Origin: an uncultured Alphaproteobacteria bacterium
GTDB taxonomy: Bacteria > Pseudomonadota > Alphaproteobacteria > Rhizobiales > Aestuariivirgaceae
Reading direction: 5' to 3'
DNA: 64,000 nt
Assembly (NCBI GenBank): GCA_937873445.1
Contig: CALMWF010000031.1
Coordinates: 1-64,000, forward strand
Made by a program: the position numbers and the translations under genes. Shown here in pieces: positions 1 to 64,000 of the stretch. Position 1 is the stretch's first letter. Every line of letters begins with the position of its first letter. The notes under the pieces are model-generated. The model made no database searches and had not been told where the DNA came from. It saw only the letters and a list, made by a program, of their open reading frames with translations.

Positions 1-55
1 CCGTGAAGGCGGCCGCACCGTCGGCGCCGGCGTCGTCGCCAAGATCACGGAATAA
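1..55 (+). CDS. tuf: Elongation factor Tu, C-terminal end (partial)
   Basis: Only the last 17 codons are inside the window, read from base 2 and ending in TAA at 53-55. The residues [14 protein letters not shown] match the conserved C-terminal barrel of EF-Tu, the GTPase that delivers aminoacyl-tRNA to the ribosome. Its place 14 bases before rpsJ is the usual str/S10 junction. The start and the GTPase domain lie outside the window. Confidence 0.9.
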
Positions 56-69
56 GGTAGGGTACACCC

Positions 70-378
70 ATGCAACGCCAGAATATCCGTATCCGTCTCA
101 AGGCGTATGACTTTCGCATTCTCGATACGTCAACGCGCGAGATCGTGAACACGGCCAAGCGCACGGGCGCGCAGGTGCGCGGGCCGGTGCCTCTGCCCAC
201 CCGGATTGAGAAGTTCACCGTGAACCGCTCGCCGCATGTGGACAAGAAGAGCCGCGAACAGTTCGAAATGCGGACTCACCGCCGCCTTCTCGACATTGTG
301 GACCCGACCCCGCAGACGGTGGACGCGCTGATGAAGCTCGATCTTGCCGCCGGTGTTGATGTTGAAATCAAGCTCTAA
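70..378 (+). CDS. rpsJ: 30S ribosomal protein S10
   Basis: Encodes 102 residues, the usual S10 length, opening [16 protein letters not shown] and containing the conserved [20 protein letters not shown] segment. S10 is a small-subunit head protein and also the NusE partner of NusB in transcription antitermination. It is the first gene of the S10 cluster, 14 bases after tuf, with no leader of useful size between them, so it is probably read through from tuf. Confidence 0.98.
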
Positions 379-406
379 TTTTTCAGAGCTTACTAGGAGT
401 GAAGCG

Positions 407-1114
407 ATGCGTTCTGGTCTCATCGCAGTGAAGCTGGGAATGACACGGATCTACACGGAGGAGGGCGTTCAGGTGCCCGTCACCGTGTTGAAGGTGGATA
501 ATTGCCAGGTGGTGGCGCAGAAGACGGCAGCGAAGGACGGCTACACCGCCCTTCAGCTGGGCGTCGGCGTGCCGAAAATCAAGCGCCTGACCAAGGCCGA
601 GCGCGGCCACTTTGCCGCCGCCAAGGTGGAACCCAAGCGCAAGCTGCAGGAATTCCGGGTGACCCCCGACAACACCATGCCGGTGGGCGCCGAGGTGACG
701 GTTGATCACTTCGTTCCCGGCCAGTTCGTGGATGTGACCGGCACCTCGACGGGCAAGGGCTATGCCGGCGGCATGAAGCGCTGGAACTTCGGCGGTCTGC
801 GGGCCACGCACGGCGTGTCCATCAGCCACCGTTCCATCGGTTCCACCGGTAACCGCCAGGACCCCGGCAAGGTGTTCAAGAACAAGAAGATGCCGGGTCA
901 TCTCGGCGTTGACACGGTCACCACGCAGAACATCGTGGTGGTGAAGACTGACAAGGATCGCGGCCTCATTCTGCTCAAGGGCTCTGTGCCGGGCGTGAAG
1001 GGGGGTTGGGTTTCGGTGCGTGACGCGGTGAAGCGCAAGCTTCCCGAGGGCGCGCCGCGTCCGGGCGCCTTCAAGGCCCCGACGGAAGCCGCTGCCGCGC
1101 CGGTGAAGGAGTAA
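407..1114 (+). CDS. rplC: 50S ribosomal protein L3
   Basis: Encodes 235 residues from ATG 407, preceded by AGGAG seven bases upstream. An in-frame start at 344 would overlap rpsJ and adds residues unlike L3. The product begins [15 protein letters not shown] and carries the L3 segment [20 protein letters not shown] around residues 123-142. L3 binds 23S rRNA near the peptidyl-transferase centre and is an early assembly protein. The C-terminus has an alanine- and proline-rich tail ([12 protein letters not shown]). Confidence 0.97.
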
Positions 1115-1121
1115 GCCCGTC

Positions 1122-1742
1122 ATGAAAGCGGACATCAAAACCATTGACGCCGGCAAGGCGGGCAGCGTGGATCTGCCGGACCACATTTTCGGTCTGGAGC
1201 CGCGGGCCGACATCATCCACCGCGTGATCCAGTGGCAGCTCAACAAGCGCCAGCAGGGCACGCATCAGGCCAAGAGCCGCGGCGAGATCAACCGCACCAC
1301 CAAGAAGCTGGGCAACCAGAAGGGTGGCGGCACGGCCCGTCACGGCTCGCGCAAGTCTGGCATCTTCGTCGGCGGCGGCAAGGCCTTCGGTCCCCGGTTC
1401 CGCAGCCATGAGACGGCGCTGAACAAGAAGGTGCGCGCCCTTGGCCTGCGCCATGCGCTGTCGGCCAAGGTGAAGGCTTCCGAGCTCATCATTCTTGACA
1501 AGGCGGAACTGAGCAAGGCCAAGACCAAAGCGGTGAAGGAAGCCTTTGCCAAGCTTGGCCTGGTCAACGCGCTGATCATTGACGGGGCGGCGGTGAACGA
1601 CGGTTTCGCCAAGGCCGCGCGCGGCGTGCCGAACATCGATGTGCTGCCCATCCAGGGCATCAACGTCTACGACATCCTGCGCCGCAAGAGCCTGGTTCTC
1701 ACCAAGGCGGCGGTGGAAGCTCTGGAGGCGCGCTTCAAATGA
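1122..1742 (+). CDS. rplD: 50S ribosomal protein L4
   Basis: Encodes 206 residues. The conserved [20 protein letters not shown] loop, which reaches into the peptide exit tunnel, is at residues 65-84. L4 is an early 23S-binding protein. In enterobacteria it also represses its own operon, but I see no equivalent leader here. It starts 7 bases after rplC and ends with ATGA overlapping the start of rplW. Confidence 0.98.
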
Positions 1743-2032
1743 GCAAGGAACATTACTACGACATCATCAAGAGCCCGGCGGTGACCGAAAAGGGCACCAT
1801 GGTTTCGGAAACGAACACCGTGGTCTTCAATGTTGCCGCCACCGCCACCAAGCCGGAGATCAAGAAGGCCGTTGAAGGTCTGTTCGGGGTCAAGGTGAAG
1901 GCGGTGAACACGCTGGTGCGCAAGGGCAAGGTCAAGCGTTTCCGTGGCCGCCCGGCGCAGCTTTCCGACGTGAAGCGCGCCTATGTGACCCTGGAAGAGG
2001 GTCAGCGCCTCGACGTGACCACGGGTCTGTGA
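1739..2032 (+). CDS. rplW: 50S ribosomal protein L23
   Basis: Encodes 97 residues starting [20 protein letters not shown], typical of L23. L23 sits at the exit-tunnel rim and docks the signal recognition particle and trigger factor. The four-base ATGA overlap with rplD (1739-1742) suggests translational coupling. Its length is normal for alphaproteobacteria. Confidence 0.98.
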
Positions 2033-2049
2033 GGGATTTGAGGTAGATC

Positions 2050-2880
2050 ATGGCACTCAAGACATTCAATCCCACCAGCGCCGGGCGCCGCCACCTGATC
2101 CAGGTGGACCGTTCGGGCCTGTACAAGGGCAAGCCGGTGAAGGCTCTGGTCGAAGGCCAGAACAAGAATGGCGGCCGCGGCAACACCGGGCGCATCACCT
2201 CGCGGCGCAAGGGCGGCGGCCACAAGACGGCCTATCGCCTGATCGATTTCAAGCGCGCCAAGATGGACATGACGGCCACCGTCGAGCGGCTGGAATATGA
2301 TCCGAACCGGACCGGTTTCATCGCCCTCATCAAGTATGAGGACGGCACCCTGTCCTATATCCTGGCGCCGCAGCGTCTGCAGGCCGGTGACACGGTGGTG
2401 TCGGGCCAGAACGTGGACGTGAAGCCCGGCAATGCCATGCCGATGGGCAACATGCCGGTGGGCACCATCATTCACAACATCGAGACCAAGCCCGGCAAGG
2501 GCGGGGCTCTGGCCCGTTCGGCCGGTGGCTATGCCATGCTGGCGGGCCGCGACCAGGGCTATGTGCTGATCAAGCTGAAGTCGGGTGAAACCCGCATGCT
2601 GCCGGCGGCCTGCATGGCGACGGTGGGTGCGGTGTCCAACCCCGACCACGTCAACGAGATCATCGGCAAGGCCGGACGCATGCGCTGGCTGGGCAAGCGT
2701 CCGGTGTCGCGCGGTATTGCCCGCAACCCGGTGGACCACCCGAACGGTGGCCGCACCAACGGCGGCAAGCACTGGGCCACCCCGTGGGGCAAGCCGACCA
2801 AGGGCAAGAAGACCCGGACCAACAAGTCCACCCAGAAATTCATCGTGCGCAGCCGCCACGATCGCAAGAAGTCGAGCTAA
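2050..2880 (+). CDS. rplB: 50S ribosomal protein L2
   Basis: Encodes 276 residues, close to the usual size. The C-terminal [20 protein letters not shown] segment (about residues 220-239) contains the conserved histidine associated with peptidyl-transferase function. The N-terminus [15 protein letters not shown] is typical. L2 bridges 23S rRNA domains and contacts the small subunit. It is 17 bases after rplW with a GAGG-type ribosome-binding site. Confidence 0.98.
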
Positions 2881-2890
2881 GAGGTAAACC

Positions 2891-3169
2891 GTGGCACGTT
2901 CGCTCTGGAAAGGCCCGTTTGTTGACGGGTATCTCTTGAAGAAGGCCGATGGGGCCCGCTCCGGCGGCCGCAATCAGGCGATCAAGACGTGGAGCCGCCG
3001 CTCCACCATTCTGCCGCAGTTCGTGGGCCTGACCTTCCAGGTTCACAACGGCAATAAGTTCATCCCCGTGCTGGTATCGGAGGAAATGGTCGGTCACAAG
3101 CTCGGCGAGTTCGCGCCGACGCGGACCTTCAAGGGCCATTCGGTGTCAGACAAGAAGGCGACGAAGTAA
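2891..3169 (+). CDS. rpsS: 30S ribosomal protein S19
   Basis: Encodes 92 residues. The start is GTG at 2891, 11 bases after the rplB stop codon and preceded by GAGG. The product [20 protein letters not shown] is unmistakable S19, which binds 16S rRNA in the head with S13. The GTG start may reduce initiation slightly; no ATG lies nearby in frame. Confidence 0.97.
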
Positions 3170-3173
3170 GGTC

Positions 3174-3554
3174 ATGAGCAAGCCCAAGACAAAACGCGCG
3201 CTTGGCGACAATGAGGCGAAGGCCGTCACCCGGTCGATCCGCATTTCCCCGCGCAAGCTGAATGAAGTGGCAGCCGAAATCCGCGGCATGAAGGTGTCCA
3301 AGGCGCTGGCGCAGCTGACGTTCTCGCGTCGCCGCATCGCCAAGGATGTCAAGAAGACGCTGGAATCGGCCATTGCCAATGCCGAAAACAATCATGACCT
3401 CGACATCAACAACCTGGTGGTGGCCGAGGCCTGGGTGGGCAAGAACCTTGTCATGAAGCGCTGGATGCCGGGCGCGCGCGGCCGTGTGGGCCGGATCGAG
3501 AAGTTCTTCAGCGAACTGACGATCATTGTCCGGGAAGTGAAGGAGGCGGCCTGA
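3174..3554 (+). CDS. rplV: 50S ribosomal protein L22
   Basis: Encodes 126 residues. The motif [20 protein letters not shown] and the C-terminal hairpin sequence [13 protein letters not shown], which lines the exit tunnel near the macrolide site, identify L22. It follows rpsS by 4 bases. The stop TGA shares one base with the rpsC start, a TGATG junction that implies coupling. Confidence 0.97.
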
Positions 3555-4270
3555 TGGGTCAGAAAGTCAATCCGATCGGTCTGCGTCTGGGCATCAACCG
3601 GACCTGGGACTCGCGTTGGTTCGCCAACAGCCGCGAATACGGCAAGCTGCTGCATGAGGATCGCGCCATCCGCGATTATCTGCGCAAGGAGCTGAAGCAG
3701 GCCGGTGTGGCCAAGGTGCTGATCGAGCGCCCGCACAAGAAGTGCCGGGTGACCATTCATTCCGCCCGTCCGGGCGTGGTGATCGGCAAGAAGGGTGCGG
3801 ACATCGAGAAGCTGCGCAAGAAGGTGGCCGAGATGACTTCGTCGGAAGTCGATCTCAACATCGTCGAAGTGCGCAAGCCCGAAATTGACGCAACCCTGGT
3901 GGCCGAGAACATCGCCCAGCAGCTGGAACGCCGCGTGGCCTTCCGCCGCGCCATGAAGCGGGCCGTGCAGTCGGCCCAGCGCATGGGTGCCGAGGGCATC
4001 AAGATCACCTGTTCGGGCCGTCTTGGCGGGGCGGAAATCGCCCGCGTGGAATGGTATCGCGAAGGCCGCGTGCCGCTGCATACGCTGCGCGCCGACGTGG
4101 ACTATGGCGTGGCCACCGCCCACACCGCCTATGGCACCAACGGCGTCAAGGTCTGGATCTTCAAGGGCGAGATCATGGAACATGATCCCATGGCCCAGGA
4201 CAAGCGCCAGAACGACACGTCCGACGCTGGCCGCCCGCCGCGCCGCGAGCGCGAAGCGGCGAACGCCTGA
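3554..4270 (+). CDS. rpsC: 30S ribosomal protein S3
   Basis: Encodes 238 residues with the N-terminal [20 protein letters not shown], a KH domain around [16 protein letters not shown], and the [20 protein letters not shown] segment. S3 forms part of the mRNA entry channel and its helicase activity. The tail ([20 protein letters not shown]) is charged and likely disordered. Translation is coupled to rplV through TGATG. Confidence 0.98.
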
Positions 4271-4285
4271 GATTGAGGTAGCAAC

Positions 4286-4699
4286 ATGCTGCAACCGAAG
4301 AAGACAAAGTATCGCAAGGCCTTCAAGGGCCGCATCCATGGCAAGGCCACGAGCTGCAACACGCTCGACTATGGCACCTTCGGCCTGAAGGCGGTGGAGC
4401 CCGACCGGCTGACCGCACGCCAGATCGAAGCCGCCCGCCGGGCGCTGGCCCGCGGCATGAAGCGCGCCGGCCGCATCTGGATCCGGGTGTTCCCCGACGT
4501 TCCGGTGTCGAAGAAGCCGGCCGAAGTCCGCATGGGCTCCGGCAAGGGTTCGACCGAATACTGGGCGGCGCGGGTCAAGCCGGGCCGGGTGATTTTCGAG
4601 GTCGACGGCGTGCCCCGCGAAGTGGCCGAGGAGTCGCTGCGCCTGGCTGCCGCCAAGCTGCCGATCATCACGCGCTTTGTGGCGCGTCTGGGCGAATAA
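4286..4699 (+). CDS. rplP: 50S ribosomal protein L16
   Basis: Encodes 137 residues starting [19 protein letters not shown], with the conserved [20 protein letters not shown] stretch at about 70-89. L16 helps position tRNA in the A site and joins late in 50S assembly. It has a GAGGT ribosome-binding site and lies 15 bases after rpsC. Confidence 0.98.
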
Positions 4700-4712
4700 G
4701 GGGATCACGGCA

Positions 4713-4907
4713 ATGAAGATGAAAGACGTGAAGGCCCTGACCAAGGACCAGGTGCAGGACGAAATCCTGAAGCTGAAGAAGGAACAGTTCAACCTGCGCT
4801 TCCAGCGGGCGACTGGCCAGATCGATAACACTGCGCGCATCCGTCAGATCCGCCGCGACATCGCCCGTCTCAAGACGGCGCAGTCGCAGGCCGCGGCCGC
4901 CAAGTAG
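4713..4907 (+). CDS. rpmC: 50S ribosomal protein L29
   Basis: Encodes 64 residues of the usual helical hairpin: [20 protein letters not shown] then [11 protein letters not shown]. The start ATG 4713 was chosen because it follows AAGGGG by about nine bases and leaves a 13-base gap after rplP. A longer reading frame would overlap rplP. ATG 4719 is an alternative. L29 lies at the exit-tunnel rim beside L23. Confidence 0.95.
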
Positions 4908-4918
4908 GAGTAACAACA

Positions 4919-5167
4919 ATGCCGAAACGCATCCTGCAGGGTGTCGTCGTCAGCGACAAGAATGACAAGACCATCGTGGTCAAGGTGGAACGCCGTCTGC
5001 GCCATCCGGTGCTGAAGAAGACGGTGCGTCTGTCGAAGAAGTATCACGCCCATGATGAAGGCAACACCGCCAAGACCGGCGATGTGGTGCGCATTCAGGA
5101 AACCCGGCCCCTGTCCAAGCAGAAGCGCTGGGCGCTTCTGGACAAGGTGGCCGAGGGCCAGGGCTGA
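4919..5167 (+). CDS. rpsQ: 30S ribosomal protein S17
   Basis: Encodes 82 residues: [20 protein letters not shown] with the second strand [20 protein letters not shown], the OB-fold of S17, a primary 16S rRNA binder. The spacing after rpmC is 11 bases with a GGAG ribosome-binding site. Confidence 0.97.
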
Positions 5168-5191
5168 GCCATCGAGAGGAATGGGTGAACC

Positions 5192-5560
5192 ATGATCCAG
5201 CAAGAAACCAATCTCGATGTGGCTGACAATTCCGGCGCGCGCCGGGTGCAGTGCATCAAGGTGCTTGGCGGTTCCAAGCGCCGCTACGCCGCCGTGGGCG
5301 ACATCATCGTGGTGTCGGTGAAGGAAGCCATTCCGCGCGGCCGCGTCAAGAAGGGCTCGGTGATGAAGGCCATCGTGGTGCGCACCGCGAAGGACATCCG
5401 CCGTCCCGATGGTTCGGTGATCCGCTTCGACCGCAATGCGGCGGTGCTGATCAACGCGCAGGGCGAGCCGGTGGGGACCCGTATTTTCGGGCCCGTGCCG
5501 CGTGAGCTGCGCGCCAAGAACCAGATGAAGATCATTTCGCTGGCGCCGGAGGTGCTGTGA
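5192..5560 (+). CDS. rplN: 50S ribosomal protein L14
   Basis: Encodes 122 residues, exactly the family length, starting [20 protein letters not shown] and ending in [11 protein letters not shown]14 forms an intersubunit bridge with 16S helix 14. Its TGA shares a base with the rplX start (TGATG at 5558-5562). Confidence 0.98.
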
Positions 5561-5880
5561 TGGCGAAGCTGAAAATCAAGAAGGGCGACAAGGTTGTCGT
5601 CATCGCGGGCAAGGACAAGGGCAAGCAGGGCGAAGTGCTCAAGGTTTTCCCGGTGGAAAACCGCGCCATCGTTTCCGGCGTGAATGTGGCCAAGCGCCAT
5701 ACCCGCCAGACCGCGTCCAATGAGGGCGGCATCATCAACAAGGATATGCCGATCCATATTTCCAATCTGGCGCTGCGCGATCCCAAGACCGGCAAGCCGA
5801 CCCGCGTGGGTTACAAGACGCTGGCTGACGGCAAGAAGGTGCGCGTTGCCAAGCGTTCGGGAGAAGTGATCAATGGCTGA
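5560..5880 (+). CDS. rplX: 50S ribosomal protein L24
   Basis: Encodes 106 residues from ATG 5560; a GTG three bases earlier is possible but [20 protein letters not shown] is the standard N-terminus. The KOW motif ([20 protein letters not shown]) is at residues 9-28. L24 starts 50S assembly at the 5' end of 23S rRNA. It overlaps rplE by eight bases. Confidence 0.97.
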
Positions 5881-6574
5881 CGACAAGAAGAAGGCTGACA
5901 AGCCGGCGAAGGACGCCGGCAAGCCGGATGCCAAGGCCGCCAAGGCTGCGCCGAAGAAGGCTGATGCGCCTGCGCCCAAGGGCAAGGCCAAGGAAAAGCT
6001 GCCGGAGGGCTATGTGCCCCGGCTGCAGACCCACTATGCCAAGGTGGTGCGCCAGAAGCTCATCGAGAAGTTCGGCTACACCAACCCGATGCAGGTGCCG
6101 AAGATCACCAAGATCGTGCTCAACATGGGCGTGGGTGAAGCCACCCAGGACTCCAAGCTGGTGCAGGTGGCGGCCGACGAGCTGCAGAAGATTGCCGGCC
6201 AGAAGGTGGTCATCACCAAGAGCCGCAAGGCCATTGCCCAGTTCAAGATCCGCGAGAACCTGGCGATTGGCGCCAAGGTGACGCTGCGCAAGGCCCGCAT
6301 GTATGAATTCCTGGACCGCCTGATCACCATCGCGCTGCCGCGCGTGCGTGACTTCCGCGGCCTGCCGGACAAGAGTTTTGACGGCAATGGCAACTATGCC
6401 ATGGGCATCAAGGAACACATCATTTTTCCGGAAATCGATTACGACAAGATCGACCGGGTGTGGGGCCTTGATGTGGTGATCTGCACCTCGGCGCGCAGCG
6501 ACGAAGAAGCCCGCGCGCTCATCGAAGCCTTCAACTTCCCGTTCCGCCGCCCCGCCCGCAAGCAGGCCGCGTGA
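5873..6574 (+). CDS. rplE: 50S ribosomal protein L5 with N-terminal Lys/Ala/Pro extension
   Basis: Encodes 233 residues, about 45 more than a typical bacterial L5. The L5 core begins near residue 48 ([20 protein letters not shown]) and includes [20 protein letters not shown] and the C-terminal [17 protein letters not shown]. Residues 1-47 are a low-complexity K/A/P/D tract. No other ATG occurs in frame before residue 73, so the extension is not an obvious mis-start; GTG at codon 48 is the only internal alternative. L5 binds 5S rRNA and contacts P-site tRNA. Confidence 0.95.
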
Positions 6575-6602
6575 ACCGGAAACCGTGATCTGAGGAAGCC
6601 AC

Positions 6603-6908
6603 ATGGCAAAGACCAGTTCGATTGAGAAGAACGAAAAGCGCCGGAAGATGGCCAAGCAGTTTGCGAACCGCCGCAAGAAGCTGAAGGCTGTCATCCACAA
6701 CAAGCAGACGAGCATGGAGGACCGTTTCGCGGCCCAGCTCAAGCTCGCTGCCATGCCGCGCAACGCGGCGCCGACCCGCATTCGCAACCGTTGCGAGGTG
6801 ACCGGGCGTCCGCGCGCCTATTACCGCAAGCTAAAGATGTCGCGTCTGGCTCTGCGTGAACTGGCCAACCTGGGTCTGATCCCGGGCATGGTCAAGTCGA
6901 GCTGGTAA
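6603..6908 (+). CDS. rpsN: 30S ribosomal protein S14
   Basis: Encodes 101 residues, the long zinc-free form of S14: there is no CxxC pair, and the core [20 protein letters not shown] is present at about 61-80. It binds 16S rRNA in the head. The start ATG 6603 follows GAGGAAGCC. Confidence 0.97.
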
Positions 6909-6920
6909 GGAGACGATGAG

Positions 6921-7319
6921 ATGAGTGTGAACGATCCGATCGGTGATATGCTCACCCGCATCCGGAACGCCCAGGAGAGGGGCAAGTCCAAGGTGTCGTC
7001 GCCGGCCTCGCGCCTGCGCGAGCGCGTCCTGGAAGTGCTGCAGAACGAGGGCTTCATCCGCGGCTTCACCACCACCCAGCAGGATGGCGGCAAGGCCGAG
7101 CTTGAGATCGAACTCAAGTATTTCGACGGCGCGCCGGTGATCAAGGAAATCCACCGTGTGTCGAAGCCGGGCCGGCGCGTTTATGCGTCGGTGGACACGC
7201 TGCCGACGATTTACAACGGTCTTGGCATTTCCATTCTTTCGACGCCCAAGGGCGTCATGTCGGATGCAGACGCGCGCGCCCAGAATGTGGGCGGCGAAGT
7301 GCTCTGCACCGTGTTCTAA
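6921..7319 (+). CDS. rpsH: 30S ribosomal protein S8
   Basis: Encodes 132 residues starting [20 protein letters not shown] and ending with [10 protein letters not shown], typical S8. S8 is a primary 16S binder, and in enterobacteria it represses the spc operon by binding mRNA. No copy of that leader is obvious here. It has a strong AAGGAGACGATGAG ribosome-binding region. Confidence 0.97.
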
Positions 7320-7331
7320 GGGACGAATGCT

Positions 7332-7865
7332 ATGTCGCGTATTGGCAAGAAAGCAGTGGCGATCCCGGCGGGTGTGACCGCCACCATCACCGGTCAGACG
7401 GTGGCGGTGAAGGGCGCGAAGGGCGAGCTCAAGGTGGTGCTGCCGGAAACGGTGACCATCACCCGTGGCGATGACGGCATCAAGGTTGATCCGGTCAACA
7501 AGACCAAGCTGGCGCGGTCGGCCTGGGGCATGTCGCGCACCATGGTGGCCAACCTGGTGAAGGGTGTGACCGAGGGCTATTCCAAGACCCTGGAAATCAC
7601 CGGCGTGGGTTATCGCGCCGCCGCCCAGGGCAAGGTGCTGCAGCTCAATCTGGGCTACAGCCATGATGTCAACTATGCGGTGCCGGAAGGCATCGAGATC
7701 AAGACGCCGAAGCCCACGGAAATCGTGATCAGCGGCATCGACAAGCAGAAGGTGGGCCAGGTGGCCGCCGAAATCCGCGATGTGCGCGGGCCTGAACCCT
7801 ACAAGGGCAAGGGCGTGAAATATGCTGGCGAATACATCTTCCGCAAGGAAGGCAAGAAGAAGTAA
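7332..7865 (+). CDS. rplF: 50S ribosomal protein L6
   Basis: Encodes 177 residues, the normal length: [20 protein letters not shown], and the C-terminal segment [21 protein letters not shown]6 is a two-domain protein near the factor-binding site of the large subunit. It lies 12 bases after rpsH. Confidence 0.98.
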
Positions 7866-7876
7866 CGGGTGAACCC

Positions 7877-8239
7877 ATGGCAACCAAGATGACTCCTCTG
7901 GCCCGCCGCACTGCTCGCGTCCGCAAGGCGCTGGCGGCGCGTGGCAACCTCCGTCCGCGGCTGTCGGTGTTCCGCTCGTCGAAGAACATCTATGCCCAGA
8001 TCATTGACGATGCGAAGGGCGTAACGCTGGCCGCTGCCTCGACCCAGGAAAAGGATTTCCGGGACGGCAAGAAGACCGGGGCCGACATGGCTGCGGCCAA
8101 GGCGGTGGGCAAGCTCGTTGCCGAGCGCGCCATCAAGGCCGGGGTCAAGGACGTGGTCTTTGATCGTGGCGGCTACATTTATCACGGGCGCGTCAAGGCG
8201 CTCGCCGAAGCGGCCCGCGAAGGCGGCCTCAATTTCTAA
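7877..8239 (+). CDS. rplR: 50S ribosomal protein L18
   Basis: Encodes 120 residues with [20 protein letters not shown] and the C-terminal [20 protein letters not shown], diagnostic for L18. L18 binds 5S rRNA together with L5 and L25. It lies between rplF and rpsE as in nearly all bacteria. Confidence 0.98.
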
Positions 8240-8257
8240 TCCGAAGGGCATATTCAC

Positions 8258-8827
8258 ATGGCTAAGGAACGTGGCGAACGGGATCGGGACCGCAAGGAGA
8301 ACCGCGAAGAGCGGGACAGCGAGTTCCTCGACAAGCTCGTTCATATCAATCGCGTGGCGAAGGTGGTGAAGGGCGGCAAGCGCTTTGGCTTCGCTGCACT
8401 CGTCGTCGTCGGCGACCAGAAGGGCCGGGTGGGCTTTGGCCATGGCAAGGCGCGCGAAGTGCCGGAAGCCGTGCGCAAGGCCACTGAAGGCGCCAAGCGG
8501 GCGCTGATCCGCGTGCCGCTGCGCGAAGGCCGCACGCTGCACCACGACATCGACGGGCGCTGGGGCGCGGGCAAGGTGACGCTGCGGGCAGCGCCTCCCG
8601 GCACCGGCATCATCGCCGGCGGCCCGATGCGCGCCGTGTTTGAATCGGTCGGCATGCAGGACGTGGTGGCCAAGTCCAAGGGGTCTTCCAACCCCTACAA
8701 CATGGTGCGCGCCACCTTTGACGCGCTGAAGAAGCAGGCGAGCCCGCGCTCGGTTGCCGCCCGGCGCGGCAAGAAGGTGTCGGATGTTCTGCGCCGCCGC
8801 GAAGGCGGCGAGACGGTGGCCGAATAG
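8258..8827 (+). CDS. rpsE: 30S ribosomal protein S5
   Basis: Encodes 189 residues, with the S5 motif [20 protein letters not shown] at about 28-47 and the C-terminal domain [21 protein letters not shown]5 contributes to decoding accuracy and the mRNA entry channel. The first 20 residues ([20 protein letters not shown]) are strongly charged, common in alphaproteobacterial S5. Confidence 0.98.
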
Positions 8828-8840
8828 GAGGATTGATCCC

Positions 8841-9029
8841 ATGTCGAAATCGGGAAAGACCGTCACGGTCACGCAGATCGCCAGCCCCCAGCGCCGTCCG
8901 GCGGAACAGCGCGCCACGCTGGTGGGGCTTGGCCTCAACAAGATCAACCGCAAGAGCACGCTGCCGGATACGCCGGCGGTGCGCGGCATGATCGCCAAGG
9001 TTCAGCATCTCGTCCGCGTGGACGGGTAA
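8841..9029 (+). CDS. rpmD: 50S ribosomal protein L30
   Basis: Encodes 62 residues from ATG 8841, preceded by AGGAGG. The sequence [20 protein letters not shown] then [19 protein letters not shown] is L30. The start was set by the ribosome-binding site and by the 13-base gap after rpsE; longer frames overlap rpsE. Confidence 0.96.
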
Positions 9030-9047
9030 GAGCAGGGATTGAACACC

Positions 9048-9530
9048 ATGAAGCTCAATCAGATCGCCGACAATGCCGGTGCCCGCAAGGCGCGCAAGCG
9101 TGTGGGCCGTGGCATTGGTTCCGGCCTGGGCAAGACCGCGGGCCGCGGCGGCAAGGGCCAGACCGCGCGCAAGGGCGGCGCCAAGGCCGGCTTCGAAGGC
9201 GGCCAGATGCCCATCTATCGCCGTCTGCCGAAGCGCGGCTTCAACAAGCCCAATGCGGTGAGCTACAACGAGGTCAACCTTGGCCAGCTGCAGCGCGCCA
9301 TTGACGCCAAGAAGCTTGACGGCAAGGGCGCGGTGACCGAGGCCGAACTGGTCAAGGCCGGGATCATCACCAGGGTCATGGGCGGTGTGCGCCTGCTGGC
9401 CAAGGGCGAGATCAAGAAGGCGCTGAACATTGAGGTTTTCTACGCCACCAAGTCGGCCATTGCTGCGGTTGAAAAGGCGGGCGGGTCGGTGAAGGTTCTG
9501 CGTCCGGCCGAAGAGCCCAAGCAGGCTTGA
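9048..9530 (+). CDS. rplO: 50S ribosomal protein L15
   Basis: Encodes 160 residues from ATG 9048 ([20 protein letters not shown]). TTG 9039 would add three residues. The glycine- and lysine-rich [20 protein letters not shown] tract is the extended loop of L15 that threads into 23S rRNA. It is the last ribosomal gene before secY. Confidence 0.97.
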
Positions 9531-9587
9531 TTGCGCATGGCCGGAAGCCCACATTAGGGGTTTCACGGTCAGGAACGGGGATGTCTC

Positions 9588-10919
9588 ATGGCGTCAGCGG
9601 CTGAACAACTTGCAGCCAATCTGAACTTTGGCGCACTTGCCAAGTCGGAAGATCTGAAGAAGCGCATCTGGTTCACACTGGGTGCGCTGATCATTTACCG
9701 TCTCGGCACCTATATTCCCATTCCGGGCATTGACGCCGGGCAATTGGCCAAGTTCGCGGCCCAGAATTCCTCCGGCATTCTCGGCTGGGTGAACGGCCTG
9801 GCCGGTGGTGCACTTGGCCGTATGGCCATTTTCGCCCTCAACATCATGCCCTACATCTCGGCATCGATCATCATTCAGCTGATGACGTCGATTTCGCCGC
9901 AGCTGGAAGCCCTCAAGAAGGAGGGTGAATCGGGCCGAAAGAAGATCAACCAGTACACGCGCTATGGCACGGTGCTGCTGGCGGCGCTGCAAAGCTATGG
10001 CATTGCCATGGGCCTTATGGGCCGGGGCGGGCTGGTGCTCGATCCGGGGCCGTTCTTCGTTTTGTCCACGGTCATCACGCTGACCGGCGGCACGGTGTTT
10101 CTGATGTGGCTGGGTGAGCAGATCACCTCGCGCGGCATCGGCAACGGCATTTCGCTCATCATCTTCGCCGGCATTGTGGCCAACCTGCCGCACGGCCTGG
10201 CGGCCCTGCTGGAACTGGGCCGCACGGGGCAGATGTCGCCGCTCACCATTCTGCTGGTGGCGGTCATGGCCTTTGCGGTCATCGCCTTCATTGTGCTGTT
10301 CGAGCGCGCCCAGCGGCGCCTCCTCATCCAGTATCCCAAGCGCCAGGTGGGCATGAAGGTCTATCAGGGCGAAAGCTCGCATCTGCCGCTGAAGCTCAAC
10401 ACCTCCGGCGTCATTCCGCCGATCTTTGCCTCGTCGCTGCTGCTGTTGCCGCTCACGGTGGCCAACTTTACCGCCGGGCAGGGGCCGGACTGGCTCAACA
10501 ACATCACGGCGGCACTGGGCCATGGCCGGCCGCTGTTCATGCTGTTCTATGCGCTGCTCATCATTTTCTTCGCCTTCTTCTACACCTCCATCATGTTCAA
10601 TCCGAAGGAGACGGCGGAAAACCTGAAGAAGTATGGCGGCTTCATTCTCGGCATCCGGCCGGGCGAGAAGACTGCGGAATATATCGACTATGTGCTGACT
10701 CGCATCACAGTGATTGGCGCGCTCTATCTGACGGCGGTGTGTCTGCTGCCCGAACTTCTGGTCAACTACACCGGCGTGCCGTTCTATTTCGGCGGCACCT
10801 CGCTGTTGATTGTGGTCAGCGTGACGCTCGACACCGTGGCGCAGGTTCAGGGTCATCTGCTGTCACAGCAATATGAAGGCCTCATCAAGAAGGCCAAGCT
10901 GCGTGGAGGCAAACGTTGA
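9588..10919 (+). CDS. secY: Protein translocase subunit SecY
   Basis: Encodes 443 residues, the central ten-helix channel subunit of the Sec translocon in the inner membrane. Hallmarks are YIPIPGIDAGQLAKF after helix 1, NIMPYISASIIIQLMTSISP in helix 2 (plug region before it), and the C-terminal loop NPKETAENLKKYGGFILGIRPG. The start ATG 9588 follows AGGAACGGGG. The last codons overlap the TTG start of adk, placing SecY and adenylate kinase on one message with the spc genes. Confidence 0.98.
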   Translation: MASAAEQLAANLNFGALAKSEDLKKRIWFTLGALIIYRLGTYIPIPGIDAGQLAKFAAQNSSGILGWVNGLAGGALGRMAIFALNIMPYISASIIIQLMTSISPQLEALKKEGESGRKKINQYTRYGTVLLAALQSYGIAMGLMGRGGLVLDPGPFFVLSTVITLTGGTVFLMWLGEQITSRGIGNGISLIIFAGIVANLPHGLAALLELGRTGQMSPLTILLVAVMAFAVIAFIVLFERAQRRLLIQYPKRQVGMKVYQGESSHLPLKLNTSGVIPPIFASSLLLLPLTVANFTAGQGPDWLNNITAALGHGRPLFMLFYALLIIFFAFFYTSIMFNPKETAENLKKYGGFILGIRPGEKTAEYIDYVLTRITVIGALYLTAVCLLPELLVNYTGVPFYFGGTSLLIVVSVTLDTVAQVQGHLLSQQYEGLIKKAKLRGGKR

Positions 10920-11566
10920 ACATCATTCTTTTGGGCCCGCCGGGCGCGGGCAAGGGCACCCAGGCCAAGATTCTCGAAGACAAGCGCGGCATGAAGCAGC
11001 TGTCCACCGGTGACATGCTGCGCGCCGCCGTGGCCGCGGGCACCGAAACCGGCAAGAAGGCCAAGGCCATCATGGAGCGCGGCGATCTTGTCTCGGATGA
11101 GGTGATCATCGGCATTGTGGCTGAGCGCATGGATCAGCCCGATGTGCAGAAGGGCGCCATCTTCGACGGTTTCCCGCGCACCACGGCCCAGGCCGAGGCG
11201 CTGGACAAGATGCTGGCCGGACGCCAGCAGAAGCTCGACGGCGTGATCGAGATGCGGGTTGATGACGAGGCACTGGTTCAGCGCATTGTCGGTCGCTTCA
11301 CCTGCGCCAAGTGCGGGCAGGGCTATCATGACCAGTTTTCCCGTCCGAAGAAGGATGGGGTGTGCGATGCGTGCGGGGGAAGCGAATTCACCCGCCGTGC
11401 CGACGACAACGAGAAGACGGTGCGCGAGCGCCTGGCCGTTTACAACAGGCAGACTGCCCCCCTGGTGGCCTATTACCAGGGCAAGGGTACGCTGCATGTG
11501 GTCGACGGTATGGCTGACATTGGTGATGTCACCAAGGCCATTGCGCAGGTTCTGGACCGGTTGTGA
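10916..11566 (+). CDS. adk: Adenylate kinase, zinc-LID form
   Basis: Encodes 216 residues, the long bacterial form that interconverts AMP, ATP and ADP in the cytoplasm. The P-loop GPPGAGKGT is at residues 7-15, the AMP-binding FDGFPRT near 83-89, and the LID carries Cys130, Cys133, Cys150 and Cys153, a complete Cys4 zinc site. The start is TTG at 10916, overlapping the secY stop (TTGA), with GGAGG nine bases upstream. This arrangement implies expression coupled to secY. Confidence 0.97.
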   Translation: MNIILLGPPGAGKGTQAKILEDKRGMKQLSTGDMLRAAVAAGTETGKKAKAIMERGDLVSDEVIIGIVAERMDQPDVQKGAIFDGFPRTTAQAEALDKMLAGRQQKLDGVIEMRVDDEALVQRIVGRFTCAKCGQGYHDQFSRPKKDGVCDACGGSEFTRRADDNEKTVRERLAVYNRQTAPLVAYYQGKGTLHVVDGMADIGDVTKAIAQVLDRL

Positions 11567-11872
11567 AGGGGGCTGGCCTGGGCCTTACGGTCACCGGCCA
11601 GGACGCTTCATAAGCGGTTGATAGGGAAAGATTTCCCGACCCCGGGCCCGAATGGGTTCCGGGGCCGGAGAGTTGGGCCAATTCTGGCGTGATCGGGTTG
11701 ACGTGAACCCGATTCCCCTCTAAGGAGGGCGCCAATCTCGGCTTTGACTCAGGGCTGGCTTCGGCGGGGTATGTCCCCGTCTGAGCGCGGCCTTCGTGCC
11801 GTCAGGCAGGTGGACTAAAAGTGAACAACAAGCATCAAGGGGCAAACCCTTGAAAAGCTTAGGAGAAATTTC
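11567..11872 (+). other. adk-rpsM intergenic leader region (306 bp)
   Basis: This is the largest gene-free gap in the ribosomal cluster. I see no coding frame in it. It contains a near-palindrome GGGAAAGATTTCCC (11624-11637), a hairpin at 11691-11714, and a nested structure in which CTCAG (about 11748) can pair with CTGAG about 30 bases on, enclosing CGGGG-TATGT-CCCCG. A TTGACT at 11744 could be a -35, but no good -10 follows at normal spacing. It ends with the AGGAGAAATTTC ribosome-binding site of rpsM. It may hold the promoter and an untranslated leader for rpsM-rpsK-rpoA-rplQ. Confidence 0.5.
11691..11714 (+). other. Hairpin in adk-rpsM gap
   Basis: ATCGGGTT at 11692-11699 pairs perfectly with AACCCGAT at 11706-11713 around a six-base loop, with a further G-U pair outside. 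It is followed by TCCCCTCT rather than a uridine run, so it is a poor intrinsic terminator. It could protect the 3' end of the spc message or be part of the rpsM leader. Confidence 0.5.
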
Positions 11873-12241
11873 GTGGCCCGTATAGCTGGCGTCAATATTC
11901 CGACCAACAAGCGCGTGGTGATCGCGCTGCGTTACATCCATGGCATTGGTCCGGTGAATGCCGTGACCATTGTGGACGAACTCAAGATTCCGCATTCCAA
12001 GCGGGTCAACGAACTGTCCGACGCCGAAGTTCTGGCGATCCGCGAAATCATCGACCGCGACTATGTGGTGGAGGGCGACCTGCGCCGCGAAGTGTCGATG
12101 AACATCAAGCGCCTTACCGATCTCGGCTGCTATCGCGGCACGCGTCATCGCAAGGGCCTTCCCGTGCGCGGCCAGCGCACCCATACCAACGCCCGCACCC
12201 GCAAGGGGCCGGCCAAGGCCATCGCCGGCAAGAAGAAGTAA
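11873..12241 (+). CDS. rpsM: 30S ribosomal protein S13
   Basis: Encodes 122 residues with a GTG start at 11873 after [32 protein letters not shown] and [20 protein letters not shown] identify S13, a head protein contacting P-site tRNA and the 50S bridge B1. It is the first gene of the alpha-type segment. rpmJ, found here in many other bacteria, is absent. Confidence 0.98.
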
Positions 12242-12253
12242 GGGCAGAACACC

Positions 12254-12643
12254 ATGGCTAAGGAAGCTGCGCGTCCGCGTCGCAAAGAACGCAAGAACAT
12301 CTCTTCGGGCGTTGTGCATGTGAACTCCACGTTCAACAACACGCTCATCACCATCACCGACGTTCAGGGCAACACCATCGTGTGGTCTTCGGCGGGCAAG
12401 CTGGGCTTCAAGGGCTCGCGCAAGTCCACGCCCTATGCCGCGCAGGTGGCCGGTGAGCAGGCCGCGCGTGCGGCCATGGAGCATGGCATGCGGGTGGTCG
12501 AGGTTGAGGTGTGCGGTCCCGGTTCGGGCCGTGAATCGGCGCTGCGTGCGCTGCAGGCTGCCGGCCTTCAGGTCACTTCGATCCGCGATGTGACGCCGAT
12601 TCCGCACAATGGCTGCCGCCCGCCGAAGCGCCGCCGCGTGTGA
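12254..12643 (+). CDS. rpsK: 30S ribosomal protein S11
   Basis: Encodes 129 residues, exactly the common length, with [20 protein letters not shown] and the C-terminal [20 protein letters not shown]11 forms the platform near the mRNA exit site. It lies 12 bases after rpsM. rpsD, which follows rpsK in enterobacteria, is missing here; rpoA comes next. Confidence 0.98.
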
Positions 12644-12740
12644 TCTTTTCCGGGGGCGGGCGCTTGCCTGCCGCCACCAGACTTGAAACCGACTGTGGGG
12701 AGTCCGGCGACGGTCTTCCGGGACAAACGGGAAAAAACCT

Positions 12741-13763
12741 ATGCATGTGAACCAGAAGAACTGGCAGGAACTGATCCGGCCCAGCAAGCTTGACATTCAG
12801 CCGGGGCGTGACCGCCGCCGCTTTGCCACCGTTGTCGCCGAACCGCTGGAACGCGGCTTCGGCACCACGCTGGGCAATGCTCTGCGCCGCATCCTGCTGT
12901 CGTCGCTGCAGGGCGCTGCCATTTCCTCGGTGCAGATTGACGGCGTGCTCCACGAATTCTCGTCGATTGCCGGTGTGCGCGAGGATGTGACCGACATCAT
13001 CCTCAACATCAAGGAAATCTCCATTGCCATGCAGGCCGACGGGCCGAAGCGCCTGACCCTGAAGAAGGAAGGCCCCGGCGTGGTCAAGGCCGGCGACATT
13101 CAGGCCACGGGCGATATCCAGATTCTCAACCCCGACCATGTCATCTGCACCCTGGACGAGGGCGCGGAAGTGCGCATGGAATTCACCGTCAACACCGGCA
13201 AGGGCTATGTTGCTTCCGAGCGCAACCGCCCGGAAGATGCGCCCATCGGCCTCATCCCGGTCGACTCCATCTATTCGCCGGTGCGCCGCGTGTCCTACAA
13301 GATCGAGAACACCCGCGAAGGCCAGATCCTCGACTATGACAAGCTGATCATGACGGTTGAAACCAATGGCTCGGTGAGCCCTGAGGATGCCGTGGCCTAT
13401 GCCGCCCGCATCCTGCAGGACCAGCTGTCGGTGTTCATCAACTTCGCCGAACCCACCAAGCAGGTGGCCGAGGAAGCGCGTCCGGAACTCGAGTTCAACG
13501 CCGCGCTGCTGAAGAAGGTGGACGAGCTGGAACTGTCGGTGCGTTCGGCCAACTGCCTGAAGAACGACAACATCGTCTATATCGGCGACCTCATCCAGAA
13601 GACCGAAGCCGAGATGCTCCGCACCCCGAACTTCGGCCGCAAGTCGCTCAACGAGATCAAGGAAGTTCTCGCCCAGATGGGTCTGCATCTCGGCATGGAA
13701 GTGCCGAACTGGCCGCCGGAGAACATCGAAGACCTCGCCAAGAAATTCGAAACCCACTACTGA
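12741..13763 (+). CDS. rpoA: RNA polymerase alpha subunit
   Basis: Encodes 340 residues. The N-terminal assembly domain has [20 protein letters not shown] followed by [16 protein letters not shown], and the C-terminal DNA-binding domain has [20 protein letters not shown] and [20 protein letters not shown]. Alpha dimerises to nucleate polymerase assembly and contacts UP elements and activators. A 97-base gap separates it from rpsK; no terminator is obvious there. Confidence 0.98.
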
Positions 13764-13805
13764 AGTTCGCTGGCCCCCGGGGCCAGCCGTTGAAGGAGAA
13801 GTGTC

Positions 13806-14228
13806 ATGCGTCATGGTTTCAGGGGCCGCCGGTTCAACCGCTCGGCTGAGCACCGCACCGCGATGTTCGCCAACATGTCGGCTGCCCTCATCAAGCATGA
13901 GCAGATTGTGACCACGCTGCCCAAGGCCAAGGATCTGCGTCCGGTGATCGAAAAGCTCATCACGCTTGCCAAGAAGGGCGGCCTTGCGGCCCGCCGCCAG
14001 GCCCTGGCCGAGGTGCGCGACGAGACCCAGGTGAAGAAGCTGTTCGACGTGCTGGCGGCCCGCATGAAGGACCGCAAGGGCGGATATGCCCGGATCATGA
14101 AGGCGGGCTTCCGCTATGGTGACAATGCCCCCATGGCGGTCATCGAATTCGTTGACCGCGATCCGGCCGAGAAGGGCAAGGATTCCGGCCCCGTCCAGAA
14201 GAAGGACGAGGAAGCGGCGGCGGCCTGA
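13806..14228 (+). CDS. rplQ: 50S ribosomal protein L17
   Basis: Encodes 140 residues: [20 protein letters not shown] is the conserved N-terminus, with an AAGGAGAA ribosome-binding site. The C-terminal tail ([19 protein letters not shown]) is charged and probably disordered. L17 lines the exit-tunnel opening. It closes the ribosomal cluster and is followed 20 bases later by a strong terminator. Confidence 0.98.
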
Positions 14229-14248
14229 GGCCCACTGCCGATGATATT

Positions 14249-14277
14249 AAAGGGCGGGTCTTGCGACCCGCCCTTTT
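14249..14277 (+). terminator. Intrinsic terminator after rplQ
   Basis: A perfect 12-bp stem (AAAGGGCGGGTC with GACCCGCCCTTT) around a TTGC loop ends in TTTT. Read from the other strand the stem is followed by TTAATAT, so it may also stop the convergent decarboxylase gene. Confidence 0.9.
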
Positions 14278-14369
14278 GCATTGCGTAGGACCGATGCGGC
14301 AGGCCGGGGGGCTGTAGCCGCCACGCCAGAGCACGCCGGGCCAAGGCGCAAAGGCCGACCCTGAGGGGG

Positions 14370-15560
14370 TCAGAGGGTGAACACCTCATCCACCAGGGCC
14401 ACCTCATGCCGGCCATAACCGTTGAAGCGGGTGAGGGTGGAGATGCCATAGGCGCCGAGCGTACCGAACTCGATGTAGTCGCCATCACGCAGATCGGCCA
14501 CCAGGTCAAGGCGGGCGGGCAGAACATCAAGCGGGTCACAGGTTGGCCCGAAGACCTTGAAGCTCTTGGTTGGCCCGGTGATGGCGCGGCCGTCACGGAT
14601 GACGCGGAAGGGCGGCGCCAGTTCCGGCACCTGCATCAGCTCCATCAGCCCGCCATAAACGCCGTCATTGAGGAAGATGTCATCACCATCGGAGCAGACC
14701 AGCTTGACGCGGGTGAGGAGCGACATGCAGGTGGCAACGAGGCCACGGCCCGGCTCGCATTCCAGCAGGGGCAGGGCGCTGCCAAAGAATTTCTGCACCG
14801 CACCGGCGATGATGCGGAAATAGACCGAGGGTTCCGGGGCGGTGGAATAGAGATAGTTGGCCGGAAAGCCGCCGCCGACATTGAGCTTTGGAATGGTCAT
14901 GTCGGCCAGACGGGTAATGCGCGCTGCCGCCTCGATGTGGCGCACATAGACCTGCGGGTCCTTGGTCTGTGAGCCGGGATGGAAGGTGAGAAGCGGCGAA
15001 TAGCCCAGGGCCTGAACCCGCTTCAGCAGCTCGGCCGCGACATGTTCCGGCGCGCCGAACTTGGTGGAGAAGTCATGGGCCGAGGCGGCGGAGCGGTCAC
15101 GCGGCAGAACAAACCGGATGGCGATCTCCACGGTGGCATCGCCCTGCACCACGGCATGGATTTTCTCCACTTCCTCAATGGCGTCGGCGGCAAAGCGGCG
15201 GCAGCCGAAGTCATGATAGGCGCGCTCGATCTCACGGCGCGACTTGACCGGATTGTGGTAGTGAAAACGGCTGCCGGGGGCATTATCGGCCACCAGTTCC
15301 ATTTCCTGCACCGAGGCCACATCCCAGGCGGTGATGCCAGCTTCGGCCAGGGTCTTGATGGTCAGCGGGTGCGGGTTGGACTTGACGGCATAGGTAACCA
15401 GTCCCGGAAAGCGGCTGAGAAAAATGCCGGCCTCGGCCTTCAGGGCCGCCGGTGCAAAGCAGAACAGGGGTTCATCCGGTTCCAGGGCGGCGGCCACGGC
15501 GGGGGCGTCGGCATAGTGGGCCGGAAACGGCATGTCCTCGACGGCGAAACGGGCGGTCAT
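14370..15560 (-). CDS. PLP-dependent ornithine/lysine-type decarboxylase (fold III)
   Basis: Encodes 396 residues from ATG 15560, seven bases after AGAGGA; an ATG seven codons earlier lacks such a site. The fold-III (alanine-racemase-like) decarboxylase signature is clear: PLP lysine K60 in YAVKSNPHP, HPGSQ (H194), CEPGRGLVAT (268-277), and catalytic C341 in FGPTCDPLD. The family makes putrescine from ornithine or cadaverine from lysine in the cytoplasm. AVKSNP and HPGSQ depart from the usual AVKANP and HVGSQ, so the exact substrate is uncertain. It is divergent from an Lrp/AsnC regulator. Confidence 0.88.
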   Translation of the reverse strand: MTARFAVEDMPFPAHYADAPAVAAALEPDEPLFCFAPAALKAEAGIFLSRFPGLVTYAVKSNPHPLTIKTLAEAGITAWDVASVQEMELVADNAPGSRFHYHNPVKSRREIERAYHDFGCRRFAADAIEEVEKIHAVVQGDATVEIAIRFVLPRDRSAASAHDFSTKFGAPEHVAAELLKRVQALGYSPLLTFHPGSQTKDPQVYVRHIEAAARITRLADMTIPKLNVGGGFPANYLYSTAPEPSVYFRIIAGAVQKFFGSALPLLECEPGRGLVATCMSLLTRVKLVCSDGDDIFLNDGVYGGLMELMQVPELAPPFRVIRDGRAITGPTKSFKVFGPTCDPLDVLPARLDLVADLRDGDYIEFGTLGAYGISTLTRFNGYGRHEVALVDEVFTL

Positions 15561-15636
15561 GGGCGAATCCTCTGTTATCATTGGCAAAGCATGGCCAGTT
15601 AGGGGTGCCACGAGTCGGCGTAAAGACGGTGATGTG

Positions 15637-15665
15637 TTGCGGAAAGACATAATCGCCGTCATAAT
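15637..15665 (+). promoter_or_regulatory. Predicted promoter of the Lrp/AsnC gene
   Basis: TTGCGG (15637-15642), a 17-bp spacer and CATAAT (15660-15665) form a good sigma70-type promoter. It would start transcription near 15672, about 24 bases before the regulator's ATG. A perfect inverted repeat overlaps the -10. Confidence 0.55.
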
Positions 15666-15670
15666 GACGG
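15656..15670. promoter_or_regulatory. 15-bp perfect inverted repeat, candidate Lrp/AsnC operator
   Basis: CCGTCAT-A-ATGACGG is a perfect palindrome in the 135-bp divergent region between the decarboxylase and the Lrp/AsnC gene. It covers the predicted -10 of the regulator. A 15-bp dyad with an A/T centre fits the binding-site size known for this family. I infer autoregulation and control of the decarboxylase. Confidence 0.6.
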
Positions 15671-15695
15671 AAATTCGGTCATATGGACGATACGC

Positions 15696-16130
15696 ATGGC
15701 GCTCACAGACAAGGACGAGGCATTGCTGGCGCTGCTCCGGGTCAATGCCCGCGAGCCGGTGGCGGCGCTGGCACGCAAGCTCAACCTTTCGCGCACCACG
15801 GTGCAGGACCGTCTGCGGCGGCTGGAGCAGCAGGGGGTGATTGCGGGCTACCGGGTGAAGCTGGGCGAGGGCAGCGGGCGCGGCGGCTTGCGCGGCATGA
15901 TCACCATTTCGGTAGAGCCGCGCCGCCACATCGATGTGGCCAGGGCCATTACCCGCCTGCCGGAGGTGGAGGTGCTGCATACTGTCTCCGGCAAGTTTGA
16001 CATGATGGCCGAGGTGAACACCGAAAGCGCCGAGGCCATGGACCAGGTGATTGACCGCATCAGCCAGTTGCCGGGGGTCACGGAAATCGAGACAGCGGTC
16101 ATTCTTTCGACCAAACTGGACCGCAGATAG
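15696..16130 (+). CDS. Lrp/AsnC family transcriptional regulator
   Basis: Encodes 144 residues. The N-terminal helix-turn-helix (DEALLALLRVNAREPVAALA then LNLSRTTVQDRLRRLEQQGV) is followed by the ligand-binding RAM domain with VEVLHTVSGKFDMMAEVNTE and ITEIETAVIL-like strands. Such proteins form octamers and sense amino acids. The divergent decarboxylase suggests ornithine, lysine or arginine as effector (inference). It is followed after 26 bases by htrA, so it may be co-transcribed with the protease and rarA. Confidence 0.92.
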   Translation: MALTDKDEALLALLRVNAREPVAALARKLNLSRTTVQDRLRRLEQQGVIAGYRVKLGEGSGRGGLRGMITISVEPRRHIDVARAITRLPEVEVLHTVSGKFDMMAEVNTESAEAMDQVIDRISQLPGVTEIETAVILSTKLDRR

Positions 16131-16156
16131 GCCGGGATTCGATGGAGGGAAATTTC

Positions 16157-17548
16157 ATGCGCCGTTTTGCCGTGCTGGTCGTTGCGCTGCTTGCCCTGTG
16201 GGCGCCCGCTGCTGTGGCGCAGGTGCCGGAAAGTCAGGCCCAGATCACCCTGTCCTACGCGCCGGTGGTGAAGCAGACCACGCCGGCGGTGGTGAATGTC
16301 TATGCCAAGACAGTGGTGCAGCAGCGCAACAGCGGTCTGCCCGGCCTGTTTGACGATCCCTTCTTCCGCCAGTTCTTTGGCGATGGCGGCAGCCAGGGGC
16401 GCCCGCGCGAACGGGTGGCCAATTCGCTGGGCTCCGGCGTCATTGTTGATGAGCGCGGCTACATTGTTACCAATAATCACGTCATCAAGGGAGCAACCGA
16501 CATTCGCGTGGCCCTGTCGGATGCGCGCGAGTTCGAGGCCAGACTGTTGATGGCCGACCCGCGCACCGACCTTGCGGTGCTGAAGATCGATGCGGGCGAG
16601 GAAAAGCTGCCCACCCTGACGCTGGCCGATTCCGACGGGCTGGAGGTGGGGGATCTGGTGCTGGCCATCGGCAATCCCTTCGGCGTGGGCCAGACCGTCA
16701 CCTCCGGCATTGTCTCGGCCCTGGCCCGCACCGATGTGGGCATTTCCGACTATCAGTTCTTCATCCAGACCGACGCGGCCATCAATCCCGGCAATTCCGG
16801 CGGGGCGCTGGTGGACATGCAGGGCCATCTCGTCGGCATCAACACGGCGATCTTCTCGCGCTCCGGCGGCTCCATCGGCATCGGCTTTTCCATTCCCTCC
16901 AACATGGTGAAAACCGTGGTGGCCTCGGCCGAGACCGGCAAGCCCATTCAGCGCCCGTGGATCGGGGCCGAATTGCAGGATGTGACCTCTGACATCGCCG
17001 ACAGCCTGGGCTTTGCCCGGCCCGAAGGCGCGCTGGTGGCCGATCTGCATCCGCAGAGTCCGCTGGTGGCGGCGGGCGTGGCGCGGGGTGATGTCATTGT
17101 GGCCATTGACGGCAAGGCGGTGGAGAATGCCAAGCAGTTGAACTACCGCGTGGCCACCGCCCAGATCGGCCATCAGGCGATCATTGAATTCCGGCGCAAG
17201 GGCGAGGCCAGGGAAGTGCCGGTGACGCTCATCACCGCGCCCGAAACCACCGAGCGCGCCACGACCACGCTGGGCGGGCGTTCGCCGCTGACCGGCATGG
17301 TGGTGGCCAATCTGTCGCCCGCCGTGGCCGATGAGTTGGGGCTTGATTCCGGTGCCACCGGGGTGGTGGCCACCGATGTGTCAGGCCCGGCCCAGCGCTT
17401 TTTCCGCCAGGGCGACATTGTGGAGCAGGTGAACGGGGTGGAGATTGACAGTGTGGCCACCTTGCAGGCCACCCTTGATCAGGCCGATGGCGGCTGGAAC
17501 ATTGCCATCAACCGCGGCGGGCGCACGCTTACCCTCAGAATCAGATGA
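16157..17548 (+). CDS. DegP/HtrA-family periplasmic serine protease
   Basis: Encodes 463 residues from ATG 16157 after GGAGG; an ATG five codons earlier lies inside the ribosome-binding site. Residues 1-21 form a signal peptide (MRRFAVLVVALLALWAPAAV). The catalytic triad is His108 (TNNHVI), Asp138 (PRTDLAVLKI) and Ser214 (GNSGGAL). Two PDZ domains follow, from about 250 to 350 and 370 to 463. The protein degrades or refolds damaged envelope proteins. Its end overlaps rarA by ATGA. Confidence 0.95.
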   Translation: MRRFAVLVVALLALWAPAAVAQVPESQAQITLSYAPVVKQTTPAVVNVYAKTVVQQRNSGLPGLFDDPFFRQFFGDGGSQGRPRERVANSLGSGVIVDERGYIVTNNHVIKGATDIRVALSDAREFEARLLMADPRTDLAVLKIDAGEEKLPTLTLADSDGLEVGDLVLAIGNPFGVGQTVTSGIVSALARTDVGISDYQFFIQTDAAINPGNSGGALVDMQGHLVGINTAIFSRSGGSIGIGFSIPSNMVKTVVASAETGKPIQRPWIGAELQDVTSDIADSLGFARPEGALVADLHPQSPLVAAGVARGDVIVAIDGKAVENAKQLNYRVATAQIGHQAIIEFRRKGEAREVPVTLITAPETTERATTTLGGRSPLTGMVVANLSPAVADELGLDSGATGVVATDVSGPAQRFFRQGDIVEQVNGVEIDSVATLQATLDQADGGWNIAINRGGRTLTLRIR

Positions 17549-18855
17549 CGACACTGTTTGAACAGGCGGGTTTCGGGGCGGAGGTGCCACGGCCTCTGGC
17601 GGACCGCCTGCGCCCGCAGCGGCTTTCCGATGTGGTGGGGCAGGATCATCTGGTGGGGCCGGAGGGCACGCTGACCCGCATGCTGGCCCAGGGGCGGGTT
17701 TCCTCCATCATTCTGTGGGGGCCGCCCGGCACCGGCAAGACCACCATTGCCCGGCTTCTGGCGGGGGAAACGGGCCTTGCCTTCGAGCAGATGTCGGCGA
17801 TTTTTTCCGGCGTGGCCGATCTGAAGAAGGCCTTTGAACAGGCCCGCATCCGGCGGGAGCAGGGGCGCGGCACACTGTTGTTCGTGGATGAGATTCACCG
17901 CTTCAACAAATCGCAGCAGGATTCCTTCCTGCCCTTTGTGGAGGACGGCACCATCACCCTGGTGGGGGCCACCACGGAAAACCCCAGTTTCGAACTGAAC
18001 GGCGCCGTGCTGTCACGCGCCCAGGTGCTGGTGCTGAACCGGCTGGATGAGGCGGCGCTGGGCAAGCTCATCGCCCGCGCCGAATTGCACGAGAAGCGGG
18101 CCCTGCCGGTGACGGCGGAGGCGAAGGCAGCCCTCATCACCATGGCCGATGGCGACGGGCGCTATCTGCTCAATCTGGTGGAGGAGGTTTTTGCCGCCGT
18201 GGGTGAAGGCGGGGTGGCGCTGGACAGCGAGGCGCTGGCGCGGGCCGTGCAGAAGCGCCTGCCGCTGTACGACAAGAGTGCTGACGGCCACTACAATCTC
18301 ATTTCCGCCCTGCACAAGTCGGTGCGCGGCTCCGACCCGGATGCGGCGCTTTATTATCTGGCCCGCATGCTGACGGCGGGTGAAGACCCGCTGTTCATTG
18401 CGCGGCGGCTGGTGCGCATGGCCAACGAGGACGTGGGGCTGGCCGATCCCGAGGCGGTCAATCAGGCGCTGGCGGCCAAGGATGTCTATGACTTTCTCGG
18501 CTCGCCGGAGGGGGAACTGGCGCTGGCTCAGGCCACCGTCTATATCGCCACCGCGCCCAAATCCAACGCGCTCTACACGGCCTTCAAGGCGGCCATGGGC
18601 CGGGCCAAGGAAACCGGTTCGCTGGCGCCACCCAAGATCATTCTCAACGCCCCCACCAAGCTGATGAAGCAGCAGGATTATGGTGCCGGCTATCGCTATG
18701 ACCATGACGAGCCGGATGCCTTTTCCGGCCAGAACTATTTCCCCAGGGAAATGGGGCGCGAGAGCTATTACAGCCCGCCCGACCGGGGCTTTGAGCGCGA
18801 GGTGCGGCGGCGGCTGGAGCACTGGGCCAGGCTGCGCAAGGATCGCGGCAAATAG
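17545..18855 (+). CDS. rarA: Replication-associated recombination protein A (MgsA-type AAA ATPase)
   Basis: Encodes 436 residues, the normal length. Walker A is GPPGTGKTTIARLLAGE, Walker B LLFVDEIHRFNKSQQDSFLP, sensor 1 GATTENPSFELN, and the C-terminal tetramerisation segment includes GSDPDAALYYLARMLTAGED. RarA acts with SSB at stalled replication forks. The ATGA overlap with the protease gene indicates coupling. It converges on a dehydrogenase with only four bases between the two stops. Confidence 0.96.
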   Translation: MTTLFEQAGFGAEVPRPLADRLRPQRLSDVVGQDHLVGPEGTLTRMLAQGRVSSIILWGPPGTGKTTIARLLAGETGLAFEQMSAIFSGVADLKKAFEQARIRREQGRGTLLFVDEIHRFNKSQQDSFLPFVEDGTITLVGATTENPSFELNGAVLSRAQVLVLNRLDEAALGKLIARAELHEKRALPVTAEAKAALITMADGDGRYLLNLVEEVFAAVGEGGVALDSEALARAVQKRLPLYDKSADGHYNLISALHKSVRGSDPDAALYYLARMLTAGEDPLFIARRLVRMANEDVGLADPEAVNQALAAKDVYDFLGSPEGELALAQATVYIATAPKSNALYTAFKAAMGRAKETGSLAPPKIILNAPTKLMKQQDYGAGYRYDHDEPDAFSGQNYFPREMGRESYYSPPDRGFEREVRRRLEHWARLRKDRGK

Positions 18856-18859
18856 GCGG

Positions 18860-19570
18860 TCACCAGTCGATTGTCTTGCCGTCGCGGAAGAAGCCGCCGG
18901 AAGGCCCGCCGGGCTTCAGCGTGGCGGCCCAGACAATGCCGGAGGCCCCCTCGGCAATGGTGCGGGTGGCGTTGGGTCCGCCCATGTCGGTCTTCACCCA
19001 GCCGGGGCAGACGGAGTTGACCATGATGCCGCGGGGCGCCAGTTCGGCGGCCAGGGTGCGGGTCAGCACATTCAGCATGGTCTTGGAGGCGCGATAGGCG
19101 AAATAGCCGCCGCCCATGTCGGTGAGTGCGCCAAGGCCGGAGGAGACGTTGACGATGGTGGCATTGTCGGCGAGGCCTGCGGCCACCGCGCGGACCAGCC
19201 GCCAGGGCCCCAGGGCGTTGACGGCGATGGCGGCGGACACATCGTCCTCGCGGGCGGCCAGCACGCTTTCATTATGGCCCTGACCGGGCAGAATGCCCGC
19301 CGCATTGACCAGACAGGCGAGGGGGCCAAGCCCCACCGCCCAGTGGCCTAGCGCCGACACCGAGGGCGGGTAGGCCATGTCCACCGTCTGGGCGCGGACA
19401 TCGTGGCCCAGGCTGGCCAGTTCCTTGTGGGCGGCGGCAAGGCGCACCTCATCCCTTGCGGCAATAGCCAGGCGATAGCCCCTGGCACCCAGCTGGCGGG
19501 CGGTTTCCAGCCCGAGGCCGCGGGAGGCACCGGTGATGAGAGCAAGGGGAGCGGTCATGGAAACGGACAT
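18860..19570 (-). CDS. Short-chain dehydrogenase/reductase
   Basis: Encodes 236 residues from ATG 19570, five bases after GGAGG. The cofactor motif TGASRGLG is near residues 13-20, the structural motif is NAAG, the catalytic serine is in VNVSSGLG, and the catalytic Tyr/Lys pair is in YRASK. The C-terminus has VCPGWVKTDMGG. It is a classical SDR of unknown substrate; the basic residue after TGAS suggests NADP(H). The leader contains a triplicated ribosome-binding segment (separate entry). Confidence 0.9.
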   Translation of the reverse strand: MSVSMTAPLALITGASRGLGLETARQLGARGYRLAIAARDEVRLAAAHKELASLGHDVRAQTVDMAYPPSVSALGHWAVGLGPLACLVNAAGILPGQGHNESVLAAREDDVSAAIAVNALGPWRLVRAVAAGLADNATIVNVSSGLGALTDMGGGYFAYRASKTMLNVLTRTLAAELAPRGIMVNSVCPGWVKTDMGGPNATRTIAEGASGIVWAATLKPGGPSGGFFRDGKTIDW

Positions 19571-19604
19571 GGGAACCTCCTGTGAAACCTCCTGTGGAAC
19601 CTCC
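19569..19604 (-). repeat. Three tandem 12-bp units, each with a Shine-Dalgarno core
   Basis: Read on the minus strand, units at 19593-19604, 19581-19592 and 19569-19580 are GGAGGTTCCACA, GGAGGTTTCACA and GGAGGTTCCCAT. The last one runs into the start codon of the dehydrogenase. Each unit contains GGAGG. The 12-bp period is in frame (Glu-Val-Pro/Ser-Gln), but the upstream GTG lacks a ribosome-binding site, so the array is probably untranslated. Confidence 0.85.
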
Positions 19605-19733
19605 ACGGGGTGTTTTCGGTTCTGATGTGGGCCAGGCCACTATGCACCACAAGCGGGCTTCCGTCACTGTGCCGTGAGGTGCTTGGCCAGACCGGCCGGC
19701 ACGGGCATAAGGGGCTGAACGCAGGGGGCAGTG

Positions 19734-20345
19734 ATGATTTCACGGCGGAGATTTCTGGTGGGCGCCGCGGGGCTGGCGCTGGGGGCAGGCAGCGCCCGGG
19801 CAGCGCGCGACCTGCGCGAGGGCGAATGGGTCATCGGCATCATCCCCGATGGCCGCTTCACCATCGACATGGTGGACATCAACCGCATTCCGCCGGAGTT
19901 TCATCGGCAGGATGTGTGGTTTGCCGGGCCGGAGGGGCCGGGCACCATTGTCATTGATGTGGCGGCACGGCAGCTGTTCTGGGTGAAACGGGGCGGCAGG
20001 GCGGTGCGCTATGGCCTGAGCGTGGGGCGCGAGGGCATGGGCTGGCAGGGCGCGGTGGTGGTGGGGCGCAAGGCCAAATGGCCCAGTTGGACGCCCACCG
20101 CCAGCATGCGGGCGCGCAACCCGAAACTGCCGGTCACCATGCCCGGCGGGCCGGAAAACCCGCTGGGCGCGCGGGCACTCTATCTCTACCGGGATGGGCG
20201 CGACACCATCTATCGCATCCATGGCACCAATGAACCCTGGTCCATCGGCAAGGCCGCCTCATCCGGCTGTTTCCGGATGCTGAACCAGCATGTGTTCGAG
20301 CTTTATGCCGAAGTGCCGGTGGGCACGCCGGTGGTGGTGCGGTGA
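19734..20345 (+). CDS. Tat-exported L,D-transpeptidase (YkuD domain)
   Basis: Encodes 203 residues from ATG 19734. A twin-arginine signal (SRRRFLVGAAGLALGAG) covers residues 3-19, ending near ARA. The YkuD catalytic motif is HGTNEPWSIG followed by ASSGCFRM with the nucleophilic cysteine. In this family the enzyme forms 3-3 peptidoglycan cross-links or attaches proteins to the wall in the periplasm. There is no LysM or peptidoglycan-binding domain. GTG 19731 is an alternative start. Confidence 0.93.
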   Translation: MISRRRFLVGAAGLALGAGSARAARDLREGEWVIGIIPDGRFTIDMVDINRIPPEFHRQDVWFAGPEGPGTIVIDVAARQLFWVKRGGRAVRYGLSVGREGMGWQGAVVVGRKAKWPSWTPTASMRARNPKLPVTMPGGPENPLGARALYLYRDGRDTIYRIHGTNEPWSIGKAASSGCFRMLNQHVFELYAEVPVGTPVVVR

Positions 20346-20421
20346 GAACGGCGATCCATCACACCGCCCTCTGATCTATCCGGGAGCATTGCAAGCATTT
20401 CTGCTCAGGGATCGCCTTCCG

Positions 20422-23322
20422 TCACGACCGCAAAATCCCCTTCAGATACTTCCCCGTATGACTGCGTTTTTCCTTCACCACCTCTTCCGGGGTGCCGGAG
20501 GCCACAACTTCGCCGCCGCCGTCCCCGCCTTCGGGGCCCATGTCGATGATCCAGTCGGCGGTTTTGATGACTTCAAGGTTATGCTCGATGACCACCACGG
20601 AATTGCCCTGGTCCACCAGTTCGTGCAGCACCTCCAGCAGCTTCTTCACATCGTGGAAGTGAAGGCCGGTGGTGGGTTCATCCAGCAGATAGAGGGTGCG
20701 GCCGGTGGCGCGCTTCGACAGTTCCTTGGCCAGCTTCACGCGCTGGGCCTCGCCGCCTGAGAGCGTGGTGGCCTGCTGGCCCACCTTGATGTAGCCCAGG
20801 CCGACGCGCTCCAGCGTTTCCATTTTCTCGCGCACGGCGGGCACGGCGCGGAAAAACTCCGCCGCCTCGGCCACCGTCATTTCCAGCACATCGGCGATGG
20901 ACTTGTCCTTGAATTTGATTTCCAGCGTTTCGCGGTTGTAGCGGTGGCCGTGGCACTCATCGCAGGTGACATAGACATCGGGCAGGAAGTGCATCTCGAT
21001 CTTGATGACACCATCGCCCTGACAGGTTTCGCAGCGCCCGCCCTTGACGTTGAAGGAGAAGCGCCCCGGTTCATAGCCGCGGGCCTTGGCCTCCGGCAGG
21101 CCGGCAAACCAGTCGCGGATGGGGGTGAAGGCCCCGGTATAGGTGGCGGGGTTGGAGCGCGGCGTGCGGCCGATGGGCGACTGGTCGATGTCGATGATCT
21201 TGTCGAGATATTCCAGGCCCTCGATGCGGTCATGCTCGGCGGGCGGCTCACGCGTGCCCATGAGCTTGCGGGCCAGCGCCTTGTAAACCGTGTCAATGAG
21301 CAGGGTGGACTTGCCGCCACCGGACACGCCGGTGACACAGGTGAACAGGCCAAGGGGAATGTCCACGTCCACATTCTTCAGATTGTTGGCGCGGGCACCG
21401 CGCACCTTGATGGCGCGGAGCTTTTCCGGCTTGCGCCGGGTCTTCGGCACGGGCACGGACTGGGCGCCCGTGAGATATTGCCCGGTCAGGCTGTCGGCAT
21501 TGGCCATGACCTGCTGCGGCGTGCCCTCGGCCACCACGCGGCCGCCATGCACGCCCGCACCGGGGCCAATGTCCACCACATGGTCAGCGAGGCGAATGGC
21601 GTCTTCGTCATGTTCCACCACAATCACCGTATTGCCCAGGTCGCGCAGGTGGGTGAGGGTTTCGAGCAGGCGGGCATTGTCGCGCTGGTGCAGGCCGATG
21701 GACGGTTCGTCCAGCACATAGAGAACGCCGGTGAGGCCGGAGCCGATCTGCGAGGCGAGGCGGATGCGCTGGCTTTCGCCGCCCGACAGCGAGCCCGCCA
21801 TGCGCGACAGGGTGAGATAATCCAGCCCCACGTCGGAGAGGAATTTCAGCCGCGCCCTTATTTCCTTCAGGATGCGGGCGGCGATTTCCCTGTCCTTGGG
21901 TTTGAGCCTGCCCTCCAGCCCGGTGAACCAGTCGCCGGCCTGACGGATGGACATGTCGGTCACTTCGGCAATGTGTTTCGCCCCCACCTTCACGGCCAGC
22001 GCCTGCGGCTTCAGCCGGGCGCCGTGGCAGGCCTCGCAGGGATGATCGGACTGAAAGCGCGACAGTTCCTCGCGCATCCACTGGCTGTCGGTTTCGCGCC
22101 AGCGCCGCTCGATGTTGCCAATGACGCCTTCAAAGGTCTTGCGGGTCTTGTAGGAGCGCAGGCCATCATCATAGGTGATGGTGATTTCTTCCTCACCCGT
22201 GCCGAATAGCACCGCGTCCTGCACCTTCTTGGGCAGCTTGTTCCACGGTGTGGTCATGGAGGCCTTGAAGTGCTTGCACAGGGCTTCCAGCGTCTGGGTG
22301 TAATAGGGCGAGGTGGCGCCGGTCTTGGCCCAGGGCAGCACCGCGCCGTCGCGCAGCGACAGCGCGCTATCCGGCACCACCAGAGCAGGCTCGAACTTCA
22401 ATTCGGTGCCCAGACCATCGCAGGTGGGGCAGGCGCCGTGCGGGTTGTTGAAGGAAAACAGGCGCGGCTCGATCTCCTCGATGGTGAAGCCGGAGACGGG
22501 GCAGGCGAATTTTTCCGAGAACAGAATGCGCTCGTGGGTTTCGTTCTTGGACTTGTTGGCGCTTTCCTCGGCTGTGGCAGAGGCGGGCAGGGGCTTGTCG
22601 GCAAATTCGGCAATGGCCAGGCCCTCGGCCAGTTTCAGCGCCGTCTGGAAACTGTCGGCCAGGCGGGTGGCAATGTCGGGGCGGACGACGATGCGGTCCA
22701 CCACCACGTCAATGTCGTGCTTGAATTTCTTGTCGAGCGCCGGGGCCTCGGCGATCTCGTAAAAGGCGCCGTCCACCTTGACGCGCTGGAAGCCCTTTTT
22801 CAGAAGCTCGGCCAGCTCCTTTTTGTACTCGCCCTTCCGCCCGCGCACGATGGGGGCGAGGATATAGGCGCGGGTGCCCTCCGGCAGGGCAAGCATGCGG
22901 TCGACCATCTGGGTAACGGTCTGGCTTTCGATGGGAAGGCCGGTGGCGGGGGAATAGGCCACGCCGATGCGGGCAAAGAGCAGGCGGAGATAATCGTAGA
23001 TTTCAGTGACGGTGCCGACGGTGGAGCGCGGGTTGCGGCTCGTGGTCTTCTGCTCAATGGAAATGGCGGGCGACAGGCCGTCGATCTGGTCCACGTCCGG
23101 CTTCTGCATCATGTCGAGGAACTGGCGGGCATAGGCCGACAGGCTTTCGACATAGCGGCGCTGACCCTCGGCATAGATGGTGTCGAAGGCAAGGGATGAT
23201 TTGCCCGAGCCGGACAGGCCGGTGAAGACGATGAGGCTGTCGCGCGGCAGATCGAGGGAGATGTTTTTCAGGTTGTGCTCGCGCGCGCCCTGAATGGAGA
23301 TGAATCGCTTGGTTTCGGTCAT
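20422..23322 (-). CDS. uvrA: Excinuclease ABC subunit A
   Basis: Encodes 966 residues with two ABC ATPase units: Walker [16 protein letters not shown] near residue 33 and [13 protein letters not shown] near 650, and paired signatures [15 protein letters not shown] and [15 protein letters not shown]. UvrA recognises DNA lesions with UvrB. The insertion zinc module reads CPVS-then-CPTC, so one of the four usual cysteines is serine; the C-terminal module is complete (CETCQGDG and CDECHG). I recall that the serine variant is common in alphaproteobacteria. No clear LexA box lies upstream. Confidence 0.98.
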
Positions 23323-23348
23323 GCTCTAGCACTAGATCAAAAGGGGAA

Positions 23349-23383
23349 CAAAAACAAGGGACGCTCCCTGTGGGAACGTCCCT
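23349..23383 (-). terminator. Intrinsic terminator upstream of uvrA
   Basis: AGGGACG-C-TCCC pairs with GGGA-A-CGTCCCT around a TGT loop (23357-23383), an 11-bp stem with one mismatch. On the minus strand it is followed by TTGTTTTTG. It ends the DUF4405-like gene and isolates uvrA, whose promoter must lie in the roughly 30 bases left or overlap the stem. Confidence 0.75.
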
Positions 23384-23440
23384 GCGGTGATCCAGAGATA
23401 GGGCCTGTGCCCCCTGTCTCCAAGGGGCGGGCGGGCTTTA

Positions 23441-23944
23441 TCAGCGGCCAATCATGGCGGCGGCCAGGGCAAAGTCATCCTTGCCGGAGGCTTTGGCAAT
23501 GGCGGCCAGCGTCTGGTCCGGCCCGGTCACGGTGAAGCCCTTGGCGGTGAGGGTCTGGATGAGGGCTTCCGGCGTCTGGTCAAGAAGCGGTGCCACCTGC
23601 TGAAGCGGCTTGCCGATGACGGCGTGATAGACGGCAAAGGGCGGCGGACCGCCAGCACCGCCCCGGCCTTCGCCGCCTTCGCCGAAGGCGAAGAAGAGGG
23701 CCGCAGCCAGCGACACCAGCATGGCAATGGCGAAGGTGCCCTGACGGAAATACAGGCTCATGGGCTTCCAGTTCTTCCAGACATGGAAAACGAAGGGCAG
23801 GATGAGCACCATGCTGAGCCACTCATGCATGCCGTGGAAATACTGGCTGCCGAGGTGGAAGAAGAGGGCGATGCCGGAAATAAGCGAGACGGCAAACAGG
23901 CCGGTGACAAAGGGCGTGGCGTAGCGTTGAAGGACGGGAGGCAT
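23441..23944 (-). CDS. DUF4405-like membrane protein
   Basis: Encodes 167 residues from ATG 23944. Three membrane helices are visible: about 8-30 (TPFVTGLFAVSLISGIALFF), 42-62 (WLSMVLILPFVFHVWKNW) and 70-88 (FAIAMLVSLAAALFFAFG). Histidines in FHLGSQYFHGMHEW and FHVW are placed like the haem ligands of small DUF4405 or cytochrome-b561-type proteins. A glycine-rich linker (GEGGEGRGGAGG) leads to a soluble C-terminal part of about 60 residues (FAVYHAVIGKPLQQV onward). The function is unknown; a redox role is a guess from the family. Confidence 0.7.
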   Translation of the reverse strand: MPPVLQRYATPFVTGLFAVSLISGIALFFHLGSQYFHGMHEWLSMVLILPFVFHVWKNWKPMSLYFRQGTFAIAMLVSLAAALFFAFGEGGEGRGGAGGPPPFAVYHAVIGKPLQQVAPLLDQTPEALIQTLTAKGFTVTGPDQTLAAIAKASGKDDFALAAAMIGR

Positions 23945-24096
23945 GAAGCACCTGTGCTGGTAAGGGTTACGGCATTGAGACGGGGACCATGGCCGATTCC
24001 GTTGCACCCACGCTGCGGCGGGAGGCCGCAGTTTCAGCGCATCCCGCCCATCACCTTGTCCGAAAAGTCTTCAACTGTCCGGATCGGATGAGGGGG

Positions 24097-25419
24097 TTAG
24101 TTCCCCATCAGCCTGTCGCGCTTTTTGGTCACCGCATTGGCGTGGGCGTCAAAGCCTTCATAGCGGGCCAGCGCCTCGGCATGGGGGGCCAGCACCGGGT
24201 AGGCGGCGCGGCTGACCCGGGCAATGGAGGAGCGTTTCAGAAAGTCATGCACCGACAGGGCCGAAAAGGTTTTGGCCCAGCCGCCGGTGGGCAGCACATG
24301 GCTGGGGCCGATGACGAAATTGGCCAGGGTGGACGGCGTGGCCTCGCCCAGCAAAATCTCGCCCGCGTTGTGAATGAGCGGCAGATAGCGCTCCGGCTCC
24401 TTGGACAGGATCTGCAAATGCTCCGGCGCATAGTCGTTGATGAAGGCAAAGGCCTCGGCGTCATCGCGGGCCAGCAGAATGCCGCCGCGGTCGGAGCCGA
24501 AAACCTCCTGGGTGTAGCCCACCCGTTCCGCCCCCATGTCCTGCCAGAATTCAGGGATGGCGGCCAGCGCCTCGCGCGCCACGTCCTCTGATGTGGTGAC
24601 CAGAAAGGCACCGGAATCCGGACCGTGTTCGGCCTCGATGAGAAGGTCGAGCGCTGCCAGCCGGCCGCTGCTGGTGGCATCGGCAAAGACAATGGTTTCG
24701 GAGGGGCCGGCGGGCGTGCCCGTGTCGATGAAGTCAGCCACCAGCCGCTTGGCCGCCACCACCCAGGGCGAGCCGGGGCCGACCACCTTGGCATATCTGC
24801 CGATGGTGGCGGTGCCGAAGGCCACGGCGGCAATGCCCTGCGCGCCGCCCGCCTTGTAAACCTTGCTGACGCCAGCGGCCTGGGCGGCGGCCAGGGTGGC
24901 GGCGTCGATGCTGCCGTCCGGGCCGGGTGGCGTGATGATGCAGATGTCGGCCACACCCGCCACCACGGCGGGAATGCAGGTCATCATCACCGAGGACGGA
25001 AACGACCCCTTGCCGCGCGGCACATAGCAGGCAACGGACGGAATGGGCGTGGTGCGGTCGCCCGCCATGACGCCGGGCAGCACTTCCATGCGCCACTCGC
25101 GTTCCGGCATCTGCCGTTCGTGGAAGGCGCGGATATTGGCGGAGGCAAAGGCAATGGCCTTGATGAGGTCGGGCGCCAGGGACTGGTGGGCGGCGGCAAA
25201 ATCCGCCGCCGTGGCAGCAATGCGGTCCTCCGTCACCGGGGCCTTGTCGAATTGGCGGGTGAACTGGGCCAGCGCCCGGTCGCCGTCGCGGCGCACCGCA
25301 TCCACCACCGGGCGGACCTTGTCGATATAGGGTCCGAGATCGCTTTCGGTGCGGGCCAGCATGGCTGCGCGCTGGCTGGGCGAAAGGTCGGCAAGGCGAT
25401 GGAAATTGATGGTGGCCAT
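24097..25419 (-). CDS. hisD: Histidinol dehydrogenase
   Basis: Encodes 440 residues and catalyses the last two steps of histidine synthesis, L-histidinol to L-histidine, with NAD and zinc. Signature segments are CYVPRGKGSFPSSVMMTCIP, AGPSETIVFAD, LIEAEHGPDSGAFLVT, the catalytic Glu-His in NDYAPEHLQI, and GPSHVLPTGGWAKTFSALSV. The start ATG 25419 lies two bases after the ykgJ-type stop. A 152-base non-coding stretch with a 7-bp hairpin (24013-24031) follows the gene. Confidence 0.97.
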   Translation of the reverse strand: MATINFHRLADLSPSQRAAMLARTESDLGPYIDKVRPVVDAVRRDGDRALAQFTRQFDKAPVTEDRIAATAADFAAAHQSLAPDLIKAIAFASANIRAFHERQMPEREWRMEVLPGVMAGDRTTPIPSVACYVPRGKGSFPSSVMMTCIPAVVAGVADICIITPPGPDGSIDAATLAAAQAAGVSKVYKAGGAQGIAAVAFGTATIGRYAKVVGPGSPWVVAAKRLVADFIDTGTPAGPSETIVFADATSSGRLAALDLLIEAEHGPDSGAFLVTTSEDVAREALAAIPEFWQDMGAERVGYTQEVFGSDRGGILLARDDAEAFAFINDYAPEHLQILSKEPERYLPLIHNAGEILLGEATPSTLANFVIGPSHVLPTGGWAKTFSALSVHDFLKRSSIARVSRAAYPVLAPHAEALARYEGFDAHANAVTKKRDRLMGN

Positions 25420-25420
25420 G

Positions 25421-25822
25421 TCAGTTGCCGTGATGCCAGGTGGTGGAAATGTAATCCTCGTCCTCCTGTCCGGCGCGCTCGAACTTGAGGAAGTCATAAT
25501 AGCCGCAGCGCGTGCCGGGGAAGGACCGGCAGGTGGAGGGGCGGGCGGGATAGATGGTGCAGCGGCGCAGCGCGGTATCAAAGAACTGGCAGATCTTGCC
25601 AAAGTGCTCATCGGTCTGGCGGCGCATGATGCGCTTGTAGCCGTGGGCCGCCTTGAAATATTTCTTCTCGGCCTGGGCCAGGGTCAGGCCGAAGTGCTTG
25701 GCGATGCGCTGGGCATCGCGGTCCTTCACCTCGATCACCGGATAGGAACAGCAATAGCCCGGGCATTTCAGGCAGTCATACTGGTTGCGCGGTTTCTTGC
25801 TGGCAGGCTTCTTGGCGGGCAT
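25421..25822 (-). CDS. YkgJ-family cysteine-cluster protein
   Basis: Encodes 133 residues. Cysteines are arranged as CLKCPGYCC near residue 17 and as C-x8-C-x9-C-x7-C in the C-terminal half (CQFFDTALRRCTIYPARPST then CRSFPGTRC). This is the PF03692-type putative zinc- or iron-binding cluster. The role is not established. It sits between a LysR gene (19 bases upstream) and hisD (one base gap), so all three may share one transcript. Confidence 0.85.
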   Translation of the reverse strand: MPAKKPASKKPRNQYDCLKCPGYCCSYPVIEVKDRDAQRIAKHFGLTLAQAEKKYFKAAHGYKRIMRRQTDEHFGKICQFFDTALRRCTIYPARPSTCRSFPGTRCGYYDFLKFERAGQEDEDYISTTWHHGN

Positions 25823-25841
25823 GGACAACTCACGTCACGGA

Positions 25842-26774
25842 TCAGGCGGGTTTGGCCGGGGTCTTGCTTTGGCGCAGGGCGGCGAAGCGCCGGTTGGTTT
25901 CGGCCATCTCACCCTGCAGCCATTCGCGGAAGGCGCGCGCCGGAGCACTTTCGCGGGCCCCCCGGGCGCGGACGATCCAGTAGCTGCCATGATCGCGGAT
26001 GTCCACCGCAAAGGGGCGCACCAGCCAGTTTTCCAGCAGCGCATCGGTGCACAGGATCTGGTCGCCCAGGGCAAAGCCCTGTTCGGCCTCGGCCGCCTCG
26101 ATGGCCAGATGGTTCTGGAAGGTGGGGCCGCGCCAGTCCTCGATGCCGGTGACGCCGGCAGCGGCCAGCCAGTCGGTCCACCACTGCTTGCGGTCCTCGT
26201 GGAGCAGGGTGAAGTCGTTGAGGTCGGCGGGGGTGAGGTGGGGCCGGTCTTTGATGAGGCCGGGGGCGCAGACCGGAAAGATCATCACCTCCGACAGGCG
26301 CTGCATGTCCACGCCCTCCCAGTTGCCCTTGCCATAGCGGATGCCCAGATCCATCTGGTCGGCGCTGAAGTTCACCAGCCGGTTGGTGGGGTGGATGTGC
26401 AGTTCGATGTCGGGGTGAAGCTCGGCGAAGCGGCCCAGCCGCGACACCAGCCAGCGCGAGGCGATGGCCGGTTCCACCGTGACGTTGAGCGAGCGCACAT
26501 CGCCCACGGCGGCCGCCTCGCGGGTGGCCTCGGCAATCTGGTCGAAGAGGGGGGTGAGCCGGCTGCCGAAGTGGCGGCCGGCCTCGGTGAGTTCCACGCC
26601 GCGCCCGGTGCGGATGAAGAGCTGGGTGCCCAGCCATTCCTCCAGTTCGCGGATGTGGCGCGAGATGGCGGCGTGGGTGACAAAGAGTTCGGTGGCCGCG
26701 TCGGTGAAGCTTTCGGCGCGGGCGGCGGCCTCGAAGGCCTTGAGAGCGTTTAGTGACGGCAGGCGGCGGGCCAT
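25842..26774 (-). CDS. LysR-type regulator, GcvA-like
   Basis: Encodes 310 residues from ATG 26774. The N-terminal helix-turn-helix reads LPSLNALKAFEAAARAESFT then HAAISRHIRELEEWLGTQLF, followed by the effector-binding domain from about residue 95. The GcvA/AmpR subgroup usually controls a divergent gene. Upstream, 10 bases from the start, is a perfect T-N11-A dyad, and the divergent genes are two small tandem frames. The likely targets are therefore these small genes. It may also lead ykgJ and hisD. Confidence 0.92.
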   Translation of the reverse strand: MARRLPSLNALKAFEAAARAESFTDAATELFVTHAAISRHIRELEEWLGTQLFIRTGRGVELTEAGRHFGSRLTPLFDQIAEATREAAAVGDVRSLNVTVEPAIASRWLVSRLGRFAELHPDIELHIHPTNRLVNFSADQMDLGIRYGKGNWEGVDMQRLSEVMIFPVCAPGLIKDRPHLTPADLNDFTLLHEDRKQWWTDWLAAAGVTGIEDWRGPTFQNHLAIEAAEAEQGFALGDQILCTDALLENWLVRPFAVDIRDHGSYWIVRARGARESAPARAFREWLQGEMAETNRRFAALRQSKTPAKPA

Positions 26775-26783
26775 GACCTTGTG

Positions 26784-26796
26784 TAAGATTATCTTA
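26784..26796. promoter_or_regulatory. LysR-type box 1 (T-N11-A dyad)
   Basis: TAAGATTATCTTA is a perfect dyad, part of the longer 15-bp palindrome GTAAGATTATCTTAC at 26783-26797. It fits the T-N11-A consensus of LysR recognition sites. Its centre (26790) is 30 bp before the -35 of the first small gene, so about -65 from the predicted start of transcription. It also lies just upstream of the LysR start codon, suitable for autorepression. Confidence 0.7.
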
Positions 26797-26819
26797 CGGC
26801 CCACGCAAGAACTTGCCGT

Positions 26820-26848
26820 TTGTCCTCCACCGGCTGTGCCCCCATGTT
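26820..26848 (+). promoter_or_regulatory. Predicted promoter of small gene 1
   Basis: TTGTCC (26820-26825), 17-bp spacer and CATGTT (26843-26848). The -35 and its flank CGTTTGTCC are identical to those of the second small gene. The weak -10 suits an activator-dependent promoter. Confidence 0.5.
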
Positions 26849-26873
26849 CCGGCTGAGAAAGGGAGGAAGGCCG

Positions 26874-27020
26874 ATGAACTGGATCTTTGCGAGCTATGGC
26901 ATGGCCTATGGGGTGGCCTGCGGGTTGCGGCGGGAACGGACCCGGACCGGGCGGCGTGACCGCTTCCCGTCAGCGCCGTTGGGGGCGGATGACGGTAAAG
27001 GAAAGATCACCGACACATAA
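26874..27020 (+). CDS. Small protein 1, MNW-type, unknown function
   Basis: Encodes 48 residues from ATG 26874, with GGGAGGAAGG six bases upstream. The first 12 residues MNWIFASYGMAY resemble the start of the next small gene (MNWVFGAYANVY). The rest is arginine-rich (RRERTRTGRRDR) and then polar, with no recognised domain and no clear membrane helix. The TAA stop is part of the second LysR-type box. I do not recognise the family. The shared start, ribosome-binding site and duplicated promoter support it being real. Confidence 0.55.
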   Translation: MNWIFASYGMAYGVACGLRRERTRTGRRDRFPSAPLGADDGKGKITDT

Positions 27021-27030
27021 CATTTCCTTA
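27018..27030. promoter_or_regulatory. LysR-type box 2 (T-N11-A)
   Basis: TAACATTTCCTTA has the same TAA-N7-TTA frame as box 1 and matches it at 10 of 13 positions. It is embedded in a wider imperfect inverted repeat, GACACATAA paired with TTACGTGTC (27012-27036). Its centre (27024) is again exactly 30 bp from the next -35. It overlaps the stop codon of small gene 1. Confidence 0.6.
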
Positions 27031-27053
27031 CGTGTCATGTAGCTTAAAGCCGT

Positions 27054-27082
27054 TTGTCCCCGGCCATTGAAGGGATCATATT
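27054..27082 (+). promoter_or_regulatory. Predicted promoter of small gene 2
   Basis: TTGTCC (27054-27059), 17-bp spacer and CATATT (27077-27082), preceded by the same CGT as in the first unit. Transcription would begin near 27089, about 36 bases before the start codon. Confidence 0.6.
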
Positions 27083-27124
27083 GGGGTCATCAAACGGACC
27101 CGCATGGGGTCACAAGGAGATGTT

Positions 27125-27250
27125 ATGAACTGGGTTTTCGGCGCTTATGCCAATGTCTATCACACCGCCATGATGCAGGAGCAGAAGGCGCAGCACGCCG
27201 TTCCGGCCCGCAAGGCTGGTGCTCTGGCCCGTCTGTTCGGCCGCGGCTGA
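27125..27250 (+). CDS. Small protein 2, MNW-type, unknown function
   Basis: Encodes 41 residues from ATG 27125 with a strong AAGGAG ribosome-binding site. The sequence has an aromatic, amphipathic N-terminus (MNWVFGAYANVYHTAMM), a polar middle (QEQKAQHAV) and a basic C-terminus (ARLFGRG). It shares its opening with small gene 1. There is no signal peptide or known domain. A strong terminator 26 bases downstream makes it a complete single-gene transcription unit, which supports it as a real gene despite its size. Confidence 0.7.
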   Translation: MNWVFGAYANVYHTAMMQEQKAQHAVPARKAGALARLFGRG

Positions 27251-27276
27251 TCGCGCCTCGCATTCTGTTCTGAAAC

Positions 27277-27313
27277 AGGCTCTGGGAAGCGCTGTCTTCC
27301 ACAGGGCCTTTTT
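27277..27313 (+). terminator. Intrinsic terminator after small gene 2
   Basis: AGGCTCTGGGAAG pairs with CTTCCACAGGGCCT (one G-U pair, one bulged A) around a six-base loop and is followed by TTTTT. It separates the small genes from the ssb promoter seven bases on. Confidence 0.85.
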
Positions 27314-27319
27314 CGTCAC

Positions 27320-27348
27320 TTGATGGGAACAAAAAAAGAACATATATT
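27320..27348 (+). promoter_or_regulatory. Predicted ssb promoter
   Basis: TTGATG (27320-27325), 17-bp spacer and TATATT (27343-27348) form a strong sigma70-type promoter. The LexA box lies wholly in the spacer. The predicted leader is about 94 bases long. Confidence 0.75.
27327..27341. promoter_or_regulatory. LexA (SOS) box upstream of ssb
   Basis: GAAC-A7-GAAC is a perfect GAAC-N7-GAAC, the complement of the alphaproteobacterial SOS box GTTC-N7-GTTC. Binding here would block polymerase between -35 and -10, making ssb DNA-damage inducible. Confidence 0.85.
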
Positions 27349-27448
27349 CTGTGTATGGGTTTCGGCGCGGGGGTGAAAGGCCGTTCCGCAGCCGCTAGAT
27401 CAGGATCAGTCGTGGAAGGCCCCTGGGGGCCAGGCAGAGGAGAGAACA

Positions 27449-27931
27449 ATGGCAGGCTCGGTGAACAAGGTCATTCTGGTGGGCAATCTGGGCCGCGACC
27501 CGGAGGTGCGCCACACCCAGGACGGCAAGACCATTGTCAATCTGTCACTGGCCACCAGCGAAAGCTGGAAGGACCGCAATTCCGGTGAGCGCAAGGAGCG
27601 CACCGAATGGCACCGGGTGGTGATTTTCAATGAGAACCTGGCGCGCATTGCCGAGCAGTATCTGAAGAAGGGCTCCACGGTTTACATCGAGGGCCAGTTG
27701 CAGACCCGCAAATACACCGACAAGGACGGGGTGGAAAAATATTCCACCGAAGTGGTGCTGCAGAATTTCCGGGGCGAACTGACGCTGCTGGGCGGCCGGC
27801 CGAGCGAGGGGGGCGGGGCCTCCTATGGCGGCGATGATTTCGGTGCCTCTGGCCCCATGGAGCGGCCGCGCGGCGGCGGTTCCAAGCCCGCCAGCTTCAC
27901 CCGCGATCTTGACGACGAAGTGCCGTTCTGA
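27449..27931 (+). CDS. ssb: Single-stranded DNA-binding protein
   Basis: Encodes 160 residues. The OB-fold covers residues 1-112 ([60 protein letters not shown]). A glycine/serine linker leads to the acidic tip DLDDEVPF, which docks partner proteins such as RarA, encoded about 9 kb upstream. The SOS box in its promoter predicts induction by DNA damage. The ribosome-binding site is AGAGGAGAG. Confidence 0.97.
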
Positions 27932-27939
27932 GGCGCGCC

Positions 27940-29019
27940 ATGCGGCTTTGGCGGCGGCTTGTTCTTGCCGTGCTGGTGCTGCTGGCCGGGTGGGCCGGGG
28001 CGGTGCGGGCCGGAGAGGCAGTGCCGCCTGCCACCGTTGATGACCGGAGCGATGCGGCGGCGCTGGTGCGCTCGCTCTATAATGCCGTGACGCTGAAGGA
28101 CTATGCCCGCGCCTGGAGCTATTTCGGCACCCCACCGGCCCGTGATTTCGCCAGTTTCGTCAAGGGCTATGCAGCCACGGAGTTTGTGGCGGTGAAGCTG
28201 GGGCCGGTTGCTTCAGAAGGGGCCGCGGGCAGCAGCTATTATTCGGTGCCGGTGGCCCTTGCCGCCCATGAGCAGGGCGACACCGTGCGTTATTTTGCCG
28301 GCTGCTATGTGGTGCGGGGCGTCAACGGTGCCATTCAGGAGCCGCCCTATAACCCGCTGCACATCGAGCAGGCGAAGCTGAAGCCAGTGGCGGATTTTGC
28401 CATTCCCGATGAGGTGTTAAAATCCTGTGGCGGGGCAGTGGCAACGGATGCGGCAGCGGCACTGGAGAGGGTGCAGCGCCAGTTTGCGGCGGAGCAGCGG
28501 GTGGCCTGTGGGCTTGATGAGGAGGAGGCCGCACCCGGCTTGCTGCGCACGCCCGAGGTTCATGATCTCAGCTTCAAATTTGCCAGCGACGAGGCGGCGG
28601 CAAAGCCCCGCCATTACCGGCTCTATCACTTCCCCTGCCAGATCTACGCCTATAATGAATCGAGTGTCTTCTACCTTGAGGACGACATGGGCGCGGCCCA
28701 GCTTGTGAGCTTTGCCGAGCCGGTGGTGGAGGCGGCCTTCGCCGATGACGAGCAGACCAGACTTTCCGGCTGGAAGGTGACGGGGTTCACAGCCACGGCC
28801 ACCCTCATCAATGCCGATTTCGACGCCGCAAACCAGACCATTACGAGTTTCGCCAAGGGGCGCGGCATCGGCGATATTTTCTCCTCCGGCAGCTGGGATT
28901 TTGCCGAGGGCAGCTTCCGTCTGCGGGGCTGGCTTTACGACCCCACGGCGGATGAGCAGGAAGACCCGGTGACGGTCATCCGGGACGGCGTTGTCCAGCC
29001 GCCGGACCTGCCCAAGTAA
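27940..29019 (+). CDS. Exported protein with DUF1176-like C-terminal domain
   Basis: Encodes 359 residues beginning with a signal peptide (about 1-24, LVLAVLVLLAGWAGAVRA). Residues 37-90 (DAAALVRSLYNAVTLKDYAR) resemble an NTF2/SnoaL-type fold. The C-terminal part (YHFPCQIYAYNESSVFYLED, GFTATATLINADFDAANQTI, SFAKGRGIGDIFSSGSWDF) has the layout of DUF1176, though the usual GDCG cysteine is replaced. The function is unknown. It starts nine bases after ssb without a clear ribosome-binding site and is probably co-transcribed with it. Confidence 0.7.
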   Translation: MRLWRRLVLAVLVLLAGWAGAVRAGEAVPPATVDDRSDAAALVRSLYNAVTLKDYARAWSYFGTPPARDFASFVKGYAATEFVAVKLGPVASEGAAGSSYYSVPVALAAHEQGDTVRYFAGCYVVRGVNGAIQEPPYNPLHIEQAKLKPVADFAIPDEVLKSCGGAVATDAAAALERVQRQFAAEQRVACGLDEEEAAPGLLRTPEVHDLSFKFASDEAAAKPRHYRLYHFPCQIYAYNESSVFYLEDDMGAAQLVSFAEPVVEAAFADDEQTRLSGWKVTGFTATATLINADFDAANQTITSFAKGRGIGDIFSSGSWDFAEGSFRLRGWLYDPTADEQEDPVTVIRDGVVQPPDLPK

Positions 29020-29090
29020 GGCTTCCATTTCAGGGGCTTAGATTGCGGCAACCAGGCCGCCAAAGAGGTGCGGAACGGGCCTCGTTTTCG

Positions 29091-29119
29091 TTGCCCAATG
29101 AGGGGCCATCCGGTAGATT
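29091..29119 (+). promoter_or_regulatory. Predicted gyrA promoter
   Basis: TTGCCC (29091-29096), 17-bp spacer and TAGATT (29114-29119). Its position downstream of ATG 29068 argues that gyrA translation begins at GTG 29206 rather than at the upstream ATG. Confidence 0.55.
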
Positions 29120-29205
29120 TTGCTGGTCCTCGAATCGGACTTCCGGTGGTGGTTTCCGGCGGCTGCAGACGGGGGGGCGGGCTTGCCGCTTGCCAAGGAT
29201 TTCCG

Positions 29206-31911
29206 GTGACTGACAAGACTGACAAGACGGGCGGGCAGACGCCTGCCAATCCCCACGAAATTTCGCCCATCTCCATCGAAGACGAGATGCGCAAGAGCTA
29301 TCTCGATTACGCCATGAGCGTGATCGTGAGCCGGGCGCTGCCCGATGTGCGCGACGGCCTGAAGCCGGTGCACCGGCGCATTCTCTACACCATGGAGGAG
29401 AACGGCTTCTCGCCCGACAAGGCCTACAAGAAGTCGGCCCGCATCGTTGGCGATGTCATGGGTAAATATCACCCGCACGGCAACCTCGCCATTTATGACG
29501 CGCTGGTGCGCATGGCGCAGGATTTTTCGCTGCGCCTGCCGCTCATCGACGGCCAGGGCAATTTCGGTTCGGTGGACGGCGATCCGCCGGCCGCCGACCG
29601 CTATACGGAATCGCGCCTGGCCAAGGCGGCGGTGCCGCTGCTCGATGATCTCGACAAGGACACGGTGGAGTTCCAGCTCAACTACTCCAACGAGTTCCGC
29701 GAACCGGTGGTGCTGCCGGCCAAATATCCCAACCTGCTGGTCAATGGTTCGGGCGGCATTGCGGTGGGCATGGCCACCAACATGGCGCCGCATAATCTGG
29801 GCGAGGTCATTGACGCCACGGTGGCGCTGATCGACGACCCGGCCATCAGCATCGATGATCTGATGGCCCATATGCCGGGGCCGGATTTTCCCACCGGCGG
29901 CATCATTCTGGGGCGGGCCGGAATCCGCTCGGCCTTCCACACCGGGCGCGGCTCCATCACGCTGCGCGGGCGGGTGGCGGTGGAGGACATCCGCAAGGAC
30001 CGTGAAGCGCTCATCATCACCGAGATTCCCTATCAGGTGAACAAGGCGATGATGATCGAGCGCATCGCCGAACTGGTGCGCGAAAAGAAAATCGAAGGCA
30101 TTGCCGACATCCGCGACGAAAGCTCGCGCGAGGGCATGCGGGTGGTGATTGAACTGCGCCGCGACGCGGTGGCCGATGTGGTGCTGAACCAGCTTTACCG
30201 CCTGTCGGCACTGCAAAGCTCGTTCAGCGTCAACAACATTGCGCTGCTGGGCGGCCGCCCGGAACAACTCAATCTAAAGGACCTGCTCGCCGCCTTTGTG
30301 TCCTTCCGCGAGGAAGTGGTGACGCGGCGGGTGAAGTTCCTGCTGAAGAAGGCGCGCGACCGGGCCCATGTGTTGGTGGGTCTGGCAATTGCGGTGGCCA
30401 ATATTGATGAAGTCATCCGGCTCATCCGTTCGTCACGCGATGCGGGCGAGGCGCGCGAGGCCCTGATGGCGCGCGACTGGCCGGCCAGGGATCTGGCGCC
30501 GCTCATTGCGCTCATTGCCGATCCGCGCCACGTGCTGACGGCGGCCAACACCTATCGTCTGTCGGATGAGCAGGCCCGCGCCATTCTCGATCTTCGCCTG
30601 CAGCGGCTGACAGCCCTTGGCATGGAGGAAATCACCGCCGAACTGGAAAAACTGTCGAGCGAGATCAAGGACCATCTGGAAACGCTGTCGTCACGCGGGC
30701 GGGTGATGGACGTCATCAAGGGCGAACTGGCCGAGATCAAGAGCAGTTTTGCCACGCCGCGCAAGACCGAGATTGTCGAGAATGAAGGCGAGATCGAGGA
30801 CGAGGACCTGATCGCGCGCGAGGACATGGTGGTGACGGTGAGTCACGCGGGCTATGTCAAGCGCGTGCCGCTGTCGGCCTATCGGGCGCAGCGCCGCGGC
30901 GGCAAGGGGCGCACCGGTGTGCAAATGAAGGAAGAGGATTTCGTCACCAAGATGTTCGTGGCGAACACCCACACGCCGATCCTGTTCTTCTCGTCCACGG
31001 GCACGGTCTATCGCATGAAGACCTGGCGGCTGCCGGTGGGCAACCCGCAGTCGCGCGGCAAGGCCATGATCAATCTTCTGCCGCTGGAACAGGGCGAGCG
31101 CATCACCACCATTCTGCCGCTGCCGGAGGTGACGGAGGAGGGGGCCAGGCCCTATCTGATCTTCGCCACCACCTCGGGCTATGTGCGGCGCAATGACTTC
31201 GAGGATTTCGAGAGCATCAACCGCAACGGCAAGATGGCCATGAAGCTGGAGCCCGGCGAACAGATTGCCGGGGTGGACATCTGCACCGAGGGCGATGACG
31301 TGCTTCTGACCACGGCGCAGGGCCAGTGCATCCGCTTCGATGCCACGGATGTGCGGGTGTTCAAGGGCCGCGATTCCACCGGGGTCACCGGCATCAAGCT
31401 GGACAAGGGCGACCATGTGATTTCGCTGGCGGTGCTGACCCATGTGGAAGCCAGCCCGGACGAGCGTGCCGCCTACATCAAATACAGCCGCAACGGCGGC
31501 GACGAGGGCGAGGGCGGCGAGGACGAGGCGGCGGGCGATGTGGCGCTGGCGCCGGAGCGGCTGGCGGCCATGGCGGCGGCGGAACAGGTGGTGCTCACCG
31601 TGTCGGCCAATGGCTATGGCAAGCGCACCTCGGCCTATGAATACCGCATCACCAACCGCGGCGGCAAAGGCATTGTGGCTATGGTGGTGAACGAGCGCAA
31701 CGGGCCGCTGGTGGCGTCCTTCCCGGTGGTGGAGGAAGACGAGATCATGGTGGTGACCGACGGTGGCCAGCTGATCCGCTGTCCGGTGGATGACATCCGC
31801 AAGGCCGGGCGCAACACCCAGGGCGTCATCGTCATCAACGTGGCCGAGGATGAGCATGTGGTGTCGGTGGAGCGCCTGTCGGAGGACGGCGAGGGCGACG
31901 ATGACGCCTGA
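29206..31911 (+). CDS. gyrA: DNA gyrase subunit A
   Basis: Encodes 901 residues from GTG 29206, which follows AAGGA and the predicted promoter. The breakage-reunion domain has the catalytic tyrosine in [12 protein letters not shown] and the C-terminal beta-pinwheel carries the GyrA box QRRGGKG. Gyrase introduces negative supercoils using ATP with GyrB. The quinolone-determining helix reads [17 protein letters not shown]: Asn93 and Leu94 occupy the positions of Escherichia coli Asp82 and Ser83. Leucine at the serine position is a classic resistance change. An acidic insert ([13 protein letters not shown]) lies near residue 766. Confidence 0.97.
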
Positions 31912-31922
31912 GCCCGCCTGAC

Positions 31923-32540
31923 ATGGTGCAGCCCGCCCTTCTTCTGGCCTTCATCGGCGCGACGCTCCTGCTGTTCCTCAAGCCGGGGCCGGCCATGTCG
32001 GTCATCATCGCCAACAGCGTCGGCTACGGCGTGCGCGGCGGCCTCATCACCGTCATCGGCAATGTGGTGGGCTTCGCGCTGATGGTGTCGGCGGCGGGCT
32101 TTGGCCTCGCCGGCCTCGCCCGGGTGATGCAGGACTGGTTTGATGTGGTGCGCATGGCGGGCGGCCTGTTTCTCATCTGGCTGGGCTATGCCCGGATCCG
32201 CCAGGCCGGACGCGGCACCGGCCAGATCATCAAGCCCACGGGGCACCTGCTGCGCGACGGCTTTCTGGTGGCGGTGGCCAACCCGGAGGTGATCTTCTTT
32301 CTCGCCGCCTTTCTGCCGCCCTTTGTGGACACCAGCCGCGCGGCCGGGCCGCAGCTTGTCATTCTGGGGCTGGCCTTTGTGGCGGTTTCGGCGGTGGCGG
32401 GCGCGGTGCTGGCGGTGGCGGCCGGGCGGGCGCGGGCCTTTCTCTCCGGTGACCGGCTGGTGATGCTTGACTATGTGTCGGGCGGGCTGCTGATTGTGGC
32501 GGGGATCATTCTGGGCTGGCCGAAACTGGGGGGAACATGA
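31923..32540 (+). CDS. LysE/RhtB-family exporter (first of two)
   Basis: Encodes 205 residues with about six membrane helices. The family signature is FLKPGPAMSVIIANSVGYGV near residues 18-37 (usual form PGPxxxxxxxxxxxxG). LysE-type carriers export amino acids or related compounds from the cytoplasm. It lies 11 bases after gyrA and overlaps the second exporter by ATGA. The substrate cannot be told from sequence. Confidence 0.88.
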   Translation: MVQPALLLAFIGATLLLFLKPGPAMSVIIANSVGYGVRGGLITVIGNVVGFALMVSAAGFGLAGLARVMQDWFDVVRMAGGLFLIWLGYARIRQAGRGTGQIIKPTGHLLRDGFLVAVANPEVIFFLAAFLPPFVDTSRAAGPQLVILGLAFVAVSAVAGAVLAVAAGRARAFLSGDRLVMLDYVSGGLLIVAGIILGWPKLGGT

Positions 32541-33148
32541 CGCTTGATGCCTTTCTGGCCTTCTGCGCCACGGCGGTGGCCCTGGCGGCGGTGCCGGGCC
32601 CCACGGTCACGGTGATCATTGCCAACAGCCTGCGCCACGGCTGGCGGGCGGGCATGGCCAATGTGCTGGGCACCCAGGCGGGCTTTCTCATCTGGCTGGC
32701 CATTGCCGCGCTGGGCCTGGGGGCGGCGGTCAAGGTCATGGGCGTGTGGTTTGACGTGCTGCGTTATGCCGGTGCGGCCTATCTGGTCTGGCTCGGCATC
32801 AAGATGCTGCGTTCACATGGCGATCTGGCGGTGGCGGTGGACCGGGCGCGCCCGGGGGGCAGCTTCTTCCTGCAGGGGTTTATCGTGATCTTGTCCAACC
32901 CCAAGATGCTGGTGCTGTTCGGGGCGCTCATTCCACCCTTCATTGCCGCGGGCGAGGCCGCGGTGCCGCAAATCCTGCTCCTCGGCCTGACCTTTATGGT
33001 GATTGCGGGGGTGGGCGATACGCTTTATGCGCTGGGGGCGGCCAAGGCCGGAAGTCTGCTGTCACGGTCCCGCATCCGCGCTCTCGAGGTGGTGAGCGGG
33101 CTGTTTCTGGTGGCGGGCGGCGTGTGGCTGGGGTTGCGCGGCAAATAG
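32537..33148 (+). CDS. LysE/RhtB-family exporter (second of two)
   Basis: Encodes 203 residues with the signature AAVPGPTVTVIIANSLRHGW near residues 17-36 and about six membrane helices. It is a diverged paralogue of the preceding gene, to which it is coupled by ATGA. The pair could act as a heteromer or have separate substrates. coaD follows after nine bases. Confidence 0.88.
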   Translation: MTLDAFLAFCATAVALAAVPGPTVTVIIANSLRHGWRAGMANVLGTQAGFLIWLAIAALGLGAAVKVMGVWFDVLRYAGAAYLVWLGIKMLRSHGDLAVAVDRARPGGSFFLQGFIVILSNPKMLVLFGALIPPFIAAGEAAVPQILLLGLTFMVIAGVGDTLYALGAAKAGSLLSRSRIRALEVVSGLFLVAGGVWLGLRGK

Positions 33149-33157
33149 GAGGGTTTC

Positions 33158-33661
33158 ATGGCGCGGTGCGGTTTCTATCCCGGAAGTTTCGATCCCATCA
33201 CCTATGGCCATCTCGACATCATTGCGCGCGCTGCCAAACTGGTGGACGAACTGGTGATCGGGGTGGGAGTGCATGCCTCCAAGCAGGCGCTGCTGGCGCC
33301 GGACCGGCGCGTGGCGCTGATCGAGGAGGTGGTGAAGGCGGTTGCCGCCGCCACCGGCTGCACCATCAGGGTTGTCACCTTTGACGGGCTGGCGGTGGAA
33401 GCCGCCCGCAAGGAAAAGGCGGAATTCCTGATCCGCGGCATCCGCGATGCCACCGACTTCGACTATGAAGTGAAAATGGCCCAGATGAACGCCGCCATGC
33501 GCAGTGATCTGGAGACGGTGTTTCTGGCCTCATCCACCAACACGCGGATGATTGCCTCGGTGCTGGTGAAGCAGGTGGCGCGCATGGGGGGCGATATCAC
33601 GCCGTTTGTGCCACCGGAGGCCCGCCAGGCGGTGACCACGGCGCTGAAATACGGATCCTGA
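33158..33661 (+). CDS. coaD: Phosphopantetheine adenylyltransferase
   Basis: Encodes 167 residues. It makes dephospho-CoA from 4'-phosphopantetheine and ATP, the fourth step of coenzyme A synthesis. The nucleotidyltransferase motif is FYPGSFDPITYGHLDII (residues 6-22), with the second conserved part FLIRGIRDATDFDYEVKMAQ and the C-terminal SVLVKQVARMGGDITPFVP. The ribosome-binding site is AGGAGGGTTTC. Confidence 0.97.
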   Translation: MARCGFYPGSFDPITYGHLDIIARAAKLVDELVIGVGVHASKQALLAPDRRVALIEEVVKAVAAATGCTIRVVTFDGLAVEAARKEKAEFLIRGIRDATDFDYEVKMAQMNAAMRSDLETVFLASSTNTRMIASVLVKQVARMGGDITPFVPPEARQAVTTALKYGS

Positions 33662-33751
33662 CGGCGGCCTCTCGCAGAATTTGACGGGGAGATTGCAGCC
33701 GGTGACGCGGCTCGCTATCCTTGGCTTTCGATTCAAAGGGAGTGATGCTGA

Positions 33752-34261
33752 ATGAAGCTGTGGGCTGTGCTGGGTATGGGTGTGATGCTGGCGGCGGTGC
33801 CAGCGCAGGCGGCAGACAAGCTGGTGGTGGAAACCAGCGATAATTGCAGCTTCACCATTGATCTGCGCGCCGATCTGGCGCCCAAGCATGTCGAGCGTGT
33901 GAGCGCACTGGCCCAGAAGGGCTTCTACAATGGGGTGGTGTTTCACCGCGTCATTGACGGCTTCATGGCCCAGACGGGCGACCCCACCGGCACCGGGGCG
34001 GGCGGCTCTGACCTGCCTGACCTGCCGGCTGAATTCAGCCAGGAGCATTTTGCCCGCGGGGTGGTGGGGGCGGCCCGCACCAGCGATCCCAATTCTGCCA
34101 ACAGCCAGTTTTTCATCATGTTCGCCGATGGCGGCTTCCTTGACGGGCAATATACGGTGTTCGGCAAGGTGAGTGAGGAGGGCATGGCCTGTGTGGACCG
34201 TATCGCCCGGGGCGAACCCCCGGAAAATCCTGACAAGATGACGAAGGTGACCGTGCAATGA
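33752..34261 (+). CDS. Periplasmic cyclophilin-type peptidyl-prolyl isomerase
   Basis: Encodes 169 residues with an N-terminal signal peptide (MKLWAVLGMGVMLAAVPAQA). The cyclophilin core has the catalytic arginine in VFHRVIDGFMAQTGDPTGTG and the NSANSQFFIMF segment. It catalyses cis-trans isomerisation of X-Pro bonds during folding in the periplasm. Its stop overlaps the next cyclophilin by ATGA; this exported/cytoplasmic pair is frequent in alphaproteobacteria. Confidence 0.94.
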   Translation: MKLWAVLGMGVMLAAVPAQAADKLVVETSDNCSFTIDLRADLAPKHVERVSALAQKGFYNGVVFHRVIDGFMAQTGDPTGTGAGGSDLPDLPAEFSQEHFARGVVGAARTSDPNSANSQFFIMFADGGFLDGQYTVFGKVSEEGMACVDRIARGEPPENPDKMTKVTVQ

Positions 34262-34749
34262 CGACCAGCGACCGTGAAAATGTGATTTACATGGACCTTG
34301 CCGATGCCCGCGGCACAGCCAAGGGCCGGGTGGTGATCAAGCTCCGCCCCGATCTGGCGCCGCTGCATGTGGCGCGGATCAAGGAACTGGCGCGGGAAGG
34401 CTTCTATGACGGGGTGCCCTTCCACCGCGTCATCGACGGCTTCATGGCCCAGGGCGGTGACCCCACCGGCACCGGCATGGGCGGCTCCAGCAAGCCCGAC
34501 CTGCCGGCGGAATTCTCGCTTGAGCCGCATGTGCGCGGCATCTGCTCCATGGCCCGCGCCCAGAACCCGAATTCGGCCAACAGCCAGTTCTTCATCTGCT
34601 TTGACGACGCCCGCTTCCTTGACCGGCAATATACGGTGTGGGGCGAGGTGAGCGAGGGCATGGAAGTGGTGGACGGCATCAAGCGCGGTGAACCGGTGGA
34701 ACAGCCGGACCGCATTGCCAAAATGCGCGTGGCAGCGGACGCGCGCTGA
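34258..34749 (+). CDS. Cytoplasmic cyclophilin-type peptidyl-prolyl isomerase
   Basis: Encodes 163 residues without a signal peptide. It has PFHRVIDGFMAQGGDPTGTG, NPNSANSQFFICFDDARFL and the C-terminal VDGIKRGEPVEQPDRIAKM. It is a close relative of the upstream gene and is translationally coupled to it. Its stop codon shares one base with the next start (TGATG). Confidence 0.95.
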   Translation: MTTSDRENVIYMDLADARGTAKGRVVIKLRPDLAPLHVARIKELAREGFYDGVPFHRVIDGFMAQGGDPTGTGMGGSSKPDLPAEFSLEPHVRGICSMARAQNPNSANSQFFICFDDARFLDRQYTVWGEVSEGMEVVDGIKRGEPVEQPDRIAKMRVAADAR

Positions 34750-35156
34750 TGGGCCGCCAGGGGGCGGCGGTCCTTGCAGCACTATTGGCATCGGCGCAAC
34801 CGGCCGCGGCTTCGGAGTGGCTGGTGTGCAAGGCTGAGGGCAGGCAGGGGCCGGAAATCCGGGTGCTGCTGGGGGCCATGAATGTCATTGCCGTGTCGCG
34901 GGTGGACCTGACGGCGGGCAGCCAGAACTGGTCCACCGATCCCGCGGTGGAAGGGGCAGGCGCTGATCGGGTTACCGTGGGCCAGGCCTTTGAGGATGAT
35001 CGTGGCATGATGATCGACCTGACGGATGAGGCCGTGGACAAGGTGGTGGCGGAGCTGCGCCTGAGCAAGGCTTCGGACGGCGGCGATGTGGCCATGGGCG
35101 GCACCCTGCTGGTGGCGGGCCATGGGGTGTGGCCGGTGGCCTGCATCGGGCCGTGA
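34749..35156 (+). CDS. Small exported protein of unknown function
   Basis: Encodes 135 residues. Residues 1-21 (MGRQGAAVLAALLASAQPAA) look like a signal peptide ending near AAAS. The mature part has two cysteines (LVCKAEG and VACIGP) that could form a disulphide, and a hydrophobic beta-rich composition (GGTLLVAGHGVWPVACIGP). I do not recognise a domain. TGATG coupling to the cyclophilin gene and the six-base gap to queA place it firmly in this operon. Confidence 0.75.
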   Translation: MGRQGAAVLAALLASAQPAAASEWLVCKAEGRQGPEIRVLLGAMNVIAVSRVDLTAGSQNWSTDPAVEGAGADRVTVGQAFEDDRGMMIDLTDEAVDKVVAELRLSKASDGGDVAMGGTLLVAGHGVWPVACIGP

Positions 35157-35162
35157 CCGGCC

Positions 35163-36224
35163 ATGCGGGTTTCTGATTTTGATTTCGATCTGCCGCCGGA
35201 GCGGATTGCACTTCGCCCCGCCAGCCCGCGCGAGGCGGCGAAGCTGCTGCTGGTGCCGCAGCAGGGTGACTTTGCCGACCATGTGGTGGCCGACCTGCCG
35301 GGCCTGTTGCGGGCCGGTGATGTACTGGTGTTCAATGACACCAGGGTGATCCCCGCCGCCCTGTCGGGCCACCGGGTGGGCCGGGGCGGGGCGGAACCGG
35401 CCATTGAGGTGCTGCTGCATCAGCGGCTGGACGGCAGCCGCTGGAAGGCCTTTGCCAAGCCGGGCAAGCGCCTGCAGGCGGGCGACCGCATCCGCTTCGG
35501 GGCTGAGGGGCGGGTCTGCCTTCTGGGGGTTCTGGACGCCACCGTGGCCGAAAAGGGCGAGGCGGGCGAGATCACGCTCGCCTTCGACTTTCACGGCGAG
35601 ATCCTGGACCAGGCCATTGCCGATCTGGGGCGCATGCCGCTGCCGCCCTATATTGAAGGCCGGCGTGAACAGGATGCCCAGGACCTTGCCGACTATCAGA
35701 CCGTCTATGCCGACCGGGCCGGTGCGGTGGCCGCGCCCACGGCCGGCCTGCACTTCACGCGCGCTTTGATGAAACAATTGCAAGACATTGGCGTGCAAGA
35801 GGAATTTGTCACGCTTCATGTGGGGGCGGGCACCTTTCTGCCGGTCAAGGCCGAGGACACATCGGCGCACAGGATGCATGCCGAATGGGGCGAGGTTTCC
35901 GCTGCGGTGGCAGCCCGGCTGCGGGCGGCGCGGGACGCGGGGCGGCGCGTCATCGCTGTCGGCACCACCTCGCTCAGGCTTCTGGAATCTTCGGGGCTGC
36001 AGCCCTTTTCCGGCAGCACCGACATTTTCATTACCCCCGGCCACCGCTTCACCACGGTGGACGCGCTTATCACCAATTTCCATCTGCCGCGCTCCACCCT
36101 GTTCATGCTGGTGTCGGCCTTTGCCGGGCTGGCGCGGATGAAGCAGGCCTATGGCCACGCCATTGCCCGGGGCTATCGCTTCTATTCCTATGGCGATGCC
36201 AGCCTGCTATTCCCGCCCGCATGA
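35163..36224 (+). CDS. queA: S-adenosylmethionine:tRNA ribosyltransferase-isomerase
   Basis: Encodes 353 residues. QueA converts preQ1-modified tRNA to epoxyqueuosine-tRNA using the ribosyl part of S-adenosylmethionine. Conserved parts are [71 protein letters not shown] and [20 protein letters not shown]. It overlaps tgt by ATGA, the two consecutive tRNA-modifying steps being encoded side by side in reverse pathway order. Confidence 0.97.
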
Positions 36225-37348
36225 CCCGTGATTTTTCCTTCAGCCTTCAGAAACGCGACGGTGCCGCCCGCCTCGGCGTCGTTCACACCCGCCATGGCGA
36301 CATCCGCACGCCCGCCTTCATGCCGGTGGGCACGGTGGGCACGGTGAAGGGGGTTTACCTCGATCAGGTGAAGGAGGCGGGGGCCGACATCATCCTCGGC
36401 AACACCTATCACCTGATGCTGCGGCCCGGCGCCGAGCAGGTGGCAAAGCTGGGGGGTCTGCACCGCTTCATCGGCTGGGACGGGCCCATCCTCACCGATT
36501 CCGGCGGCTTCCAGATCATGTCGCTGGCCAAGATCCGCAAGATCACCGAGCAGGGGGCCACCTTTCAGTCGCATATCGACGGCCGCCGCCACGAGCTGAC
36601 GCCGGAGCGGGCCATGGAAATTCAGGCGCTGCTCGGTTCCGACATCCAGATGCAGCTTGATCAGTGCATAGAATATCCGCACACGGACAAACAGGCTGAA
36701 AAGGCCATGCAGCTTTCGCTGCGCTGGGCCGAACGAAGCCGCCGGGCCTTTGCCGGTTTGCGCGGCCAGGGCTGTTTCGGCATTGTGCAGGGCGGGGTGA
36801 ATGAGGCGATGCGGCGGGCCAGTGCCGAGGGCCTGCGGGCCATCGGCTTCCACGGCTATGCCATCGGCGGGCTGGCGGTGGGCGAGGGGCAGGAGCTGAT
36901 GTTCCGCGCCCTTGACTTTACCACCCCATACCTGCCGGAGGATCAGCCGCGCTACCTCATGGGGGTGGGCACGCCGGATGACATTCTGGGCGCGGTGGAG
37001 CGCGGCGTCGACATGTTTGACTGCGTGCTGCCCACCCGCTCCGGCCGCCACGGACAGGCCTTCACCCGCTTCGGCAAGATCAACCTGCGCAACGCCAGAC
37101 ACGCCGATGACTCGCGCCCGCTGGACCCGGAACATCCCAGTCCGGCGCTCAACCGCTATTCGCGGGCCTATCTGCATCACCTCATGCGCTCGGGCGAGCT
37201 TCTGGGCATGATGATCCTGAGCTGGGCCAATCTGGCCTATTATCAGTCGTTGATGCAGGAGATCCGGGCGGCTATTTCCGCCGGGCGGCTTGCGGACTTT
37301 GCGGCGGCAACACGGGCAGGCTGGAAACGCGGTGAACCGCCGCAATAG
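36221..37348 (+). CDS. tgt: tRNA-guanine transglycosylase lacking the usual zinc ligands
   Basis: Encodes 375 residues from ATG 36221. Tgt swaps guanine-34 for preQ1 in tRNAs with GUN anticodons. Catalytic Asp93 is in [19 protein letters not shown] and the nucleophile Asp267 in [16 protein letters not shown]. The bacterial zinc site is normally CxCxxC plus a later His (positions 302, 304, 307 and 333 in Escherichia coli). Here those places hold His305, Ser307, Leu310 and Ala336 ([27 protein letters not shown]). All other core motifs are intact, so the protein is probably active with a metal-free fold. Confidence 0.95.
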
Positions 37349-37375
37349 GGACAGTGCAGGGCATCGGGGGAGATC

Positions 37376-39298
37376 ATGCCAAACATCACACGACGGGACT
37401 TTCTCAATGGCGTGGCCTTGGTGGCCGGTGCCGCACTTGTGCCCACGGGTGGCGCGGCCCAGGCCGAATCCGCGAGCGCATATCCGCCGGCAATGACGGG
37501 GCTGCGCGGCTCGCACCCCGGCGCCTATGAAACGGCCCACGATCTGGCCTGGGCGGGGCAAAGGGAATTTGGCGCGCTCGCCGGCCCGCCGGAAGATTAT
37601 GACCTCATCGTCATCGGCGCAGGCATCAGCGGGCTTTCGGCGGCCCACTTCTATCGTGAGCAGGTGAAGGCGGAGGCACGCATTCTCATTCTCGACAACC
37701 ATGATGATTTCGGCGGCCATGCCCGGCGCAACGAATTCAGACTTCCGGGGGGCGAAACGCTTCTCACCTATGGCGGCACCCAGTCCTTCGATTCGCCCGA
37801 GGACTACAGCGCCGTGGCGGCGGGGCTGCTCAAGGACATGGGCATTGATCTGGACCGGCTGGCGCAGTCCTATGACCTGACATTTTTCCAGCGCCACGGC
37901 CTGACCATGGGAATTTATTATGATGCCGCGAGCTTTGGCCGGGCGGCGCTGGTGGCCAGCGGCAGGCCGACGGGACGCAAGGCCAGCTATTATGCGCGTT
38001 ACTGGGTGCCGGGGCTGGCCGCCGCACCGGAATTTTTCGACACGCTGGACCAGACGCCGCTTTCCGAGGCGCAGCGCCAGGCCTTGACGTTGCTGGTGAA
38101 GAATGCGCCCAAGACGCTGGCCCGGTTCAAGGGCGATGAGGGCGAGAGCCGCTTCTATGGCGAAAACTATGTGCGCTTTCTGCGCGAGGCCCATGGCATC
38201 AAGGATGAGGCAGTGCTGAAGCTGCTGTCCATGCCCATGGCGGAGGAGGCCGCACTGGGCGGGGTGGGCGTGTCGCTGCCGCTGGCGCTGGAGGGGGAAT
38301 TTCTGGGCCTGCCGGACGGCGGCGCATTGGCCAGGCTTCTGGAGGATGAGGATCTGGAGCCCGATCCGGCGGAGGACGGGGAGGATGACACGGCCGATGC
38401 CGGCGATGCCTATGTGCATCACTTCCCCGATGGCAACGCCACTCTGGCGCGGCTTCTGGTGGCCCGGCTCATTCCGGCGGTGGCAAAGGTTGCCTCACCG
38501 GAGGATTGCGTCACCGCCCAGTTCGACTATGGCCGTCTCGACCAGCCGGATCAGCCGGTGCGGCTGCGCCTGTCGGCGCTGGCGGTGGAGGCGGGAAATC
38601 GTGATGGCGGCAGCATGGTGCGCTATGTGCGTGGCGGCAAGCTGCACGAGGCGCAGGCCCGGCACACGGTCATGGCCGGCTGGCACATGATGGCGGCCCA
38701 TATCATTCCTGATCTCGACGCGGCGCAGAAGGAAGCGATGCGCGCCAACATCAAGATGCCGCTGGTCTATGCCCAGGTGGTGGTGCGCAACTGGCAGGCC
38801 ATCAAGGCGTCCACGGTGGCGGCGGCCTATTGCCCCACGTCCTATTTCCAGTTTGTGCAGATGGATTATCCGGTGGCCATGGGCGGCTATAAGCCGAAGC
38901 GCGATCCTGAAAGCCCGGTGGTGCTGCTGATGATCCGCATGCCCTGTCCGCCGCTGGACGAAGCACCGGTGCCCGATCTGCTGCGCCAGGGGCGCTATGA
39001 GGTGCTGGGCACCGATTTTGCCACCTATGAGGAGCAGATCAAGCAGCAGCTCGGCGGCATGTATGGCGGTCATGGCTTTGACGCGACGCGCGACATTGTG
39101 GCCATCACAGTGAACCGCTGGGGCCATGGCTATGTCTATGAGGATGCCGAATATAAGGGCGAGCCGGCCCATGTGGCGGCCAGCCGCCGCCATGGCCACA
39201 TTGTCATGGCCAATGCCGACGCCACGGGATCAGCTTATACGGACGCCGCCATCGACGCCGCCATGGAGGCGGTTCTGGCCCTCAAGGAAGAGGGGTAG
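37376..39298 (+). CDS. Tat-exported FAD-dependent oxidoreductase, spermidine-dehydrogenase-like
   Basis: Encodes 640 residues. A twin-arginine signal (TRRDFLNGVALVAGAALV) occupies residues 5-22. The FAD-binding Rossmann motif VIGAGISGLSAA is at 79-90, followed by the second dinucleotide segment LDNHDDFGGHARRNEF. C-terminal GHGYVYEDAEYKGE completes the fold. The overall layout resembles bacterial spermidine dehydrogenase (SpdH), which oxidises spermidine in the periplasm. A Pot-type transporter is encoded convergently just downstream, which fits. The assignment is from memory of the family, not a search. Confidence 0.7.
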   Translation: MPNITRRDFLNGVALVAGAALVPTGGAAQAESASAYPPAMTGLRGSHPGAYETAHDLAWAGQREFGALAGPPEDYDLIVIGAGISGLSAAHFYREQVKAEARILILDNHDDFGGHARRNEFRLPGGETLLTYGGTQSFDSPEDYSAVAAGLLKDMGIDLDRLAQSYDLTFFQRHGLTMGIYYDAASFGRAALVASGRPTGRKASYYARYWVPGLAAAPEFFDTLDQTPLSEAQRQALTLLVKNAPKTLARFKGDEGESRFYGENYVRFLREAHGIKDEAVLKLLSMPMAEEAALGGVGVSLPLALEGEFLGLPDGGALARLLEDEDLEPDPAEDGEDDTADAGDAYVHHFPDGNATLARLLVARLIPAVAKVASPEDCVTAQFDYGRLDQPDQPVRLRLSALAVEAGNRDGGSMVRYVRGGKLHEAQARHTVMAGWHMMAAHIIPDLDAAQKEAMRANIKMPLVYAQVVVRNWQAIKASTVAAAYCPTSYFQFVQMDYPVAMGGYKPKRDPESPVVLLMIRMPCPPLDEAPVPDLLRQGRYEVLGTDFATYEEQIKQQLGGMYGGHGFDATRDIVAITVNRWGHGYVYEDAEYKGEPAHVAASRRHGHIVMANADATGSAYTDAAIDAAMEAVLALKEEG

Positions 39299-39331
39299 AG
39301 CGGACGGTTTCTCCCCCACAGCAGCCACTGT

Positions 39332-40150
39332 CTATTTTCCGGCGCCTGCCGTGTGTTCGCCGTCGCGGGTGAGATAATAGGCCAGCAGGATGGGGATGAA
39401 GGTGACGGCGATGACCAGCACCGCCACCACATTGGTGACCGGGCGCTGGCGCGGGCGGATGAGTTCGTTCAGCATCCAGATGGGCAGGGTTGACTGCTGG
39501 CCCGCCGTGAAGGTGGTGACGATGATCTCGTCAAAGGACAGGGCGAAGGCCAGCATGCCCCCGGCCAGCAGTGCCGTGGCGATTTGCGGCAGCACCACAT
39601 GGCGGAAGGTCTGAAAGCCGTCAGCGCCCAAATCCATGGAGGCTTCGATCATGCTGCCGGAAGTGCGGCGGAAGCGGGCCAGAACATTGTTGTAGACCAC
39701 GACGATGCAGAAGGTGGCGTGACCCAGCACAATGGTCCAGGTGGAAAAGGGAATGCCCATGATGTCGAAGGCCGAGCGCAGGGCGATGCCGGTGATGATG
39801 CCGGGCAGGGCGATGGGCAGGATGAACAGCAGCGACAGGGACTCCTTGCCGAAGAAGGAAGCCCGGTAAAGCGCGGCGGCGGCCAGCGTGCCCAGCACGA
39901 TGGCAAGGGCCGTGGCGATCACGGCGACCTTCAGGGAGAGCCACAGCGGCGGCCAGATGTCGGGCCGGTCATGCCAGGCGGTGGCGAACCATTTCAGCGT
40001 CAGGCCGGGCGGCGGAAAGGCGAAGCTCTTGTCTTCGGTGGTGAAGGCATAGAGCACGATGAGGGCCAGCGGCACATGCAGAAACAGAATGCCGAGGGCA
40101 GCGGACAGTTTCAGGCCGAAACCGGCGCGTGGGGAACCGTCAGAGCGCAT
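39332..40150 (-). CDS. Polyamine-type ABC transporter permease (PotC/YdcV-like)
   Basis: Encodes 272 residues from ATG 40150, overlapping the end of the upstream permease gene by 11 bases. About six membrane helices are present, and the ABC-permease EAA-type loop is [20 protein letters not shown]. The C-terminal helix includes [19 protein letters not shown]. It forms the inner-membrane channel with the preceding permease. Last gene of the four-gene operon. Confidence 0.9.
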
Positions 40151-41057
40151 CGAAGGCCCCCAGCTGTTTGGCGATGGTGAGATAGACGGCCATGATGGCC
40201 ATGGGCACAACGGTGAAGGCGGCGGCCAGCGGAATGTCGCCCGCCGTGCCCTGCAGGGCATAGACGGTCTGGCCGATGAAGGGCCGCGAATTGCCGACGA
40301 TGGCGGGGATGATGTAGTCGCCCAGGGTGAGCGAGAAGGTGAAGATGGAACCCGCCACCACGCCGGGCAGGGCCAGCGGCAGCAGCACGGTGCGGAAGGT
40401 CTGGCCGGGATGGGCGCCAAGATCGGCGGCGGCCTCGATCAGGGTTTTCGGCACCCGCTCCAGCGCTGCCTGTATGGGCAGGATCATGTAGGGCAGCCAT
40501 ATATAGGTGAAGACCAGAAAGGTACCGATGTAGGAGATGGAGAGCGACGGCCCGCCGATGACCGGCGTGGCCAGCAGCGCATTCAGTGCCGGAGTCAGGT
40601 GAAGCTGGGCGGCGAGCCAGCCCAGAATGCCCTCCTTGGCGAGGATCAGTTTCCAGGCATAGACCTTGACCAGATAGCTCGACCACAACGGCATCATGAC
40701 GGCGAGATAGAACAGCGCCTTCATGGGGCCTTTGGCATAGCGCGCGGCGTAATAGGCGATGGGGAAGGCGAGAATGGCGGCCGCAATGGTCACCACCGCC
40801 GCCATGGTGACGGTGCGGGTGATGATGGCGAGATTGGCGGGGGCGGCAAGCTGCGCATAGGTGGAGAGGGTGAATTCATGCACCACCAAGCCGGAAAAAT
40901 CATCGAGATGATAGAAGCTCTGCAGCAGCAGGGCGAAGAGTGAGCCGACATAGACCACGCCGATCCAGAGGAGCGGCGGCGCCAGAAGGGCGAGGGTGAG
41001 CAGGCCGGGGCGGCGGAAGAAAAAGTCCGACACTGTGCCTGCGCGCGCCGCCATCAT
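40140..41057 (-). CDS. Polyamine-type ABC transporter permease (PotB/YdcU-like)
   Basis: Encodes 305 residues with six membrane helices and the EAA loop [20 protein letters not shown]. The N-terminal helix ([20 protein letters not shown]) and the segment [20 protein letters not shown] match the PotB group. ATGA overlap with the ATPase gene (41054-41057) suggests coupled translation. ATG 41054 is an alternative start. Confidence 0.9.
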
Positions 41058-42058
41058 TCATCTGCCATGGCCACAAGGGCGGTGCGGTCCCAGGTGAAGC
41101 GGACCCTGTCACCCTCATGCAGGCTGACGCTGCCCGACGGCACGGCGGCGATGAGCCGTGTGCCCTCGGCGATGATGACCACGCGGGTGAGTGCCCCCTG
41201 ATAATGCAGGCCGATGACCTGGCCATCGGCACTGCCGGGGGCGGCAATGCCCGCCGCGGCGCTGACGCGGATGGCCTCGGGCCGCAGGCTCACCCAGCTG
41301 GCGGGTCCGCCATGCCGTTGCGCGAAGTCCGGCCCCATGACATTGGAGGAGCCGACGAAATCGGCAACGAAGCGCGAGCGCGGGCGCTCGTAGATGTCGG
41401 CGGGCGTGCCGTCCTGCACGATCTTTCCTTCGTTGAAAATTGCGACCCGGTCGGCCATGGACAGGGCCTCGCCCTGATCGTGGGTGACGAAGACGAAGGT
41501 GATGCCCAACTGGTGTTGCAGGGCGCGCAGTTCCTCCTGCATCTGTTCGCGCAGCTTGAGGTCAAGCGCACCCAGGGGTTCATCAAGCAGCAGCACCTTG
41601 GGTTCATTGACCAGGGCGCGGGCCAGGGCCACGCGCTGGCGCTGGCCGCCCGACAACTGGCCGGGGCGGCGGGTTTCAAAACCGGGCAGCTTAATGAGGG
41701 CGAGGGCCTGCTTCGCCCTGGCCTCGCGTTCGGCGCGCGCCACACCCTTGATCATCAGGCCATAGGCCACATTCTCCCCCACCGTCATGTGCGGGAACAG
41801 GGCATAGTCCTGAAACACGGTGTTGACGCTGCGGCGGTAGGGCGGCAGGCCTTCGGCGGTATCGCCGAAAATCTCGATGTGGCCGGCGGTGGGCTGCTCA
41901 AAGCCCGCAATCAGGCGCAGGCAAGTGGTCTTGCCGGAGCCGGAAGGGCCAAGCATGGCGAAGAATTCGCCCGGCGCAATGGCAAGCGAAACATTGTCCA
42001 CGGCGCGCACGGCGCCGAAATGGCGGGAAACATTCTGAAAGCGGACGGCTGACGTCAT
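41054..42058 (-). CDS. Polyamine-type ABC transporter ATPase (PotA/YdcT-like)
   Basis: Encodes 334 residues. Walker A is LGPSGSGKTTCLRLIAG, the signature LSGGQRQRVALARALV, Walker B LLLDEPLGALD, and the switch histidine is in FVTHDQGEA. The C-terminal TOBE domain (from about 240, WVSLRPEAIRVS) is typical of the Pot/spermidine group. No clear ribosome-binding site precedes ATG 42058; it follows a strong hairpin, so translation may depend on the upstream gene. Confidence 0.93.
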   Translation of the reverse strand: MTSAVRFQNVSRHFGAVRAVDNVSLAIAPGEFFAMLGPSGSGKTTCLRLIAGFEQPTAGHIEIFGDTAEGLPPYRRSVNTVFQDYALFPHMTVGENVAYGLMIKGVARAEREARAKQALALIKLPGFETRRPGQLSGGQRQRVALARALVNEPKVLLLDEPLGALDLKLREQMQEELRALQHQLGITFVFVTHDQGEALSMADRVAIFNEGKIVQDGTPADIYERPRSRFVADFVGSSNVMGPDFAQRHGGPASWVSLRPEAIRVSAAAGIAAPGSADGQVIGLHYQGALTRVVIIAEGTRLIAAVPSGSVSLHEGDRVRFTWDRTALVAMADE

Positions 42059-42066
42059 GATGAAAT

Positions 42067-42092
42067 GGGGTCCGGCGGCAGGGCCGGACCCC
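42067..42092 (-). other. Strong intercistronic hairpin after the polyamine-binding protein gene
   Basis: GGGGTCCGGC and GCCGGACCCC form a perfect 10-bp stem with a six-base loop, between the binding-protein stop (42099) and the ATPase start (42058). There is no uridine run, so it is not a full terminator. Such hairpins often stabilise the upstream message, giving more binding protein than transporter. Confidence 0.7.
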
Positions 42093-42098
42093 GCTCCG

Positions 42099-43250
42099 TT
42101 ACTGACCCATGACCGCAAGATAGTCCTTGGTCCACTGGGAATAGGGCACGCAGGCGCCCTCGGCTTCGCACTTGCCGGTGGGGGTGCGCCAGAACCAGAT
42201 CTTGTCGAAGTTGGCCATGCCGTTGGTGTCGCAGCCGGCGTCGGTCAGCAGCGCATTGCCCTTGCAGGCGGCGGGCACCGACGGCACCGAGCCGAACCAG
42301 GCGGCAAGGTCGCCCTGAACCTTGGGATCCAGCGAGTGGTTGAGCCACAGATAGGCGCAGTTCGGATGTTCGGCGGAGGCGTGCAGCATGGTGGTGTCGG
42401 CCCAGCCGGTTGCCCCTTCCTCCGGCACGGTGGAGGCCACCGGCTTCTTGTCGGCAACCAGCAGATTGACCTGGAACGGCCAGGAGGAGGATGCCACCAC
42501 GCCTTCGTTCTTGAAGTCGTCCACCTGCACCATGGCATCATGCCAGTAGCGGCCCACCAGGGCGCGCTGGGCCTTCAGCAGGTCCATGACGGCGGCATAT
42601 TGGGTGGGGTTCAGCTCATAGGGGTTCTTGATGCCCAGCTCCGGCTTCTTCTTCATCAGGTACAGCGCGGCATCGGCCACGTAGATGGGGCCGTCGAAGG
42701 CCTGCACCCGGCCCTTGTTGGACTTGCCGTCCGGCAGGTTCTGTTCCTCGAACACCACGCTCCAGCTTTTCGGCGCGTCCTTGAAGACGGTGGTGTTATA
42801 GGCCAGCACATTGGGTCCCCACTGATAGGGCGTGCCGTAGTGAACGCCGTCCACGGTGTGCCACGGGGCGTCCTTCAGCCGGTCGTCCACCGTCTTCCAG
42901 CTAGGCACCAGGTCGATATTGATGGGCTGCACCTTCTTGCCGGCGATGAGGCGGAGCGAGGCATCGCCCGAGGCGGTGACCAGGTCGAAACCACCCTGAT
43001 TCATCAGGGTCACCATTTCATCCGAGGTGGCGGCGGTCTTGACGCTCACCTTGCAGCCGGTTTCCTTCTCGAAGCCGGTGACCCAGTCATAGGCCTTGTC
43101 GGTTTCGCCGCGCTCGATGTATCCCGGCCAGGCAACGATATTGAGGGCGCCTTCGCCGGCGCCGATTTCCTTCTTTGCCTCCTGGGCAAGGCCCGTGCTG
43201 CAGGCAGCGGACAGGGCCAGGAGCCCGGCAAGAATGCGGGTGGTGGACAT
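42099..43250 (-). CDS. Polyamine-type periplasmic binding protein (PotD/YdcS-like)
   Basis: Encodes 383 residues from ATG 43250 with a signal peptide (MSTTRILAGLLALSAACSTG). The mature part has the PotD-like start ALNIVAWPGYIERGETDKAY and the motif FDLVTASGDASLRLIAGKKV. It captures the substrate in the periplasm for the downstream ATPase and permeases; gene order binding protein-ATPase-permease-permease matches ydcSTUV. Paired cysteines in the C-terminal part (PNCAYLW, PAACKGNALLTDAGCD, GKCEAEGACV) suggest disulphides. The exact substrate is not proven. Confidence 0.88.
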   Translation of the reverse strand: MSTTRILAGLLALSAACSTGLAQEAKKEIGAGEGALNIVAWPGYIERGETDKAYDWVTGFEKETGCKVSVKTAATSDEMVTLMNQGGFDLVTASGDASLRLIAGKKVQPINIDLVPSWKTVDDRLKDAPWHTVDGVHYGTPYQWGPNVLAYNTTVFKDAPKSWSVVFEEQNLPDGKSNKGRVQAFDGPIYVADAALYLMKKKPELGIKNPYELNPTQYAAVMDLLKAQRALVGRYWHDAMVQVDDFKNEGVVASSSWPFQVNLLVADKKPVASTVPEEGATGWADTTMLHASAEHPNCAYLWLNHSLDPKVQGDLAAWFGSVPSVPAACKGNALLTDAGCDTNGMANFDKIWFWRTPTGKCEAEGACVPYSQWTKDYLAVMGQ

Positions 43251-43296
43251 GATGCTTCTCCCTCGGTGACCGCAACCGTGGCGGCCTTGTTGTTCT

Positions 43297-43313
43297 TCTG
43301 CCCACAGGGCAGA
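43297..43313 (-). other. Small hairpin in the leader of the polyamine transporter operon
   Basis: TCTGCCC and GGGCAGA form a perfect 7-bp stem with a three-base ACA loop. It lies at the predicted transcription start and 47 bases before the binding-protein ATG. It may be an operator or a 5' stabilising structure. Confidence 0.45.
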
Positions 43314-43318
43314 GGCGC

Positions 43319-43348
43319 AGGTTAGCCCGGCCTGGCCGCCAGGGTCAA
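43319..43348 (-). promoter_or_regulatory. Predicted promoter of the polyamine transporter operon
   Basis: On the minus strand TTGACC (43343-43348), an 18-bp spacer and TAACCT (43319-43324). The -35 is good and the -10 weak, consistent with regulation. Confidence 0.4.
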
Positions 43349-43463
43349 AGCCAAACCCGGCGCTGCAGCAGCGAAACTCGCCAATTGCGCGGCCGGCGAA
43401 ATTACTGTTAAGGTGCAGGCCGTTACCACAACAGGGCAAGCAAGCCCTGGGGGAGGAGTGAAC

Positions 43464-44261
43464 TTGTCGGCCAAGCTGGAAGGTGCCAACGGCACACGGC
43501 CCGAGGCGGTGGTGGTGCGCGACCTGCACAAGACCTTCGGTGACCTGGAGGTGCTGAAGGGCGTTTCCATGACGGCGCGTGAGGGCGACGTGGTGACCAT
43601 GATCGGCGCTTCCGGTTCCGGCAAAAGCACGTTTCTGCGCTGCATCAACTTTCTCGAAATGCCCACTCAGGGCCAGATCCGCGTGACCGGTGAGGACATT
43701 GCCCTGAAGCGTGCCCATGACGGCGACCTGCATCCGGCCGACCGCAAGCAGCTGGAGCGCATCCGCACAAGGCTTGGCATGGTGTTCCAGAGCTTCAACC
43801 TGTGGCAGCACATGACGGTGATGCAGAATGTCATCGAAGCGCCGGTGCATGTGCTGGGGGTGCCGCGGGCCGAGGCCATTGAACGCGGCGAGGCGCTGCT
43901 CAACAAGGTCGGCCTGTATGACAAGCGCGATGTCTATCCCGCCTTCCTGTCCGGCGGCCAGCAGCAGCGCGCCGCCATTGCTCGGGCGCTGGCCATGAAC
44001 CCGCGCGTCATGCTGTTTGACGAGCCGACCTCGGCCCTTGATCCCGAACTGGTGGGTGAGGTTCTCAAGGTGATCCGCGATCTGGCCGAGGAGGGCCGGA
44101 CGATGATTCTCGTCACCCACGAAATGAAATTCGCGCGTGGTGTTTCAAGCCACGTCATCTACCTGCACAAGGGCATTATCGAGGAAGAGGGACCGCCTGC
44201 GCAGGTGTTTGGCGCGCCAAAGAGCGAGCGCTGCCGCCAATTCGTTTCCAACAGCCATTGA
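43464..44261 (+). CDS. Amino-acid ABC transporter ATPase (HisP/GlnQ type)
   Basis: Encodes 265 residues. I chose TTG 43464 because GGAGG lies seven bases upstream; GTG 43458 would be too close to it. Walker A is IGASGSGKSTFLRCINFLE, the signature LSGGQQQRAAIARALA and Walker B MLFDEPTSALDPELVGEV. The segment LHPADRKQLERIRTRLGMVF is characteristic of histidine/lysine-arginine-ornithine transporters. First gene of a five-gene operon. Confidence 0.93.
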   Translation: MSAKLEGANGTRPEAVVVRDLHKTFGDLEVLKGVSMTAREGDVVTMIGASGSGKSTFLRCINFLEMPTQGQIRVTGEDIALKRAHDGDLHPADRKQLERIRTRLGMVFQSFNLWQHMTVMQNVIEAPVHVLGVPRAEAIERGEALLNKVGLYDKRDVYPAFLSGGQQQRAAIARALAMNPRVMLFDEPTSALDPELVGEVLKVIRDLAEEGRTMILVTHEMKFARGVSSHVIYLHKGIIEEEGPPAQVFGAPKSERCRQFVSNSH

Positions 44262-44360
44262 GCGGGAGGAAACGGAAGCAACCGGAAGGATCAAGCCACA
44301 ACAACAATCGGACCTTCCAGCACGTTATTTGAAGCCAACGTCACATTCAGGGAGACTGAC

Positions 44361-45158
44361 ATGACACTTACGAGACGCTTTGTAATGGCTGCCGCCGGTG
44401 CCGCTGCCATGGTGATGGCGGCGGGCGCTGCCCAGGCCGACATCAAGATCGGACTGTCGTCCGAACCCTATCCGCCCTTCTCCTCCAAGGATGCTTCCGG
44501 CACCTGGGTGGGCTGGGAAATTGACTTCATGAATGCGCTGTGTGCCGAGATGGGCGAAAAGTGCACGACCGAGGAAGTGTCGTGGGATGGGATCATTCCG
44601 GCCCTGACGGCCAAGAAGTTTGACGCCATCATCGCCTCCATGTCGATCACGCCGGAGCGCAAGAAGACCATTGACTTCACCGACATGTATTACAACTCGC
44701 CGGCGCTGATCATCGGTCCCAAGGACGGCGACAAGGACATCTCGCCGGAGCACTTCAAGGGCAAGACCTTCGGGGTGCAGGTGTCCACCATACACTCCAA
44801 CTACATCGACAAGTATTTCAAGCCGGCCGGTGCCGAAGTGAAGACCTATGGCACCGAGGATGAAGCCAAGGCCGACCTGGCGGCGGGCCGCGTGGACTAT
44901 GTGATGGGCGACTCGCTCACGCTGTTCACCTATCTGGCCAGCGATGCGGGCAAGGCCTGCTGCGAAGAAAAGGGCTTCCCGCCGGATGACAAGGAAATCC
45001 TGGGTGAAGGTGTGGGCATGGGCATCCGCAAGGAAGATACCGCCCTCAAGGAGAAGCTGAACAAGGCCATCCATGCCCTGTCAGCCAAGGGCACGCTCAC
45101 AGAGATTTCCAAGAAGTGGGGTCTCGACGGGCAGATGAAGCTCGCCAGCCCGCAATAA
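44361..45158 (+). CDS. Periplasmic basic-amino-acid-type binding protein
   Basis: Encodes 265 residues with a signal peptide (MTLTRRFVMAAAGAAAMVMA, cleaved near AQA-D). The bilobed family 3 features are IKIGLSSEPYPPFSSKDASG, WEIDFMNALCAEMGEKCTTE, WDGIIPALTAKKFDAIIASM and RKKTIDFTDMYY, like ArgT/HisJ. It presents an amino acid or derivative to the HisQM-type permease. A strong hairpin follows the gene. Confidence 0.93.
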   Translation: MTLTRRFVMAAAGAAAMVMAAGAAQADIKIGLSSEPYPPFSSKDASGTWVGWEIDFMNALCAEMGEKCTTEEVSWDGIIPALTAKKFDAIIASMSITPERKKTIDFTDMYYNSPALIIGPKDGDKDISPEHFKGKTFGVQVSTIHSNYIDKYFKPAGAEVKTYGTEDEAKADLAAGRVDYVMGDSLTLFTYLASDAGKACCEEKGFPPDDKEILGEGVGMGIRKEDTALKEKLNKAIHALSAKGTLTEISKKWGLDGQMKLASPQ

Positions 45159-45165
45159 GCCACAG

Positions 45166-45193
45166 GCCGCGCCGGGGTTTGACCCGGCGCGGC
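45166..45193 (+). other. Strong intercistronic hairpin after the amino-acid-binding protein gene
   Basis: GCCGCGCCGGG pairs with CCCGGCGCGGC, an 11-bp perfect stem with a six-base loop, between the binding-protein stop and the first permease. It is followed by TATTCTC, so termination would be weak. It likely sets a high ratio of binding protein to permease. Confidence 0.75.
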
Positions 45194-45209
45194 TATTCTC
45201 GGAGTTTCC

Positions 45210-45938
45210 ATGCCTGACTGGCTCGCCAAAGCACTGACGCTCCTGTCCTGGGGGCCTGCTGGCTATGGCGATGAACTGTTTCATGGGGCGCTGCGCACCA
45301 TCGAGATTTCAGCGCTCGCCTATTTTCTGGGCCTGACCATCGGGGCGCTAGCGGCCACCGGCAAGCTCTATGGCCCCAACTGGCTGAAGAAGCTGCTCAA
45401 CGGCTACACCACGCTGGTGCGCGCCGTGCCCGAACTGGTGCTGCTTCTGCTGCTCTATTATGCCGGCACCGACATGGTGAATACGCTGCTCGGCGGCTTC
45501 GGCAAGGGGCCGGTGGAGGTGAACGGCATGGCGGCTGCCGTGGGCGTTCTCGGCTTCGTGCAGGGCGCCTATTCAACCGAGGTGATCCGGGCCGCCATTC
45601 TCGCCATTCCGCATGGCCAGCTGGAGGCGGCGCGCGCCTTTGGCATGGGCGGGCCGCTCATGGCCCGGCGCATCATCATGCCCGCCATGCTGCCCTTTGC
45701 CATGCCGGGCCTGGCCAATCTGTGGCTGATCGTCACCAAGGATTCCGCGCTGGTGTCGGTGGTGGGCGGCATTGCCGAACTGTCGCTGGTGACCAAGCAG
45801 GCCGCCGGTGTCACCAAGCAATATCTGCTGCTCTATCTGGTCACGGCCTTCATTTATCTGACCATCACGCTGTTTTCCAACCGCATCTTCAACTGGCTTG
45901 AGCGCATGACCCGGCGCGGCCAGCGCAAGCTGGTGTGA
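45210..45938 (+). CDS. Amino-acid ABC transporter permease (HisQ/ArtQ type)
   Basis: Encodes 242 residues, five or six membrane helices, with the permease loop EAARAFGMGGPLMARRIIMP and the family N-terminal segment HGALRTIEISALAYFLGLTI. It forms the inner-membrane channel with the next gene product. The ribosome-binding site is CGGAGTTTCC. Confidence 0.93.
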   Translation: MPDWLAKALTLLSWGPAGYGDELFHGALRTIEISALAYFLGLTIGALAATGKLYGPNWLKKLLNGYTTLVRAVPELVLLLLLYYAGTDMVNTLLGGFGKGPVEVNGMAAAVGVLGFVQGAYSTEVIRAAILAIPHGQLEAARAFGMGGPLMARRIIMPAMLPFAMPGLANLWLIVTKDSALVSVVGGIAELSLVTKQAAGVTKQYLLLYLVTAFIYLTITLFSNRIFNWLERMTRRGQRKLV

Positions 45939-45945
45939 GGGCGGC

Positions 45946-46635
45946 ATGGTCTGGGACTGGCTCTTCACCTATTGGCCGCAACTGCTCTACGGGCTGTGGA
46001 TCACGCTGGTTCTCTTGTTCCTGTCGATGACGCTGGGCATGATGCTGGCGGTGCCCATCGGCCTTGTGCAGGTGACGGGGCCATGGTGGCTCAAATATCC
46101 GGCGCGCGGCTTCTGCACCTTCATCCGCGGCACGCCGCTGCTCATTCAGCTGTGGCTTATGTATTACGGCCTCGGCCAGATTTTCCCGATGATTCCCGGC
46201 CTGCGCCACAGTTTCCTGTGGCCGGTGCTGCGCGAGGGATTTTTCTATGCCGTGCTGGCCTTCACCCTGTCCACGGCGGGATATGAAGGCGAAGTGATGC
46301 GCGGCGCCTTCCTGGGTGTGCCGCGCGGCGAACTGGAGGCGGCGCGCGCCATCGGCATGTCGCCCTGGCAGGTGCTGCGCCGGGTGTGGCTGCCGCGGGC
46401 GCTGCGCCAGGTGCTGCCGACGCTGAACGGTGAAACCATCCTGCAGCTCAAATCAACGCCGCTGGCCTATACGGTGACGGTGATGGATCTGATGGGGGCC
46501 ACCAGCATGATCCGGCAGGACACCTACCGCATCTATGAACCGCTGATTTTCATCGCGGTCATCTACATGGTCATCACCTTCATCATCACCAAGGGTTTTG
46601 CCTGGGCCGAGCGGCAGGTGCCGGTGAAGCGCTAG
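45946..46635 (+). CDS. Amino-acid ABC transporter permease (HisM/ArtM type)
   Basis: Encodes 229 residues with the loop EAARAIGMSPWQVLRRVWLP, the motif TFIRGTPLLIQLWLMYYGLG and about five membrane helices. It lies seven bases after its partner permease and four bases before the amidohydrolase gene. Confidence 0.94.
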   Translation: MVWDWLFTYWPQLLYGLWITLVLLFLSMTLGMMLAVPIGLVQVTGPWWLKYPARGFCTFIRGTPLLIQLWLMYYGLGQIFPMIPGLRHSFLWPVLREGFFYAVLAFTLSTAGYEGEVMRGAFLGVPRGELEAARAIGMSPWQVLRRVWLPRALRQVLPTLNGETILQLKSTPLAYTVTVMDLMGATSMIRQDTYRIYEPLIFIAVIYMVITFIITKGFAWAERQVPVKR

Positions 46636-46639
46636 GGCC

Positions 46640-47791
46640 ATGACGGTGCATACGGACAGTTCAGAACTGGTGGCGCTGCGCCATGATCTGCACCGCCACC
46701 CGGAACTGCAGTTCGAGGAGCAGCGCACGGCGGCTCTTGTGGCGCGCGAACTGGCGGCGGCGGGTTTTGCCGTCACCACGGGCATTGCCCGCACCGGCGT
46801 GGTGGGCACCTTGCGCAAGGGCACGGGCCGCAGGGTGATGGGCATCCGCGCCGACATGGACGCCCTGCCGATCCACGAGACCACCAATCTGCCCTATGCC
46901 TCCGTCACGCCCGGCAAGATGCATGCCTGCGGCCATGACGGCCACACCACCATGCTCATCGGCCTGGCCCGGCGGCTGGCGCGCACGGAGTTTGACGGCA
47001 CGGTGCACCTCATCTTCCAGCCCGCGGAAGAAGGCGAAGGCGGCGCCCGCCATATGGTGGAGGAGGGGCTGTTTCAGCGCTTTCCCTGCGACGGCGTGTT
47101 CGCCCTGCATAATATTCCGGGGGTGGGCGCGGGGCAGGTCATGGTGCGCGGCGGCCCCATCACGGCGGCGGTGGATGTGCTGAATGTCACCATTCATGGG
47201 GTTGCGGGCCATGGCGCCATTCCGCACCGGGCGGTGGATCCGGTGGTGGCGGCGGCAGCGGCGGTGATGGCGCTGCAGACGGCGGTGTCGCGCAATCTTG
47301 ATCCGCTGGATGCCGCCGTGGTCACGGTGGGGGCCATCAATGGCGGGGTGATGGCCACTGCCATTCCCGAGGCGGTGACACTGAAGATCGGTCTGCGCAC
47401 GGTGACGCCGGATGTGCGGGTGCTGATGAAGGGGCGCATTGCCGCCCTTCTCGACGGCCAGGCGAAGAGCTTCGGCTGCCGGGCGGAACTGGACTGGGGC
47501 GAGGGCGGCGATTATCCGCCGGGCTTCAATGATCCCGGCCTTGCGGCATTGGTGCGCCAGACCGCCCTGGCCATGGGACAGGATGCGGCGGCGGTGGACA
47601 TGCGCGGCCCGTTCATGTTCTCCGAGGATTTTGCCTTCATGCAGCAGGTGGTTCGGGCCTGCTACTTCGGCCTTGGCAATGGCGACAGCCGGGCGCTGCA
47701 TGACCCCGGCTATGACTTCAATGACCGGCTTCTGGAACTGGGCCCGGCCTTCTGGCAGCGGCTGGTGGCGAACTTCCTGCCGGTGCCATGA
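46640..47791 (+). CDS. M20-family amidohydrolase (hippurate/N-acyl-amino-acid hydrolase type)
   Basis: Encodes 383 residues. Metal-binding motifs are MHACGHDGHTTMLIGLARRL, FQPAEEGEGGARHMVEEGLF (catalytic Glu), HNIPGVGAGQVM and SEDFAFMQQ, with the dimerisation domain from about 185 to 295. Family members cleave amide bonds of N-acylated amino acids, such as hippurate or indole-acetyl-amino acids, in the cytoplasm. Being the last gene of an amino-acid ABC operon, it probably processes the imported compound. Confidence 0.9.
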   Translation: MTVHTDSSELVALRHDLHRHPELQFEEQRTAALVARELAAAGFAVTTGIARTGVVGTLRKGTGRRVMGIRADMDALPIHETTNLPYASVTPGKMHACGHDGHTTMLIGLARRLARTEFDGTVHLIFQPAEEGEGGARHMVEEGLFQRFPCDGVFALHNIPGVGAGQVMVRGGPITAAVDVLNVTIHGVAGHGAIPHRAVDPVVAAAAAVMALQTAVSRNLDPLDAAVVTVGAINGGVMATAIPEAVTLKIGLRTVTPDVRVLMKGRIAALLDGQAKSFGCRAELDWGEGGDYPPGFNDPGLAALVRQTALAMGQDAAAVDMRGPFMFSEDFAFMQQVVRACYFGLGNGDSRALHDPGYDFNDRLLELGPAFWQRLVANFLPVP

Positions 47792-47819
47792 AAAAGCCCC
47801 GGCACGGCGGCCGGGGCTT
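47791..47819 (-). terminator. Intrinsic terminator for the polyphosphate kinase gene
   Basis: CCGGGGC... the 9-bp stem AAGCCCCGG/CCGGGGCTT with an eight-base loop is followed on the minus strand by a TTTTT run (bases 47791-47795 on plus). It lies between convergent genes and may also slow plus-strand transcription. Confidence 0.8.
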
Positions 47820-47839
47820 CAAGGGGGCAGGGGGTCTGA

Positions 47840-48832
47840 CTATTTGCGCCGCTTTTCCGGATGCAGGCTCTTGCCCAGAATGCTGTCATCACGGTTGACG
47901 ACATGGGCCGATGACCCGACGATGAGCGGATCGGGGCCTGCTGCCACCTTCTTGTTCTTGTCCTTGTAGGGCAGCGACGACAGGAAATGCTGCATGCAAT
48001 TGAGGCGGGCGCGCTTCTTGTCGTCGGACTTGACGATGGTCCAGGGCGCGTCGGCGGTGTCGGTGTAGAAGAACATGGCCTCCTTGGCCTCGGTGTAATC
48101 CTCCCACTTGTCGAGGGAGGCCTTGTCGATGGGCGACAGCTTCCACTGTTTCAGCGGGTCATGTTCACGCGACCTGAAGCGGCGGAGCTGTTCCTCGCGC
48201 GTTACCGAGAACCAGAACTTGAACAGGTGAATGCCGGAGCGCACCAGCATGCGCTCAAGTTCCGGGCACTGGCGCATGAATTCGAGATATTCATTGGGCG
48301 AACAGAAGCCCATGACGCGCTCCACCCCGGCGCGGTTGTACCACGAGCGGTCGAAGAACACGATCTCGCCGGCGGCCGGCAGATTTTCAATGTAGCGCTG
48401 GAAATACCACTGGGTCTTTTCGCGCTCGGAGGGTTTCTCCAGCGCCACCACGCGCGCCCCGCGCGGGTTCAGATGTTCCATAAAGCGCTTGATGGTGCCG
48501 CCCTTGCCGGCGGCGTCGCGGCCCTCGAAGATGATGACGATCTTTTCGCCCTTTTCCTTCACCCAGCTTTGCGCCTTCAGCAGTTCGACCTGAAGCCGTT
48601 CCATTTCCTTTTCATAGGCCTTGGTGGAAAGGCGCGACTGGTAGGGATATTCGCCGCTCTCGAAGGCATGGCGGATGGCATCGGCATCATGACGCATGCG
48701 CACCGGGGGGATGACCTCCGTGGCCGGAGCAGAGGCCGTGGCGCCGTTTCTGGACGGTTTCGGGTCGGGGGTGGCCTCAGCCGGGGTTGGGGCGGCGGGG
48801 GCTGGGGGCGTTTCGGCCTTGGTCTCGGTCAT
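47840..48832 (-). CDS. ppk2: Polyphosphate kinase 2
   Basis: Encodes 330 residues from ATG 48832 after AAGGAGGTTCC. PPK2 transfers phosphate between polyphosphate and nucleotides. Walker A is FEGRDAAGKGGTIKRFMEHL (GRDAAGKG from residue 104), and the lid region has FFDRSWYNRAGVERVMGFC. Residues 1-45 are a proline/alanine-rich, probably disordered tail (ETPPAPAAPTPAEATPDPKP). The class (ADP- or GDP/AMP-preferring) cannot be set from sight. Confidence 0.93.
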   Translation of the reverse strand: MTETKAETPPAPAAPTPAEATPDPKPSRNGATASAPATEVIPPVRMRHDADAIRHAFESGEYPYQSRLSTKAYEKEMERLQVELLKAQSWVKEKGEKIVIIFEGRDAAGKGGTIKRFMEHLNPRGARVVALEKPSEREKTQWYFQRYIENLPAAGEIVFFDRSWYNRAGVERVMGFCSPNEYLEFMRQCPELERMLVRSGIHLFKFWFSVTREEQLRRFRSREHDPLKQWKLSPIDKASLDKWEDYTEAKEAMFFYTDTADAPWTIVKSDDKKRARLNCMQHFLSSLPYKDKNKKVAAGPDPLIVGSSAHVVNRDDSILGKSLHPEKRRK

Positions 48833-48920
48833 GGAACCTCCTTGCAGACATGACGACTTTACCGCCGGGCCGGGAGGCGGCAACTGCCGAAATGGCAGGA
48901 TGGTGATGTCACTGGGGAAA

Positions 48921-48995
48921 TGGTGAGCCCGGCGCGGATCGAACGCGCGACCTACTGATTAAAAGTCAGACGCTCTACCACTGAGCTACGGGCCC
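48921..48995 (-). tRNA. tRNA-Lys (anticodon UUU)
   Basis: A complete 75-base cloverleaf on the minus strand. The acceptor stem GGGCCCG pairs with CGGGCTC (one G-U), the D stem is GCTC/GAGC, the anticodon loop CTTTTAA, the T stem GCGCG/CGCGC with loop TTCGATC, then A73 and an encoded CCA (48921-48923). The only defect is a U27-U43 mismatch at the top of the anticodon stem. Confidence 0.97.
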
Positions 48996-49024
48996 TCCGA
49001 GTCATGTCTCTCGGGACGGCGCGG

Positions 49025-49053
49025 ACCATAGTTGCGGGGGCTTGGGGGGTCAA
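49025..49053 (-). promoter_or_regulatory. Predicted tRNA-Lys promoter
   Basis: On the minus strand TTGACC (49048-49053), a 17-bp spacer and TATGGT (49025-49030), preceded by C to give CTTGAC, a common strong -35 for stable RNA genes in this class. The predicted start is about 23 bases before the tRNA. Confidence 0.65.
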
Positions 49054-49220
49054 GCCTTCAATGGCCGGGATATTGCCCCTGCCCATCAACCAAGAAATGC
49101 CGTAATGGGTGCCCAAACCGGGGGTTTGAGCTATGGCCTTGGCTTCAGTAAAAGGGTTGGGCCGGGGCGCGAATCCATCCGCTCTCCGGGCGCTGGCGCC
49201 GGAACCCAGAGGACAGGGGC

Positions 49221-50579
49221 ATGGGTGACATTGCATTGATCGTTCTGGCGGCCGGCAAGGGCACGCGCATGAAGTCCAGCCTGCCCAAGGTGCTGCACCG
49301 GGCGGCGGGACGCAGCCTGCTTGGCCATGTGCTGACCGCGGCCAGAACGCTTGATCCCAGGCGCGTGGTGGTGGTTCATGGCCCGGACATGCCGGCCGTG
49401 GAGGCCGAGGCGCGCCGCTATTTCCCGGACTGTGCCTTTGCCCTGCAGGAAGAGCGCAACGGCACGGCGGGCGCCGTCAAGACGGCGGAAGCCGCCTTGA
49501 AGGGGTTTTCCGGCACGGTGGTGGTGCTTTATGCCGATGTGCCGCTGGTCAACGGCGAGGATGTGAAGGCGCTGGCCGAAGCGCTGTGGGAGCGCCAGCC
49601 CATTGCCGTCATGGGTTTTGAGGCCAGGAACCCGCATGGCTATGGCCGCCTGCTGCGGTCGCGCGATGGCCACATCAGCGGGATTGTGGAGGAGCTTGAC
49701 GCATCGCCTGAGGAAAAGGCCATAACCCTCTGCAATTCCGGGATCATTGCCATTGATGCCAAGCTGCTCTGGGAGCTGCTGCCGAAAATCGACAACCAGA
49801 ATGCCAAGGGCGAATATTATCTGACCGACCTGGTGGGGCTGGTGGCCGACCATGGCCGGCGGGTGGGACTGGTCACCTGTGCCGAGGATGATGTGGCGGG
49901 CGTCAACGACCGGGTGCAGCTGGCGGTCATCGAGCAGCGCCTGCAGACCCGCTACCGCGAGCGCGCCATGCTGGGCGGGGCCACGCTGGTGTGCCCCGGC
50001 AGCATCATCTTTGCAGCCGACACGGTGCTGGGCAGCGATGTGGTGGTGGAACCCTTTGTGGTGTTCGGCCCCGGTGTGACGGTTGGCAACAATGTGGACA
50101 TTCTGGCCCATTGCCACATCGAGGGGGCAACCATCGGCGATGGCGCACGCATTGGCCCCTATGCCCGGCTGCGGCCGGGGGCGGAGATTGGCGCCAATGC
50201 CCATATCGGCAATTTCGTGGAAGTGAAGAAGGCGAAGATCGGGGTGGGTGCCAAGGTCAATCACCTGAGCTACATCGGCGATGCCGAGGTGGGCGCGGGC
50301 AGCAATATCGGTGCCGGCACCATCACCTGCAATTACGACGGCTTCGACAAACACCTGACACGCATTGGCGAGAAGGTTTTTGTCGGTTCCAACACGGCGC
50401 TGGTGGCGCCGGTGACGGTGGGGGCGGGTGCCACCATCGGGGCCGGAACCGTGGTGGCGGCCGATGTGCCGGCCGATGCACTGGCGGTGGCGCGTCCCGC
50501 GCTCGCCATCAAGGAAGGCTGGTCGGCGCGCTTCCGCGCCGCCAAGGCGGCCAAGAAGGCCGCGCAGAAGAAGGTTTAA
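49221..50579 (+). CDS. glmU: Bifunctional UDP-GlcNAc pyrophosphorylase / glucosamine-1-phosphate acetyltransferase
   Basis: Encodes 452 residues. The N-terminal uridyltransferase has VLAAGKGTRMKSSLPKVLHR and LYADVPLVNGEDV; the C-terminal left-handed beta-helix (from about 255) has GARIGPYARLRPGAEIGANA, GAGTITCNYDGFDK and VGSNTALVAPVTVGAGATIG. It makes UDP-GlcNAc for peptidoglycan and lipopolysaccharide. The tail is lysine/alanine-rich (AAKAAKKAAQKKV). glmS follows after nine bases. Confidence 0.98.
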   Translation: MGDIALIVLAAGKGTRMKSSLPKVLHRAAGRSLLGHVLTAARTLDPRRVVVVHGPDMPAVEAEARRYFPDCAFALQEERNGTAGAVKTAEAALKGFSGTVVVLYADVPLVNGEDVKALAEALWERQPIAVMGFEARNPHGYGRLLRSRDGHISGIVEELDASPEEKAITLCNSGIIAIDAKLLWELLPKIDNQNAKGEYYLTDLVGLVADHGRRVGLVTCAEDDVAGVNDRVQLAVIEQRLQTRYRERAMLGGATLVCPGSIIFAADTVLGSDVVVEPFVVFGPGVTVGNNVDILAHCHIEGATIGDGARIGPYARLRPGAEIGANAHIGNFVEVKKAKIGVGAKVNHLSYIGDAEVGAGSNIGAGTITCNYDGFDKHLTRIGEKVFVGSNTALVAPVTVGAGATIGAGTVVAADVPADALAVARPALAIKEGWSARFRAAKAAKKAAQKKV

Positions 50580-50588
50580 GGGGGCAGC

Positions 50589-52415
50589 ATGTGCGGCATT
50601 GTAGGCATACTCGGCAACAAGCCGGTGGCGCTGGATATTGTTGAGGCGCTGCGGCGTCTGGAATACCGCGGTTATGACTCCGCCGGGGTGGCAACCGTGG
50701 AGAACGGCACCATCCGGCGGCGCCGCGCGGTGGGCAAGCTGCGCAATCTTGAAGAGGTGCTGCGGGCCGAGCCGCTGTCCGGCACCTCCGGTGTCGGCCA
50801 TACGCGCTGGGCCACCCATGGCGGCGTGACCGAGATCAACGCCCATCCGCATATCGTTGATGATGTGGTGATTGTGCATAACGGCATCATCGAGAACTTC
50901 CGTGAACTGAAGGCCGAACTGGAGGCGGAGGGGGCGCGCTTTGAAAGCCAGACCGACACCGAGGTGGTGGCCCAGCTGCTGGCGCGGGCCCGCCGCCAGA
51001 ACAAGAAGCCGCGCGAGGCCGTGGCGGAAATCCTGGGCCGCCTGCGCGGCGCCTTTGCGCTGGCCATGCTGTTCAAGGGCGACGAAAACCTGCTGATCGG
51101 CGCACGCAACGGCCCGCCGCTGGCCATCGGCCATGGTGAGGGCGAAATGTATCTCGGCTCCGACGCCATTGCCCTGGCGCCCTTCACCAACCGCATCACC
51201 TATCTGGAGGATGGGGACTGGACGGTGCTGACGCGCAATTCGGTGGAAATCTATGGCCCGGACAACCGGCGCATCGACCGGCCGATGAGCTTTTCGCAGG
51301 CATCGTCCATGATGGTGGACAAGGGCGGCCACCGGCACTTCATGGCCAAGGAAATTGCCGAGCAGCCGGAGGTGGTGGGCCACACCCTGTCGGAATATGT
51401 GGACTTTGCCACGCGCACGGTGCGGGTGCCGGAGCGGTTGCCCTTCGATTTCAGGACACTCGACCGCATCTCCATCACGGCCTGCGGCACGGCCTCCTAT
51501 GCCGGGCTGGCGGCGAAATACTGGTTCGAGAAGGTGGCGCGCCTGCCGGTCGAGGTCGATATTGCCTCGGAGTTCCGCTACCGCGAGGCACCGCTGACGC
51601 CGAACGGACTGGCCATTGTCATTTCGCAGTCGGGTGAAACCGCCGACACGCTGGCCAGCCTGCGCTACTGCAAGCAGCAGGGCCAGCACACCATGGCAGT
51701 GGTCAATGTGCCGGAATCCACCATTGCGCGGGAATCGGAACTGGTGTTCCGCACCTTTGCCGGGCCGGAAATCGGGGTGGCCTCCACCAAGGCCTTCACC
51801 TGCCAGCTGGCGGCACTGGCGGCACTGGCGCTGCTGGCTGCCAAGCTGCGCGGCACGCTGAGCCCCGAGCACGAGCAGGAACTGGTGGGGGCGCTGATCG
51901 AGGCGCCGCGCCACATGACCGAAATTCTCAAGGAGGAAAAGCACATTGCCGAGGTGGCGCGCGAACTGGCGCATTCACGCGATGTGCTGTTTCTGGGGCG
52001 CGGCATCAATTTTCCCATCGCGCTGGAAGGGGCACTCAAGCTCAAGGAAATTTCCTACATTCACGCCGAGGGCTATGCGGCGGGTGAGCTGAAGCATGGC
52101 CCCATCGCCCTGGTGGATGAGAATGTGCCGGTCATTGTCATTGCCCCGCGCGACGAGCTGTATGAGAAAACCATCTCCAACATGGAGGAGGTGGCGGCCC
52201 GCGGCGGCAAGATTGTGCTGATGACCGACGACAAGGCGCTGGAGGACAATGCTCACAAGACCTTCCGGCGCATCCGCGTGCCGGTGGCTCACAGCTTCAT
52301 CAGTCCGCTGATCTATGCCATTCCGGTTCAGCTTCTGGCCTATCACGCGGCCGTGGTCATGGGCACGGACGTGGACCAGCCGCGCAATCTGGCCAAGTCG
52401 GTGACGGTGGAATAA
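50589..52415 (+). CDS. glmS: Glucosamine-6-phosphate synthase (isomerising)
   Basis: Encodes 608 residues. The amidotransferase domain starts MCGIVGILGNKPVAL with the nucleophilic Cys2, and GHTRWATHGGVTEINAHPHI follows. Two SIS sugar-isomerase domains include SITACGTASYAGLAAKYWFE and ISQSGETADTLASLRYCKQQ, and the end DQPRNLAKSVTVE is diagnostic. It makes glucosamine-6-phosphate from fructose-6-phosphate and glutamine. The nine-base gap after glmU leaves no room for a glmS ribozyme. Confidence 0.98.
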   Translation: MCGIVGILGNKPVALDIVEALRRLEYRGYDSAGVATVENGTIRRRRAVGKLRNLEEVLRAEPLSGTSGVGHTRWATHGGVTEINAHPHIVDDVVIVHNGIIENFRELKAELEAEGARFESQTDTEVVAQLLARARRQNKKPREAVAEILGRLRGAFALAMLFKGDENLLIGARNGPPLAIGHGEGEMYLGSDAIALAPFTNRITYLEDGDWTVLTRNSVEIYGPDNRRIDRPMSFSQASSMMVDKGGHRHFMAKEIAEQPEVVGHTLSEYVDFATRTVRVPERLPFDFRTLDRISITACGTASYAGLAAKYWFEKVARLPVEVDIASEFRYREAPLTPNGLAIVISQSGETADTLASLRYCKQQGQHTMAVVNVPESTIARESELVFRTFAGPEIGVASTKAFTCQLAALAALALLAAKLRGTLSPEHEQELVGALIEAPRHMTEILKEEKHIAEVARELAHSRDVLFLGRGINFPIALEGALKLKEISYIHAEGYAAGELKHGPIALVDENVPVIVIAPRDELYEKTISNMEEVAARGGKIVLMTDDKALEDNAHKTFRRIRVPVAHSFISPLIYAIPVQLLAYHAAVVMGTDVDQPRNLAKSVTVE

Positions 52416-52418
52416 CCC

Positions 52419-52757
52419 TCAGTGATGGGCCCGGCGGCGGGGACGAAAGGCGTTCAGGGCCTCGTCAAAGCCGTCAAAATAATCCTTGATCTCGGGGTGG
52501 CGCAGCGGCTCACCCGAGGTGTCAGACAGCAGGTTCTGCTCTGACACATAGGCCTGATATTCGGTGTCCTCGTTTTCAGCCAGCAAATGATAGAAAGGCT
52601 GGTCACGGCGCGGCCGCACCTCGGCGGGAATGGCGTTCCACCAGTCCTCGGTGTTGCTGAACACCGGATCCACGTCAAAGATGACGCCGCGGAAGGGGAA
52701 GAAGCGGTGCTTCACCACCTGGCCGATGCGGAACTTGGCGCTGGGAATGTCCTTCAT
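52419..52757 (-). CDS. hspQ: Heat shock protein HspQ (YccV-like)
   Basis: Encodes 112 residues with AKFRIGQVVKHRFFPFRGVI, EDWWNAIPAEVRPRRDQPFY and AYVSEQNLLSDTSGEP, the conserved fold of HspQ/YccV. In enterobacteria it is a Lon-linked protein that affects proteolysis specificity and DnaA turnover. It is last in a minus-strand operon after the hydroxylase gene and converges on glmS with three bases between. Confidence 0.92.
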   Translation of the reverse strand: MKDIPSAKFRIGQVVKHRFFPFRGVIFDVDPVFSNTEDWWNAIPAEVRPRRDQPFYHLLAENEDTEYQAYVSEQNLLSDTSGEPLRHPEIKDYFDGFDEALNAFRPRRRAHH

Positions 52758-52766
52758 GGGCGAAGC

Positions 52767-53957
52767 TCAGGCGCGCTTGCGCATGGCATAGGGCAGCGAG
52801 GCATCGGGCGCCAGCCCTTCGCGCATGATCCATTCGCGCACCGGCGGCAACATCCGCACCAGTGACAGGCCGGCGACGCGGGCAAGGTCCAGCGGGGCCA
52901 GCGCCGCCAAGAGCGACGTATTCATGAAGCCGATGGCGCTCTGGCGCAGCCAGAGATCGCCCTTGCGCAGATCATCATACTCCTTCAGCACATGGTCGGC
53001 GCCGGGATCGGCGCTGCCCGCCACCAGGTCGGCGGCATGGGCGGCGTCTCGCAGCGACATGTTCAGTCCCTGGGCGCCGATGGGCGGGAACAGATGGGCG
53101 GCCTCGCCGATGAGCAGGGTGCGTTTGGCCGCCCAGACAGTGGGGCGCATGCCGCGCATGGCAAAGGCCCGGCGCGGCCCCATGTTTGACACAAGACCGA
53201 GACTGCCATGCAGTTCCGCCTGGATTTCGGCGGCGAGATCAGCATCGCTGAGGGCGGCAATCGTCTTGATGCGGGCGGGGCGGTCCATCCACACCAGGGC
53301 CGAGGCGCGGCCCGGCAGGGGCACGGTGGTGAAGGCGCCGTGGCGCTTGTGGGTTTCCACCGAAAAGCAGCGGTGATCGGCCGTGTGACTGAAGCTGGTC
53401 ACAAAGGCATCCTGGTCATAGTTCCAGCGGTCAACGGCAATGCCGGCTGCCGTGCGCAGGACCGAATGGGCACCGTCGGCGGCGAGCGCCACACGGGCGG
53501 AGAGAGTCTGGCCATTGTCCAGCGTAACGGCAATGGTGTCGGCATCGCTGCGGGCGCTCTGGCATCTGGCGGTGATGGTGGTGACCCCGGCCTCGGCGGC
53601 GCGCGCCACCAAAGCGGGGATGAGCAGGTCAAGCGGCAGGTTCCAGCCGAAGGCGTCCTCGCCCACCTCACTGGCGGCAAAGGTGAGGCGCGGGGCCTGC
53701 ACCAGATTGCCGGTGTCATCGACGATTTCCAGCCCCTTCAGCGGGGCGGTCTTGTCCTGCAGCGCGCCCGGCCACAGGCCAATGTGCTCAAGCAGGCGGA
53801 TGGACGGCGCCATGAGGGCGATGGTGCGCGGGTCACTGCGGCTTTCGGGCGTGATGAGCGCCGTTTTGACGCCAGAGGTGGCGAGCAGAATGGCAGCCGC
53901 CAGGCCGGCCGGTCCGCCGCCGGCAACAAGGGCTGTGTATTCAGTTACCGGGGTCAT
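52767..53957 (-). CDS. UbiH/UbiF-family FAD-dependent hydroxylase
   Basis: Encodes 396 residues from ATG 53957. The FAD-binding motif is LVAGGGPAGLAAAILLATSG, the second DG motif ALAADGAHSVLRTAAGI, and the C-terminal RTLLIGEAAHLFPPIGAQGL with NMSLRDA is the ubiquinone-hydroxylase signature. It probably hydroxylates the ubiquinone ring at the membrane, but which position cannot be said. The gene starts one base after the transferase stop. Confidence 0.88.
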   Translation of the reverse strand: MTPVTEYTALVAGGGPAGLAAAILLATSGVKTALITPESRSDPRTIALMAPSIRLLEHIGLWPGALQDKTAPLKGLEIVDDTGNLVQAPRLTFAASEVGEDAFGWNLPLDLLIPALVARAAEAGVTTITARCQSARSDADTIAVTLDNGQTLSARVALAADGAHSVLRTAAGIAVDRWNYDQDAFVTSFSHTADHRCFSVETHKRHGAFTTVPLPGRASALVWMDRPARIKTIAALSDADLAAEIQAELHGSLGLVSNMGPRRAFAMRGMRPTVWAAKRTLLIGEAAHLFPPIGAQGLNMSLRDAAHAADLVAGSADPGADHVLKEYDDLRKGDLWLRQSAIGFMNTSLLAALAPLDLARVAGLSLVRMLPPVREWIMREGLAPDASLPYAMRKRA

Positions 53958-53958
53958 G

Positions 53959-54573
53959 TCAGGCCTTGGGCAGGGGGATGGCGAGCATGGACTCGCGGCG
54001 GGTGAATTTCTGATGCAGGGAGGCAAGCCTGCCGCGGCCTTCCCGCCAGTTCAGCCGGGCATGGCGCAGTTCGATATAGTCTAGCGCCACAGCGGTGGCG
54101 ATGGCACCGACATTGACCTCGCTGAGGCAGGGAATGAACTGGGCATCCAGCACATCAAGCGTGGCGGCAATGCGGTCTTCCAGCCGCTTCATCAGGTCCG
54201 GCCAGCGCAGCGCCTCGGGCCGGGAGGCCGTCTCATAGCGGAGACTCACGGCGGCATCGGCCAGCCCCTGGGCGGTGGCAAGAAGGGTGAGGATGCGAAA
54301 GCGCTTCACACCGTCATCCGGGATCAGGGTGGCATTGCCCGCCACATGGGCGAAATATTCCATGATGACCCGGCTGTCGTGGAGGACGTGGCCATGATCG
54401 GTTTCGAGAACCGGAATCTTGGCAATGGGCGACAGGGTTGCCAGGCGGGCATTCACCTCATCGAGCTTTGTGGTGATGTTCACTTCCTCAAGCCGGTCGG
54501 CCACACCCGCCTCATGGGCCGTCACCACGCACATGCGATAGAAGGGCGATACGCTGTTGCCGTAGATTTTCAT
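53959..54573 (-). CDS. Glutathione S-transferase family protein
   Basis: Encodes 204 residues. The N-terminal thioredoxin-like domain reads MKIYGNSVSPFYRMCVVTAH, with the glutathione-binding cis-proline and acidic-serine motifs in AKIPVLETDHGHVLHDSRVI. The helical C-terminal domain follows from about residue 85 (RFRILTLLATAQGLADAAVS). The class and substrate are unknown. It is first in the operon with the hydroxylase and hspQ; a 158-base stretch without visible genes separates it from lexA. Confidence 0.88.
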   Translation of the reverse strand: MKIYGNSVSPFYRMCVVTAHEAGVADRLEEVNITTKLDEVNARLATLSPIAKIPVLETDHGHVLHDSRVIMEYFAHVAGNATLIPDDGVKRFRILTLLATAQGLADAAVSLRYETASRPEALRWPDLMKRLEDRIAATLDVLDAQFIPCLSEVNVGAIATAVALDYIELRHARLNWREGRGRLASLHQKFTRRESMLAIPLPKA

Positions 54574-54731
54574 GGGTGACACTCCGCACCGGCGGTCGCA
54601 GAACCGCCGCAACCCCATTCAAAGCGCCGGGGGCGGGCTTGTCAAAGGGTGGATGCAGCCCAGCCTTAACAACAGGGCGTGAGAGCAGGCGAAGCGGCGG
54701 CGGCCGGTGGGCAGAGGGAAGCGGCAGCCCG

Positions 54732-55436
54732 TCAGTATTTGCGCAACAGGCCGACCAGCCGGCCCTGAACCCTGACCCGGTCGGGACCGAAGATGCGGGT
54801 TTCATAGGCCGGGTTGGCGGCTTCCAGTGCGACGGATTCACCCTTGCGGCGCAGACGCTTCAGGGTGGCTTCCTCCTCATCGACCAGGGCCACCACGATT
54901 TCGCCGTTGGTGGCGCTGTCACCCTTGCGGATGATGACCGTATCACCGTCGAAAATGCCGGCCTCGATCATCGAATCGCCCTTGACCTCGAGGGCGAAAT
55001 GCTCACCCCCGCCCAGCATTTCCGGCGGCACGGAAATGTTGTTGGAATGGTCCTGAATGGCGGCGATGGGTACACCGGCGGCAATCCGCCCCATGAGCGG
55101 CACCACGGCGGCGCGCGGGCCGCCGTCATTGGCGGGGGCCATGGGCTTCACCTTGCCGAGGCTGCCCTGAATGACATTGGGGGCAAAGCCACCCTTTTTC
55201 TGGGCCAGGCTGGGGGAGTGGCTGTCCGGCAGCTTGATGACCTCCAGCGCCCGGGCGCGGTTCGGCATGCGCTTCAGAAAGCCGCGTTCCTCCAGCGCCA
55301 CGATGAGCCGGTGAACACCGGATTTGGATTGGAGATTGAGGGCCTCCTTCATCTCCTCAAAGGAGGGGGGGACACCCTCTTCCTTCAGGCGTTCGTTGAT
55401 GAACAGGAGAAGTTCAAGCTGCTTGCGGGTGAGCAT
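54732..55436 (-). CDS. lexA: SOS repressor LexA
   Basis: Encodes 234 residues from ATG 55436. The winged helix ([35 protein letters not shown]) is followed by the self-cleavage site Ala120-Gly121 in [11 protein letters not shown] and the catalytic dyad Ser155 (KGDSMIEAG) and Lys193 ([10 protein letters not shown]). On DNA damage RecA triggers cleavage and SOS induction. Its own promoter carries a LexA box, so it is autoregulated. TTG 55460 is a less likely start. Confidence 0.97.
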
Positions 55437-55470
55437 GGGGGCCTCGCGGAATCGGAACAAAGTCGCAACA

Positions 55471-55499
55471 TCTATAGCTGTTCCGGGTTAGTTCCGCAA
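55471..55499 (-). promoter_or_regulatory. Predicted lexA promoter
   Basis: On the minus strand TTGCGG (55494-55499), a 17-bp spacer and TATAGA (55471-55476). The predicted start is near 55464, 28 bases before the ATG. The spacer contains the LexA box. Confidence 0.75.
55480..55494. promoter_or_regulatory. LexA (SOS) box of lexA
   Basis: GTTC-CGGGTTA-GTTC is a perfect alphaproteobacterial direct-repeat SOS box between the -35 and -10 of lexA, the same layout as in the ssb promoter. Confidence 0.9.
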
Positions 55500-55526
55500 G
55501 TGTTTGTGTTTTAGGCTGGTCTGAAT

Positions 55527-56729
55527 TCAAAAATCGAGGAGCAGCACCGGCACCTCTGTGCCCGCCGGAAGGGCCTCGGCATGGGGCGGCCGGATGATCA
55601 GGCAGCCGGCCTCGCGGAACAGCCGCTGCTGCGAGGAATCCTGGGCGGTGAAGGGGCTGGCGCGGCGGCGGCCATCGGCGGCCACCTCCAGTCGGGCGCG
55701 CATATAGTCCTGGCGCTGCTGGTTGGCGGGCAGGGTGGCAGTGGTGATGGCGGTGGCGGGGGCGTCCTCCGGGGCAAGCCCCTGCAGCACCCGCAGCAAT
55801 GGGGCGAGAAACAGCCGGGCGCAGACCAGCGCCGAAACCGGATTGCCGGGCAGGCCCAGCACGCGCTGCCTGCCGCGGCGGCCAAACAGGAAGGGCTTGC
55901 CGGGCCGCATGGCGATTTTCCATACGTCGATGGTCACGCCTTCGGCCTTGAGTGCTGCGGGGGTGTGATCAAGATCGCCCACAGACACACCACCGGTGGT
56001 GATGAGAATGTCGGCGGCGCGGGCCTTGCGGATGGCGGCGCGGATGGCTCTCGGTGTGTCGGCGATGATGCCGAGGTTGATAACGCTGGCGCCCCACTGT
56101 TCGGCGAAGGCTGCCACCGCGTGGGCATTGGACGAGATGATCTGGTCGGGGCGCGGCCTGCCGCCGGGGGCCACCAGTTCATCGCCGGTGACGAAGATGG
56201 CGACCACCGGTCTTTTCCGCACCGGCACGGTGGCGCGGTTGGCGCTGGCGGCCACCGCCAGGTCGCGGGCATTGAGCCGGGTTCCGGGGCTGAGCAGGGC
56301 CTCACCGCGTTTGAAATCGCCGCCGCGCGGGCGGATGTTGAGGCCGGTGCGGGCCGCCACGGTGAAGGTGATGCGGTTGCCGTCGGCCGTGCTGTCTTCC
56401 TGGATGAGAATGGTGTCAGCCCCGGCGGGCAGGGGGGCACCGGTCAGGATGCGGATGCAGTGGCCGGGCTTCAGCCTGCCCCTGAAGGCGTGACCGGCAG
56501 CCGCAAGGCCCTGTAGGATAAGGGTGGCGCCAGGGTCGGCGGCGTCTTCGGCGCGCAAGGCATAGCCATCCATGGCCGAGGCCTGAAACGGCGGCTGGTC
56601 GCGGATGGCGGAAAGGGGGGCGGCCAGAACCCGCCCCGGCGCCCGGTCAAGCCTCACGGTTTCGGCGGCTAGGGGCTTGGCCCCGTCCAGAACACGGGCC
56701 AGCGCATCGGCCACGGGCAGCAAGGCCAT
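55527..56729 (-). CDS. moeA: Molybdopterin molybdenumtransferase MoeA
   Basis: Encodes 400 residues. MoeA inserts molybdate into adenylylated molybdopterin. Hallmarks are QPPFQASAMDGYALRAEDAA, RILTGAPLPAGADTI, VAIFVTGDELVAPGGRPRPD, ILITTGGVSVGDLDHTPAAL and LGLPGNPVSALVCARLFLAP. The start ATG 56729 lies three bases after the moaC stop. A 90-base gap with the lexA promoter follows. Confidence 0.97.
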   Translation of the reverse strand: MALLPVADALARVLDGAKPLAAETVRLDRAPGRVLAAPLSAIRDQPPFQASAMDGYALRAEDAADPGATLILQGLAAAGHAFRGRLKPGHCIRILTGAPLPAGADTILIQEDSTADGNRITFTVAARTGLNIRPRGGDFKRGEALLSPGTRLNARDLAVAASANRATVPVRKRPVVAIFVTGDELVAPGGRPRPDQIISSNAHAVAAFAEQWGASVINLGIIADTPRAIRAAIRKARAADILITTGGVSVGDLDHTPAALKAEGVTIDVWKIAMRPGKPFLFGRRGRQRVLGLPGNPVSALVCARLFLAPLLRVLQGLAPEDAPATAITTATLPANQQRQDYMRARLEVAADGRRRASPFTAQDSSQQRLFREAGCLIIRPPHAEALPAGTEVPVLLLDF

Positions 56730-56732
56730 GGT

Positions 56733-57206
56733 TCAGCCCTCCGCCTGCCAGTGGCCGGATTTGCCGCCGTGCTTTTCCAGAAGGCGGATGTTGGTCAGGG
56801 TCATGCCCCGGTCCACCGCCTTCAGCATGTCATAGAGGGTGAGGCAGGCCACCGACACGGCGGTGAGCGCTTCCATTTCCACGCCGGTCTTGCCCTCGAC
56901 CGAGACGGTGGCCTCCACATCGACATGGGCGGGGCCGAAGCCGAAATCCACGGTGGCCCTGGAAATGGCGAGCGGATGGCAGAGGGGGATGAGGGAGGCG
57001 GTCTGCTTTGCCGCCATGATGCCGGCAATGCGGGCGGCGGCCAGCACATCGCCCTTGGCGGCGGTGCCGTCGAGAATGAGAGCCAGCGTTTCGGGTTTCA
57101 TCAGCACGCGTCCGGCGGCGCGGGCGGTGCGGCGGGTGGCATCCTTCTCGCCCACATCCACCATGCGGGCCTTGCCCTGATCGTCGAGGTGGGTGAGGTT
57201 TGCCAT
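56733..57206 (-). CDS. moaC: Cyclic pyranopterin monophosphate synthase MoaC
   Basis: Encodes 157 residues and completes cyclic pyranopterin monophosphate for molybdenum cofactor. Signature segments are [56 protein letters not shown] and [20 protein letters not shown]. Two ATG codons lie in tandem (57209 and 57206); the second is better spaced from GGAGG and gives a TGATG junction with trpC. Confidence 0.97.
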
Positions 57207-58006
57207 CATGCCTCCGGTTTTTTGAGCAGGGCGCGGGTGGCCGCTGCCACATCGTTCTGCCGCATCAGGCTTTCGCCGATGAGGAAGGTATCTACACCCG
57301 CAGCCGACAGGCGCGCCAGATCGGCTGGCGCAAACAGGCCGCTTTCGCCCACCACAATGCGCCCCTCCGGCACCAGCGGCGCCAGCCGCTCGGTCACCGT
57401 CAGCGACACGTCAAAACTGTGGAGATCGCGGTTGTTGATGCCGATGAGGGGCGAGGACAGCTTCAGCGCCCGCTCCAGTTCGGCCTCGTTGTGGACCTCG
57501 ATCAGCACATCCATGCCGAGTTCGATGGCCTGCTGTTCCAGCGCCCTGGCCAGCGCGTCATCCACCATGGCCATGATGATGAGAATGCAGTCGGCGCCCC
57601 AGCTGCGCGCCTCCACCACCTGATAGGGATCGACGAGAAAATCCTTGCGCAGAACCGGGAGCGTGCAGGCCGCGCGCGCCGCCACCAGAAATTCCGGCGC
57701 GCCCTGAAAGGAGGGCCGGTCGGTGAGGATGGAGAGGCAGGCAGCACCGCCCTGTTCATAGGCCTGGGCCAGGGCTGGCGGATCGAAGTCGGCGCGGATT
57801 AGCCCCCGGGAGGGGCTGGCCTTCTTGATTTCGGCAATGAGGGCCCAGTCACCGGCCATGAGTTTCTGTTCGATGGCGCCGACAAAGCAGCGCGGCGGCG
57901 GCAGGTCGCGCAGCACCTCGTCGAGCGCGGCGGGCGGCATGGACTGTCTGGCGGCAGCCACCTCGTCGCGCTTGTAGGCGGCAATGCGGTCGAGGATGGT
58001 GGCCAT
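57206..58006 (-). CDS. trpC: Indole-3-glycerol phosphate synthase
   Basis: Encodes 266 residues, a single-domain TIM-barrel enzyme of tryptophan synthesis. [75 protein letters not shown] and VGESGLF carry the catalytic and phosphate-binding residues. It shares one base with the trpD stop (TGATG). Confidence 0.97.
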
Positions 58007-59019
58007 CAGCTCCGCGAAGCCTCCACCAGATGGTCAAGCGCCCTGGCGGCGGCGCCGCTGGCGATGGCCTCGCGGGCGCGGCCCACGGCTCTCTTCAGGT
58101 CGTTTTCCTGGCCCGCCACCTTGAGGGCGGCGGCCACGGTCATGACGGCGGCATCGGCAAAGGCGGAGGGCTTGCCCGCCAGCACGGCGCGCAGTGCTTC
58201 AGCATTGTGGGCGGCGTCGGCCCCCTTCAAGTCCTCGGCCCTGCGGCGCTCCAGCCCCATGGCTTCGGGGGTGACGTCAAAGGCGGTGACAGTGCCGTCC
58301 TTCAGTTCGGCAATGTGGGTGACACCGGTGGGAACGATCTCATCAAAGCCGCCCTCGCCATGGCAGATCCAGCAGGCTTCGCTGCCCAGATTCTTCAGAA
58401 CATGGGCGAGGGGTTCAACCCAGGCCTTTGAAAACACACCGGTTACCTGCCGCTTCACCCCCGCCGGATTGGCCAGGGGGCCGAGCAGGTTGAAGATGGT
58501 GCGGGTGCCCAGTTCGACCCGGCTGGGGCCGACATATTTCATGGAGGAATGGTGGGCGGGGGCAAACATGAAGCCGAGGCCTGCCTGATCGATGCACTGG
58601 CTGATCTGGTCCGGCGTCAGCTCAATGTTGACGCCCAGCGCCATGAGCACATCCGCCGCCCCGGACCGGGACGACAGCGCCCGGTTGCCGTGCTTGGCCA
58701 CCCTGAGGCCCGCGCCCGCCGCCACAAAGGCGGCACAGGTGGAGATGTTGTAGGAGCCGGAGGCGTCACCACCGGTGCCGACGATGTCGATGGCGGCGGA
58801 CGGCGCGGCAACCCGCACCATCCGGTCGCGCATCACCTCAACCGCGCCGGTGATCTCGTCGACGGTTTCACCACGCACCCGAAGCGCCATGAGAAGGCCC
58901 GCAATCTGCGACGGGGTGGCCTCGCCCGACATCATGATGGAGAAGGCGGTGCGGGTTTCGTCGCGGCTCAGGGGCTTGCCGTCGGCGGCCTTGGCGATGA
59001 GGGGTTTCAGGTCCGACAT
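58006..59019 (-). CDS. trpD: Anthranilate phosphoribosyltransferase
   Basis: Encodes 337 residues. The PRPP/anthranilate-binding segments are [75 protein letters not shown] and HGEGGFDEI. It joins anthranilate to PRPP in the second dedicated step of tryptophan synthesis. One base separates it from the trpG stop. Confidence 0.98.
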
Positions 59020-59020
59020 G

Positions 59021-59590
59021 TCAGCGCCCCACCTGTTCGAGGAAATTTTTCAAAATGGCGTGGCCATGCTCCGAGGCGATGCTTTCGGGGTGGAACTGGA
59101 CGCCATGGATGTTGAGGGTCTTGTGTTGCAGGCCCATGATGAGGCCATCGGTTTCCGCCGTCACCTCCAGGCACTCGGGCAGGCTGGTGCGCTCCACCAC
59201 CAGGGAATGATAGCGGGTGGCAGCAAAGCCGTCGGGCAGGCCCCTGAACACACCGGTATTGTGGTGGTGGATGGGCGAGACCTTGCCATGCATCTGCCGG
59301 GGGGCGCGGATCACCTTGCCGCCAAAGGCTTCGCCCATGGCCTGAAGGCCAAGGCAGACGCCAAACACCGGCACCTTGCCGGCGGCCTCTCTGATCAGGT
59401 CAATGATGATGCCCGCCTCGGCGGGGGTGCCGGGGCCGGGGGAGATGACGATGGCCTGGGGCCGGGCCGACAGGACCTGCCCCACGCTCACCTTGTCATT
59501 GCGGTGGACCACGGTTTCGGCACCCAGATCGCCGAGGAAGTGATAGAGGTTCCAGGTGAAGCTGTCGTAATTGTCGATCAGGGTGATCAT
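59021..59590 (-). CDS. trpG: Anthranilate synthase glutamine amidotransferase subunit
   Basis: Encodes 189 residues from ATG 59590, overlapping trpE by ATGA. The class I amidotransferase motifs are [20 protein letters not shown], the nucleophile in [17 protein letters not shown] and the His-Glu pair in [19 protein letters not shown]. It supplies ammonia to TrpE and may also serve folate synthesis as PabA. It is not fused to TrpE, unlike the TrpEG fusion of Rhizobiaceae. Confidence 0.96.
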
Positions 59591-61104
59591 TGGCCCCTCC
59601 GCGCGGCGCCTGCAAAGCGCACCGCCTCTTCGGCGGCGCGGAACAGGGCCTTGGCCTTGTTGACGCATTCCTGATGCTCGTTTTCGGGCACGCTGTCGGC
59701 CACCACGCCAGCACCCGCCTGCACATACATCTTGCCGTCCTTCACAATGGCGGTGCGCAGCACAATGCAGGTGTCCATCTCACCATCGGCGGAAAAATAG
59801 CCGACACAGCCGGCATAGACGCCGCGCTTGTGTTTTTCGAGATCGTCGATGATTTCCATGGCCCGGACCTTGGGCGCGCCCGACACGGTGCCCGCCGGAA
59901 AGCCCGCCACCAGCGCGTCGATGGCGTCATGGTCCTTGCGCAGCCGGCCCTCGACATTGGAGACGATGTGCATGACCTGCGAATAATATTCGAGGATGAA
60001 CTGGTCGGTGACCCTGATGGAGCCGATTTCGGCCACCCGGCCCACGTCGTTGCGGCCAAGGTCGAGCAGCATCAGATGTTCGGCGCGTTCCTTGGGGTCG
60101 GCCAGAAGCTCGGCGGCCAGGGCCTGATCCTCGCTGGCGGTGGCACCGCGGCGGCGGGTGCCGGCAATGGGGCGGATGGTGACCTTGCCGTCGCGCACCC
60201 GCACCAGAATTTCCGGGCTGGAGCCGATGACCGAGAAGGCGCCGAAGTTGAGATAATAGAGGAAGGGCGAGGGGTTGACCCGGCGCAGCGAGCGGTAGAG
60301 CGCGAAGGGCGGCAGGGGAAAGTCCGTTTCGAAACGCTGCGACAGCACCACCTGGAAGATGTCGCCTGCCGCAATGTGCTCCTTGGCCTTCAGCACCATG
60401 GCCCGGTAGTCATCGGGGCTGGTATTGGAGCGCGGCGGAGCCACCGGCAGCGGATTGGCATCGCGCAGGGTCATGTCGAGGGGCCGGTCGAGGGCATCCA
60501 CCACCTCGGCAATGCGTTCGCGGGCCCGGGCATGGGCCTGCTTCGCCGTGGTCCTGCCATCGGGATAGACGGGGGTGGTGACGGTCACCTCATCCTTGAC
60601 GCTGTCGAAAATCGCCATCACGGTGGGGCGGATCATCACGCCATCGGGCAGGTTCAGCGTGTCAGGGTTGGGGTCCGGCAGATCCTCCATCAGCCGCACC
60701 ATGTCATAGCCCATATAGCCGAACACGCCCGCCGCCATGGGCGGCGCATCCGGGCCAAGGGCAATGCGGCTTTCCGCCAGCAGCGCCCGCAGCGAGGCCA
60801 GCGGGTCCAGCCCCGTGTCGGTGAAGGGGCCGTCCGGGTGGCTCAGGGCGTGGCGGTTGATGAGGGCCTTGCCGCCCTCCACCTTCCAGATCAGGTCCGG
60901 CTGCAGGCCGATGATGGAATAGCGGCCGCGCACCGCGCCGCCCTCCACCGATTCCAGCAGGAAGGAATAGCGCGCCTTGCGCGCCAGCTTGAGCATGGCC
61001 GAAACCGGGGTTTCCAGATCGGCCACCAGACGGGTGGACAGAATCTGGGCCTCGCCCCGGTCATGGGCCTTGGCGAAGTGGTCATAATCGGGGGTGATCA
61101 GCAT
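59587..61104 (-). CDS. trpE: Anthranilate synthase component I
   Basis: Encodes 505 residues. The chorismate-binding C-terminal half has EHIAAGDIFQVVLSQRFETD, RPIAGTRRRGATASEDQALA, LLDLGRNDVGRVAEIGSI and FPAGTVSGAPKVRAMEIIDD. The N-terminal part contains LLESVEGGAVRGRYSIIGL, the tryptophan feedback site region (LLES). It starts 24 bases after the ppiD stop, leaving no room for a leader peptide and attenuator. Confidence 0.98.
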   Translation of the reverse strand: MLITPDYDHFAKAHDRGEAQILSTRLVADLETPVSAMLKLARKARYSFLLESVEGGAVRGRYSIIGLQPDLIWKVEGGKALINRHALSHPDGPFTDTGLDPLASLRALLAESRIALGPDAPPMAAGVFGYMGYDMVRLMEDLPDPNPDTLNLPDGVMIRPTVMAIFDSVKDEVTVTTPVYPDGRTTAKQAHARARERIAEVVDALDRPLDMTLRDANPLPVAPPRSNTSPDDYRAMVLKAKEHIAAGDIFQVVLSQRFETDFPLPPFALYRSLRRVNPSPFLYYLNFGAFSVIGSSPEILVRVRDGKVTIRPIAGTRRRGATASEDQALAAELLADPKERAEHLMLLDLGRNDVGRVAEIGSIRVTDQFILEYYSQVMHIVSNVEGRLRKDHDAIDALVAGFPAGTVSGAPKVRAMEIIDDLEKHKRGVYAGCVGYFSADGEMDTCIVLRTAIVKDGKMYVQAGAGVVADSVPENEHQECVNKAKALFRAAEEAVRFAGAARRGQ

Positions 61105-61128
61105 GGCATGGTCTTTGGCTCAGGTCGG

Positions 61129-63024
61129 TCAAGGCGAAGCGGTATTGCCCGTGACGTTGCGCCAAAGGGTTTCGTTGATCTCGACCCCCGCCTGATCGCG
61201 CAGTGCGCCCATGAAGCCGATGAGCAGGTCTTCCGACAGGCCGCCTGCCGCCTCATCCGACAGTTTCTTGGCGTCGGCGCTGGCGGCGTTGAAGGCGGGC
61301 AGCAGAACCTTGTCCACCTGCATGATGCGCGCCCCCTTGCCATCCGGTTCAGGCGCCCAGGCAAAGCCCTTTTCCGGCGCCCCGAACAGGGCGGCCACGG
61401 CGGGGGCGGAGAAGGTCTCGCTCGCCTCGTTGCGCTTCAGGCCCTCGGCCTTCTGCACGGCGGCATTGCCGATTTCCTGGCCCAGGGTGGCCAGCGTGGT
61501 GCCGGACTGGGCCTTGGCCACCAGGTCCTGGGCCTTTTTGGCGGTGAGTTCGCGGAGCTTGCTGGCGGTGAAATCACTTTCCACCCTGGCCTTCACGTCC
61601 GCGAAGGGCCGCAGGGCCGAGGGAATGACCTCGCGCACCTCATACCAGACATAGCCATCGCCCATGCTGAGGGCGTCGTTTTCCACGCCCACGTCGCTGG
61701 CAAAGGCGGCCTTCAGCACATCGTCGCGCAGCGGCAGGGTCACATCCTTGCCGTCCTTGTCCTGGCCGGCGGCGGAGACGGCGGGAATGAGCTGGAAGGG
61801 CAGGCCCGCCTTGGCGGCAATGTCCTCAAACCTGGTCTGGCTGGCGCGCGCATCCTCCACCGCGTCATAGGTGGACTGGATCTGGTCGCGGGCCTTTTCC
61901 AGCTGCAGGGTCTTGGTCAGTTCGTCCTTCACCTGATCCAGGGTCCGCTGCTCCTCAGGCGTCACCTTGGTGACGCGGAGGAGGGCGGTGGTCAGGCTGC
62001 CGGCCACCGGCGCGCTCACCTCACCCGGCTTCAGTGCGAAGGCGGCATCGGCAATGGCGGCGTCAAGGAAGGCGCTCTTGGGCTGGTCGGCGAAGGTGAT
62101 GTCGGTTTCCTTCTGGCCCAGGCCTTCGGCAAGTTTCAGGAAGTCCTCACCGGCGGCAATCTTCTCCTTTGCGGCGGTGGCGGCGGCCACATCCGCGAAG
62201 GTGATCTGCTGCACAGTGCGGGTTTCCGGCTTGAAAAAGTCAGCCTTGTGGGCCTCATAGCCGGCGGCAAGGTCGGCCTCGCTCAGCTGGATCTTTCCGG
62301 CAATGGCGGCGGGATCCACGGTGATCAGGGCCAGGGCGCGATATTCCGGCGCGGTGTAGGCAGCGGCATTGCCCTCATACTGCTTCTTGAGGTCATCTTC
62401 CGTGGCCTGCGGCACATCGGCCGGGTTCAGGCTGAACACAAAGTAGCTGGCGTCGCGCTGTTCGTCGCGGTAGCGGGTTTCCGCCTCGATGAAGCTGCGC
62501 GGCATGACCAGACCGCCCACCGCGGCATCGTTGAGCATGGCGCGCAGGCGGTTCTGGCGCTCGCTGGCAATGAAGCCCGCCTCCGACAGGTTGTTCTGCT
62601 CCAGAATGCGCAGGAAACGGTTGTGATCGAACTTGCCGTCAATGCCGGCGAAGGCGGGATTGGCCTGAACATCGCTGACAATGGTGGCGTCACTCACCGC
62701 CAGCTTCAGAGACTTGGCGGCAGCGTCCAGGGCGGCATTCTGGATCATGCCGTTCAGCACATTGCGGTCAAAGCCCATGCTGCGGGCCTGTTCCAGGCTG
62801 ATGGTCTGACCGGTCTGGCGCGACAGGTTTTGCAGCGAACGGTTGAAGGTGCGCTCGAATTCGGCGGCGGTGACGGTTTCCGGCCCGACCTTGACCAGAT
62901 ATTTCGGCATGAAATTGCCAATCAGGTCATGCGGTATGCCCCAGATGGCAAAACCCACCACCAGAATGCCGAGAAGAAGCTTGGCCATCCAGCCCTGGGC
63001 GGCGGCGCGCATTGAATCGAGCAT
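61129..63024 (-). CDS. ppiD: SurA/PpiD-type membrane-anchored peptidyl-prolyl isomerase
   Basis: Encodes 631 residues from ATG 63024 (GGAAAGG then seven bases). Residues 12-30 ([19 protein letters not shown]) are a single membrane anchor. The SurA-N-like chaperone domain follows (about 40-170, [20 protein letters not shown]), then a parvulin-type domain around 240-360 ([20 protein letters not shown]). It helps proteins leaving the Sec channel to fold. It heads the trp-moa-moe-lexA block. Confidence 0.92.
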
Positions 63025-63073
63025 AAAAAAACCTTTCCGGGCGGCGCACCGCCAGAGTCGTTGCAAGCGGCGC

Positions 63074-63102
63074 ATCATAGGGAGGGGGCCAGCCCCTCGC
63101 AA
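63074..63102 (-). promoter_or_regulatory. Predicted promoter of the ppiD-trp operon
   Basis: On the minus strand TTGCGA (63097-63102), a 17-bp spacer and TATGAT (63074-63079), starting near 63067 and 43 bases before ppiD. It is the only good promoter I see upstream of trpE. Confidence 0.65.
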
Positions 63103-63153
63103 GCGCCTGTTGCGTCTGCTACATTGGCGCCGAATTGCACTGTGGAGGCGATT

Positions 63154-63906
63154 ATGACCGGTTCGCAACCGAGGCCGCTGGTGGCCGGAAACTGGAAGAT
63201 GAACGGGCTCTCGAGCCAGTTGGAGGAGATCAGGCTTCTGGCCGGCATGCTGGACGGGGCGGCGCTGCGCTGTGACGTGCTGGTGTGTCCGCCCGCCACC
63301 CTGCTGAGCCGGGCCAGCGCCATTGTGCCGGGGGTGGCCCTGGGCGGGCAGGACTGCCATGCCCAGGCGGCAGGCGCCCACACCGGCGATGTGTCAGCCG
63401 AGATGCTGAAGGACGGCGGGGCCAGCATGGTCATTGTCGGCCATTCCGAGCGCCGCACCAATCACCATGAAAGCGACGCCACGGTGGCGGCCAAGGCCGA
63501 AGCCGCCTGGCGGGCGGGCCTTGTTGCCATCATCTGCATTGGCGAAACGCTGGATGAGCGCAAGGGCGGCAAGACCCTTGCGGTGCTGTCGCGCCAGCTC
63601 AAGGGCTCCATCCCCAAGGGGGCAACGGCGGCCAACACCATCATTGCCTATGAGCCGGTGTGGGCCATCGGCACGGGCCTCACCCCCACCACCGCCGAGG
63701 TGGCCGAGGCGCATGCCCATATCCGCGCCGAGCTGAAGACCATCATGGCGGGCGAGGGGCCGAAGACCCGCATTCTCTATGGCGGCTCGGTGAAACCCGG
63801 CAACGCCGTGGAACTGATGGGGGCTGCCAATGTGAACGGCGCACTGGTGGGCGGGGCCTCGCTCAAGGCCGCCGATTTCATCGGCATCATCAAGGCCTAT
63901 ACATGA
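63154..63906 (+). CDS. tpiA: Triosephosphate isomerase
   Basis: Encodes 250 residues from ATG 63154 after TGGAGGCG. It interconverts dihydroxyacetone phosphate and glyceraldehyde-3-phosphate. Catalytic residues are Lys15 (AGNWKMNG), His97 (VGHSERR) and Glu167 ([11 protein letters not shown]); the phosphate loop is [11 protein letters not shown]. It is divergent from ppiD and its stop overlaps the next start by ATGA. Confidence 0.98.
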
Positions 63907-64000
63907 CCGGCAAGGCGGCCCCGGATGTGTCGGCGGTGCCGGTGCTGGTGAAGCGCCGGCTGCAGGCCGAGGTGCTGGGGCCGCTCCATGCCGAAATGGT
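63903..64000 (+). CDS. Start of an unidentified gene (partial)
   Basis: Thirty-two codons are visible from ATG 63903, coupled to tpiA by ATGA. The beginning includes [20 protein letters not shown]. This faintly recalls the N-terminus of L-2-amino-thiazoline-4-carboxylic acid hydrolase-like proteins, but too little is visible to name it. secG, a common neighbour of tpiA, would look different. Confidence 0.6.

Follow-up and report, generated by a model that had tools for sequence, protein, structure and literature searches.

A gene for a LysR-type regulator that stands back to back with two small, similar genes raises the question of what the regulator controls, and whether the product that matters is an RNA or a protein. 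The locus lies in the window, by which is meant the whole 64,000-nucleotide stretch of alphaproteobacterial DNA that was analysed. The regulator (25842-26774, minus strand, 310 aa) matches Pfam HTH_1 and LysR_substrate and passes the cut-off of the GcvA family, with 316.5 bits against NCBIfam NF008352 (cut-off 288); its best PDB match is 8y6u, "Glycine cleavage system transcriptional activator" (E 2.7e-56). Divergent from it on the plus strand are small gene 1 (26874-27020), which encodes 48 amino acids (MNWIFASYGMAY...), and small gene 2 (27125-27250), which encodes 41 (MNWVFGAYANVY...), each behind a purine-rich Shine-Dalgarno sequence. The common downstream neighbor, ssb (27449-27931, plus strand, Pfam SSB), begins about 200 bp beyond gene 2. 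A first-pass annotation had described both frames, each starting MNW(I/V)F, opposite the LysR gene, and had proposed that the regulator controls the two of them; the coordinates it gave are correct. The reading favored here, with a probability of roughly three in four, is that of a divergent unit of the gcvA-gcvB type, in which a self-repressing regulator activates small-protein genes in place of the GcvB RNA.

Two control regions of one design

Control region 1 (26780-26850, plus strand) holds the inverted repeat GTAAGATTATCTTAC, centered at 26790, followed by a -35 element TTGTCC (26820-26825) and a -10 element CATGTT (26843-26848). In control region 2 (27014-27084, plus strand) the box is centered at 27024, with TTGTCC at 27054-27059 and CATATT at 27077-27082. 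The TAA-N7-TTA boxes that had been noticed ahead of each small gene are present as described: TAAGATTATCTTA at 26784-26796, 9 bp from the start codon of the regulator, and TAACATTTCCTTA at 27018-27030. Their half-sites are TAAG-n5-CTTA in box 1 and TAAC-n5-CTTA in box 2, and the TAA stop codon of gene 1 (27018-27020) doubles as the left half of box 2. The agreement of the two units at 27 of 42 positions also holds, 60 mononucleotide shuffles of both regions having reached 24 at best, and the 17-bp spacer to CATGTT or CATATT is confirmed by reading the sequence. The distance of exactly 30 bp from box center to -35 applies to TTGTCC, which is taken here as the -35, but not to the C of CGTTTGTCC (at 26817 and 27051; two occurrences on the plus strand of the window and one on the minus strand), to which it is 27 bp. 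At an offset of 30 the repeat pairs at five of five positions in region 1 and at three of five in region 2. A promoter scan at sigma-70 consensus strength listed neither small-gene promoter.

The second unit ends, as had been claimed, in a strong intrinsic terminator, a hairpin with a U tail at 27270-27315 on the plus strand; the stretch 27258-27316 folds at -23.9 kcal/mol (z -3.05). A simple terminator scan did not list it, nor did it list any plus-strand terminator after gene 1.

The window unit has the geometry of E. coli gcvA-gcvB, namely 30 bp, a 17-bp spacer and a divergent gene. E. coli K-12 has the repeat ATTAGTTTTTTTAAT, then TTGAGC 30 bp on and, past a spacer of 17 bp, TATAGT; gcvB starts 7 bp after TATAGT. 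In both systems a GcvA-family regulator faces a small divergent transcript, and the repeat is centered 30 bp before the -35. Unlike the E. coli system, the window has its cassette duplicated and would deliver a small protein rather than GcvB RNA. The half-sites also differ, TAAG/CTTA in the window as against ATTAG/CTAAT in E. coli, and the window boxes do not fit ATTAG-n5-CTAAT; the CTAAT half-site is present at several other alphaproteobacterial GcvA loci. Excerpts of PMC5002191 describe an E. coli GcvA that represses its own gene and, with glycine, activates gcvB; the repeats named there are two, IR1 and IR2.

How specific the control region is was assessed with a model of 71 bp built on 33 selected sites, which align over that length without gaps. 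The alignment comprises the two window sites and 31 of 37 others; two sites anchored on the wrong GTTTG, four out of register and, where relatives are duplicated, their second copies were left out, so that the absence of gaps is in part due to this selection. Run on 61 genomes with stricter filters, the model gave 39 matches below E 1e-8 in 34 of them, every one beside small genes. Ten of these sites lie outside the model (G001, G028, G020, G003, G021, G036 and the second copies of G014, G005, G010 and G023). The next match, at 5.9e-4, is beside an f10 relative (G045) that is likewise not in the model, weaker ones start at 0.0096, and with these filters the 61 genomes yielded no further full-length site. 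The window genome has exactly two matches, 26782-26849 (E 1.3e-11) and 27018-27083 (E 3.9e-13), which are regions 1 and 2 and belong to the training set. On this sequence evidence a single target, a local one, appears to offer the regulator a full site.

When offsets of 28 to 32 were tried on 43 different sites from 38 loci, the repeat scored best 30 bp before the -35 in 37 sites, 29 bp in four and 31 bp in two, and 18 of the 43 had at least four of five pairs at 30. The exceptions all fall in the group of G005, G010, G023 and G016, whose repeats have a poor right half; in the second copies of G005, G010 and G023 the stretch from repeat to -35 is shorter by one base.

A conserved small protein and its duplication

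With the regulator alone as query, 31 relatives were fetched from genome contigs, whose source titles name Aestuariivirga, Taklimakanibacter and various Rhizobiales or other alphaproteobacterial bins. Orthologs at 68% identity or more account for 28 of them; the rest are L089 and L090 (38%), where the MNW pattern had no match, and L091 (26%). All 28 orthologs are faced by a divergent small ORF of the window's type (26 by pattern, L063 and L086 by reading), and the start of ssb lies in the upstream stretch at 27 of these loci, L088 being the exception. A search of close genomes, which the first-pass annotation had recommended, thus finds the small frames as well as the boxes kept, so that their absence from relatives, one of the outcomes named there as refuting the proposal, did not come true. 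Across a wider set, most of it found through the small ORF itself, 38 of 38 loci in three families (f1, f5, f38) carry such an ORF.

In the window's genus, whole-genome searches located the unit in 33 of 37 genomes, counting the one that holds the window, and did not find it in G009, which is 66% complete, in G015, where the regulator match is 38% at best, or in G026 and G033. Among seven genomes drawn from other genera of the family it is present in G277, G397 and G361; from G061, G196, G385 and G419 it is absent, and a close regulator was not found there either. Two genomes of other families, G040 and G177, also have it. Run against 397 genomes of the order, a family profile detected the small protein in 16 (E 0.01 or lower), a search of limited reach that missed G040 and G013.

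The small frames vary as coding sequences do. Over 27 genomes the mean entropy at first, second and third codon positions is 0.47, 0.20 and 0.76. Between the window genome (G000) and its nearest relative (G014), pN/pS is 0.26 for gene 1 and 0.19 for gene 2, silent change thus exceeding amino-acid change in both window copies, and codons 1-15 of gene 2 show no amino-acid change at all. The counts behind these ratios are small, and in other pairs the ratio ranges from 0.06 to 0.86. Gene 2 matches the MNW family profile, of which it is a member, at E 1.7e-18.

Twenty-one aligned members share an invariant M-N-W, Y8 and Y12 and mostly a short basic tail; some other relatives start MNN, MYN, MNR or MSW. 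The products had been said to match no known family, and Pfam, NCBIfam, PHROG and PDB indeed gave no convincing match. Stray single-member matches (best E 0.017 in Pfam, 0.089 in PHROG and 0.93 in PDB) are weak and are put down to chance. Membership of DUF1127 was also considered and rejected: PF06568 matched none of the 21 members at E up to 1, and profile comparison with hhalign gave nothing. The predicted structure has two helices at low confidence (pLDDT 67). Their amphipathicity is not clearly above that of shuffled sequences, 3.5% to 49% of which reach the observed moment (38 proteins). The MNW proteins, 41-52 aa long, form a previously undescribed family that likely has a dedicated regulator. 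As to their action, a guess by analogy would be that they are small adaptors modulating a partner protein or RNA, as is reported of some DUF1127 proteins.

Certain relatives show variants of the arrangement. In one subclade (L069, L062, L071, L074, L079) a convergent gene, presumably of the RidA family since its sequence reads like RidA, separates the small gene from ssb. Its 3' end accounts for a conserved stretch beyond the small gene that had been considered as an RNA element. In G045 and G037 (L116, L117) short divergent ORFs, MLTFIIRLYVEALQTLL... and MFHAIEMFVDMIERLLF..., occupy the same slot and may be diverged MNW proteins. Another GcvA-type paralog, in G015 (L120), has a different short divergent ORF (MYKIVDRLRAAYANMTQ...) behind CGTTTG, starting 112 bp upstream of the regulator match.

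The small gene is single-copy, as in Aestuariivirga litoralis KCTC 52945 (L069), except in five of the 38 loci (G000, G014, G005, G010, G023). At the junction in all five, copy 1 ends in a stop codon that serves as the left half-site of box 2; the common tail is kept in copy 2, whereas that of copy 1 is new. In the window, accordingly, gene 2 has the common ARLFGR-type C-terminus and gene 1 a diverged one. The regulator tree forces two changes for the origin of the duplication. G016, which is single-copy and sister to three duplicated genomes, retains by eye a stretch like box 1, and because of this remnant and of the shared junction between stop codon and box 2 the history can be read, short of proof, as one gain and one loss in G016. 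A third, ectopic MNW copy (MNWLFEAYSNVFNTAMGQ..., copy-1 type) adjoins a TetR-like gene in G023 (L249:1444-1585, G023:C4); the control-region model had no match on that contig.

It is possible, if on the doubtful side, that gene 1 is a decaying duplicate without function and that gene 2 alone matters. The absence of the common tail, several differing N-terminal positions and the single-copy state of G016 with its leftover box 1 would fit such decay, but gene 1 has the low pN/pS given above, in a comparison that includes a frame-keeping 12-base indel, and promoter 1 retains a perfect repeat. The constraint on the tail of gene 1 is in part its overlap with box 2.

A proposed circuit and its alternatives

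In the gcvA-gcvB-type reading we infer the binding of the regulator, the direction of regulation, the inducer and the function of the proteins. The regulator would bind the inverted repeat, some 65 bp ahead of the small gene's transcription start, and, because the repeat sits 9 bp from the regulator's own start codon, would thereby repress itself. With inducer (glycine in E. coli) it would also occupy a second site beside the weak -35 TTGTCC and there recruit RNA polymerase, giving a short mRNA for a protein of 41-52 aa. The whole cassette of repeat, promoter and gene is duplicated in tandem in the window genome, so that one regulator would drive two diverging paralogs. Against this reading stand the different half-sites, the irregular repeats of the G005, G010, G023 and G016 group, the loci elsewhere in the class that have no CGTTTG or no DUF1127 match, and the second GcvA-family regulator of the window genome, for which no such partner was found. 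With frames and boxes conserved in close orthologs and a control region that is confined to these promoters, the proposal that the regulator at 25842-26774 controls both small genes is supported. It was incomplete in leaving out the gcvA-gcvB layout, the usual single-copy state and the DUF1127-like proteins that occupy this slot beside other GcvA-family genes.

The small gene occupies the same slot as gcvB, and the working product might instead be the transcript itself, a regulatory RNA that is perhaps partly coding. Codons 8-12 in the relatives are strongly fixed synonymous codons, mostly TAT TCA AAY GTT TAC. Over 27 genomes the serine of codon 9 is TCA in 20 of 21 cases and the valine of codon 11 GTT in 24 of 26, while neighboring regulator genes (up to 23 of those genomes) use TCA at 12% and GTT at 13%, a bias that is not expected of a purely coding sequence; the consensus fold of 14 transcripts, moreover, reaches z -3.4 against column shuffles. 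Codons ending in A or T are, however, common near the starts of genes, and the biased codons are lost in the window copies. It is the 3' part that gives the strongest fold signal (z -4.1, as against -2.7 for the 5' part), variation peaks at third codon positions, and pN/pS in the window is 0.19-0.26. At the Rfam gathering threshold the window yields one tRNA only, neither GcvB nor any other regulatory RNA, and six relatives yield no match. A transcript as the working product is judged unlikely. Decidedly improbable is the idea that the regulator mainly controls other genes, the small ORF encoding a leader peptide or having arisen as a by-product of autoregulation. It draws on E. coli, where GcvA also controls gcvTHP according to excerpts of PMC5002191, but it sits poorly with the lack of a further full-length site in the searches of 61 genomes, with the terminator that ends gene 2 ahead of ssb, and with the persistence of the small ORF where the next gene is the convergent RidA-like one.

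A regulator of another kind also invites comparison. VtlR/LsrB of Brucella and Agrobacterium, as far as excerpts of PMC7486931 and PMC12595884 report, activates AbcR RNAs and DUF1127 small proteins. It is likewise LysR-type, and its direct targets include small RNAs and small proteins, but the targets predicted in the window are not DUF1127. Its site, GCAT-N3-TG-N3-T, was not seen by eye in 26780-26850 or 27014-27084, and this together with the GcvA score would argue against orthology with VtlR/LsrB.

The divergent slot across Alphaproteobacteria

Upstream regions of 70 alphaproteobacterial GcvA-family genes, several of them paralogs within one genome and hence not independent, were compared with those of 30 control LysR loci. 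CGTTTG on the divergent strand occurs at 37 of the 70 and at 2 of the 30, and CAAACG at 7 and 2. A divergent DUF1127-like ORF is found at 32 of the 70 and at none of the controls, with a search model seeded with five of the ORFs counted; PF06568 matched 31 of 33 such ORFs at E up to 0.01. Motif and ORF coincide at 24 loci, CGTTTG stands alone at 13 and DUF1127 at 8; 33 loci are without CGTTTG and 38 without a DUF1127 match. The 70 include the window genome's second GcvA-family regulator (G000:C8:203243-204136; L160, L250), which scores higher, at 353 bits, and for which no small divergent partner was found.

The inverted-repeat score again peaks at 30 bp, with a mean of 2.89 of 5 over the 37 CGTTTG loci (first CGTTTG per locus only) and 3.56 in the window's clade set, whose 32 entries include two loci twice (L108 = L081, L109 = L088), duplicates removed from the recount of 43 sites given above. 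A second peak falls at offset 19. At least four of five pairs occur at offset 30 in 14 of the 37 loci, against at most four loci at any other offset from 12 to 49; the E. coli site has four of five, and 69 random positions showed no peak, with 1 of 69 at offset 30.

In a quick tree of 56 regulators, 29 of them from the class-wide 70, the window's clade comprises 20 rows (SH-aLRT 100), 18 with MNW partners and two with other short partners (MLTF, MFHA). All 22 rows labeled DUF1127 fall across the branch from it, the labels of L118, L123, L130 and L131 having been given by reading and two of these backed by further evidence. The window's clade carries the MNW family in the slot used by DUF1127 elsewhere. 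The two kinds of pair share slot, small-protein output and, where CGTTTG is present, geometry, but the small proteins are of different families and hhalign shows no relation between them.

Many alphaproteobacterial DUF1127 proteins are in this way tied to GcvA-type regulators by one conserved promoter layout, and a small-protein output makes the role of such circuits directly testable in this class. A search of the open-licence literature, outside which most subscription papers lie, returned no paper on DUF1127 together with GcvA; the parts of open-licence papers examined on DUF1127 and LysR regulators concern VtlR/LsrB, not divergent GcvA-type pairs. DUF1127 proteins are reported to act on the PhoR kinase (excerpts of PMC12501420), and CcaF1, named as DUF1127 in a reference title, to bind RNA (excerpts of PMC10253847). 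A tentative and rather unlikely extension is that the control region is one ancient slot with an exchangeable output, GcvB RNA in Gammaproteobacteria and DUF1127 or MNW proteins in Alphaproteobacteria, all doing a comparable job, such as tuning uptake or translation when amino-acid supply changes; proteins and an RNA would then be functional counterparts. In the window genome two DUF1127 genes lie elsewhere and were not seen adjoining a GcvA-type gene, and G361 and G177 each hold both kinds of pair, MNW and DUF1127.
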